From the NCBI GenBank assembly GCA_029213165.1, contig JARGNO010000041.1, positions 1 to 35,587 on the forward strand: 35,587 bases of DNA, written 5' to 3'. Below the pieces are notes generated by a model. That model saw nothing but the letters and a program-made list of their open reading frames with translations, was not told the DNA's origin and did no database searches. Below are positions 1-35,587 of this stretch, one piece after another. Positions within the stretch are counted from its first letter, which is position 1. Each line of letters begins with the position of its first letter. Made by a program: the position numbers and the translations under genes. The DNA comes from Minwuia sp. Its GTDB lineage: Bacteria; Pseudomonadota; Alphaproteobacteria; Minwuiales; Minwuiaceae.

Positions 1-52
1 CCCCCTCCCGGCCACCCACGCAAGTATCCTGAACTGGGTGGCCGGGAGGGGG
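1..52. repeat. Dispersed long-hairpin repeat, copy 1 (cut by window edge)
   Basis: Positions 1-18 and 35-52 are a perfect 18-bp inverted repeat around a 16-base loop at 19-34. The arm reads CCCCCTCCCGGCCACCCA. The loop contains TATCCTGAA, which recurs in the copy near 19.0 kb. Further arm sequence probably lies left of base 1, because the right side continues as AGTGGGATGG, like the copy near 10.4 kb. It sits downstream of the GST gene and could also end that transcript, although no T-run follows. Confidence 0.75.
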
Positions 53-85
53 AGTGGGATGGCGCAGTCCGCAACAGGACCTCTC

Positions 86-805
86 TCAGCCCCAGGACGG
101 ATAATCCGGGTACCACCGCGCCCTGCCACGCTCCACATAGGCGACCAGGTTCGCGTGTTGCCGCAGCGCCGTTTTCAACGGGCTGTCGAACGCGGGTACC
201 AGCACATTGGCCAGGAAGGCGACACCTGTCGCATCCACGCCGGTCGGTTCAGCACCCATGAACCAGTCCTGATCCCCCAGAAGCGCCGCGCAGGCATCGA
301 TGTCGGCCTTGCCGAAGGCCATGATGTCCTGCACGTCATGCAGGCCCAGTCCGTGACCGGCAAGGTTGGACCGTACCTTGCGCTGCGCGATGACCTTGAT
401 GACCGACCGGATCACCGGCGGCATGGCCCCGAACAGGTCGCGGGCAATCCGGTTGTAGGTTGCCTGATCCATCCAGCGCGTGTGGACGATGGCCCAGTAG
501 AGCCTTTCCTCCAGCAGGCGTGCGATCGCATGGGCCGACGCCTTCTGCCGCCCGTCCAGCGCCGCATCCGGGTCGAAATCCAGGCGGCGTGTCATTTCGC
601 GGCGGATCAGCTCCGAATCCCCGATCATCGGGCCCCCGTCGAAGCTGGCGGCGGGCAGCTTGCCCTTCGGCCCCTTGCGCGGGTCGTTCACGGTATCCAC
701 GACAAATGGTGCCCCCGACATCTTCAGCAGGATCTCCGCCTTCATGCAGAACGGGCTGGGGTTCGGCAATCCCAGGGCCGCCGGATACTGCCGCAGGGTG
801 ATCAC
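86..805 (-). CDS. Glutathione S-transferase family protein
   Basis: A 239-residue protein of usual GST length. The N-terminus reads as a thioredoxin-like domain: a beta strand (ITLRQYP), then a PSPFCMKAE turn where GSTs place the Ser/Cys that activates glutathione. GPMIGDSELIRREM follows, the usual position of the glutathione gamma-glutamyl-binding loop. The rest is helical, with DQDWFMGAEPTGVDA matching the GST C-terminal helix start. The GTG start at 805 overlaps the stop of the upstream dienelactone hydrolase gene by four bases (GTGA), so the two are translationally coupled and form an operon. The substrate cannot be read; it is probably a cytosolic detoxification or isomerase enzyme. The subfamily is uncertain, and a metaxin/FAXC-like GST is possible. 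Confidence 0.8.
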   Translation of the reverse strand: MITLRQYPAALGLPNPSPFCMKAEILLKMSGAPFVVDTVNDPRKGPKGKLPAASFDGGPMIGDSELIRREMTRRLDFDPDAALDGRQKASAHAIARLLEERLYWAIVHTRWMDQATYNRIARDLFGAMPPVIRSVIKVIAQRKVRSNLAGHGLGLHDVQDIMAFGKADIDACAALLGDQDWFMGAEPTGVDATGVAFLANVLVPAFDSPLKTALRQHANLVAYVERGRARWYPDYPSWG

Positions 806-1563
806 CCCAGCGTTTCCTTCAGGAATGCCTGCGTCCGTTGCCAGGACAGCGCGGCATCAGCCTCGTCATAGCGGGCACTGGTCGGATTGGCGAAGGCGTG
901 GTTGGCGTCGTACCAATGCGCGGTCAGGGATTTCCCGGCCTGTTTCATTTCCGCCTCGAAGCCACTGACCATGGCCTTGTTGATCCATTGGTCCTCGGTC
1001 GCGAAATGGCCCAGAACCGGACCCTTCAGCGCCTTCAGGTCCGCCGCTTTCCGGCTGACATTGCCGTAGTAGACAATCGTGCCATCCACCGGCGCGGCAA
1101 TGGAGGCATTCAGCGACCAGCCGCCGCCAAAGCACCAGCCGACCGTTGCCACCTTGCCATTCGTCTTCTCGTGATCCTTCAGCCAGCCGATCCAGCTCGC
1201 CAGGGTGTCCGTGGCTTCGCCGCCATTCACCTGGCCCATGTAGCTGCGGGCGTCACCGGGGTCGGTTGCGACCTTGCCGTCGTAGAGGTCCACGGCCAGC
1301 GCCACATAGCCTTCCTCCGCCAGCCTGGCGGCCACGGATTTGATCTGGTCGTTCAGGCCCCACCATTCATGGATCAGCAGAACCGCAGCGGCAGGCGCTG
1401 TCGCGGGCAGGGCGAGTGCGGCATGGACCGACTTTCCGCCAGCCGTGGTGATGGAAACATCCTGCAGGCCGTGTGCGGCGGCCCGCGCCAGCATGGGATC
1501 GGCCAGAATGGCGGCCAGAGGGAGGCTGGCGGCCCCTTTCAGAACAGTCCTGCGCGCATACAT
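802..1563 (-). CDS. Dienelactone hydrolase family protein with Tat signal
   Basis: A 253-residue alpha/beta hydrolase. The start at 1563 is chosen because AGGAGA lies just upstream and the protein then opens with a twin-arginine signal (MYARRTVLKG followed by a hydrophobic stretch and ARAAAHG); an in-frame ATG at 1626 would bury this signal. The mature part shows the DLH triad elements: Cys in VGWCFGGG, Asp in ATEDQW and His in ANHAFANP. The family hydrolyses dienelactones or other esters. Tat export suggests the enzyme acts in the periplasm, whereas the catabolic clcD-type enzymes are cytosolic. It is the first gene of an operon with the GST. No chlorocatechol genes are nearby, so the substrate is open. 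Confidence 0.87.
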   Translation of the reverse strand: MYARRTVLKGAASLPLAAILADPMLARAAAHGLQDVSITTAGGKSVHAALALPATAPAAAVLLIHEWWGLNDQIKSVAARLAEEGYVALAVDLYDGKVATDPGDARSYMGQVNGGEATDTLASWIGWLKDHEKTNGKVATVGWCFGGGWSLNASIAAPVDGTIVYYGNVSRKAADLKALKGPVLGHFATEDQWINKAMVSGFEAEMKQAGKSLTAHWYDANHAFANPTSARYDEADAALSWQRTQAFLKETLG

Positions 1564-1703
1564 GTCGGTCTCTCCTGCCAGATTGCATGAAGGACAAATG
1601 GTATCCGCCACCCCGCAGGCCGCCAATCACGCTCGCGTTAACCGTTTCGACAGCCACCGCATGACAGCATGGTGACAGCCATACTTGACAAGCCCGTGAC
1701 ATT

Positions 1704-1720
1704 ATTGTGCGCTGCACAAT
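1704..1720. promoter_or_regulatory. 17-bp perfect palindrome, candidate operator of the PHB depolymerase gene
   Basis: ATTGTGC-GCT-GCACAAT is a perfect 7-bp inverted repeat with a 3-base centre. It lies 58 bases upstream of the depolymerase start and also faces the divergent dienelactone hydrolase gene. A TTGACA hexamer at 1685-1690 is just upstream, but I see no convincing -10 at normal spacing. The TGC...GCA half-sites resemble binding sites described for the PHA regulator PhaR, so PhaR is the inferred ligand. The upstream in-frame ATG at 1707 lies inside the palindrome, which argues against it as the start codon. Confidence 0.5.
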
Positions 1721-1778
1721 ACGAAGAGAGAAGGATATCCGTTATCCTTTGATTCGCGACGCAATCGGGAGACCCAGT

Positions 1779-3023
1779 TTGCTCTACCAGATGTACGAAC
1801 TGAACCACGCGGCGATCAAGCCGTGGCGCGCTGCGGCGCACATGACCCAGATGATGCTGCGTCACCCCATGAACCCGGTTGCGCATTCGGCGCAGGGCCG
1901 CGCCATTGCGGCGGCGGCTGATGTGTTCGAGGGCATTACCCGTCGCTATGGCAAGCCATCCTTCGGACTGGACGAGATCACCATTGATGGTGCGCCCGTA
2001 CCGGTGACCGAACAGGTGATCTATCGCAAGCCTTTCGGTCAGCTCAAGTATTTCTCCCGCGATACAAGCAGCCTGAACCGGCGTCGTGCCGACCCGCGTG
2101 TGCTGATCGTGGCGCCCCTGTCCGGGCATTACGCGACCCTGCTGCGTGGCACGGTTGCCGCCATGCTGCCGGAGCATGAGGTCTTCATCACCGACTGGCG
2201 TGATGCGCGCAATGTGCCGGTGTCTGAAGGCAACTTCGATCTGGACGACTACATCGACTATGTCATTGATTTCCTGCGGGTGCTTGGGCCGAATACCCAT
2301 GTCATCGCCGTCTGCCAGCCCGGTCCGGCGGTCCTTGCCGCCACGGCACTGATGTCGGAAGACAATGACGCCGCGACCCCGGCGACCCTGACGATCATGG
2401 GCAGCCCGATCAATCCGCGGAAAAGCCCGACAGTGCCGAACGACCTGGCGACATCCCGGCCCATCGAATGGTTCAAGAACAACGTCATCACCAGTGTGCC
2501 GCTGCCGCATGCCGGTTTCATGCGCCCGGTCTATCCGGGTTTCCTGCAGCTCACCGGTTTCATGACGATGAACCTCGACCGCCATATCGATGCGCACAAG
2601 AAGCTCTATGAGGGGCTGATCGCGGGCGACGGCGATTCCACCGATGGTCACCGGAAATTCTACGACGAGTATCTCTCGGTGCTGGACCTGACCGCTGAAT
2701 ACTATCTGCAGACGCTGGAGGTGGTGTTCCAGCGGTTCGACCTGCCGAACGGCACGATGATGCATCGGGGACGGCGCGTCGATCTGACGAAGATCAGCAA
2801 GACCGCCCTGTTCACGGTGGAGGGTGAGAAGGACGATATTTCCGGTATCGGCCAGACGCAGGCGGCCCATGACCTGTGCATCAACATCCCGGCCAAGAAG
2901 CAGATGGATTACATCCAGGATGGTGTTGGCCACTACGGTGTCTTCAATGGTGGTCGCTGGCGCACGGAGATCCAGCCGCGCATCCGCGACTTCATCCGCT
3001 CCTTCCCGGTGCTCGGCGCCTGA
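1779..3023 (+). CDS. phaZ: Intracellular poly(3-hydroxybutyrate) depolymerase
   Basis: A 414-residue PHB depolymerase of the intracellular, granule-associated type, which mobilises stored polyhydroxyalkanoate. The TTG at 1779 is preferred over the ATG at 1707. It has GGGAGA six bases upstream and gives the family-typical N-terminus MLYQMYELNHAAIKPWR. The nucleophile appears as the Cys near residue 179 in VIAVCQPGPAVLAA; this family uses Cys rather than Ser. The acid lies in FTVEGEKDDISG and the His in DGVGHYGVFNGGRW. There is no signal peptide, as expected for a cytosolic granule enzyme. A perfect palindrome upstream suggests control by a PHA-sensing repressor. The next gene starts four bases after the stop. 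Confidence 0.92.
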   Translation: MLYQMYELNHAAIKPWRAAAHMTQMMLRHPMNPVAHSAQGRAIAAAADVFEGITRRYGKPSFGLDEITIDGAPVPVTEQVIYRKPFGQLKYFSRDTSSLNRRRADPRVLIVAPLSGHYATLLRGTVAAMLPEHEVFITDWRDARNVPVSEGNFDLDDYIDYVIDFLRVLGPNTHVIAVCQPGPAVLAATALMSEDNDAATPATLTIMGSPINPRKSPTVPNDLATSRPIEWFKNNVITSVPLPHAGFMRPVYPGFLQLTGFMTMNLDRHIDAHKKLYEGLIAGDGDSTDGHRKFYDEYLSVLDLTAEYYLQTLEVVFQRFDLPNGTMMHRGRRVDLTKISKTALFTVEGEKDDISGIGQTQAAHDLCINIPAKKQMDYIQDGVGHYGVFNGGRWRTEIQPRIRDFIRSFPVLGA

Positions 3024-3026
3024 TCA

Positions 3027-4133
3027 ATGGGGTTGGCCGGGGGCAGCGACCTGCTGGAAGGCCCCGGTATCATCAACGCGTTCCGGGCCTGGCAGGCGGC
3101 AACTGGCGGACTGCCACGTGACTGGCACTTCCACGCGGGCCTGACAGACCGCCCGGCCATTCCGTTGCCGTGCGATCTCTTGTTTCCATCCGAGTCTGCG
3201 GCCGAGAAGGCGCTGGCGGACTGGCTGACGACTGCGGTGCCCCATCTGGTCCAGCCCATCCGCATGTTGCGCCCTGCACCCAGGACGCGCGGCCTGCGCC
3301 GCCTGTTCGGTGGTGGCAGGTCACGTCCGGGAGAGACTCTCGATGCGTCCGACAGGCTGGTCAGCGGCATTCTGGCGGCACCGGAGGGGACGTATCAGGT
3401 CGCGAAGGCCACGCTGACCGACATCACCCGACTGACGGTTGCCCTGGCGCGGGACGCCGTACGGCTGGGCGGCCAGGTCACGCAGGGCAGTAGTGGTGGC
3501 GCGGTAGAAGCCAAGGGGGCGACGAGCCTCTATTCCGTACTTGCCCGACCCTGGCCGGAAATGGTCGGCCTGCACGAACTGCCCACGGTTGCCGGGCCGC
3601 TGAGTCTCGTTCCCATGCCCAACGACCTGATGCTGGCACATGTCCCGGCGGGCGGCGAGGTTTCCACTGGCAGGGATCTGGAAGGGTTGCTGGCTGCGAT
3701 ACTCACCCGGCGCGCGACCCTGCGCACGGTGACGGCGGGCAGCGTCGGCGAGACCGCATGTCTGCGCGACCTGCTGCCCTGCGCGGAGGGACTCTCCGCC
3801 AGCGCCGGTCCGCTGCACGACGGCGGCATGGATGGCGGCTATGGCCTGTTCGCCAACCGGGTTGCGGCCACCTGGGCCCATCTGGATGCCGCCTACATCC
3901 GCACCCTGATCTCCCGCCATGGTGCCTCCGTGCCGGAGATGCTGGACGGGGTGCACAGGGATGCCGATCTGGGGGAGGACCTGGGCGGGGGGCTGTTTGG
4001 CCGCGAGGTTGAATGGGTGGTCCGCCATGAGTGGGCGGAGGACGCCGCCACGGTGTTGCACCGGCGGGGGCCCTTTGCCTTTCTCGGCACTGATCCGGAA
4101 CGGTTGCGCCGCTGGATGGAACAGAACGGCTGA
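3027..4133 (+). CDS. Degenerate GlpD-like protein without FAD-binding motif
   Basis: A 368-residue protein that most annotators would call hypothetical. Its C-terminal stretch DLGEDLGGGLFGREVEWV followed by RHEWAEDAATVLHRR matches the end of aerobic glycerol-3-phosphate dehydrogenase GlpD, where DLGEDFG and DHEW..RADDALWRR occur. PHLVQPIRMLRP near residue 70 and ITRLTVALARDAVRLGG near 140 also follow GlpD spacing. The N-terminal GxGxxG Rossmann loop of GlpD is absent, and the conserved GGKLTTYR site reads AGSVGETACLR here. I infer a non-catalytic or repurposed GlpD relative. It is coupled to the PHB depolymerase (three bases between the genes), so a role in storage or lipid metabolism is possible but unproven. 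The reading frame is intact. Confidence 0.6.
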   Translation: MGLAGGSDLLEGPGIINAFRAWQAATGGLPRDWHFHAGLTDRPAIPLPCDLLFPSESAAEKALADWLTTAVPHLVQPIRMLRPAPRTRGLRRLFGGGRSRPGETLDASDRLVSGILAAPEGTYQVAKATLTDITRLTVALARDAVRLGGQVTQGSSGGAVEAKGATSLYSVLARPWPEMVGLHELPTVAGPLSLVPMPNDLMLAHVPAGGEVSTGRDLEGLLAAILTRRATLRTVTAGSVGETACLRDLLPCAEGLSASAGPLHDGGMDGGYGLFANRVAATWAHLDAAYIRTLISRHGASVPEMLDGVHRDADLGEDLGGGLFGREVEWVVRHEWAEDAATVLHRRGPFAFLGTDPERLRRWMEQNG

Positions 4134-4192
4134 CTGGTGTAAAGCATCCCACTGACAGAAGTGCATCGAACGGGCAGATCGGGGGGACTTCC

Positions 4193-5710
4193 ATGGCCAA
4201 TAGCTTGCGGCAACTGCTGGACACGGGCGCGGATGATGCGCCGGCCATTGGCGCGGAGGGTCGCGCGGACCTGACCCATGGCGGGTTGCGGGACTTTGCG
4301 GCGAAGGTGGTGGCGGACCTGAACGGTTTCGGCATCGGGCGCAACGACCGGGTGGCCATCGTGTTGCCGAACGGGCCGGAGATGGCGACAGCCTTCCTGA
4401 CGGTCGCCTGCGGGGCGACCACGGCGCCGCTGAATCCGGCCTATCGGGCCGATGAGTTCGACTTCTATCTGGATGACCTGAACGCGAAGGCCCTGATCGT
4501 TGCAGATGACTATGATGGTGATGCCGTCGCGGCGGCGGAGAAGCGTGGCGTCGCGATCCTGCGCCTGACTCCGCGCACGGACGATGCCGCCGGACTGTTC
4601 GACCTTGCCGGGCCTGCCGGAGCGTCGGCTCCGCAGGCGGGTGGCATGGCGACGGCGGATGATGTGGCGCTGGTGCTGCATACCTCCGGCACCACGTCAC
4701 GGCCGAAGATCGTGCCCCTGTCGCAGGCCAATGTCGCGGCCAGCGCCCACCACATCCGTGCCGCGCTGGACCTGACGGCGGCGGACCGTTGCCTCAACAT
4801 CATGCCGTTGTTCCACATCCATGGCCTGATTGCGGCGGTGCTGAGTTCGGTGGCGGCGGGTGCCAGCGTCTGGTGCAGCCCCGGCTTCAATGCCCTGCGT
4901 TTCTTCACCTGGATGGAGGTGTCGAAACCCAACTGGTATACGGCAGTGCCGACCATGCATCAGGCGATCCTGAGCCGCGCCGGGCGCAACGCCGAGCTGA
5001 TCGCGGCCCAGCCGCTGCGGCTGATCCGGTCCTCCTCTTCCTCGCTGCCGCCGCAGGTGATGGCGGAACTGGAGGAAACCTTCGGCTGCCCGGTGATCGA
5101 GAGTTACGGCATGACGGAGGCCGCGCACCAGATGGCCTCCAACCCCCTGCCGCCCGCCGCGCGCAAGCCCGGCTCCGTTGGCATCGCTGCCGGGCCGGAG
5201 GTCGCCATCATGGACCCGGACGGCAATCTGATGGAGCAGGGCGCGACGGGGGAGGTCGTCATCCGTGGCCCCAATGTCACCGCAGGCTACGAAGCCAACC
5301 CGAAGGCGAACGCGGAGAACTTCACCAATGGCTGGTTCCGCACCGGGGATCAGGGCGTACTGGACGGGGACGGCTACCTGAGCATCACTGGCCGCCTGAA
5401 GGAGATCATCAACCGCGGCGGCGAGAAGATCTCGCCGCGGGAAGTGGATGAGGTGCTGATGGATCACGAGGCCGTGGCCCAGGTCGTCACCTTTGCCATG
5501 CCGCATCCGAAGCTGGGAGAGGAAGTCGCCGCCGCCGTGGTGCTGCGCGAAGGGGCGAGCGCCACGGACCGCGAGATCCGCGACTTCGTGGCCACGCGAC
5601 TGGCCGACTTCAAGGTGCCGCGCAAGCTGCTGATCCTCGACGAGATCCCGAAGGGCGCCACCGGCAAGCTGCAGCGCATCGGCCTGGCCGAGAAACTCGG
5701 CCTCGCCTGA
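4193..5710 (+). CDS. Acyl-CoA synthetase, oxalate-CoA ligase (AAE3/Pcs60)-like
   Basis: A 505-residue ANL-superfamily adenylating enzyme that forms an acyl-AMP and then the CoA thioester. The P-loop reads LHTSGTTSRPKIVPLSQAN, the A5 motif ESYGMTEAAHQM, the A7/A8 region WFRTGDQG and GRLKEIINRGGEKISP, and the catalytic Lys lies in KGATGKLQR. The run IMPLFHIHGL, NWYTAVPTMHQAIL, SNPLPP and RGPNVTAGY closely resembles what I recall of plant AAE3 and yeast Pcs60, which activate oxalate. Oxalyl-CoA decarboxylase and formyl-CoA transferase genes are not in this window, so the substrate remains an inference. GGGGGG lies about seven bases upstream of the ATG. The kinase gene begins four bases after the stop. 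Confidence 0.88.
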   Translation: MANSLRQLLDTGADDAPAIGAEGRADLTHGGLRDFAAKVVADLNGFGIGRNDRVAIVLPNGPEMATAFLTVACGATTAPLNPAYRADEFDFYLDDLNAKALIVADDYDGDAVAAAEKRGVAILRLTPRTDDAAGLFDLAGPAGASAPQAGGMATADDVALVLHTSGTTSRPKIVPLSQANVAASAHHIRAALDLTAADRCLNIMPLFHIHGLIAAVLSSVAAGASVWCSPGFNALRFFTWMEVSKPNWYTAVPTMHQAILSRAGRNAELIAAQPLRLIRSSSSSLPPQVMAELEETFGCPVIESYGMTEAAHQMASNPLPPAARKPGSVGIAAGPEVAIMDPDGNLMEQGATGEVVIRGPNVTAGYEANPKANAENFTNGWFRTGDQGVLDGDGYLSITGRLKEIINRGGEKISPREVDEVLMDHEAVAQVVTFAMPHPKLGEEVAAAVVLREGASATDREIRDFVATRLADFKVPRKLLILDEIPKGATGKLQRIGLAEKLGLA

Positions 5711-5714
5711 GGCG

Positions 5715-6251
5715 ATGGACGTAGCGGAGACGGTCCTGACCATCCCCGATTTCTGCCTCGTCCTGCTGGTCGGGGCGTCGGGCGCAGGCAAGTCGACTTT
5801 TGCCGCCCGGCATTTCCGCCCGACGGAGATCGTGTCCTCCGATGCCTGCCGCGCGCTGGTCTCTGATGATGAAGCCGACCAGTCGGCGAGCGTTGCGGCC
5901 TTCGAACTGGTGCACCTGATCACCAGGAAGCGCCTGGCCGCCCGTCGCCTGACGGTCATCGATGCCACCAATCTGAGGGTGGGTGACAGGAAACCCCTTC
6001 TTGCCTTCGCCAGGCGGTTCCATGCGCCGGTGGTGACCTTCGCCTTCCTGCTGGACGCGGCCACATGCGTTGCGCGCAATCGTGAACGCGGCGCGCAGGG
6101 TGGGCGCGATGTCGGGGCGGAGGTCGTGGCCATGCAGCAGACAGAACTGCGCAAGGGAATGCCGGACCTGCGGATGATCGGGAACCTTACTGCGTTCGAG
6201 TCAGGGACGGCGGTGGACCGGATCACGGAGATCAGGCGCGTACCATCCTAG
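5715..6251 (+). CDS. Stand-alone Pnkp-type polynucleotide 5'-kinase domain (P-loop)
   Basis: A 178-residue P-loop phosphotransferase. Walker A is GASGAGKST at residues 20-28. It is followed by EIVSSDACRALVSDDEADQSA and then a mutase-like strand LTVIDATNL, as in the N-terminal kinase domain of bacterial Pnkp. The Arg-rich lid region RNRERGAQGGRDV fits the same family. Pnkp normally fuses kinase, phosphatase and ligase domains (about 850 residues) and partners Hen1 in RNA repair; here only the kinase part exists. Its substrate could be RNA or DNA 5'-OH ends, or a small molecule. The gene is tightly coupled to the acyl-CoA synthetase, and its stop overlaps the convergent TetR gene by four bases. 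Confidence 0.75.
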   Translation: MDVAETVLTIPDFCLVLLVGASGAGKSTFAARHFRPTEIVSSDACRALVSDDEADQSASVAAFELVHLITRKRLAARRLTVIDATNLRVGDRKPLLAFARRFHAPVVTFAFLLDAATCVARNRERGAQGGRDVGAEVVAMQQTELRKGMPDLRMIGNLTAFESGTAVDRITEIRRVPS

Positions 6252-6847
6252 CCCCGCTCAGCTTCCAGCCCCGCCAGGTAGGTGTCGGCGACCATGTCGG
6301 CATATTCGTCCGGCCCCACCGGCCCTGCCGGATCGTACCAGAGGTAGGTGTAGTTGATCATGCCGACGCACATCATGGTCTGGGCCATCAGGGTGCGGCC
6401 GGTGATGTGGCCGGTACTGTCGCAATCGCGGATGCGGTCCCGCAGCACGGCGATGATGTGGCGCTGCTTGGCCACGATCTCAGCCCGTTCCGCTGCGCCC
6501 AGGTGCTGCAGGTCATGCAGCAGCACCACCTGCAGGTCGCGAGACCCGGCATTGATGCCGACGATGGTGCGCACGGTGGAACGGAACCGGTCTTGCGCAC
6601 TCGCACCCTGCTCCGCCGCCACGGTCGCGGCGTCCAGCATCATGTCGAGATGGCTGTTCAGCATTTCCTGCAGCAGCGCCTCCTTGGAGGCGAAATAGTG
6701 GTAGAGCAGGCCGCGTGACACGCCGTTTGCCTTGGCCAGGTCGGCAATGCTGGTCGTTGCATATCCCTGCCGGGCGAACTCGGTCGCGGCGCAGGCCATG
6801 ATGCGACGGCGGATCGCCCCGTAGTTCTCGGCCTGCTTGCGCGCCAT
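6248..6847 (-). CDS. TetR/AcrR family transcriptional regulator
   Basis: A 199-residue one-component regulator. The N-terminal helix-turn-helix reads YATTSIADLAKANGVSRGL followed by LYHYFASKEALLQEML, standard TetR. The C-terminal ligand-binding domain is not assignable to a subfamily by eye, though the overall layout is like regulators of fatty-acid or aromatic acyl-CoA catabolism. It lies downstream of the PaaK-like ligase gene on the same strand, separated by a palindromic repeat element, so it may regulate the ligase and oxygenase genes. No clear operator palindrome was found directly in front of it. The purine-rich sequence before the ATG (GGATCAGACG) is a weak ribosome site. Confidence 0.9.
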   Translation of the reverse strand: MARKQAENYGAIRRRIMACAATEFARQGYATTSIADLAKANGVSRGLLYHYFASKEALLQEMLNSHLDMMLDAATVAAEQGASAQDRFRSTVRTIVGINAGSRDLQVVLLHDLQHLGAAERAEIVAKQRHIIAVLRDRIRDCDSTGHITGRTLMAQTMMCVGMINYTYLWYDPAGPVGPDEYADMVADTYLAGLEAERG

Positions 6848-6899
6848 CGTCTGATCCTTCTGTCTGCGGTCTGCCGGTGGTCAGAGACGGTGTGCTACC

Positions 6900-7038
6900 C
6901 CTTCCCCCTCGACGGGGGAAGGCCGGGATGGGGGTGAATCGGCGAAGCCGAACTGCGATGATTCATCCACAGTGCAGCAGCCTGCGGCTTCATCCCCCAT
7001 CGACCGCTGCGCGGCCACTTCCCCCGCAAGGGGGGAAG
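6900..7038. repeat. Mosaic palindromic element (RIME/BIME-like)
   Basis: Two hairpins flank an internal imperfect inverted repeat. The first is 6900-6922, CCTTCCCCC-TCGAC-GGGGGAAGG. The second is 7018-7038, CTTCCCCC-GCAAG-GGGGGAAG. Between them, GGATGGGGGTGAATC near 6925 is roughly complementary to CTTCATCCCCCATCG near 6988-7002. The whole resembles intergenic mosaic elements described in alphaproteobacteria. It fills most of the 238-base gap between the TetR gene and the CoA ligase gene, both on the minus strand. Confidence 0.6.
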
Positions 7039-7085
7039 GCAAGTGAGGATCCGCCACCACGTACCGAACCTGACCCTGCCTTCTC

Positions 7086-8420
7086 TCACTCGCGGACCAG
7101 AACCCGTTGCGCCTTCGCCTCATAGCGGGGCAGGGTGCCTTCCTCGTGGCATTCCACCGGTACCTTCAGGCCCAGACGGCTGGTCAGGCTGCGGCCCACG
7201 GCGTCGGCCAGTTCGTCGCCAGAGCCGTTGTGGCTGCGTTCCTTCTCGATGGCCACGACGATCTGTTTCGGCGCGCTGCCCGGCGTGTCGACATAGATCT
7301 GCCAGGCTTCCTTCACCGTTCCCGGCGTGGTGGCGATCACGTCCTCCACCTGTGACGGATAGACGATGACGCCCCGCACCTTCAGCATGTCATCGGAGCG
7401 TCCGATGATCCGACCGATATTGCGCATACCGCGACGTCCGCAGGGGCAGTCGTAGGGGTGCTCCGACAGGCGCACCAGATCGCGGGTGCGCCAGCGCACG
7501 ACCGGTGACGCCTGCTTGTCCAGCGTGGTCACGACGATCTCGCCCACCTCACCCGGTTCAACGGGTTTGAACGTCTCCGGATCGAGGATCTCGGTCAGCA
7601 CCGTGTCCTCGTTGATCAGGTGCATCTCGTCGCGGGCATGGCTCCAGGGGCAGGAGGCGGCGACGATGGGGCCACCGGCCTCCGTCGTGCCATAGGTGTT
7701 GAAGGTCATGAAGTCCTGCGGCAGACCGGCCTCCAGCTCATCACGGAAGGCGCGGGAGACGGATTGCCCGCCGATCACCGCACGACGCAATTTCCAGTCG
7801 GTCTTCGGATCGATGCCCTTTTCCTGGCTGGTGCGGATCAGCGTGGCGAGGAAGACCGGCGATACCGTGGCCAGCGACCATTCCATGTCACGCATCCATT
7901 CGACCACCAGATCGCTGCGACCCGGCCCGACGGGGAAGTTGGTCATGCCAAGCTCCGCCATGCCCAGGTCGTAGGCCAGCCCGCCGACCCAGAGCCCGAA
8001 GCCGAAACCATTGTAGCCCCGGTCGCCGGGGCGGCAGCCGTGGGCATGGAGTTGCCGCGCCACCTGTCGGGCCAGCAGCACCTGCATGTCATCACGGGTA
8101 TAGCCGAACAGCACCGGCAGGCCTGTCGTGCCGGAGGTAGCGCAGAACCGCTCCACCTTCTCCGTCGTGGTGCCCAGCATGGGAAAGGGGTAGCGGTCGC
8201 GCAGCTGCGACTTCTCCAGGAACCCCAGGCTGTCCAGCGCCTGCCGGTCCGACAGGTCATTCGGATGCAGGCCGGATTCACGGAAATGTTCCACCCATTC
8301 GGGGGACTGCGCCAGCCGCTGCCCCAGTGTGGTCAGCTTGGTGTTCTGGATCGCGAGCAGGTCGTCGTGGTCCAGCGCCTCGATCTCTGGATGCAGCATG
8401 TTCGTTTCTGGTCCGGCCAT
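7086..8420 (-). CDS. PaaK-like aryl-CoA ligase (AMP-forming)
   Basis: A 444-residue adenylate-forming enzyme of the phenylacetate-CoA ligase family. The start at 8420 has GGGGAG eight bases upstream; an in-frame ATG at 8459 has none. Motifs are the P-loop ATSGTTGLPVLFGYT, TYGTTEAGGP, VRWRTRDLVRL, a CPCGRRGMRNIGRIIGRSDD segment typical of PaaK, and LKVRGVIVYPSQVED in the C-terminal lid. Family members activate phenylacetate, benzoate-type acids or coumarate. The gene is divergent from a Rieske oxygenase and shares its short promoter region, so the product probably belongs to the same aromatic or phenyl-acid pathway. No paaABCDE genes are present, which makes true phenylacetate catabolism here unlikely. 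Confidence 0.88.
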   Translation of the reverse strand: MAGPETNMLHPEIEALDHDDLLAIQNTKLTTLGQRLAQSPEWVEHFRESGLHPNDLSDRQALDSLGFLEKSQLRDRYPFPMLGTTTEKVERFCATSGTTGLPVLFGYTRDDMQVLLARQVARQLHAHGCRPGDRGYNGFGFGLWVGGLAYDLGMAELGMTNFPVGPGRSDLVVEWMRDMEWSLATVSPVFLATLIRTSQEKGIDPKTDWKLRRAVIGGQSVSRAFRDELEAGLPQDFMTFNTYGTTEAGGPIVAASCPWSHARDEMHLINEDTVLTEILDPETFKPVEPGEVGEIVVTTLDKQASPVVRWRTRDLVRLSEHPYDCPCGRRGMRNIGRIIGRSDDMLKVRGVIVYPSQVEDVIATTPGTVKEAWQIYVDTPGSAPKQIVVAIEKERSHNGSGDELADAVGRSLTSRLGLKVPVECHEEGTLPRYEAKAQRVLVRE

Positions 8421-8472
8421 TCGTCGTCTCCCCGTTCCGTGTCGCCAACCGACGTGCACCGAAGGTTGGGCA

Positions 8473-8501
8473 TTGCAGCGTTCCGATCCTTGTATTATAA
8501 A
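8473..8501 (+). promoter_or_regulatory. Candidate sigma-70 promoter of the ring-hydroxylating oxygenase genes
   Basis: TTGCAG at 8473-8478 and TATAAA at 8496-8501 are separated by 17 bases. The promoter lies about 60 bases upstream of the oxygenase alpha start. The same AT-rich core reads TATAAT on the minus strand (8499-8494), a possible -10 for the divergent CoA ligase. The two promoters would therefore overlap, which suggests shared control. Confidence 0.4.
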
Positions 8502-8558
8502 CCGGACAGCCGTTCAATGAATAAAGCACCAGCCGCCAACCGACAGGGAGCGCGCCCG

Positions 8559-9824
8559 ATGAATGTCATGACCCGCCCGGAAGCACCGGACTTCGCCGCC
8601 CTGATCGGAAAGGACCGGGTGCATGGGTCGCTCTATACCGACGCCGACATCTTCCGCATGGAGCTGCAGCGGATCTGGTATCGCACCTGGGTCTATGTCG
8701 GGCATGAGAGCGAGGTGCCGAAGCCCTTTGACTTCGTCACCAAGTCCATCGGGCCGCAGCCGATCATCATGACCCGGGGCGCAGACGGGCAGATCAACCT
8801 GCTGCAGAACCGCTGCCCGCACCGTGGCAACCAGGTCTGTACGGAGGCGCAGGGCAACGCGCGCAAGTTCACCTGCCCCTTCCACAACTGGACCTTCGCC
8901 AATGACGGCAGGCTGGAGGCCACGGCCTTTGCCGACGGTTACAAGGACCAGGACATGTCGGCGCTCTCTCTGGGCAAGGTCACACGCGTGGCCAGCTATC
9001 GCGGCTTTGTCTTCGGCTCCTTCGCCGCGGACGGGCCAACGCTGGAGGAACATCTGGGCGGCGCGGCGGAGACGCTGGACCGGCTCTGCGATTCCTCACC
9101 GACGGGAGAGGTCGAGATCACCGCAGGGTTCCTGCAGCACCGGGTGAAGGCGAACTGGAAATTCGTGCTGGAGAACGAGACCGACGGGTATCACCCGGCA
9201 TTTGTCCACGCCTCTGTCTTCAAGGTGACGGAAAGCGGGATCGGCAGTCTCTATGGCTCGAAATCCACCGCGCTGACCCGCGACTTCGGCAATGGCCATA
9301 CGGAAATCGACCTGCGCCCGGAGTTCCGGCTGCGCGACCAGCCGCTGAGCTGGTTCGGCACCAGTCCTGAACGCCTGCCCGACTATGTCGCGGCCATGGA
9401 GCAGGCGCATGGACCGGAGAAGGCGTGGCAGGTGATGATCGACGGCACGCCGCACGTCATGATCTTTCCCAACCTGTTCATAGCCGAGATCCAGATCTTC
9501 GTGCTGCAGCCCCGCGCGGTGGATGACACCGTGCAGCATGTGACGGCGCTGCAGTTCAAGGGCGCACCGGACATGAACCGCCGGTTGCGCCAACAGACCA
9601 TGGGTTCCGTCGGCCCGGCCGGATTCCTGCTGGCCGATGATTCCGAGATGTACGAGCGTACCCATCGCGGCGTGCTCTCCCGCGATCCCGAATGGCTCTA
9701 TCTGGCGCGCGGGGAACACCGCGAACGTCTGGACAGCGACGGCTTTCGAGTCAGCCATGCCACCGACGAGGTGCCGTCGCGCGGGATATGGCGTCACTAT
9801 CGCCAGATCATGGAGGTCGCGTGA
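8559..9824 (+). CDS. Aromatic ring-hydroxylating oxygenase, alpha subunit (Rieske)
   Basis: A 421-residue catalytic subunit of a Rieske non-haem iron oxygenase. The start at 8559 has AGGGAG eight bases upstream; the open frame runs far further 5' but overlaps the divergent gene. The [2Fe-2S] Rieske ligands are C86 and H88 (NRCPHRG) and C106 and H109 (TCPFHNW). The mononuclear iron site and its bridging Asp appear in ENETDGYHPAFVH (D209, H212, H217). The overall form resembles benzoate/anthranilate-type oxygenases. It is followed by the beta subunit with a one-base stop/start overlap. Ferredoxin and reductase genes are absent from the window and must come from elsewhere. Confidence 0.93.
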   Translation: MNVMTRPEAPDFAALIGKDRVHGSLYTDADIFRMELQRIWYRTWVYVGHESEVPKPFDFVTKSIGPQPIIMTRGADGQINLLQNRCPHRGNQVCTEAQGNARKFTCPFHNWTFANDGRLEATAFADGYKDQDMSALSLGKVTRVASYRGFVFGSFAADGPTLEEHLGGAAETLDRLCDSSPTGEVEITAGFLQHRVKANWKFVLENETDGYHPAFVHASVFKVTESGIGSLYGSKSTALTRDFGNGHTEIDLRPEFRLRDQPLSWFGTSPERLPDYVAAMEQAHGPEKAWQVMIDGTPHVMIFPNLFIAEIQIFVLQPRAVDDTVQHVTALQFKGAPDMNRRLRQQTMGSVGPAGFLLADDSEMYERTHRGVLSRDPEWLYLARGEHRERLDSDGFRVSHATDEVPSRGIWRHYRQIMEVA

Positions 9825-10315
9825 TGGGCATGATCACGGTCGAGCAAGACCTGACCCGCCGCGTTGAACAGTTCATCTACGCGGAGGCGCGTCTGCAGGA
9901 CGAGCATGAATATGCGGCCTGGGAAGCCCTCTGGGCCGACGACGCGATCTACTGGCTGCCCGCCAATGGCGATGACATCGACCCGGAACAGCAGATGTCG
10001 ATCATCTACGACAACCGGTCCCGCATCGGGGTGCGGGTGCGGCAACTGCTCAGCGGCAAGCGCTATACCCAGGACCCGAAGTCCGCGATCCGCCATCTGA
10101 TCACCAATGTCGAGGTGCTGGATCAGACGGGTGACGAGGTCAGCGTCGGCTGCAATGTCATGGTCTATGAATCCAGCCTGCGGGGGGAGACACTCTGGGC
10201 GGCACGCACGGAGTATCTGCTGCGCGATACACCCGACGGCTTTCGCATGGCCCGCAAGAAGGTGGCCCTGGTCAACAATGACAAGCCGCTCTTCACGCTG
10301 TCGTTCCTTATCTGA
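9824..10315 (+). CDS. Aromatic ring-hydroxylating oxygenase, beta subunit
   Basis: A 163-residue small subunit of the SnoaL/NTF2-like fold that assembles with the alpha subunit into an alpha3beta3 oxygenase. The ATG at 9824 shares its A with the TGA of the alpha gene and is preceded by GGAGGT six bases upstream, so an earlier in-frame start at 9692 is rejected. Family features are VEQFIYAEARLQDEHEYAAW near the N-terminus, LWADDAIYWLP, and the C-terminal ARKKVALVNNDKPLFTLSFLI. The beta subunit is structural and can influence substrate choice. A long hairpin repeat follows the stop and may end the transcript. Confidence 0.92.
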   Translation: MGMITVEQDLTRRVEQFIYAEARLQDEHEYAAWEALWADDAIYWLPANGDDIDPEQQMSIIYDNRSRIGVRVRQLLSGKRYTQDPKSAIRHLITNVEVLDQTGDEVSVGCNVMVYESSLRGETLWAARTEYLLRDTPDGFRMARKKVALVNNDKPLFTLSFLI

Positions 10316-10321
10316 ATCGGT

Positions 10322-10469
10322 CCCCGGCCAGCCCTCTCAGGAGTCTGTTTGCTGCCTGTTCCATCCCACTCCCCCACCCGACCACCCACGGGAGTACCCT
10401 TGTTGGGTGGCCGGGTGGGGGAGTGGGATGGAACAGCCCAACGACAAACCGGGAGAAGGCTGGCCGGGG
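10322..10469. repeat. Dispersed long-hairpin repeat, copy 2
   Basis: The inner arms 10356-10388 and 10404-10436 pair over 33 bases with one mismatch, around a 15-base loop. The outer arms CCCCGGCCAGCC (10322-10333) and GGCTGGCCGGGG (10458-10469) pair perfectly. The right flank, GGCTGGCCGGGGTCAGCAA, is nearly the same as that of the copy at 19.0 kb. The element occupies the gap between the oxygenase beta gene and the enoyl-CoA hydratase gene. Confidence 0.8.
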
Positions 10470-10503
10470 TCAGCAAACAACCGCCCCAACCCGGAGACCC
10501 ATC

Positions 10504-11316
10504 ATGAGCCTGCCAACCGAACCCGTCGGCGACGGCAATGTCCTCCTCAGCCATCAGGACGGTATCGCCCATATCCGGCTGAACCGCCCCAACGATGCCA
10601 ATGGCATGAACAACGGCCTGCTGCGCGACCTCTATCAGGCAATCATGATCTGCCATGGGTCGGAGGATGTGCGCGCCGTGCTGCTGACCGGCGCGGGCAA
10701 GAACTTCTGCGCCGGGGGCGACATCAAGGAATTCGCCTCAAAGGGGGAGAAACTGCCCGCCCATATCCGCACCGCCACGGCCCTGCTGCAGGATGCCGCG
10801 CAGGCGCTGATGCGGCTGGATGCGCCGGTGATCGCGGCCATTCAGGGCTATGCGACCGGCGGCGGTGGTTTCGGCATGGCCTGCGCCGTGGATCTGGTGG
10901 TGGCGGCAGAAAGCGCGAAGTTCCTGGCGGGCGCGACGAAGGTCGGCATGTCCCCGGACGCCGGCACCACCACGACACTGCCCGCGCTGGTCGGACACCG
11001 CAAGGCCATGGAAATCCTGCTGACCAACCCGACCATGACGGCGGCGGAGGCGAAGGACCTCGGCATCGTCAACCGGGTGGTGCCCGACGCGGACCTGCTC
11101 GACGCCGCGATGGCGCTTGCCACCGAACTGGCCAGTGGTCCGCCCCTGGCCCAGGCCGCCGTGAAGCGGCTGCTGCGTCAGGGCAAGGCCCTGCCGGTGG
11201 AAGCCTGCTTCACGGAGGAAGCCCGCAACGTCGCCGAACTCTCCGGCACCGCCGACGCGCGGGAGGGCCTGGCTTCCATGATCGAACGCCGCCCGGCGAC
11301 TTTCACCGGGCGGTAG
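10504..11316 (+). CDS. Enoyl-CoA hydratase/isomerase family protein
   Basis: A 270-residue crotonase-fold protein. The ATG at 10504 has GGAG seven bases upstream, whereas an earlier in-frame ATG at 10423 lies inside the hairpin repeat. The oxyanion-hole segments read NFCAGGDIKEFAS and QGYATGGGGFGMACAVDLV. The position of the second catalytic acid carries GMSPDAGTTTTLP, with Asp rather than the Glu typical of hydratases, so isomerase or hydrolase activity is possible. The C-terminus ends AREGLASMIERRPATFTGR, typical for the family. It lies downstream of the ring oxygenase, separated by the hairpin, and could act in the same acyl-CoA pathway. Confidence 0.85.
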   Translation: MSLPTEPVGDGNVLLSHQDGIAHIRLNRPNDANGMNNGLLRDLYQAIMICHGSEDVRAVLLTGAGKNFCAGGDIKEFASKGEKLPAHIRTATALLQDAAQALMRLDAPVIAAIQGYATGGGGFGMACAVDLVVAAESAKFLAGATKVGMSPDAGTTTTLPALVGHRKAMEILLTNPTMTAAEAKDLGIVNRVVPDADLLDAAMALATELASGPPLAQAAVKRLLRQGKALPVEACFTEEARNVAELSGTADAREGLASMIERRPATFTGR

Positions 11317-11343
11317 GCGGGGCAGAGGATTGCCATCTGGCCT

Positions 11344-11748
11344 TCAGGTCACGAGTCCAGCGAGTTTCGTTGCAATCTTCTCCACAATCCCGGCCACCTT
11401 CGCGGCCTTGGCGGCCATACCTTCGATCTGTTTCAGATCCTCAAGATCCTCGGCAAGGTCATCATTGACAGTCTGCATACGGGCGAGAACCTTCTGTACA
11501 TCGGCAGAGTCGTCCAGCCTCATCAGGGTAATGTCGGCAAGCCCACGGAAACTTTCGGCGATCTCTGCCTTCTGCGCCCGCAGCTTCTTGCGACGTGCCT
11601 TCTCTTCTGCATTGGGCCAGCGGTGCTCCGCTGCCGCCTTGGCTTCGATGTCCTTGATCTCCTTCTGGACCAGAAGCTCCAGTTCCCCCAAGGCGGTGCG
11701 GGCTTCGTTGGCGTCCGCCAGAATTTCCTCGACAGTTTCGCGGGGCAT
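11344..11748 (-). CDS. Hypothetical charged coiled-coil protein
   Basis: A 134-residue protein that I do not recognise. It is rich in Ala, Glu, Lys and Leu. Two heptad-like helices can be seen: TVEEILADANEARTALGELE into QKEIKDIEAKAAAE, and a basic EEKARRKKLRAQKAEIAE segment. A second half, MQTVNDDLAEDLEDLKQIEG, is also helical, and the tail ends VEKIATKLAGLVT. No signal peptide or membrane segment is visible. It starts 24 bases after the stop of the lipoprotein gene on the same strand, so the two are co-transcribed. Base composition looks less GC-rich than in the flanking metabolic genes. A cytosolic partner of the lipoprotein or an unrelated passenger are both possible. Confidence 0.6.
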   Translation of the reverse strand: MPRETVEEILADANEARTALGELELLVQKEIKDIEAKAAAEHRWPNAEEKARRKKLRAQKAEIAESFRGLADITLMRLDDSADVQKVLARMQTVNDDLAEDLEDLKQIEGMAAKAAKVAGIVEKIATKLAGLVT

Positions 11749-11772
11749 CGTCTCCTCCAGTGCTGCGGGAAG

Positions 11773-12726
11773 CTATTTCAGGAAAGCCTCCACAAGGGCC
11801 TTCAGTTCCTCACCCTTGGCGACGAACCGCTGCATGTTCTTGTGCAGATTGGCGATTGACGGGTCGTCGCGCCGCAGCGCCTCGACCAACGCATCATGCG
11901 ACGCCACCATCGCTGTCACCACGGCCGCAGGCGTGTGTTGTGGGGACGCGTCAATGCTCAGCGCCAGTTCACCGACCTCCGTAAGCAGACGCTCTGCCTG
12001 ATTGATCCGTCCCTCCTCCCGCGCGATTTGCAATTCCTCCAGCTTCCGGTCCAGCAGCGTTACCTGCTCCGTTCGGCCCAGATCACCCAGGAACGCGCTC
12101 GCCTCGCCGAAAATCTCGCCCACTTCCCTGATTGGCTGCTGCGCGGTGCCGGTCGTCCGCTTCAGGGCGCGGACCTTTACATAGTCGACATACTCGGTGA
12201 CGAAAAACCCGGCCAGATTGGTTACATTGCTCTGCGCCGTCACGTTGCTCAGGTCGCCTTTCAGTCCCGCCTTCTCCGCGATCGCGGCGACATGGCCCAG
12301 AGTTTCCCCGGCGCTTGCAGTCACCGCTTCGGCGGTCTTTCGTGTGACGATCACATTGAGACTCGCGGCGTAACGGTCGAGAAGTTCGAGGATCTCGAGA
12401 ATGTTCTTGAGCCGGGTCTCCGGCGGGAAGACCTCATCTCCGACATCGATCCGACAGCGCGATGAGTTGGCGACGAGGCACTCTCCGTCGCGCGGACCTA
12501 TCACTGTTCCCGGGTCGCCCAGCCTGGCCACCAGCCGTGCCCGCGCCCGCTCCCCCATCCCGGCGCTCAACTCCTGCACGGCCTCACGCGTGTCGGTCAC
12601 GCCTTTGGCGAACTGCTGCACCGGTTTCCCGAAGTCACCGGCGCCGCAGCCGACGAGAAGGCCACAGACAAGCAGCAGCGCGAGATGCTGCGCGGTACGC
12701 CATTTCAAAGATCCTGTGGTCGCCAT
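11773..12726 (-). CDS. Hypothetical lipoprotein, helical
   Basis: A 317-residue protein with a lipoprotein signal. The start at 12726 has GGAG nine bases upstream. The N-terminus has Lys and Arg, then LALLLVCGLLVGC, giving a lipobox L-V-G-C with the lipidated Cys at residue 27. Residue +2 is Gly, which favours the outer membrane. The mature part is mostly helical (KPVQQFAKGVTDTREAVQEL, LNILEILELLDRYA-like and LTEVGELALSID stretches) with a Cys pair in ECLVANSSRCRID that might form a disulfide. I recognise no family. It is the first gene of a two-gene cassette with the coiled-coil protein, and an AT-rich palindrome lies just upstream. The composition is less GC-rich than in its neighbours, so acquisition by transfer is possible. 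Confidence 0.65.
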   Translation of the reverse strand: MATTGSLKWRTAQHLALLLVCGLLVGCGAGDFGKPVQQFAKGVTDTREAVQELSAGMGERARARLVARLGDPGTVIGPRDGECLVANSSRCRIDVGDEVFPPETRLKNILEILELLDRYAASLNVIVTRKTAEAVTASAGETLGHVAAIAEKAGLKGDLSNVTAQSNVTNLAGFFVTEYVDYVKVRALKRTTGTAQQPIREVGEIFGEASAFLGDLGRTEQVTLLDRKLEELQIAREEGRINQAERLLTEVGELALSIDASPQHTPAAVVTAMVASHDALVEALRRDDPSIANLHKNMQRFVAKGEELKALVEAFLK

Positions 12727-12742
12727 TAGAATCACTCCAGTA

Positions 12743-12763
12743 GGTATTGAATATAACAATACC
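12743..12763. promoter_or_regulatory. AT-rich palindrome upstream of the lipoprotein gene
   Basis: GGTATTG-AATATAA-CAATACC is a perfect 7-bp inverted repeat with a 7-base centre. It ends 16 bases before the lipoprotein start. On the minus strand its centre reads TATATT, a possible -10 element, so a protein bound here would block transcription. The function is inferred from position and symmetry only. Confidence 0.4.
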
Positions 12764-12816
12764 ATCTCGAGTTGTGATTCGTAAGGCTTGGGTTCCGATT
12801 ATCGGTTCTCTGACTC

Positions 12817-14724
12817 TCACCTCGTTTCCCGCGCCAGGAACTCCGCGTCCGGCAGGACGCGCAGCGGCAGCAGGTCGCTGTCGGTGGTGATGATCAGCGC
12901 AGGATCGAGGCGGATGCCGGCGCCGGCGAAGGAACCGGCGACGGAGAAGGCCTGGATCTGCGCGTTGCGGCCCGCAACACGGGGCAGTTTCCAGAGTTCC
13001 TGGTAGATCGTGTCGCGGCTCTCGAACTTGCCCTCCGTCGCCGCCACCAGATCCTCGCGATGGTCGTAGAGCGCAATATTGGCGCCACAGCGGCCGACGA
13101 TGGGTTTTGCAGCATAGCCTGCGGCCCGCAATTCGTCGGTCAGTTCCCAGGCGCAGTTCAGCAGGAAGCGGCTGCTGGGAAACATCTCCCGCACCACGGG
13201 CAGGATTGCCTTGTTGCTGGTGACCAGGGTCCAGAGCGGTTCGAAGACCATCACGCCCTCCCGCAGCAGCACATCGACAATGCGCGGCGGCTGGGTGGCG
13301 CGGTCGATGGTGCGGTGCAGACGCAGGTTCTCCTCGTCCTCTGCCAGGTCTTCGCGGATCTCGTCCAGCGCGGTCTCCCAGGCCCAGGTCTTCCAGACCC
13401 AGCGGATCGGCACGCCATCCGCGTCCAGAACCTCGCCGCCGTCACCCCAGCGCAGCCCCTCGACCCCTGTCACGATCTTGCAGGCAAGGCCGGCCTGCTG
13501 CATCGCCTGCTGCATGAACAGGGCGTGATAGGCTTCCTCCGTATCGTCGTCGCGCATTATGTGCAGCACGCCGTCGATGGCGCTCTCCCGCCAGGCGCTG
13601 ACCAGCATCTCATGCAGCCGGGCCCCCGGATCGCGCCCGTCCGTGCAGCCAAAGGCACTGGCCCAGCGCCCCAGCAGCGATCCCGCCTCCATGTAGCAGG
13701 ACGCCGAATCGGCGTTGTATTCATAGGCCTTCAGCCCCTCCGGCCGCATGGCGAAGTCGAAGCGTCCGGTGATCATCTCATTGCGGCGGTTGTTCCAGGA
13801 CTGGCGGACCCGCGACCAGAGCGCCGGGGGCAGGTTGAACCGGGCCAGCAGCGCATCATCGGACAGCACATGGTTGGTGGCATGCAGGAACATGCGGTGC
13901 AACTCGTTGGTGGCCCGCTGCAACTCCCGCATCGCGGTCTCGCTGATGCAGTAATAGGCGTGCATGTCTGCCGGGTCCTTCGACAGCACCTGCCCGCCCA
14001 TCAGGTCGATGTAGTTGGCATCGATCGGATCAGCAGGGTCGAGCCATGCGACTTCCCTCTCCGGCGCGGCATCCAGGGTCTGGCGCCTGATGGTGTAGAG
14101 TGCCGGATCATCCTCCAGGTCCGTTTCCGCGCCGCTGGCATCATCGGACTGGATGACCCAGCCGAGGATGCTGGCGTCCGGGTAGGTGCAGTCCAGCCAG
14201 TATCCGCCCTCCGCCGTGCGGCGCAGCGGCAGTTCACGGGACCAGCTCTGCCCCTCCGGCCAGACCGAATCATGCACATTCTGCTCGATGCAGCGGACGC
14301 GGTCGGCCAGCACTTCCGTCACCACAGCGACATGGCCGGTCACCTCGAACTCCCCGCCCTCGTTCCAGATCAGCAGGCAGCCGGGCTCCGGCAGGCGGAG
14401 GGCGCCATTGCGGAATGAATGCAGCGGCAGGCTGCTGCCGTCAGCAATCACCTTCACCTGCCGCAGGCGGAAGATGTCATAGGCCATGGCAATGTCTTCG
14501 AAGACATAGCCCAGGTTCTGGTACATCCAGCGCCGCGCCCGCTCCACGCACTGCCACTTGAAACCCATGTAGACGCCGTCGACGATGCTGTGGAACGACT
14601 GGCGCGTCGGCATCGCCTCCCGGTCCACCGAATCATAGTCGGAGGAAAAGACCGGCGTGCCGCCAGGGCCGTGACCAAGGACAGTTCCGAACGGGGCAGG
14701 GGCGGCGGCGTGATGATGTTTCAT
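12817..14724 (-). CDS. gsp: Bifunctional glutathionylspermidine amidase/synthetase
   Basis: A 635-residue two-domain enzyme that joins glutathione and spermidine using ATP and can also hydrolyse the product. With the start at 14724 the CHAP amidase triad falls at C59 (YMGFKWQCVERARRW), H131 (VTGHVAVV) and E147 (RCIEQNVHD), the same numbering I recall for E. coli Gsp; this supports that start over the ATG at 14763. The ATP-grasp synthetase domain begins near residue 200 and includes EMITGRFDFAMRPEGLKAYE, YNADSASCYMEAG, MFPSSRFLLNCAWEL and KPIVGRCGANIALYDH. Length is close to the 619 residues of E. coli Gsp. The product is a thiol conjugate linked to redox and polyamine control. It is apparently a single-gene unit, with a GGAA-type ribosome site. 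Confidence 0.92.
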   Translation of the reverse strand: MKHHHAAAPAPFGTVLGHGPGGTPVFSSDYDSVDREAMPTRQSFHSIVDGVYMGFKWQCVERARRWMYQNLGYVFEDIAMAYDIFRLRQVKVIADGSSLPLHSFRNGALRLPEPGCLLIWNEGGEFEVTGHVAVVTEVLADRVRCIEQNVHDSVWPEGQSWSRELPLRRTAEGGYWLDCTYPDASILGWVIQSDDASGAETDLEDDPALYTIRRQTLDAAPEREVAWLDPADPIDANYIDLMGGQVLSKDPADMHAYYCISETAMRELQRATNELHRMFLHATNHVLSDDALLARFNLPPALWSRVRQSWNNRRNEMITGRFDFAMRPEGLKAYEYNADSASCYMEAGSLLGRWASAFGCTDGRDPGARLHEMLVSAWRESAIDGVLHIMRDDDTEEAYHALFMQQAMQQAGLACKIVTGVEGLRWGDGGEVLDADGVPIRWVWKTWAWETALDEIREDLAEDEENLRLHRTIDRATQPPRIVDVLLREGVMVFEPLWTLVTSNKAILPVVREMFPSSRFLLNCAWELTDELRAAGYAAKPIVGRCGANIALYDHREDLVAATEGKFESRDTIYQELWKLPRVAGRNAQIQAFSVAGSFAGAGIRLDPALIITTDSDLLPLRVLPDAEFLARETR

Positions 14725-14855
14725 GACTGTTTCCGGGACGGGCGACGGGCGGACACGCGTCACGCCGCGCGTGCCTCTATACCCATCCCGAGGGGTTGGC
14801 GAGTGGAATCATCGCCGGGCCGGGCGAATTTCCCCGCCCGTTGCGCAGCCTACCC

Positions 14856-15659
14856 CTAAGCCCAGTTCGGCGGGCGCTTGTCGATGAAGGCCTGGACGCC
14901 TTCGGTGGCCTCGTCGGAGCGCTGGGCGGCGGCGAACTGGGTGGCGGCGATGTCCAGCGCCGCCTCGACATCATGATCGCGGACGGCGCGGATCACGGTC
15001 TTGGCGCGGGCGATGGCACCGGGTGCGCCCTTCAGGATCTCGGCCAGAACCTCAGTCACCTTCGCCTCCGCCGCATCCGCGTCCTCGCAGAGCCAGTCGA
15101 TGATGCCGATCTCCACCGCTTCGGCACCTGAGAGCATGTTGCTCATCACTGCCAGCCGCCGGGTCAGCCGCTCCCCGATCCGTCCGATCACCACCGGCAG
15201 GATGGCCGCGGGCAACACGCCCAGACGGGCCTCCGTCAGGCCGAAGCGGGCGCGTGGGGTGGCGATGACGATGTCGGCGGCGCAGACCAGCCCGAAACCG
15301 CCGCCCAGCGCCGCACCGTCGGCGACCACGATCAGCGGCTGCGGCGTGCGGTCCATGCGCTGGAAGAAGGCACCGCCCTGGCGGTTGCGCTCGGCGATCG
15401 GGTCGGCTCCGCCGGTCCCGTCCGCCGCGCCCGTCTGCTGGCTCGCCTTGAAGCCACGCACGTCGCCACCGGCGGAAAAGCTCTTGCCCGCACCACGCAG
15501 CACGATGGCCCGGCAGGTCCGGTCATCGGCAACGGAGGCGATGGCGGCGTCAATGCCGTCCAGCAGCTCCTGCGACATGGCATTGCGGGCATCGGGCCGG
15601 TTCATGGTGACATGCAGGACGCCGCCTTCGCGACGGGTGAGAACGATATCTTCGGTCAT
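14856..15659 (-). CDS. Enoyl-CoA hydratase family protein, AtuE/LiuC-like
   Basis: A 267-residue crotonase-fold enzyme. Oxyanion-hole segments are KSFSAGGDVRGFKAS and VADGAALGGGFGLVCAADI, and the acid position reads FGLTEARLGVLPAAILP with the expected Glu. The run FGLTE.RLG..PA.I.P is reminiscent of isohexenylglutaconyl-CoA hydratase AtuE and methylglutaconyl-CoA hydratases. A Gly/Ala-rich insert (TGAADGTGGADPIAERNRQGG) lies near residue 75-95. The acyl-CoA dehydrogenase gene is 148 bases upstream on the same strand, with a long hairpin between them. Together they could catalyse two steps of branched or terpenoid acyl-CoA breakdown. The carboxylase subunits of such pathways are not in the window, so assignment stays at family level. 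Confidence 0.85.
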   Translation of the reverse strand: MTEDIVLTRREGGVLHVTMNRPDARNAMSQELLDGIDAAIASVADDRTCRAIVLRGAGKSFSAGGDVRGFKASQQTGAADGTGGADPIAERNRQGGAFFQRMDRTPQPLIVVADGAALGGGFGLVCAADIVIATPRARFGLTEARLGVLPAAILPVVIGRIGERLTRRLAVMSNMLSGAEAVEIGIIDWLCEDADAAEAKVTEVLAEILKGAPGAIARAKTVIRAVRDHDVEAALDIAATQFAAAQRSDEATEGVQAFIDKRPPNWA

Positions 15660-15699
15660 GGTGGGTTCCTTCCTGGTCGATCATTCGGAGTTGCGCGCT

Positions 15700-15761
15700 G
15701 ACCGTTCCACCCCTCCTCCCCTCCCGTTGGTGGCCGGGAGGGGAGGAGGGGTGGAACGGTC
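15700..15761. repeat. Dispersed long-hairpin repeat, copy 3
   Basis: This is a perfect 27-bp inverted repeat: arms 15700-15726 and 15735-15761 around the 8-base loop TTGGTGGC. The inner arm ends CCCCTCCCG, as in the other copies, but the outer arm (GACCGTTCCACCCC) differs from them and is still fully complementary. It lies between two co-directional genes and could attenuate transcription from the dehydrogenase into the hydratase. Confidence 0.85.
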
Positions 15762-15807
15762 GACAGACAGAGCCTCCCGGACGGGAGGCACGGTCAGCGA
15801 ACGACTC

Positions 15808-16971
15808 CTATCCCCGCTTGCCGGGCAGGATGTTCATGCTCTTGCAGATGATGGACAGCATCACCTCATCCGCGCCGCCGCCGATGGAGGACAGGCGACC
15901 GTCGCGGAACATGCGGCTGATCGGGGTGTCATTCATGTAGCCCATGCCGCCCCAGTACTGCAGGCAGCTGTCGTAGACCTCCCGCTTCAGCCTGCCGATC
16001 TTCAGCTTGCCCATGGAGGCCAGGCGTGTGACATCCCGGCCTGCGGTATATTCCTCGATGCAGCGGTCCATCAGGCTGCGCAGCAGCTCGACTTCCGTCT
16101 GCAGTTCGGCCATGCGGAAGTGGATCACCTGATTGTCCAGCAGCGGTTTGCCGAAGACCATACGCTGGCCCGTGTATTCGATGGTCTGGTCGATGGCCTT
16201 CTGCAGCCCGGCGATGCCGGAGGCGATGGCCCACATCCGTTCCTCCTGAAACTGCTGCATCTGATAGGTGAAGCCCTTGTTCTCGTCGCCGATGCGGTGG
16301 CGCTGCGGCACCCGCACATCCTCGAAGAAGATCAGGCCGGTGTCGGAGGAATGCATGCCCATCTTGTCGAGCTTCTTCGCACGGGTGACACCGGGCGAAT
16401 CCATCGGCACGACAACCAGCGACTTGTTGCGGTGCACGGCCCCGTCCGGGTCGGTGTTCACCAGCATGACCATGTAGTCGGCCTGGAACGAATTGGTGAT
16501 CCACATCTTCTGGCCGTTGATGACGTAATCGTCGCCGTCCTTGCGCGCCCAGCTCTTCAGCGATGCAACGTCCGACCCGGCACCGGGTTCCGAGACACCG
16601 ATGCAGGCAACCATCTCGCCCGCGATGGCCGGAGCCAGGAATTCCCGGCGCAGCTCGTCCGAGCCATGGTTCGAGAGGGCGGGCGTGGCCATGTCGGTCT
16701 GCACACCCAGCGCCATCGGCACGCCGCCGCAATTGATGCTCCCCAGCGCCTCCGCGAATGCTAGGTTGTAGGAATAGTCGAGGCCGAGACCGCCATATTC
16801 CTCCGGCTTGTGGATGCCCAGGAAACCCATGTTCCCGAACTTCCTGAAGACCTCATGCGCGGGGAAGGCGCCTTCGGCCTCCCACGCGTCCACATGCGGA
16901 TTGATCTCCTCCTCGATCAGCTTCCGCGCGGATCGCTGAATCTCCAGATGCTCGTGCGTGTAGACGCCCAT
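15808..16971 (-). CDS. Acyl-CoA dehydrogenase, citronellyl-CoA dehydrogenase (AtuD)-like
   Basis: A 387-residue FAD-dependent acyl-CoA dehydrogenase of standard length. Signatures are IGVSEPGAGSDVASL (family signature 1, substrate and FAD contact), KMWITNSFQADYM, QFQEERMWAIAS, RMVFGKPLLDNQVIHFRMAE and, near the end, QYWGGMGYMNDTPISRMFRD then IGGGADEVML. The phrases CGGVPMALGVQTDM and LGLDYSYNLAFAEALG resemble what I recall of citronellyl-CoA dehydrogenases. No catalytic Glu is obvious at the usual C-terminal site, where GGGADE may supply it. GGAGG lies six bases before the ATG. It heads a unit with the AtuE-like hydratase, which supports a role in branched or isoprenoid acyl-CoA oxidation. 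Confidence 0.9.
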   Translation of the reverse strand: MGVYTHEHLEIQRSARKLIEEEINPHVDAWEAEGAFPAHEVFRKFGNMGFLGIHKPEEYGGLGLDYSYNLAFAEALGSINCGGVPMALGVQTDMATPALSNHGSDELRREFLAPAIAGEMVACIGVSEPGAGSDVASLKSWARKDGDDYVINGQKMWITNSFQADYMVMLVNTDPDGAVHRNKSLVVVPMDSPGVTRAKKLDKMGMHSSDTGLIFFEDVRVPQRHRIGDENKGFTYQMQQFQEERMWAIASGIAGLQKAIDQTIEYTGQRMVFGKPLLDNQVIHFRMAELQTEVELLRSLMDRCIEEYTAGRDVTRLASMGKLKIGRLKREVYDSCLQYWGGMGYMNDTPISRMFRDGRLSSIGGGADEVMLSIICKSMNILPGKRG

Positions 16972-17180
16972 TTTGTCCTCCCCGGATGGCGACGGCCTTC
17001 ATCACGTGACCTTCCTGCCCGCAAACCTCGGCCAATGATAGACCGGATCATGTACGCGGGGGCAAGCGGCGGGCAGGGTTGCAGTGCAGGCCCACCATGC
17101 CGCATAGGCAGTGCTTGGCGGCGGACCACCAGATGTGGTAACAGCGCGGCTTCTGATCCCAGTCGCCGCGAGAACTGCTC

Positions 17181-17609
17181 ATGTCCAGGATTGCCCTTGC
17201 GTCAGACCATGCCGGTTTCGAGCTGAAAGAGGCTCTGCGCGATGAACTGAAGGGGCTGGGCCATGACGTGCTCGACCTTGGTACCGACAGTCTGGATTCG
17301 GTCGACTACCCGGATTTCGGTCGTAAGGCTGCGGAAGCCGTGGCAGCGGGCGAGGCAGAAGCAGGCGTCATCGTCTGCGGCACCGGAATCGGCATTTCCA
17401 TCGCCGCCAACCGTGTGCCGGGCGCGCGCACCGCACTATGTCACGACATCACCACCGCGCGTCTGTCGCGCGAGCACAATGACGCCAACATCCTGGCCCT
17501 GGGGGCACGGGTGATCGGCACCGAGACCGCGCGCGACTGCGTGCGGGCATTTCTGGAGACGCCGTTTGCCGGGGGACGGCACCAGCGTCGTGTGGACAAG
17601 CTGGGCTGA
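17181..17609 (+). CDS. rpiB: Ribose 5-phosphate isomerase B
   Basis: A 142-residue sugar-phosphate isomerase that interconverts ribose 5-phosphate and ribulose 5-phosphate in the pentose phosphate pathway. Characteristic motifs are [13 protein letters not shown] at the N-terminus, [26 protein letters not shown] (phosphate and base-catalyst loop), [20 protein letters not shown] and GARVIG. Length matches the family. It is followed 56 bases later by glyA in the same direction, the order often seen in alphaproteobacteria (rpiB-glyA-nrdR). The 209-base region between it and the divergent acyl-CoA dehydrogenase must contain its promoter, but no strong -35/-10 pair stands out. Cytosolic. Confidence 0.95.
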
Positions 17610-17665
17610 GGCCCGGAACGGATTCGACTGGTAGAACGATCTCGAGCTTCAAGGGAGCATCACGC

Positions 17666-18973
17666 ATGAACATGGTCGCCACCGCTGCAGCGGGCGAAGC
17701 CATCTGGTCCGCCAACATCGAACAGGACGACAAGGCTGTCCATGACGCCATCAATGCCGAGTTCGGCCGACAGCAGAACGAGATCGAGCTGATCGCGTCG
17801 GAGAACATTGCCAGCCCCGCCGTGATCCGGGCCATGGGCAGCGTGCTGACCAACAAGTATGCGGAGGGCTATCCGGGCCGTCGCTATTACGGCGGTTGCG
17901 AGCATGTCGATGTGGTCGAGGCGCTGGCGATCGAGCGGGCATGCAAGCTCTTCGACTGTTCCTTTGCCAATGTGCAGCCCCACTCCGGCGCGCAGGCGAA
18001 CCAGGCCGTGTTCCAGGCCCTGCTGAAGCCGGGCGATACCTTCATGGGCATGTCGCTGGCCGCCGGTGGGCACCTGACCCACGGGGCGCCGCCGAACCAG
18101 TCGGGCAAGTGGTTCAATGCCGTGCAGTACGGCGTGCGTCGCGAAGACGCCCGCATCGACTTCGACGAGGTCGAGCGACTGGCGAAGGAACACCGGCCGA
18201 AACTGATCATCGCAGGTGGTTCCGCCTACCCGCGCTTCATCGATTTCGCCCGCTTCCGCGCGATCGCCGACGAGGTTGGTGCGCTGTTCATGGTGGACAT
18301 GGCGCATTTCGCCGGCCTGGTGGCCGGTGGTGTGCATCCGAATCCGCTGGACCATGCCCATGTAGCAACGACCACGACCCACAAGACCCTGCGTGGACCG
18401 CGTGGCGGCATGATCCTCACCCGCGATGAGGCTCTGGGCAAGAAGATCAACTCGGCCGTCTTCCCCGGCCTGCAGGGCGGTCCGCTGATGCATGTCATCG
18501 CCGCCAAGGCGGTCGCCTTCGGTGAGGCGCTGCGCCCGGACTTCGAGGCCTATTCGCAGCAGGTGGTCGACAATGCACAGGCCCTGGCGGCATCGCTGAT
18601 GGGCCGGGGCTTCGACATCGTTTCCGGCGGCACCGACACGCATCTGATGCTGGTCGACCTGCGGTCGAAGGGCGTGACCGGGCGTGATGCGGAGCGCACG
18701 CTGGAGAACGCGCACATGACCTGCAACAAGAATGGCGTGCCATTCGATCCGGAGAAGCCGATGGTGACCTCCGGCGTGCGACTGGGCACCCCGGCGGCGA
18801 CCACGCGTGGCTTCGGCACCGATGAGTTCCGCCAGGTCGGCGCACTGATCGCCGATGTGCTGGAAGCCTATGCCGCTTCGAACGGCGACAACGGCGCTGC
18901 CGAGGCAAAGGCCCGCGACTCGGTCATGGCGCTTTGTGCGCGCCATCCGATCTACACGAAGGGTATCATCTGA
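17666..18973 (+). CDS. glyA: Serine hydroxymethyltransferase
   Basis: A 435-residue PLP enzyme that converts serine and tetrahydrofolate to glycine and methylene-THF, feeding one-carbon metabolism. Motifs are [55 protein letters not shown], the PLP-lysine site [19 protein letters not shown], and [16 protein letters not shown] near the C-terminus. Length is slightly above the usual 415-430 because of a short N-terminal extension ([19 protein letters not shown]). GGGAGC lies eight bases before the ATG. It sits between rpiB and nrdR, and a long hairpin repeat after the stop separates it from nrdR. Confidence 0.97.
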
Positions 18974-18998
18974 GGGATTCGCCAGAGGCGGAGTCTGC

Positions 18999-19070
18999 GC
19001 CAGCCCTCTCCCCCTCCCGACCGCCAAGGGACTATCCTGAATGGATGGCCGGGACGGGGAGAGGGCTGGC
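18999..19070. repeat. Dispersed long-hairpin repeat, copy 4
   Basis: Arms 18999-19022 and 19047-19070 pair over 24 positions with two mismatches. The outer 15 bases, GCCAGCCCTCTCCCC, pair perfectly. The loop contains TATCCTGAATGG, close to the loop of copy 1. The right flank, GGCTGGCCGGGGTCAACAA, matches that of copy 2. It lies in the 138-base glyA-nrdR gap and could reduce read-through into nrdR. Confidence 0.8.
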
Positions 19071-19111
19071 CGGGGTCAACAAGCAAGAAGCAACACCGAG
19101 GAACCACCGTC

Positions 19112-19576
19112 ATGCGCTGCCCCTATTGCCAGAATGCCGATACCCAGGTGAAGGATTCGCGCCCGACGGAGGACAATACCGCGATCCGGCGCAGGCGCTC
19201 CTGTTCCGGCTGTGGCGGGCGCTTCACGACGTTCGAGCGGATCCAGTTGCGCGATCTGACGGTGGTGAAGAAGAATGGCCAGCGCACCCCCTTCGACCGT
19301 GACAAGCTGGCCCGCTCCATCGACATCGCAATCCGCAAGCGCCCTGTGGACCCGGAACGGGTGGAGCGCATGATCAATGCCATCGTCCGCCAGCTCGAAA
19401 GCTCCGGCGAATCCGAGATCGATTCGGTCAGGATCGGCGAACTGGTGATGCAGGCGCTGGCCAGTATCGACCAGGTCGCCTATGTCCGCTTCGCCTCCGT
19501 CTACCGCAATTTCCGCGAAGCCGCGGATTTCGAGGATTTCATCGGCCGCGAGATCGCAGGGCGCGACGACGACTGA
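19112..19576 (+). CDS. nrdR: Transcriptional repressor NrdR of ribonucleotide reductase genes
   Basis: A 154-residue repressor that binds NrdR boxes upstream of ribonucleotide reductase genes in response to ATP/dATP. The N-terminal zinc ribbon is complete: [17 protein letters not shown] and [14 protein letters not shown] supply the four Cys. The ATP-cone domain follows from about residue 50 ([20 protein letters not shown]) to [13 protein letters not shown]. The length is typical. AGGA lies upstream of the ATG. In many alphaproteobacteria riboflavin genes follow nrdR; here a PAS_5 protein follows instead. No NrdR box or ribonucleotide reductase gene was noticed in the window. Confidence 0.96.
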
Positions 19577-19789
19577 CCCACCTTGCAGTCTCCGTCGCCC
19601 ACGCCTGTCTCAGCGTCGCGCTGCTTGATCCACGCCACAAGCTGCGGCAGGCTTCGTGGGAGGGGAGCCACTTGGGAGTGTCGTGCCGATGGGATCCGGA
19701 CCTTGCTGCGCGAAGTGTGTGTGGTCACAGAAGTGGGATGACCGCGTTGCGGTGATCCGGTGCGAAACAATGAAGCAGACCCGAGAGGC

Positions 19790-20311
19790 ATGATTCACCT
19801 TACCCATCCGAAATCCGACATGCCGATGCGGAGTCACGTCAACAGGTCGCTGCGGGACCACTGGCTGACGCTCCGAACCGGCGATGCGCTGCCGGACTGG
19901 AAGGACTTTGACCCGGTGGCGGTGCGGGACCTGCTGCCCCATCTGATCGTGGTGGACTGTCTTGCTGATCCGATGCGTTTCCGCTTTCGGTTGATCGGCA
20001 CCTTTGTCACGAGGATGGCGGGTCGGAATGCGACCGGTCGAATGCTTGACGCGGAACTCTACGGTGACCGCCTTGAGGCCATGACATGGCATTATAGGCA
20101 ATGTGCGGAGACCGCTGAGCCACTGGCGACGCTGGGAACGGTTCACTTCGTGGATCGGGACTGGGTTGTGGCCGAGCATGTCTTCCTGCCATTCGGTTCG
20201 GCGGATGGCAGGGTGAACATCATCATGGCCGGCCTCGATACCCTGGATGGCACTGCCTGGCTCAGCGGCTACAGCCACGAAATCGAACCTACTCTCGACT
20301 GGCGCGCCTGA
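19790..20311 (+). CDS. PAS_5-domain (DUF-type) protein
   Basis: A protein of about 173 residues that matches the alphaproteobacterial PAS_5 family. Seen are SLRDHWLTLRTGDALPDWKD, FDPVAVRDLLPHLIVVD, MRFRFRLIGTFVTRMAGRN followed by ATGRMLD, and a C-terminal VFLPFGSADGRVNIIMAGLD. The family is built around a single sensory PAS fold without an output domain, and its function is unknown. The start is uncertain: an upstream in-frame GTG at 19760 and an ATG at 19820 exist, and ribosome sites are weak for all. It stands alone between nrdR and the convergent fabI. The roughly 210 bases before it hold no convincing gene. Confidence 0.75.
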   Translation: MIHLTHPKSDMPMRSHVNRSLRDHWLTLRTGDALPDWKDFDPVAVRDLLPHLIVVDCLADPMRFRFRLIGTFVTRMAGRNATGRMLDAELYGDRLEAMTWHYRQCAETAEPLATLGTVHFVDRDWVVAEHVFLPFGSADGRVNIIMAGLDTLDGTAWLSGYSHEIEPTLDWRA

Positions 20312-20423
20312 ACCGGACCTGCGGCAACCGTGGTCCCTGCGCGGTTCCGCTCTCCTGCGCGGATGTTCTGCCGCAGTCGGGACGTGGCTTTCAGTTGCCG
20401 GGCGAACAACCGGTGGCCGACCG

Positions 20424-21227
20424 TCAGTCCTTGTCGTGGATCCGGTGCGGATTGACCATGCCCATGACGTTGAAGCCACTGTCGACGTGGTGGATCTCGC
20501 CGGTCACGCCAGCGGACAGGTCGGACAGGAAATAGACACCGGCACCGCCGACGTCTTCCTGCGTGATGGCACGCTGCAGCGGCGCATGATCGCGGGTCCA
20601 GCCGTAGACATAACGCGCATCGCCGACAGCGGAGCCGGAGATCGTCCGCATCGGCCCGGCGGATATGGCATTGGCACGGATCTGCTGCGGACCCAGGTCC
20701 ACGGCGATGTAGCGAACGCTGGCCTCCAGCGCCGCCTTGGCAACACCCATGACGTTGTAACTCGGCATCCAGCGTTCCGATCCTGCGAAAGACAGGGTCA
20801 GCAGGCTGCCGCCGTTTGTCATCAGTGGCGCGGCCAGACGCGCGGTTTCCGTGAAGGAATAGCAACTGATCGCCATCGTGTTGCTGAAGTTGCTCGCAGT
20901 GGTGTCGATGTAGCGTCCCGAGAGTTCACTCTTGTCGGAATAGGCCACCGCATGCAGGACGAAATCCAGCCTGCCCCAGGTACTGGAGACCCGATCGAAG
21001 ACCCGCTCCAGATCGCCGTCACGGGTGACGTCACAATTCTCCAGAAACGCCCCGCCGACCTGGTCGACCAGTGGTTTCGCACGCTTCAGGAAGGCATCGC
21101 CCTGATAGGTGAATCCCAGTTCGGCACCCTGATCATGCGCCGCCCGGGCAATGGCCCAGGCAATGGAATGGTCGTTCGCCACACCCATGATCAGGCCGCG
21201 GCGACCCTGCATCAGTTTGTCAGCCAT
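20424..21227 (-). CDS. fabI: Enoyl-[acyl-carrier-protein] reductase (NADH)
   Basis: A 267-residue short-chain dehydrogenase-type enoyl-ACP reductase that finishes each fatty-acid elongation cycle. The cofactor loop reads GRRGLIMGVANDHSIAWAIA. The catalytic Tyr157 and Lys164 lie in SYNVMGVAKAALEASVRY, and the C-terminus includes SAGPMRTISGSA and LSAGVTGEIHHVDSGFNV. The position equivalent to E. coli Tyr146 is Phe147 (LTLSFAGSER), a small departure from the E. coli active site. It is the last gene of fabA-fabB-fabI and starts four bases after the fabB stop, so the operon is tightly coupled. It targets the type II fatty-acid system in the cytosol. Confidence 0.94.
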   Translation of the reverse strand: MADKLMQGRRGLIMGVANDHSIAWAIARAAHDQGAELGFTYQGDAFLKRAKPLVDQVGGAFLENCDVTRDGDLERVFDRVSSTWGRLDFVLHAVAYSDKSELSGRYIDTTASNFSNTMAISCYSFTETARLAAPLMTNGGSLLTLSFAGSERWMPSYNVMGVAKAALEASVRYIAVDLGPQQIRANAISAGPMRTISGSAVGDARYVYGWTRDHAPLQRAITQEDVGGAGVYFLSDLSAGVTGEIHHVDSGFNVMGMVNPHRIHDKD

Positions 21228-21231
21228 GCCT

Positions 21232-22455
21232 TCAGTCCTCGAACCGCTTGAAGATCAGGCTGGCATTGGTGCCGCCAAATCCGAAGCTGTTCGACATGAC
21301 GCAATTCAGGTTCGCATCGTCGATGCGTTGCCGTACCAGGGGATAGTCGCCGGCCCCTTCGTCCAGGTTCCTGATATTCGCCGATTCTGCCAGGAAGTTG
21401 TTGTTCAGCATCAGCAGGGAGTAGATCGCCTCCTGGACGCCCGCCGCGCCCTGGCTGTGGCCTGTCAGGCTCTTGGTGGAGCTGACCCAGGGCAGGTCCC
21501 GGCCTTCGAACGCGGCGCGGATGGCATTCAGTTCAATGATGTCGCCGACCGGCGTCGATGTGCCATGGGCGTTGATGTAATCCACCCGGGTATCACCGAT
21601 GGTGGACATTGCCAGCTTCATGCAGCGCTCCGCCCCTTCGCCGGACGGTGCCACCATGTCCACCCCGTCCGAGGTCGCGGCATAGCCGACGATCTCCGCA
21701 TGGATCTTCGCGCCGCGGGCTTTCGCGTGCTCCAGTTCCTCGAGCACCAGGATGCCGCCGCCGCCGGAAATGACGAAACCGTCACGGTCGCGGTCATAGG
21801 CGCGGCTCGCCTCCGTCGGGCGATCATTGTACTTGCTGGACATGGCACCCATGGCATCGAACAGCATCGACAGGGTCCAGTGCAGTTCCTCCCCGCCGCC
21901 GGCGAAGATGATGTCCTGCTTGCCCAGCTGGATCGTCTCCATGGCATTGCCGATGCAATGCGCGCTGGTGGAACAGGCAGAGGAGATGGAATAGCTCATC
22001 CCCTTGATCTTCATCGCCGTCGAAAGGTTTGCGGAATTGGTCGATGACATGCAGCGCGGCACCATGTAGGGGCCCATGCGCTTCACGCCCTTCTCCCGCG
22101 CGATATCCGCGGCCTGAACCTGATTTGAGGTCGAGGGGCCGCCGGAACCTGCGATCAGCCCGGTGCGCGGATTGGAGACGTCATCTTCCTCCAGCCCCGC
22201 ATCGGCAATCGCCTGTTTCATGGCAATGTAGTTGTAGGCCGCGCCGCCACCCATGAAGCGCAGCACGCGCCGATCAATGTGGTCTGCCGGATCCAGATCG
22301 ATTGAGCCATGAATCTGGCTGCGCATGCCGACCTCGGCATATTCCGGCGCGAACTCGATGCCGGAACGTGCGCTCTTCAGGGACTCCACGACTTCCCCAG
22401 CATCGTTGCCGATCGACGAAACGATACCCAGCCCTGTAACAACAACCCGTTTCAA
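21232..22455 (-). CDS. fabB: 3-oxoacyl-[acyl-carrier-protein] synthase I
   Basis: A 407-residue condensing enzyme that is needed, with FabA, to elongate unsaturated acyl chains. The Cys-His-His triad is C161 ([12 protein letters not shown]), H297 ([13 protein letters not shown]) and H333 ([12 protein letters not shown]), within two residues of the E. coli FabB numbering. [18 protein letters not shown] and [14 protein letters not shown] are also family signatures. It lies 18 bases downstream of fabA. The fabA-fabB pairing identifies it as FabB rather than FabF. Together with FabA it implies anaerobic-type unsaturated fatty-acid synthesis. Confidence 0.96.
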
Positions 22456-22473
22456 GAATAGCCCTCAATTGTA

Positions 22474-22983
22474 TCAGGTGGTGGTGAACAGCCCGACGCG
22501 CATGTCCTTGGCCGTATAGATTTCCTCGCCGTCGGCCTTCACGATGCCGTCCGCGATGCCCAGCACCAGCCGACGCGCGATCGTGCGCTTGATGGACAGA
22601 TGATAGGTAACCAGCTTCACGGTTTCCAGAACCTGGCCGCCGAATTTGACCTCGCCGACGCCCAGGGCCCGACCGCGACCGGGCAGCCCTAGCCAGCCGA
22701 GATAGAAACCGACGGCCTGCCACATGGCATCCAGTCCCAGACAGCCAGGCATCACGGGATCGGTCTCGAAATGGCATTTGAAGAACCAGTGGTCCGGCGT
22801 CACATCCAGCTCCGCCAGGATCTCGCCCTTGCCGTAGCTGCCGCCCTCGTCACTGATCCGCGTGATCCGGTCGAACATCAGCATCGGAGGCAGGGGCAGA
22901 CGGGCGTTCCCGGGGCCAAAAAGCTCCCCGTGGCCGCATTGCAGGAGTTCTTCGTAGGAAAAGCTGCTCTTCCGATCCGTCAA
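22474..22983 (-). CDS. fabA: 3-hydroxydecanoyl-[acyl-carrier-protein] dehydratase/isomerase
   Basis: A 169-residue hot-dog dehydratase-isomerase that introduces the cis double bond in type II fatty-acid synthesis. The catalytic His71 and Asp85 lie in [20 protein letters not shown] followed by DAMWQ. A TTG at 22983 is the start: it gives [20 protein letters not shown], colinear with E. coli FabA (172 residues), with an AGG about seven bases upstream. The open frame runs on to 23280, but that extension is out of family and crosses the irr promoter. It is the first gene of fabABI, divergent from the iron regulator irr. Confidence 0.94.
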
Positions 22984-23166
22984 TGTGTCGCCTCGCTTCA
23001 AGGTTCGGCTGGTCAGATGGCCATTGTGGAGGCGACCCGCCCATGGTGATTTGTGTGGAGGACTATAGCCATATGACACTGGCGACAAAACCCGCAAAAC
23101 AGGCCCCTTTCGCCAGTTGCCCGGTGGGGGCTTCTCTTGCGACCCACTCGTAACTATATTGCAGAC

Positions 23167-23580
23167 ATGACTGAGACGGTTGACACGACGATTGCAGACC
23201 AGCTTCGCAGCTCGGGACTGCGTCCGACCCGGCAACGTGTGGCGCTGGCGGAGCTGTTGCTGTCCGCCGGACACCGGCACCTGACGGCGGAGATGCTGTT
23301 TGACGAGGCGCGCCAGGCTGGAGTCCCGGTTTCACTGGCGACGATATACAATTGCCTGCATCAGTTCACGCAGGCCGGAATGGTGCGAGAGGTCGTGGTT
23401 GATCCGGGCCGATCCTATTTCGACACCAACGTTGCAGAGCATCATCATTTCTATCACGAGAGTTCGGGCAAGCTTACCGACATTCCGGGTGAGACCATCG
23501 CGCTGGGGCATCTGCCGACGGCACCCGATGGCATGGTGATCGACCGCGCTGAGGTCATCATCCGGTTGCGCGACGCCTGA
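23167..23580 (+). CDS. irr: Irr, Fur-family iron response regulator
   Basis: A 137-residue Fur-superfamily regulator of the Irr type, which in alphaproteobacteria senses haem and iron status and binds ICE motifs. Diagnostic stretches are [35 protein letters not shown] then [35 protein letters not shown] with the HHH motif of Irr, and [17 protein letters not shown]. The ATG at 23167 is preferred over the in-frame TTG at 23137, since family N-termini are short and variable. No Shine-Dalgarno precedes it, and TATATT at 23155-23160 is only six bases upstream, so the mRNA could be leaderless. It is divergent from fabA and upstream of the ICE-controlled rubrerythrin gene. No Cys-rich haem regulatory motif is visible. 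Confidence 0.92.
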
Positions 23581-23618
23581 CAGGGGTGCGCCGGTCCGGC
23601 ATGTGTCCGGAAATCGTC

Positions 23619-23635
23619 TTTGGAATAATTCCAAA
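23619..23635. promoter_or_regulatory. ICE-like Irr box upstream of the rubrerythrin gene
   Basis: TTTGGAA-TAA-TTCCAAA is a perfect inverted repeat. It matches the alphaproteobacterial iron control element (TTTAGAA-N3-TTCTAAA) at every arm position except one, which is changed symmetrically in both arms. It lies between irr and the rubrerythrin gene, with its right end three bases from the -35 of the promoter at 23639. The centre is about 46 bases before the predicted transcription start, so Irr could either activate or repress from here. Confidence 0.72.
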
Positions 23636-23638
23636 CTA

Positions 23639-23666
23639 TTGACCTCTCCCGTTCAAACCCCATAAT
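23639..23666 (+). promoter_or_regulatory. Sigma-70 promoter of the rubrerythrin gene
   Basis: TTGACC at 23639-23644 and CATAAT at 23661-23666 are separated by 16 bases. The predicted start is near 23673, leaving a leader of about 55 bases that includes the strong ribosome site AGGAGG at 23711. The ICE-like palindrome abuts the -35 on its upstream side. Confidence 0.6.
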
Positions 23667-23727
23667 TGAAGGGTCGGCTGTTCAGGACGAGCATCCGGCA
23701 CGTCATCATGAGGAGGAGGACAAGGTC

Positions 23728-24144
23728 ATGTCGCTCAAGGGTTCGAAGACTGAACAGAGCCTGAAGGAAGCCTTTGCGGGCGAATCCCAGGCAAACCGCC
23801 GTTATCTGTATTTCGCGCAGAAGGCTGACGTCGAAGGTTACAATGACGTCTCCAGCGTTTTCCGTTCCACCGCCGAGGGCGAGACGGGTCATGCGCACGG
23901 CCATCTGAAGTTCCTGGAGGAAGTGGGCGACCCGGCGACGGGTGAGCCGATCGGCTCCACGGAGAACAACCTGAAGGCCGCCATCGCGGGCGAGACGCAT
24001 GAGTACACGGACATGTATCCGGGTATGGCGAAGACCGCGCGCGACGAAGGCTTCGACGAGATCGCCGACTGGTTCGAGACCCTGGCGAAGGCAGAGAAGA
24101 GCCATGCCGGTCGTTTCCAGAAGGCTCTGGACTCGATGGGCTGA
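23728..24144 (+). CDS. Rubrerythrin, erythrin-only (no rubredoxin domain)
   Basis: A 138-residue diiron four-helix protein of the rubrerythrin family, which reduces peroxide. The iron-binding helices are visible: [52 protein letters not shown] and [17 protein letters not shown]. The Glu of each ES/EG/ET/EK motif and the His residues are in place. The C-terminal rubredoxin domain of classical rubrerythrin is missing, so an external electron donor is needed. AGGAGG precedes the ATG strongly. It sits behind an ICE motif and directly downstream of irr, and ahead of a Fe-S oxidoreductase gene that may be the donor. A hairpin follows the stop. Confidence 0.92.
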
Positions 24145-24152
24145 CCGGATTT

Positions 24153-24178
24153 TCGGGGGCGGCGTGTGTCGCCCCCGA
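24153..24178 (+). terminator. Hairpin after the rubrerythrin gene, possible partial terminator
   Basis: TCGGGGGCG (24153-24161) pairs perfectly with CGCCCCCGA (24170-24178) around an 8-base loop. The stem is strong, but only the short TCATTCA follows, with no T-run. It begins eight bases after the rubrerythrin stop. It may act as a partial terminator or a 3'-end stabiliser, making rubrerythrin more abundant than the downstream products. Confidence 0.5.
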
Positions 24179-24341
24179 TCATTCATGCGGCGGGCTGCAC
24201 TGGTCAGCATCCCGCCAATGGGTCACCCGACGACCGATATCGCGCGTGTGGGTACGGGGATTTACCTGCGCGCTCGCCATGCCGGCGAAGCTGCTGATGC
24301 AGCCAGCCCCGGCAATGCCTGAATCATGGTGGAGATGACAG

Positions 24342-25691
24342 ATGGAAGGCGGCCTTGGTGCGCCGGAGCGGCATCCGCTCGACTGGCAGAGTGATGATTT
24401 CTACAACAAGGAAGCAATTGACGAGGAACTGCGGCGGGTGTTCGACATCTGTCATGGTTGCCGCCTCTGCTTCAATCTCTGCGACAGTTTCCCGCGCCTG
24501 TTCGACCTGATCGACGAGAGCGAATCCGGCGAACTCGATACCGTCGACTCGGTCGATTTCAAGCCGGTCGTCGATGCCTGCACGCTGTGTGACATGTGCT
24601 TCATGTCCACCTGCCCCTACACGCCGCCGCATGAGTTCCAGCTCGACTTTCCGCATCTGATGCTGCGCTATCGCGCGACGGAACACCGGGACGGCAAGAC
24701 GCCGTTCTGGGACCGGCAGATGACGAAGACCGACCGTAACGGAAAACTGGCCGGTCTGACCTCCGGCATTGCCAACTGGGCGACGGACCGGGGCAACCGG
24801 ATCACCCGGCCGATCCTGGAAGACATTGCCGATGTCGACCGGAACGCGGAGCTGCCGAAGTTCCATGCGAAGAGCTTCACGGCCCATGCGGCCCATCCGC
24901 CGGCCCGCGACACCAGTGCGCCCGCGGCGGCTCGCAAGGCGGTGCTCTATGCCACCTGCTTCGTGAACTACAACAATCCGAATATCGGTATCGCCACCCA
25001 GGCCATCCTGGCCGCGAATGGCGTGGAGACAGAGGTGGTCTACCCCGAATGCTGCGGGATGCCCCAGCTCGAACAGGGCGATCTGGATGACGTGGCACGC
25101 CGTGCGAAGAACGTGGCCCTGGCCATGAAGCCCTGGATCGAGGATGGCTATGAAGTCATCGGCCTGGTGCCGTCCTGCGCACTGATGCTGAAGTTCGAAT
25201 GGCCGCTGCTGCTGCCCGACGATCCGGATGTCGCGCGCCTGTCGAAAGCCACGAAGGACGTGGCCGAGTATGTTGTCGACATCGCCCGCAACGAGGGACT
25301 GGTGGCGGAACCGAAGCCGCTGGAAGGCGGCGTCAGCCTGCATCTCGCCTGCCATGCCCGTGCCCAGAACATGGGTCAGAAGGCAGCGGACATGTTGCGG
25401 CTGATCCCCGGGATGGATCTGAAGATCATCGAGCGCTGTTCCGGTCACGGCGGCAGTTGGGGCATCAAGAAGGACAATTTCGAGACCGCGCTGAAGGTCG
25501 GCAAGAACGCGGCCCGTGCCGCCGGGCGGGAGGACAAGGCCCATGTGGCGTCCGAGTGTCCGCTGGCCGGAGTTCACATGCTGCAGGGCATGGAGCGGCT
25601 GAACCAGGAGAACCCCGATACCTTCAAGGCACCGCCATCCGTGACCAGCCATCCCGTGGAACTGTTTGCCCGGGCCTGTGGCCTGCTGTGA
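24342..25691 (+). CDS. Fe-S oxidoreductase with two [4Fe-4S] motifs and CCG domains (GlpC/HdrD-like)
   Basis: A 449-residue electron-transfer protein. Two ferredoxin-like motifs are near the N-terminus: CHGCRLCFNLC and CTLCDMCFMSTCPY. Two cysteine-rich (CCG) domains follow: ATCFVNYNNPNIG with YPECCGMPQLEQG, and HLACHARAQNMGQ with ERCSGHGGSWGIK. This layout resembles GlpC and the HdrD-type heterodisulfide reductase subunits. In the second domain the CCG reads CSG, so one non-cubane cluster may be altered. There is no membrane segment. The start has GGAG seven bases upstream. It lies between an erythrin-only rubrerythrin and a DUF3501 gene, a combination I recall recurring in proteobacteria. 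The inferred role is electron donor or a partner in redox chemistry of unknown substrate. Confidence 0.88.
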   Translation: MEGGLGAPERHPLDWQSDDFYNKEAIDEELRRVFDICHGCRLCFNLCDSFPRLFDLIDESESGELDTVDSVDFKPVVDACTLCDMCFMSTCPYTPPHEFQLDFPHLMLRYRATEHRDGKTPFWDRQMTKTDRNGKLAGLTSGIANWATDRGNRITRPILEDIADVDRNAELPKFHAKSFTAHAAHPPARDTSAPAAARKAVLYATCFVNYNNPNIGIATQAILAANGVETEVVYPECCGMPQLEQGDLDDVARRAKNVALAMKPWIEDGYEVIGLVPSCALMLKFEWPLLLPDDPDVARLSKATKDVAEYVVDIARNEGLVAEPKPLEGGVSLHLACHARAQNMGQKAADMLRLIPGMDLKIIERCSGHGGSWGIKKDNFETALKVGKNAARAAGREDKAHVASECPLAGVHMLQGMERLNQENPDTFKAPPSVTSHPVELFARACGLL

Positions 25692-25730
25692 GCGGCACGC
25701 CCAACCAGTACAAGTGAGTGAGAGAGTACC

Positions 25731-26324
25731 ATGATCGAACGCCATACATCGCTGAAGGCCGAGCACATCCTGCCGCCTGCCCGCTTCGATGCGGAGCGTA
25801 CGGAACTGCAGGCGGAACTGCGCGCCCACAAGCAGCATCGCCGCATCGACGTGGGCCCCTTCGCCTCCGTCTTCTTCGAGAGCTATTTCACCATGTGGTG
25901 GCAGGTCCAGGAGATGCTGCGGGTCGAGGGTGGGGGCGCCGAACAGCTGGTCGATGAACTGGAGGCCTATGCGCCGCTGGTTCCCTCCGGCCGTACCCTG
26001 ACCGCCACCATGATGCTGCAGATCGAGGATCCGGTGCGCCGCCACCGGGAGCTTTCACGCCTGGGCGGGATCGAACATGAGGTGGCCCTGGTCATCAATG
26101 GCGAGGCGGTGAAGGGCGAGGCCGATGACGACCTCGACCGGACCAATGCGGACGGCAAGGCTTCATCGGTGCATTTCTTCGTCTTCGGCCTGTCGGACAC
26201 CCAGGCGGCAAGCCTGAAGGACGGTTCCGCCGAGGTTCAGTTGAGGATCAGCCACCCCAACTACAACCACATGGCCGGTCTTACCGCAGACCAGGTGGCA
26301 TCGCTGGCCGAAGACCTGACCTGA
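25731..26324 (+). CDS. DUF3501 family protein
   Basis: A 197-residue protein of a family with no assigned activity. Family phrases are MIERHTSLKAEHILPPARF, RRIDVGPFASVFFESYFTMW followed by WQVQEMLRVEGG, DELEAYAPLVPSGRTLTATM, and GKASSVHFFVFGLSDTQ. No cofactor-binding Cys cluster is present; one glycine/acid-rich loop (NGEAVKGEADDDLDRTNADG) lies near residue 120-140. There is no signal peptide. It begins 39 bases after the Fe-S oxidoreductase stop with GAGAG upstream, so it is co-transcribed. Its constant company with rubrerythrin and a CCG-domain protein suggests a shared complex or pathway, but this is inference. The next gene starts 32 bases later. Confidence 0.85.
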   Translation: MIERHTSLKAEHILPPARFDAERTELQAELRAHKQHRRIDVGPFASVFFESYFTMWWQVQEMLRVEGGGAEQLVDELEAYAPLVPSGRTLTATMMLQIEDPVRRHRELSRLGGIEHEVALVINGEAVKGEADDDLDRTNADGKASSVHFFVFGLSDTQAASLKDGSAEVQLRISHPNYNHMAGLTADQVASLAEDLT

Positions 26325-26355
26325 GAGCCAGTTGCGACCGTCGCGGGGAACCTGC

Positions 26356-26835
26356 ATGACAAGCCTGAGAGCACGTGCAGCCGAAGGGTTCCGCAATGGC
26401 GACACCTTCGAGATTTCCCGCCGTTTCACGACGGCGGAGATCGCGTCCTTTGCCGGCATCTCCCGCGACTACAATCCAGTGCATTGCGACAGCGACTACG
26501 CGGCGCTGAAGGGCATGCGGGCGCCCATTGCCCATGGCTTGCTGACAGCAAGTCTGGTGACGGAGATCGGCGGCCAGATTGGCTGGCTCGCGAAGGACAT
26601 GGCATTCCGGTTCCGGCGACCGGTCTATCCCGACGAGACCCTGACCTGTACCTGGGTGATCCGCGGGATCGATGAAAGAGGACACGCCAGGGCCGAAGTC
26701 ACGGTCGTGAACGGGGAGGGCGTCACCGTCCTGGAGGCGGAGACGACCGGCGTGCTTCCCGGCGAGGCCGAACGGGAACACCTGGCGAAGATGCTTGCAG
26801 AGGGTGACCCGACGAACGGCGCCAGGGATCAGTAA
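26356..26835 (+). CDS. MaoC family dehydratase (R-specific enoyl-CoA hydratase-like)
   Basis: A 159-residue single hot-dog protein. The MaoC hydratase motif is clear: FAGISRDYNPVHCDSDYAAL, with the catalytic Asp and His, followed by MRAPIAHGLLTASLV. Then come FRFRRPVYPDETLTCTWVIR and an extended C-terminal tail. It hydrates enoyl-CoA to the R-3-hydroxyacyl form or the reverse; PhaJ-like supply of PHA monomers is one option, given the PHB depolymerase in the same window. The ATG at 26356 follows GGGGA about eight bases upstream. It is the last gene of the run that begins with rubrerythrin, so it could be a functional partner or a read-through passenger. Confidence 0.87.
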   Translation: MTSLRARAAEGFRNGDTFEISRRFTTAEIASFAGISRDYNPVHCDSDYAALKGMRAPIAHGLLTASLVTEIGGQIGWLAKDMAFRFRRPVYPDETLTCTWVIRGIDERGHARAEVTVVNGEGVTVLEAETTGVLPGEAEREHLAKMLAEGDPTNGARDQ

Positions 26836-26995
26836 CGACCAACCCTGCCTTGCCCGGTCCCGGAGAACACCGTGATACCGGGCGTTGAAAGGGGTGATCG
26901 CACAGGTCATCTGCCCGTGGCGATGACCACCACCCCACGGCGCGCCCGGGCTTCGACCCGGGTGCCCATCTATAGGCATCACGTCGGCACGGTGG

Positions 26996-27018
26996 GCTGC
27001 CGGATCGGGTCCGGCAGC
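26996..27018 (-). terminator. Hairpin downstream of the pxp/hyu operon, candidate terminator
   Basis: GCTGCCGGA (26996-27004) pairs perfectly with TCCGGCAGC (27010-27018) around TCGGG. It lies about 20 bases past the pxpC stop on the minus strand, in the 203-base gap between convergent genes. No T-run follows, so efficiency is uncertain. A second small CCCGGG-type hairpin lies near 26946-26964; the rest of the gap shows nothing recognisable. Confidence 0.45.
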
Positions 27019-27038
27019 ACCGTCTGGATTTGGGTGGC

Positions 27039-28004
27039 CTACCCCAGTGCCTCGTGGATGCGTCCGATCAGGGCGGTGCGGTCGGCGCGGGCCTGCAAGG
27101 CCTGATCCATCGTGACCTTGACGAACTGGGTCGGCGTATGTGGCTGCATCTGGCCGATCAGGTCCATGTCGGCGGAGATCACCGTGCCGAGCATGAAGTA
27201 GCCGCCGCCCGACACCGCATCGCGATGCAGGATGATCGGCTCCGTACCGCCCGGTACCTGGATGGAGCCATAGGGGTAGCAGCCATCCACGATATTCGAC
27301 GGGTCGGACCCCGCACCGAACGGGCGCTCCCGCTCCGTGAACTCGATCGGCTGGCCGCCACGGAAGCGGTAGCCGATGCGGTCGGCTTCCGGCGCGACCT
27401 TCCAGGTATCGGCATAGAACTGTGCCCCGGACTTGTCGGTGACCCAGTGCCAGTAGATGCCTGGCAGCACACGGATCTCGGCGGGGGATCCAGGCGCCCG
27501 GCGCATGGCAGCGTCGAGCGAACGGCCCACCGTGCCCTTGCCCTGTCCCACCGGTACTTCGTCGCCGGCGGCCAGCGGGCGGCCCTTGAAGCCGCCAAGC
27601 GCACCCAGCGTATAGGTGGAGCGGCTGCCCAGCACGACGGGCACGTCGATGCCGCCGGAGATGGCGATATAGGCGCGCGCGCCGCCCTTCAGATAGTCGA
27701 AACTGAGCACCTGTCCGGCCTTGACCGCGAAGGACTCCCAGTTGGCCTGCTCCGCGCCATCCACCTTCGGCGTCAGGGCCGCGCCGGTCACGGCGACAAC
27801 TGCATCGGCGGTGAATTCCAGCTCCGGCCCCATGAAGGTGGCTTCCAGAACAGCGGCGTCCGCCGCATTGCCAACCAGCAGGTTGGCCGCCTGCAGGGCA
27901 AGCTGGTCCATGCCGCCGGACTGCGGGATGCCGAGATGGTAATAGCCGTGGCGCCCCATGTCCTGGACACTGGTGGCGAGACCCGGATTGAGAACCTTGA
28001 TCAT
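27039..28004 (-). CDS. pxpC: 5-oxoprolinase subunit C, carboxyltransferase-like (KipA family)
   Basis: A 321-residue protein of the biotin-dependent carboxyltransferase/KipA family; E. coli PxpC has about 310 residues. Landmarks are GLATSVQDMGRHGYYHLGIP, SGGMDQLALQAANLLVGN, AYIAISGGIDVPVVLGSRST and IIVSADMDLIGQMQP-like sequence near the end (GTVISADMDLIGQM). With PxpA and PxpB it forms ATP-dependent 5-oxoprolinase, which opens pyroglutamate to glutamate. Its ATG overlaps the pxpB stop by four bases, and GGAGGGAG lies about eight bases upstream. It is the last gene of the long minus-strand operon. Because a biotin carboxylase and carrier are encoded just upstream, a genuine carboxyltransferase role is also possible. 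Confidence 0.88.
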   Translation of the reverse strand: MIKVLNPGLATSVQDMGRHGYYHLGIPQSGGMDQLALQAANLLVGNAADAAVLEATFMGPELEFTADAVVAVTGAALTPKVDGAEQANWESFAVKAGQVLSFDYLKGGARAYIAISGGIDVPVVLGSRSTYTLGALGGFKGRPLAAGDEVPVGQGKGTVGRSLDAAMRRAPGSPAEIRVLPGIYWHWVTDKSGAQFYADTWKVAPEADRIGYRFRGGQPIEFTERERPFGAGSDPSNIVDGCYPYGSIQVPGGTEPIILHRDAVSGGGYFMLGTVISADMDLIGQMQPHTPTQFVKVTMDQALQARADRTALIGRIHEALG

Positions 28005-28870
28005 TTCAGTGCTCCCTCCAGCTTGGCGTTGCAGGCAGTGATGTCCGCGTTGAATTCGTCGAGGGAGAAGCGCACGTCGCGGATCTTCGGCTCGTACTCG
28101 TTGGCTTCCACCGCCTCGACCGCCGCGTCATAGGTATCGCGGTCGATGGGGGAGAACTTCACCAGATCGCCCGGCTTGAAGAAGATCATGAAGTCACGCA
28201 GGTAGTTGATCTGCTGCTGCGGGTCGAAGATCGGCATCGGCGTCACACCGAACATCTGGTAGCCGCCCGCGCCGCGCACGGAATAGATGCAACTGAAACA
28301 GCCGCCGTAACCGACTGTCAGCTTCGGCGTGTCGGTGCGGGGGCGGAGGTACTTCGGCACCTCGATCTGTTTCTCGCGCTCGACTGTCTGATAGAGGAAC
28401 GGCAGGCCTGCAACGAAGCCGACCATGGACACGAACCATGGCGAGCCCGAATGCGCGGCGATGAAGTCATCGACCGAGCCGTAACCGTTGATCCGGGCCG
28501 AATAGTCCAGGTCGGTGCCGCTCGGGTCCTGGTGCCGTTCCCGGAACCGCATCAGCGTCTCATGCGTCCAGGGATCGTTGTAGAGCACCGGTACCTCGAC
28601 GATGCGGGTGTCCATCGACGATTCAGCGTTCTCCGCCTGGACCTCCAGCTTCTTGATCTCGGCCAGCATGTCGTCGGGCTTGATGATGTCCGGGTCGAAC
28701 TTGATCTGGAACGAGGCATTGGCCGGGCAGATCTCGGTGACACCGCGGATCTGGCTTTCGCGCACCGCGTTGGTCATGGAGAGGCTCTTGAAGAACGCCT
28801 CCAGCGACATTTCGGTATCGACCTCGCAGAAGACGTGCTCGTCGCCGCCGAAGGTGTATCTGGATTCCAT
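28001..28870 (-). CDS. pxpB: 5-oxoprolinase subunit B (allophanate hydrolase subunit 1/KipI family)
   Basis: A 289-residue KipI-type protein, about 70 residues longer than E. coli PxpB (218). The family core is visible: SGSPWFVSMVGFVAGLPFLY, PRTDTPKLTVGYGGCFSCIY, SVRGAGGYQMFGVTPMPIFD and LVKFSPIDRDTYDAAVEAVE. The N-terminus starts with YTFGGDEHVFCEVDTEM, containing the usual GDxAl-like segment. The internal ERHQDPSGTDLDYSARINGY region is larger than usual. GGAGG lies ten bases before the ATG. It is followed by pxpC with a four-base overlap, so the two probably form a heteromer, as in allophanate hydrolases and PxpABC. Confidence 0.88.
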   Translation of the reverse strand: MESRYTFGGDEHVFCEVDTEMSLEAFFKSLSMTNAVRESQIRGVTEICPANASFQIKFDPDIIKPDDMLAEIKKLEVQAENAESSMDTRIVEVPVLYNDPWTHETLMRFRERHQDPSGTDLDYSARINGYGSVDDFIAAHSGSPWFVSMVGFVAGLPFLYQTVEREKQIEVPKYLRPRTDTPKLTVGYGGCFSCIYSVRGAGGYQMFGVTPMPIFDPQQQINYLRDFMIFFKPGDLVKFSPIDRDTYDAAVEAVEANEYEPKIRDVRFSLDEFNADITACNAKLEGALK

Positions 28871-28896
28871 TGAGAGAGAACCTCCTCTGGATTGCG

Positions 28897-30258
28897 TCAG
28901 GACGGAATGGGATGGGCTTCGAGCCAGGGCTCGAGATATTGCGTGTGGATGGCGTTCTTCCTGACATCAGCGGACTGCGCCAGCGCCTTGTGCAGCGGCA
29001 CCGTGGTCTTGAAGCCTTCGATGGTCAGCCCATCCAGCGCCGCCGCCATACGGTCAATGGCCGTGGCCCTGTCGGGACCATGCACGATCAGCTTGCCCAG
29101 CAGGGAGTCGTAGAACGGCGGGATGGTATAGCCCTCGTACAGCAGGGTATCGAAGCGGACATGATCCGCCTGCGGCACCACCAGCCGTTCCACCGTTCCC
29201 GGCGCGGGCATGAAACTGTTCGACGGATCTTCCGCATTGATGCGGCATTCGATGGCGTGGCCGTTCAGCGTGATGTCATCCTGTTTCAGGCGCAGCTTCT
29301 CGCCCCCGGCGATGCGGATCATCTCCTGCACCAGATCGATGCCGGTGATCATTTCCGTCACCGGATGCTCCACCTGGATCCGGGTATTCATCTCGATGAA
29401 ATAGAACGCGCCGCTGGCGTCATCGAAGAGGTATTCCAGCGTGCCGGCGCCGCGATAGCCGACGGAGCGCGCCAGATCGACCGCCGAGGTACAGATTGCC
29501 TGCCGCTTCGCCTCGTCCAGTGCGGCGGAGGGGGCTTCCTCCCAGACCTTCTGGCGGCGGCGCTGCATGGAGCACTCACGCTCGAAGCAATGCACCGCAT
29601 CCGTGCCGTCACCCAGCACCTGAACCTCGATATGGCGCGCGTTGCGCACCAGCTTTTCCATGTACAGGCTGCCATCGCCGAAGGCCGCCTGCGCTTCAGA
29701 CCTGGCCTGGGACACCAGCTTCGCCAGTTCGTCAGCATTCTCCGCGATCTTGATGCCGCGACCGCCACCCCCGGCAGAGGCCTTGATCATCACCGGATAG
29801 CCGATCCGCTCTGCCGCCGCGCGTGCCGCATCGACGGATTCGATCAGCCCCTCGCTGCCCGGAACGGTGGGCACGCCAGCCGCCTCCGCCGCCGCGCGGG
29901 CGGCCGCCTTGTCGCCGAGCCGAGAGATCGTCTCCGGCTTCGGGCCGACGAAGACCAGTCCCGCGTCCTCGACCGCCTTCGCGAAGGCGGCATTTTCCGA
30001 CAGGAAGCCATAGCCCGGATGGACGGCATCGGCCCCGCTGGACTTCGCCGCCTCCAGCACCGCATCGACCTTCAGATAGGACTTGGCGGCGTGCGGCGGG
30101 CCGATGTTGACAGCCTCATCAGCCATCTGCACAGCCAGCGAGTCGGCATCCGCCATGCTGTGCGCCTGCACGGTGCGGATACCCAGCGCCTGTGCCGCCC
30201 GGATGATCCGGACGGCAATCTCGCCACGGTTCGCGATAAGAAGCTTGCTGATGGCCAT
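28897..30258 (-). CDS. Biotin carboxylase (AccC-like)
   Basis: A 453-residue ATP-grasp enzyme that carboxylates biotin on a carrier with ATP and bicarbonate. The N-terminal domain reads LIANRGEIAVRIIRAAQALG. The Gly-rich ATP loop is KASAGGGGRGIKIAENADEL. The catalytic and biotin site includes FIEMNTRIQVEHPVTEMITG, and GHAIECRINAEDP follows. Length matches E. coli AccC (449). It lies 10 bases after the small biotinyl-domain gene and before pxpB. A housekeeping acetyl-CoA carboxylase copy is probably elsewhere, because operon placement ties this one to the pxp/hyu genes. Its carboxyl acceptor is unknown. Confidence 0.92.
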   Translation of the reverse strand: MAISKLLIANRGEIAVRIIRAAQALGIRTVQAHSMADADSLAVQMADEAVNIGPPHAAKSYLKVDAVLEAAKSSGADAVHPGYGFLSENAAFAKAVEDAGLVFVGPKPETISRLGDKAAARAAAEAAGVPTVPGSEGLIESVDAARAAAERIGYPVMIKASAGGGGRGIKIAENADELAKLVSQARSEAQAAFGDGSLYMEKLVRNARHIEVQVLGDGTDAVHCFERECSMQRRRQKVWEEAPSAALDEAKRQAICTSAVDLARSVGYRGAGTLEYLFDDASGAFYFIEMNTRIQVEHPVTEMITGIDLVQEMIRIAGGEKLRLKQDDITLNGHAIECRINAEDPSNSFMPAPGTVERLVVPQADHVRFDTLLYEGYTIPPFYDSLLGKLIVHGPDRATAIDRMAAALDGLTIEGFKTTVPLHKALAQSADVRKNAIHTQYLEPWLEAHPIPS

Positions 30259-30268
30259 GGGTTCGCGA

Positions 30269-30505
30269 TCAGCCCAGTTCGACCAGCGGCTGACCCGCCA
30301 TCACGGCTTCCTCGTTGTCGACCGTGAAGCTGGCAATGGTGCCGGCCTTGTCGGCCTTGACCTCGTTGAAGGTCTTCATGACCTCCACCAGTCCGATCAC
30401 GTCGCCGACGGCCACCGTGTCGCCCTCGTTCTTGAAATTCGGCTCATCGGGGGAGGGCTTGCGGTAGAAGGTGCCGGGAAGCGGGGAGACGATCTGTTCG
30501 GCCAT
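30269..30505 (-). CDS. Free biotin carboxyl carrier domain (BCCP-like)
   Basis: A 78-residue protein consisting only of a biotinyl domain; E. coli AccB has 156 residues, half of it linker. The fold signature is VSPLPGTFYRKPSPDEPNFK then VGDVIGLVEVMKTFNEVKAD, with the biotinylated Lys in EVMKTF rather than the canonical AMKM. The C-terminus VDNEEAVMAGQPLVELG completes the hairpin repeat. It is encoded immediately upstream of the biotin carboxylase, its obvious partner, and 26 bases after pxpA. AGGA lies upstream of the ATG. Confidence 0.9.
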   Translation of the reverse strand: MAEQIVSPLPGTFYRKPSPDEPNFKNEGDTVAVGDVIGLVEVMKTFNEVKADKAGTIASFTVDNEEAVMAGQPLVELG

Positions 30506-30531
30506 GGGCAGGATTCCTCTGATTGGTACTG

Positions 30532-31269
30532 TTACTCGGCCGCCTGGGCCATGTAGGGGCGGATTGCGGCATTCACCGCCTCGGCAACCGCCTGGGCGTT
30601 GGGGGTATCGGAATGGACGCAGATGCTGTCGGCGCGCACGGTGACATCGACACCGCCGGTCGAGAGCGTCTTGCCCTCCGTCACCGCGCGGATGGCGCGG
30701 GCGGCGGAATCTTCCGGGTCCACGGGGTCATGCACCCGGGTGACGATCAGGTTGCCAGCATCGCCGTAGAACAGGTCGGCGTAATATTCCGCGACCAGTT
30801 CATGCCCGCGCGCCGGATAGATCTCCTCGTGCAGGGTCCCGATCATGCCGAACAGCGGCACCTTGAACACGTCCGCGGCGTCCGCGACGGCATGGGCAAT
30901 ATGCTCCTGCTTTGCCGCCATGCCATAGAGTGATCCGTGCGGCTTGATGTGATTGAGGCTCATGCCCTCGGCTTCCAGGAAGCCCTTCAGCGCACCAACC
31001 TGATAGATCAGGCAATTTGCCATTTCCTCGCGATCCATCTTCATCTCGCGGCGGCCAAAGCCCTGCAGGTCCGGCAGCGACGGATGTGCCCCGACCCGGA
31101 CGCCGTGGCGCTTCGCCAGACGCACGGTCTCGCGCATGTGGTTGAAGTCGGAGCCATGGAAGCCACAGGCAACGTTGGCCACGGTGATGAAGGGCATCAG
31201 CCCCTCGTCATCGCCCATCTTGTAGAGCCCGAAGCTCTCGCCCATGTCGCAGTTGATCTCGACGGCCAT
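30532..31269 (-). CDS. pxpA: 5-oxoprolinase subunit A (LamB/YcsF family)
   Basis: A 245-residue TIM-barrel-like protein; E. coli PxpA has 244. Family motifs are EINCDMGESFGLYKMGDD, ITVANVACGFHGSDF, VRVGAHPSLPDLQGFGRREM, LNHIKPHGSLYGMAAK and FMIG-type strand sequence (VPLFGMIGTL). PxpA is the subunit essential for 5-oxoproline ring opening. GGAGGG lies four bases before the ATG. It is placed after hyuA and before the biotin carrier, so the Pxp subunits are split by the biotin genes within one operon. Confidence 0.93.
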   Translation of the reverse strand: MAVEINCDMGESFGLYKMGDDEGLMPFITVANVACGFHGSDFNHMRETVRLAKRHGVRVGAHPSLPDLQGFGRREMKMDREEMANCLIYQVGALKGFLEAEGMSLNHIKPHGSLYGMAAKQEHIAHAVADAADVFKVPLFGMIGTLHEEIYPARGHELVAEYYADLFYGDAGNLIVTRVHDPVDPEDSAARAIRAVTEGKTLSTGGVDVTVRADSICVHSDTPNAQAVAEAVNAAIRPYMAQAAE

Positions 31270-31291
31270 GATGCCCTCCTTCTGCTGGCGT

Positions 31292-33370
31292 TCAGTCGTT
31301 GCGTTTCAGGATATAGCTGCCGCTTTCGTGAAGCGAGGCCCGCCAGCCCGGCTCGATCACGATGGTGGTGGTAATCTCCTCGATCACCGCCGGGCCATCG
31401 ACCACGGCGCCCATGCCAAGCTTCGATCCGTCATAGACGGGGCCGTCGATGGCCGAACCGTCGGGGCTGAAGATCATGGGCCGGTGCGACTTGATCGCGC
31501 CGGAGACATCCTCACCCGCCGCGAGGCGCGGCAGTGCCGGGCGGTCGACCCGACCGTAGAGCGTGCTCTCCAGGTTCACCACTTCGATCGGCGTCTGCTT
31601 CTCTGAGTAGGTGTAGAGCTGTTCGTGTCTTGCGTGGAAGGCGTCACGCAGCCTGTCCACGGTGGACGCGTCGATGGTGAAATTCTCGATATCGACGGAA
31701 CATTCATGCACCTGCCCGACATAGCGCATGTCGATGCGCCGCCGGATCAGGATGCGGTCATTCTCGAACCCGTCGGCCAGCAGATGCCTGACGCCGGTTT
31801 CCTCGATCTCCGCATAGGTATCGTTGATCTGGGCATAGGCCGCATCGCCTTCCAGCCGCAGCGGGCAGGTGGCCATGTAGTTGTACTTCACGTCGGAGAT
31901 GATCTGGCCGAAGGCGCAGAGACCCGAAGCCAGCTTGGGCACCAGCACCGTATCGATGCCCATTTCCTTCGCCAGCGCGGTGATATGGGCGGAGCCTGCG
32001 CCGCCTGCCGCCACCAGCACGAAATCGCGCGGGTCGTAGCCACGCTCGACGGAAACCCGGCGGATACCGTTCACCATGTTGTTGTTGACGATGGTGAACA
32101 TGCCGTGCGCCGCACGCTCCACCGAGATGCCCAGCGGATCGGCGATCTTTTCCTTCACCGCCGTGAACGACTTCTCCCGGTCCAGCTTCATCCGCCCGCC
32201 CAGCAGGGCATCGGGATTGACATAGCCCAGCACCAGATTGGCATCGGTCACCGTCGGCTGGTCGCCGCCATTGCCATAGCAGGCGGGGCCGGGGTCGGAA
32301 CCGGCGCTCTGCGGTCCGACCTGCAACAGGCCCAGGTCATCGATCCAGCCGATGGAACCGCCCCCCGCGCCCAGGGTCTCCACCTGGATCATCGGCACGC
32401 CGATGCGATAGCGCAGGAAGTCGATATCCTTGTTGATGTTGGTATTGCCGCCGCTGGTCAGCGTGATGTCGAACGATGTACCGCCCATGTCGACGGTGAT
32501 GACATTGTCATGGCCGAAGGGGCTGCAGACGTACAGCCCGGCCTGCGGGGCGGAGGCGGGCCCGGAATTGATGGCATAGACCGACCGGTCTGACATGGCC
32601 TGGCCGATGGCGAGACCGCCATTGGACTGGAAGTAGCGCACCGGATACTTCGCACCCAGGTCACGGAAATAGTCGTCGATGCCGCCGACATACTGCTTCA
32701 GCGTCGGGCCCAGGTAGGCATTGGTGATGGCGGTGGAGGTACGCGTGTATTCGCGGATCTGGGGGTAGAGTTCGGATCCGACCGTCAGGAGGGTATCCGG
32801 CATCATCTCCCGCACGATCTCGGCGGCGCGGCGTTCGTGATCCTGGTGCAGCACCGACCAGACGAAGGATATGGCGACCGTTTCCACGCCCTCTGCCAGG
32901 AACAGCGCGCAGGCGTCGCGCACATCCTGTTCGTTCAGCGGCGTCATGACCGAACCGTCAGAGACCACGCGCTCCCGGACGCCGCGACGCAGGTATCTCG
33001 GCACAAGCATGCGGGCCGGCGGATAGTCGGCGTCATAGCGATAGCCGTCTTCCTTGTGCCCCAGCCGGATCTCGATGGAATCCTCATGACCCTTGGTGCA
33101 GATCAGACCGGTCTTGGCACCCTTGTGCTGGATCAGGGCGTTCAGCCCCACGGTGGTGCCGTTGATGCACAGGTCGCACTGGGAAATGATCGCCTCTGCC
33201 GTTTCGCCCACGGCTTCGGAAATCTGCTTCAGCCCGTTCGAGATCGCTTCCGTCGGGTCGTGCGGGGTGGACAGCGCCTTGAACAGGCGCACGGTGCCAT
33301 CCCTGTCAGCCAGAACGAAGTCGGTGAACGTGCCCCCGGCATCAACGCCGAGACGGTATTTGGTGCGCAT
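31292..33370 (-). CDS. hyuA: Hydantoinase/oxoprolinase subunit A family protein
   Basis: A 692-residue ASKHA-fold subunit. The N-terminal phosphate loop is YRLGVDAGGTFTDFVLADRD, the second loop DNVITVDMGGTSFDITLTSG, and VLVAAGGAGSAHITALAKEM marks the adenosine part. Two adjacent Met codons occur; the second (33370) sits at better spacing from GGAG. Relatives are ATP-dependent hydantoinases and 5-oxoprolinases, and the related Acx and Apc subunits are acetone and acetophenone carboxylases. It pairs with hyuB 54 bases upstream on the same strand. The substrate is not readable from the sequence. A biotin carboxylase and carrier downstream make a carboxylation-linked role worth considering. Confidence 0.9.
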   Translation of the reverse strand: MRTKYRLGVDAGGTFTDFVLADRDGTVRLFKALSTPHDPTEAISNGLKQISEAVGETAEAIISQCDLCINGTTVGLNALIQHKGAKTGLICTKGHEDSIEIRLGHKEDGYRYDADYPPARMLVPRYLRRGVRERVVSDGSVMTPLNEQDVRDACALFLAEGVETVAISFVWSVLHQDHERRAAEIVREMMPDTLLTVGSELYPQIREYTRTSTAITNAYLGPTLKQYVGGIDDYFRDLGAKYPVRYFQSNGGLAIGQAMSDRSVYAINSGPASAPQAGLYVCSPFGHDNVITVDMGGTSFDITLTSGGNTNINKDIDFLRYRIGVPMIQVETLGAGGGSIGWIDDLGLLQVGPQSAGSDPGPACYGNGGDQPTVTDANLVLGYVNPDALLGGRMKLDREKSFTAVKEKIADPLGISVERAAHGMFTIVNNNMVNGIRRVSVERGYDPRDFVLVAAGGAGSAHITALAKEMGIDTVLVPKLASGLCAFGQIISDVKYNYMATCPLRLEGDAAYAQINDTYAEIEETGVRHLLADGFENDRILIRRRIDMRYVGQVHECSVDIENFTIDASTVDRLRDAFHARHEQLYTYSEKQTPIEVVNLESTLYGRVDRPALPRLAAGEDVSGAIKSHRPMIFSPDGSAIDGPVYDGSKLGMGAVVDGPAVIEEITTTIVIEPGWRASLHESGSYILKRND

Positions 33371-33424
33371 CATCCCTCCACGCAGGGCAGTTGGTCAGTC
33401 GGGTTCCGGCTTCGCGCCGGTCCC

Positions 33425-35182
33425 CTATTCGGCGGCGACGGCGGCGCCGCGCAGGGCGGTCGTGGCAGCCATGTCCACCACCAGTTTCGCCGGATCGGTG
33501 AAGATGACGCCATAGTCCCGCTCCGCCCCCTCGATGGAGACCAGGCCATTGCGCACGTCCCAGATCACCGCATCGACGCTGCGCTCGTATGGGTCGCCAT
33601 AGCCACCGCCGCCGGGATTCTTGTTCGCCGCACGCTCACCGGGATTGATGACCTCGATCACGTTGTCCTTGATGGTCTCGACCTTGCCGCCACGGCTGAT
33701 CTCGATGCGTCCGACCTTTGGCTCGACCATGCGCGAGAATGCGCCTGCCGCGCCTGATGCCGGATTGTGCCGACCCTCACCGAAGGTGATGAAGTCCATG
33801 GGCTTGTCCAGCGGCTCCACCTCCCAGCAGGTGCCGGAGCCGCCGCGATACTTGCCCGCGCCGCCGCTGTCGGTCATCAGGCTGTATTGGTGGATGACGA
33901 TTGGATAGGAATATTCCAGCAGTTCGATGTCACCCGATGTCAGGGCGCCGAAGCAGCATTCCGGTCCGCAGGCGTGCCAGCCATCCTGGGTCGGCGTCGC
34001 CCCCGCACCGGAGATGATGGAGGCGAGGATCATCGAGACATATTCCTCGTCATGCCGCGTGTCCCAGCCCGCGATGTTGCAGCCATTGGCATGGCCCCAG
34101 CCGGCGGAGACCTTGTCGGGGGCCGCCGCTTCGAAGGCCAGCCGGACGGCATCCGTCAGCGTTTCCATCGGCGTGGTGGTGCAGTTCATGTGCGGCGCGG
34201 GTTCCTGCGCGTTGCACAGGGTCCCCTTCGGCCCCATGTCCACCGTGACGCAGCGGTAGAGCCCTTCATTGTAGGGCGGGGGCACCTGCGCGAACATCAT
34301 GATGCCCAGATAGACACCGGAGTATGAATTCCCCTCGTAGGAATTGATGAAGTAGGGAATCTGCGGCGGGCTGTCGATCTTCACGTCGCAGCTGTCACCC
34401 GTGACCGTCACGGTCGCGGTGATCTCCAGGTCGCCGAATCCGTGGCCCGCATCCTCCACCATCGACTTGCCGACATAGGTGCCGTCGGGGACGGTGGCGA
34501 TCAGCTTCCGCATCTGGCGGTCGGCCATGTTCATCAGTTCGTCGATGCAGGCCCGCACCTGGTCCAGCCCGTACTTGTCCAGCAGCGCGATCAGGTTCCG
34601 CTCCCCCACCTGCACGGCACCCAGTTGGGCGTTCAGGTCGCCTTCCTGGTCGCGACGGGCGCGCAGGTTGGTAAGCAGCAGGTTCACCACGTCATAGCGG
34701 CGTACACCCTTGTCGTAGATCTTCACCGGCGGAATGCGCAGCCCCTCCGCATAGATCTCGGTCGCGTCCGGATTGTAGCCTGCGGGAACGGGGCCGCCGA
34801 TATCGGTCAGATGGCCCTTGCAGACCGTCCAGAACACCAGCTCGTCCTTGTAGAACACCGGCTTGTACATGCAGGTGTCGATCATGTGACTGCCCATGTA
34901 GGCAGGGTCGTTGTGCAGGATCACGTCACCGGGATGGATGTCGTCACCGAAATACCCGGCCACGCATTTCATCGCCGGAATCAGGCTGCCCAGATGGATC
35001 GGGATGTCCTGCCCCTGCATGATCATCTCGGGCACATGGTTGAACAGGGCGTTGGAATAGTCATGCGCCAGGTTGAAGACGCTCGACCGTGCTGTCTTCT
35101 CCAGCGCCAGGGTCATTTCGCGCTGGGTGGTTTCCAGCACACCGCGCACGACGGACAGGGTGATCGGATCAACGGCAGACAT
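33425..35182 (-). CDS. hyuB: Hydantoinase/oxoprolinase subunit B family protein
   Basis: A 585-residue hydantoinase B-type subunit. Motifs are DPITLSVVRGVLETTQREMT, RSSVFNLAHDYSNALFN, GDVILHNDPAYMGSHMIDTC, KGHLTDIGGPVPAGYNPDAT, DMGPKGTLCNAQEPAPHMNC and the C-terminal ANKNPGGGGYGDPYER. GGAGG lies ten bases before the ATG. It heads the pair hyuB-hyuA and is the first complete gene of the operon in this window. Acetophenone and acetone carboxylase beta subunits belong to the same superfamily, so hydantoin or lactam hydrolysis is the default call and not proven. Confidence 0.9.
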   Translation of the reverse strand: MSAVDPITLSVVRGVLETTQREMTLALEKTARSSVFNLAHDYSNALFNHVPEMIMQGQDIPIHLGSLIPAMKCVAGYFGDDIHPGDVILHNDPAYMGSHMIDTCMYKPVFYKDELVFWTVCKGHLTDIGGPVPAGYNPDATEIYAEGLRIPPVKIYDKGVRRYDVVNLLLTNLRARRDQEGDLNAQLGAVQVGERNLIALLDKYGLDQVRACIDELMNMADRQMRKLIATVPDGTYVGKSMVEDAGHGFGDLEITATVTVTGDSCDVKIDSPPQIPYFINSYEGNSYSGVYLGIMMFAQVPPPYNEGLYRCVTVDMGPKGTLCNAQEPAPHMNCTTTPMETLTDAVRLAFEAAAPDKVSAGWGHANGCNIAGWDTRHDEEYVSMILASIISGAGATPTQDGWHACGPECCFGALTSGDIELLEYSYPIVIHQYSLMTDSGGAGKYRGGSGTCWEVEPLDKPMDFITFGEGRHNPASGAAGAFSRMVEPKVGRIEISRGGKVETIKDNVIEVINPGERAANKNPGGGGYGDPYERSVDAVIWDVRNGLVSIEGAERDYGVIFTDPAKLVVDMAATTALRGAAVAAE

Positions 35183-35238
35183 GAAAGTGCGCCCTCCTGA
35201 ACAACAAGAATTCCTCAGTCTGAAACGATAGCAGCCGC

Positions 35239-35285
35239 ACGGGACCCCGCAATGGGCAATGCCTGACCCCCGGGGACCGTCCCGT
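35239..35285 (-). terminator. Weak inverted repeat at the isochorismatase-family stop
   Basis: ACGGGAC (35239-35245) is complementary to GTCCCGT (35279-35285). Partially complementary CCCG/CGGGG sequences lie inside, but the loop is long. It covers the stop region of the isochorismatase-type gene, in the 102-base gap before hyuB. It may be a weak terminator or chance. Confidence 0.25.
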
Positions 35286-35587
35286 CAAAGTTCGTTTCTG
35301 TCCAACTCGGCCAGCAGGGCATCGGTGGTGATCTGGCGGCAGTACCCCCGGTTCAGGGCCAGTGAGGTTTCATGGCGTTCCATACTGTGGGTGGCACAGG
35401 CATCCGTCACCACCGTGACGAGGTAGCCCAGGTCGCAGGCGTCGCGCACGGCGGAATCGACACACTGATCTGTCAGCAGCCCGCTGATCACCAGTTGCCG
35501 GACGCCCAGGTTGCGCAGCACATAGTCGATGTTGGTGGAGATGAAGACACTCGACGAGGTCTTGGGGATGACGATCTCGTCCCCCCC
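35285..35587 (-). CDS. Isochorismatase-family cysteine hydrolase (5' part outside window)
   Basis: Only the C-terminal 100 residues are present; the frame stays open to the window edge, beginning GGDEIVIPKTSSSVFISTN. The nucleophile region is VISGLLTDQCVDSAVRDACD with the catalytic Cys, followed by VTVVTDACATHSMERHETSL. This family includes isochorismatase, nicotinamidase, N-carbamoylsarcosine amidase and ureidoacrylate amidase. Placed upstream of hyuB and hyuA, an amidase or carbamoylase that acts on ring-opened hydantoin-like products is plausible. It is the first gene seen of the minus-strand operon, 102 bases before hyuB. The call is family-level only. Confidence 0.87.
   Translation of the reverse strand, partial: GGDEIVIPKTSSSVFISTNIDYVLRNLGVRQLVISGLLTDQCVDSAVRDACDLGYLVTVVTDACATHSMERHETSLALNRGYCRQITTDALLAELDRNEL

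Follow-up and report, generated by a model that had tools for sequence, protein, structure and literature searches.

Which regulator governs the rubrerythrin operon that follows irr in the window (the whole stretch of 35,587 nucleotides of Minwuia sp. DNA analysed here), and through which operator? Irr is a haem-sensing protein of the Fur family that binds palindromic boxes of the kind described below when it is haem-free. The gap between irr and the rubrerythrin gene (rbr) spans 147 nt and contains such a palindrome, TTTGGAA-TAA-TTCCAAA, at positions 23619-23635 (TTTGGAATAATTCCAAA); rbr is followed by genes for a GlpC-like Fe-S protein and a DUF3501 protein. We propose that this palindrome is, very probably, the operator by which Irr controls the promoter of rbr-RFO-DUF3501. 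Our confidence concerns the identity of the operator and does not extend to the sign of control. The relevant features of the window are these:

23167 to 23580, plus strand: irr, a Fur-family iron response regulator of 137 aa with an HHH motif (NCBIfam NF045678 and NF045677; PF01475)
23595 to 23611, plus strand: weak terminator-like hairpin 3' of irr (pattern scan only)
23619 to 23635, no strand assigned: ICE-type palindrome TTTGGAA-TAA-TTCCAAA, proposed Irr operator (pattern searches, alignment of nine genomes of the order, 65 irr-rbr pairs)
23639 to 23644, plus strand: -35 hexamer TTGACC (promoter scan, conserved position)
23661 to 23666, plus strand: -10 hexamer CATAAT, spacer 16 (promoter scan, alignment)
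23710 to 23719, plus strand: ribosome-binding site GAGGAGGAGG before rbr, read from the sequence (GGAGGA invariant in nine aligned sequences)
23728 to 24144, plus strand: rbr, rubredoxin-less (aerobic-type) rubrerythrin of 138 aa (PF02915, 106.4 bits; phmmer matches)
24342 to 25691, plus strand: RFO, GlpC-like Fe-S oxidoreductase (PF02754; GlpC-family matches below the equivalog cut-off; cluster as in PMC5114695)
25731 to 26324, plus strand: DUF3501 protein (PF12007, 182.5 bits)

By curated cut-off, the gene directly upstream of the box is assigned as encoding Irr. Its product scores 204.7 bits against the IrrA model NF045678 (cut-off 150) and 187.5 bits against the Irr model NF045677 (cut-off 170), and 68.7 bits or less against PerR models. 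The HXH haem motif, as defined in the available portions of PMC3413700 and PMC7762939, is present in its translation (AEHHHFYHE). Fur-family matches in the window's genome are two in number, Irr itself and one Fur-like protein whose best model is Fur (97 bits, below the cut-off of that model). Divergent from irr, on the minus strand at 20424-22980, lie fabI, fabB and fabA; the neighbourhood of irr and fabA-fabB is also seen in Rhizobiales.

The presumed target belongs to the aerobic type of rubrerythrins: the product of rbr has 138 aa with rubrerythrin/ferritin-like Pfam matches only, and proteins with PF02754 and PF12007 are encoded downstream. In phmmer searches it matches 9onm, 4di0 and 8fuh across residues 2-137. 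As the Pfam matches are confined to rubrerythrin/ferritin-like domains, a C-terminal VIT1-like membrane domain is absent from this 138-aa protein. Apart from the rbr product, PF02915 is matched in the window's genome by a COQ7 protein alone, and no MbfA was found there. Cardenas et al. 2016 (PMC5114695) introduced the name RBR-RFO-DUF3501 for this gene cluster; a search of the main text of that article for Fur, Irr, PerR, regulator and promoter as whole words gives no match. Proteins of the aerobic-type rubrerythrin operon have been predicted in mitochondria of some protists (PMC7050145, as far as its accessible part tells).

The sequence-only reading had described the box as a perfect palindrome that adjoins a sigma-70 promoter and differs from the ICE consensus at one symmetrical position, and this description holds. 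The 7-base arms are perfect reverse complements, with asymmetry confined to the 3-base centre, and the exact form TTTNGAANNNTTCNAAA has a single match in the 4.12 Mb draft genome, at 23619-23635 (reversed control 0). The ICE consensus is TTTAGAAnnnTTCTAAA, i.e. TTTAGAA-N3-TTCTAAA; we take the window box to depart from it at arm position 4 only, where the symmetrical replacement of A by G keeps palindromy. The palindrome is followed by CTA and then by the promoter TTGACC-16-CATAAT (23639-23666), which has 10/12 matches; scanning of 22900-24500 gave two promoter-like sites, this one included, compared with 0.4 in shuffles. The box thus ends 3 nt ahead of the -35 hexamer and does not overlap the -10. 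Judged from the -10, transcription would start near 23673, which would place the box at about -54 to -38, with its centre near -46. The relaxed pattern TTTRGAANNNTTCYAAA is matched by the window box at 14/14 positions. No further places within 3 mismatches of the palindrome occur across the window (expected 0.01), and genome-wide there is no excess of boxes beyond the 23619-23635 site, as five places with at most 2 mismatches to TTTRGAANNNTTCYAAA stand against four for the reversed control. Rarity alone is therefore weak evidence, and it is the comparative data that decide.

Within the order, rbr lies downstream of irr in all nine genomes examined (seven of one genus and two of sister genera), and in their alignment the box stands out against diverging flanks. 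The arms read TTTGGAA in 5/7 genomes of the genus (TTTGGAATAATTCCAA) and TTTAGAA in 2/7 (TTTAGAATTATTCTAA); two congeners carry TTTAGAATTATTCTAAT. Because the two arms change together between congeners, from GG/CC to AG/CT, palindromy is kept. The boxes of the sister genera are degenerate, with 10/14 and 11/14 matching positions. A code of co-variation between recognition helix and arms was considered and rejected, since YNCLHQF is found in TTTGGAA genomes and in both TTTAGAA congeners of the genus; at further loci, GG arms go together with NTL, NSL or NAL.

A wider sample of 89 rbr loci was composed of the best 80 of 578 relatives of one protein and the nine genomes of the order; a box was counted at 12/14 or more, and irr was regarded as adjacent within 800 nt upstream of rbr. 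Adjacent irr was found in 58/89 loci of this sample. Among these 58, the box reaches at least 12/14 in 49 (mean best match 12.5, null 9.0) and 51 beat shuffles at p<0.05; for the loci of the same sample that lack adjacent irr, the respective counts are 11/31 and 13/31. Together with six more loci and L012, the 58 make 65 irr-rbr pairs in 50 clusters, related genomes not being independent. The box is present at 12/14 or better in 42/50 cluster representatives and falls below this in 8/50, four of which (L002, L033, L097, L098) show by eye a degraded box at the same place. The orthologous intergenic regions, where loss of the palindrome had been named as a refutation, have thus kept the box, in the genus as well as in these 42 representatives. 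The promoter layout is conserved with it: TTGAC follows the box after 3-6 nt in 37/42 representatives (3 nt in 27, 4 nt in four, 5 nt in five and 6 nt in one), compared with 0.34% of shuffles. Within 80 nt of the box taken, TTGAC is lacking in L003, L012, L019, L020 and L053. L012 falls into this group because the third of its three tandem boxes was taken; the middle one has TTGAC at 5 nt. L053, of SAR11, has its only box match 31 nt before the start codon; among the eight SAR11 loci for which it stands, several show the layout, at 87 nt. The SAR11 loci L055, L057, L071 and L074 have the box upstream of the -35. Tandem boxes occur as three in the 119 nt before rbr at L012 and as pairs 32-48 nt apart at L156, L188/L198 and L204. 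Site, promoter, regulator and target as first read are all borne out by the Irr score and by the layout conserved with rbr. As to the suggestion that a soluble rubrerythrin under Irr would be unusual, irr and the box beside a soluble rubrerythrin gene are common in the loci examined and not peculiar to this genome.

The layout was also searched for by geometry only in 385 genomes of the class, using TRGAANNNTTCYAA, 4-6 nt, TTGAC, 15-19 nt and AT, with the reversed pattern as control. The pattern has 45 places in 44/385 genomes and the reversed pattern two. With 44 genomes showing this strict geometry, the layout is therefore recurrent in the class and far from universal. At 30 of the places the locus was examined: 21 precede rbr, the window and two congeners included, and 19 of these 21 have irr upstream. 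The other nine precede KatG-like (one), SufB-like (four, one genus), AhpC-like (one) and Redoxin-like (one) genes and two unclear ORFs, the names being given by likeness to Pfam-typed proteins. In one low-GC genus (L140, L141, L213-L216), the box, five nt and TTGACA precede sufB-like genes.

Loci at which irr is not adjacent allow the box and the regulator to be compared across genomes. An Irr-like gene was defined by at least 100 bits to NF045678. Among the 31 rbr loci of this kind (again from the best 80 of 578 relatives and the nine order genomes), the operator is present in 11/12 with an Irr-like gene in the genome and in 3/19 without; the corresponding Fisher one-sided p=4e-5 (p=2e-4 leaving out L012 and L029; 10/12 and p=3e-4 with L029, whose box satisfies just the looser 12/14 rule, counted as boxless) is weakened by shared ancestry and incomplete MAGs. 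Three sphingomonad loci (L024, L031, L040) have neither Irr-like gene nor box. An Irr-like gene accompanies a merely degenerate box in the genome of L070, and a box of the gamma type precedes rbr in L017, L054 and L061, in whose genomes no Irr-like gene was found. That an Irr-like gene was overlooked in the genome of L054 was considered and rejected, as the extra Fur-family gene there is Zur-like by eye. At L054, the box at the start site is preceded by a second palindrome-like sequence, TTTAGACCTGGTCTAGA, which begins 28 nt further upstream.

This gamma type comprises 12 loci with a related box downstream of the -35, 11 of them titled gammaproteobacterial and one (L007) only proteobacterium. 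In ten loci (L007, L017, L036, L042, L045, L046, L054, L061, L065, L067), the box starts 7-12 nt downstream of the predicted -10, and in L021 and L075 it overlaps that hexamer; a box over the start site is in the position of a repressor. Its form is TTAGAC or TAGAC-N3-GTCTAA in 7/12 and closer to ICE in the other five. Titles give no sharp division between alpha and gamma layouts: that of L010 is the layout of the alphas, with irr adjacent, under the title Gammaproteobacteria. Irr-like proteins of 9/12 gamma-type genomes and of L070 score 107-138 bits to IrrA, below its cut-off of 150; for the five scored against further models, IrrA is the best model and the PerRA model gives 80-88 bits. In a tree with Irr and Fur sequences, the ten proteins make up a single clade (support 1.0), which groups with alpha Irr and is separate from Fur (support 0.88). 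As this tree contained no PerR, they may also be PerR-like sensors. A wholly different regulator of the gamma box was dropped as a candidate once Irr-like genes had been found in those genomes. It is tempting, although rather doubtful, to see here an old link between Irr and rubrerythrin control that spans Alpha- and Gammaproteobacteria with a relocated operator. In gammas it would lie over the start, mostly as TTAGAC-N3-GTCTAA, for classical repression; in alphas it would abut the -35 as TTTRGAA-N3-TTCYAAA, the regulator there having switched from repressor to activator.

Could the box serve a regulator other than Irr, be it Fur, a PerR or an unrelated protein, or be no operator at all? The first alternative, which we consider unlikely, can draw on the three box-bearing genomes with no Irr-like gene found and on the PerRA scores of the five gamma Irr-like proteins. 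On the other hand, the window's genome offers just Irr and one Fur-like protein as Fur-family candidates, and in many genomes the box stands beside irr, while at loci without adjacent irr it goes together with an Irr-like gene elsewhere in the genome. The second alternative, a palindrome due to chance or an AT-rich upstream promoter element that needs no regulator, would suit an AT-rich box placed where contacts of the RNA polymerase alpha subunit would be made. We regard it as highly improbable, given that the exact box is the sole one in 4.12 Mb, that its symmetric arms are kept through the change from GG/CC to AG/CT and that the geometry pattern outnumbers its reversed control by 45 places to two. 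An Irr operator is the reading we prefer. We infer also the binding of Irr, haem or peroxide as its signal, the transcription start site and the sign of control.

How would Irr act from such an operator? Haem-free Irr would occupy the 17 bp directly upstream of the -35, approximately -54 to -38 from the predicted start, and would cover, beside the -35, the region used by the tails of the RNA polymerase alpha subunit. For an Irr operator we give repression about an even chance, activation a somewhat smaller one and any other mode a slim one, and so lean slightly to repression, in which Irr would mask the -35 together with the stretch before it until removed by haem or peroxide. In the competing case of positive control, which we hold to be quite possible, haem-free Irr just upstream of the -35 would recruit RNA polymerase, and rbr would rise at low iron or haem. 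The box lies upstream of the -35 in 37/42 representatives, at exactly 3 nt in 27, as might be expected of an activator, but the spacing varies over 3-6 nt and a near-consensus -35 needs no activator. According to the accessible part of the review PMC7762939, direct activation is more frequent with Irr than with Fur or DtxR, and whether Irr activates or represses depends on where the ICE lies. The view of the sequence-only reading that the placement allows positive control is sustained to this extent, though the sign was over-read; positive control itself is not established, and a measured R. sphaeroides promoter of similar geometry, that of ccpA, is weakly repressed. In the part of PMC3413700 available, the Irr box of ccpA precedes its start by about 40 nt (about 38 predicted for the window), and absence of Irr raises ccpA expression 1.8-fold under iron limitation but does not alter it in normal iron. 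Position alone as proof of activation was rejected on these data. In Pelagibacter, rbr mRNA is up 1.57-fold under iron limitation (PMC2864753, available part), in agreement with activation, but it also changes in sulfur limitation and stationary phase (PMC5069961, likewise), so that the signal is not specific. Finally, part of the target genes have, in other lineages, a box that overlies the -10 or the start: rbr in gammas and, by eye, AhpC-like (L132, L133, L137) and Redoxin-like (L188, L200, L088) genes. One sign of control is therefore favoured over two, which speaks for repression, and is the simpler reading should rbr, peroxiredoxins, KatG and Dps belong to a single regulon.

Such genes would together make up a regulon of peroxide defence, and an Irr peroxide regulon in the genus and family is possible. 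Irr-type boxes there precede genes for a KatG-like peroxidase (L196, G003), Redoxin-family peroxiredoxins (L200, G004; L188, G001) and a Dps-like ferritin (L189, G002). In the window's genome, the lack of box excess at 2 mismatches means that an Irr regulon would be very small. Of the four other places at this threshold, L086 falls within an ORF, L089 within a frame of 305 residues and L087 at the beginning of an ORF that is ribosomal-protein-like by eye; the one that looks credible is L088, which precedes the gene of a Redoxin-family protein. The degenerate box of L088, TTTTAAATAATTCCAAA, lies at G000:C98:41523-41539 (L088:1501-1517), upstream of the Redoxin-family peroxiredoxin gene; the congener locus L200 has TTTAAAATAATTCCAAA at a gene like it.

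Irr and its box are already known; the rubrerythrin operon is added here as their predicted target. In the literature searched that names both Irr and rubrerythrin, as far as its available text extends, Irr control of a soluble rubrerythrin is not stated, and mentions linked to Irr concern blr7895/MbfA-type proteins; the accessible part of PMC2864753 deals with rbr as well as Irr and draws no connection between the two. A stated regulator of the aerobic-type rubrerythrin operon was likewise not found in the literature searched, and an earlier prediction in Rodionov 2006 or Rudolph 2006 is possible. The operon is widespread in Proteobacteria, and a conserved predicted Irr operator supplies it with a directly testable regulator. 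It also lends weight to the view, put forward before, that Irr has a role in peroxide defence in addition to iron. Promoters with the box in two positions present a natural set for learning how position sets the sign of Irr.

PerR controls rubrerythrins and peroxidases. Systems based on it are likewise cases of Fur-family control over genes of peroxide defence; the regulator of the window scores as Irr, with 204.7 bits against 68.7 or less for PerR. Irr sites upstream of catalase-peroxidases were already proposed in Rodionov 2006, as told in the available part of PMC2464607; in contrast to those targets, the rubrerythrin operon is here the commonest neighbour of the box layout (21/30). The cluster of Cardenas et al. 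(PMC5114695, available part) has the same three genes as the window, with the rubredoxin domain absent, and the link to Irr is added here. MbfA, known from the accessible portions of PMC7762939 and PMC3413700, is membrane-bound and has a rubrerythrin-like domain under Irr control, whereas the window protein consists of 138 aa with a rubrerythrin domain only. The ICE of Irr targets in Alphaproteobacteria, such as mbfA and ccpA in R. sphaeroides (PMC3413700, available part, where bfr and blr7895 of B. japonicum are cited), is a close likeness, with a palindrome of the same kind and a regulator of the same family. The mbfA box is situated at the start, whereas that of the window lies just upstream of the -35, as in 37/42 representatives; the start of ccpA, about 40 nt past its box, comes close to the geometry of the window. 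From known Irr boxes, that of the window differs in its TTTGGAA arms and in its target, the operon of a soluble aerobic-type rubrerythrin beside irr.
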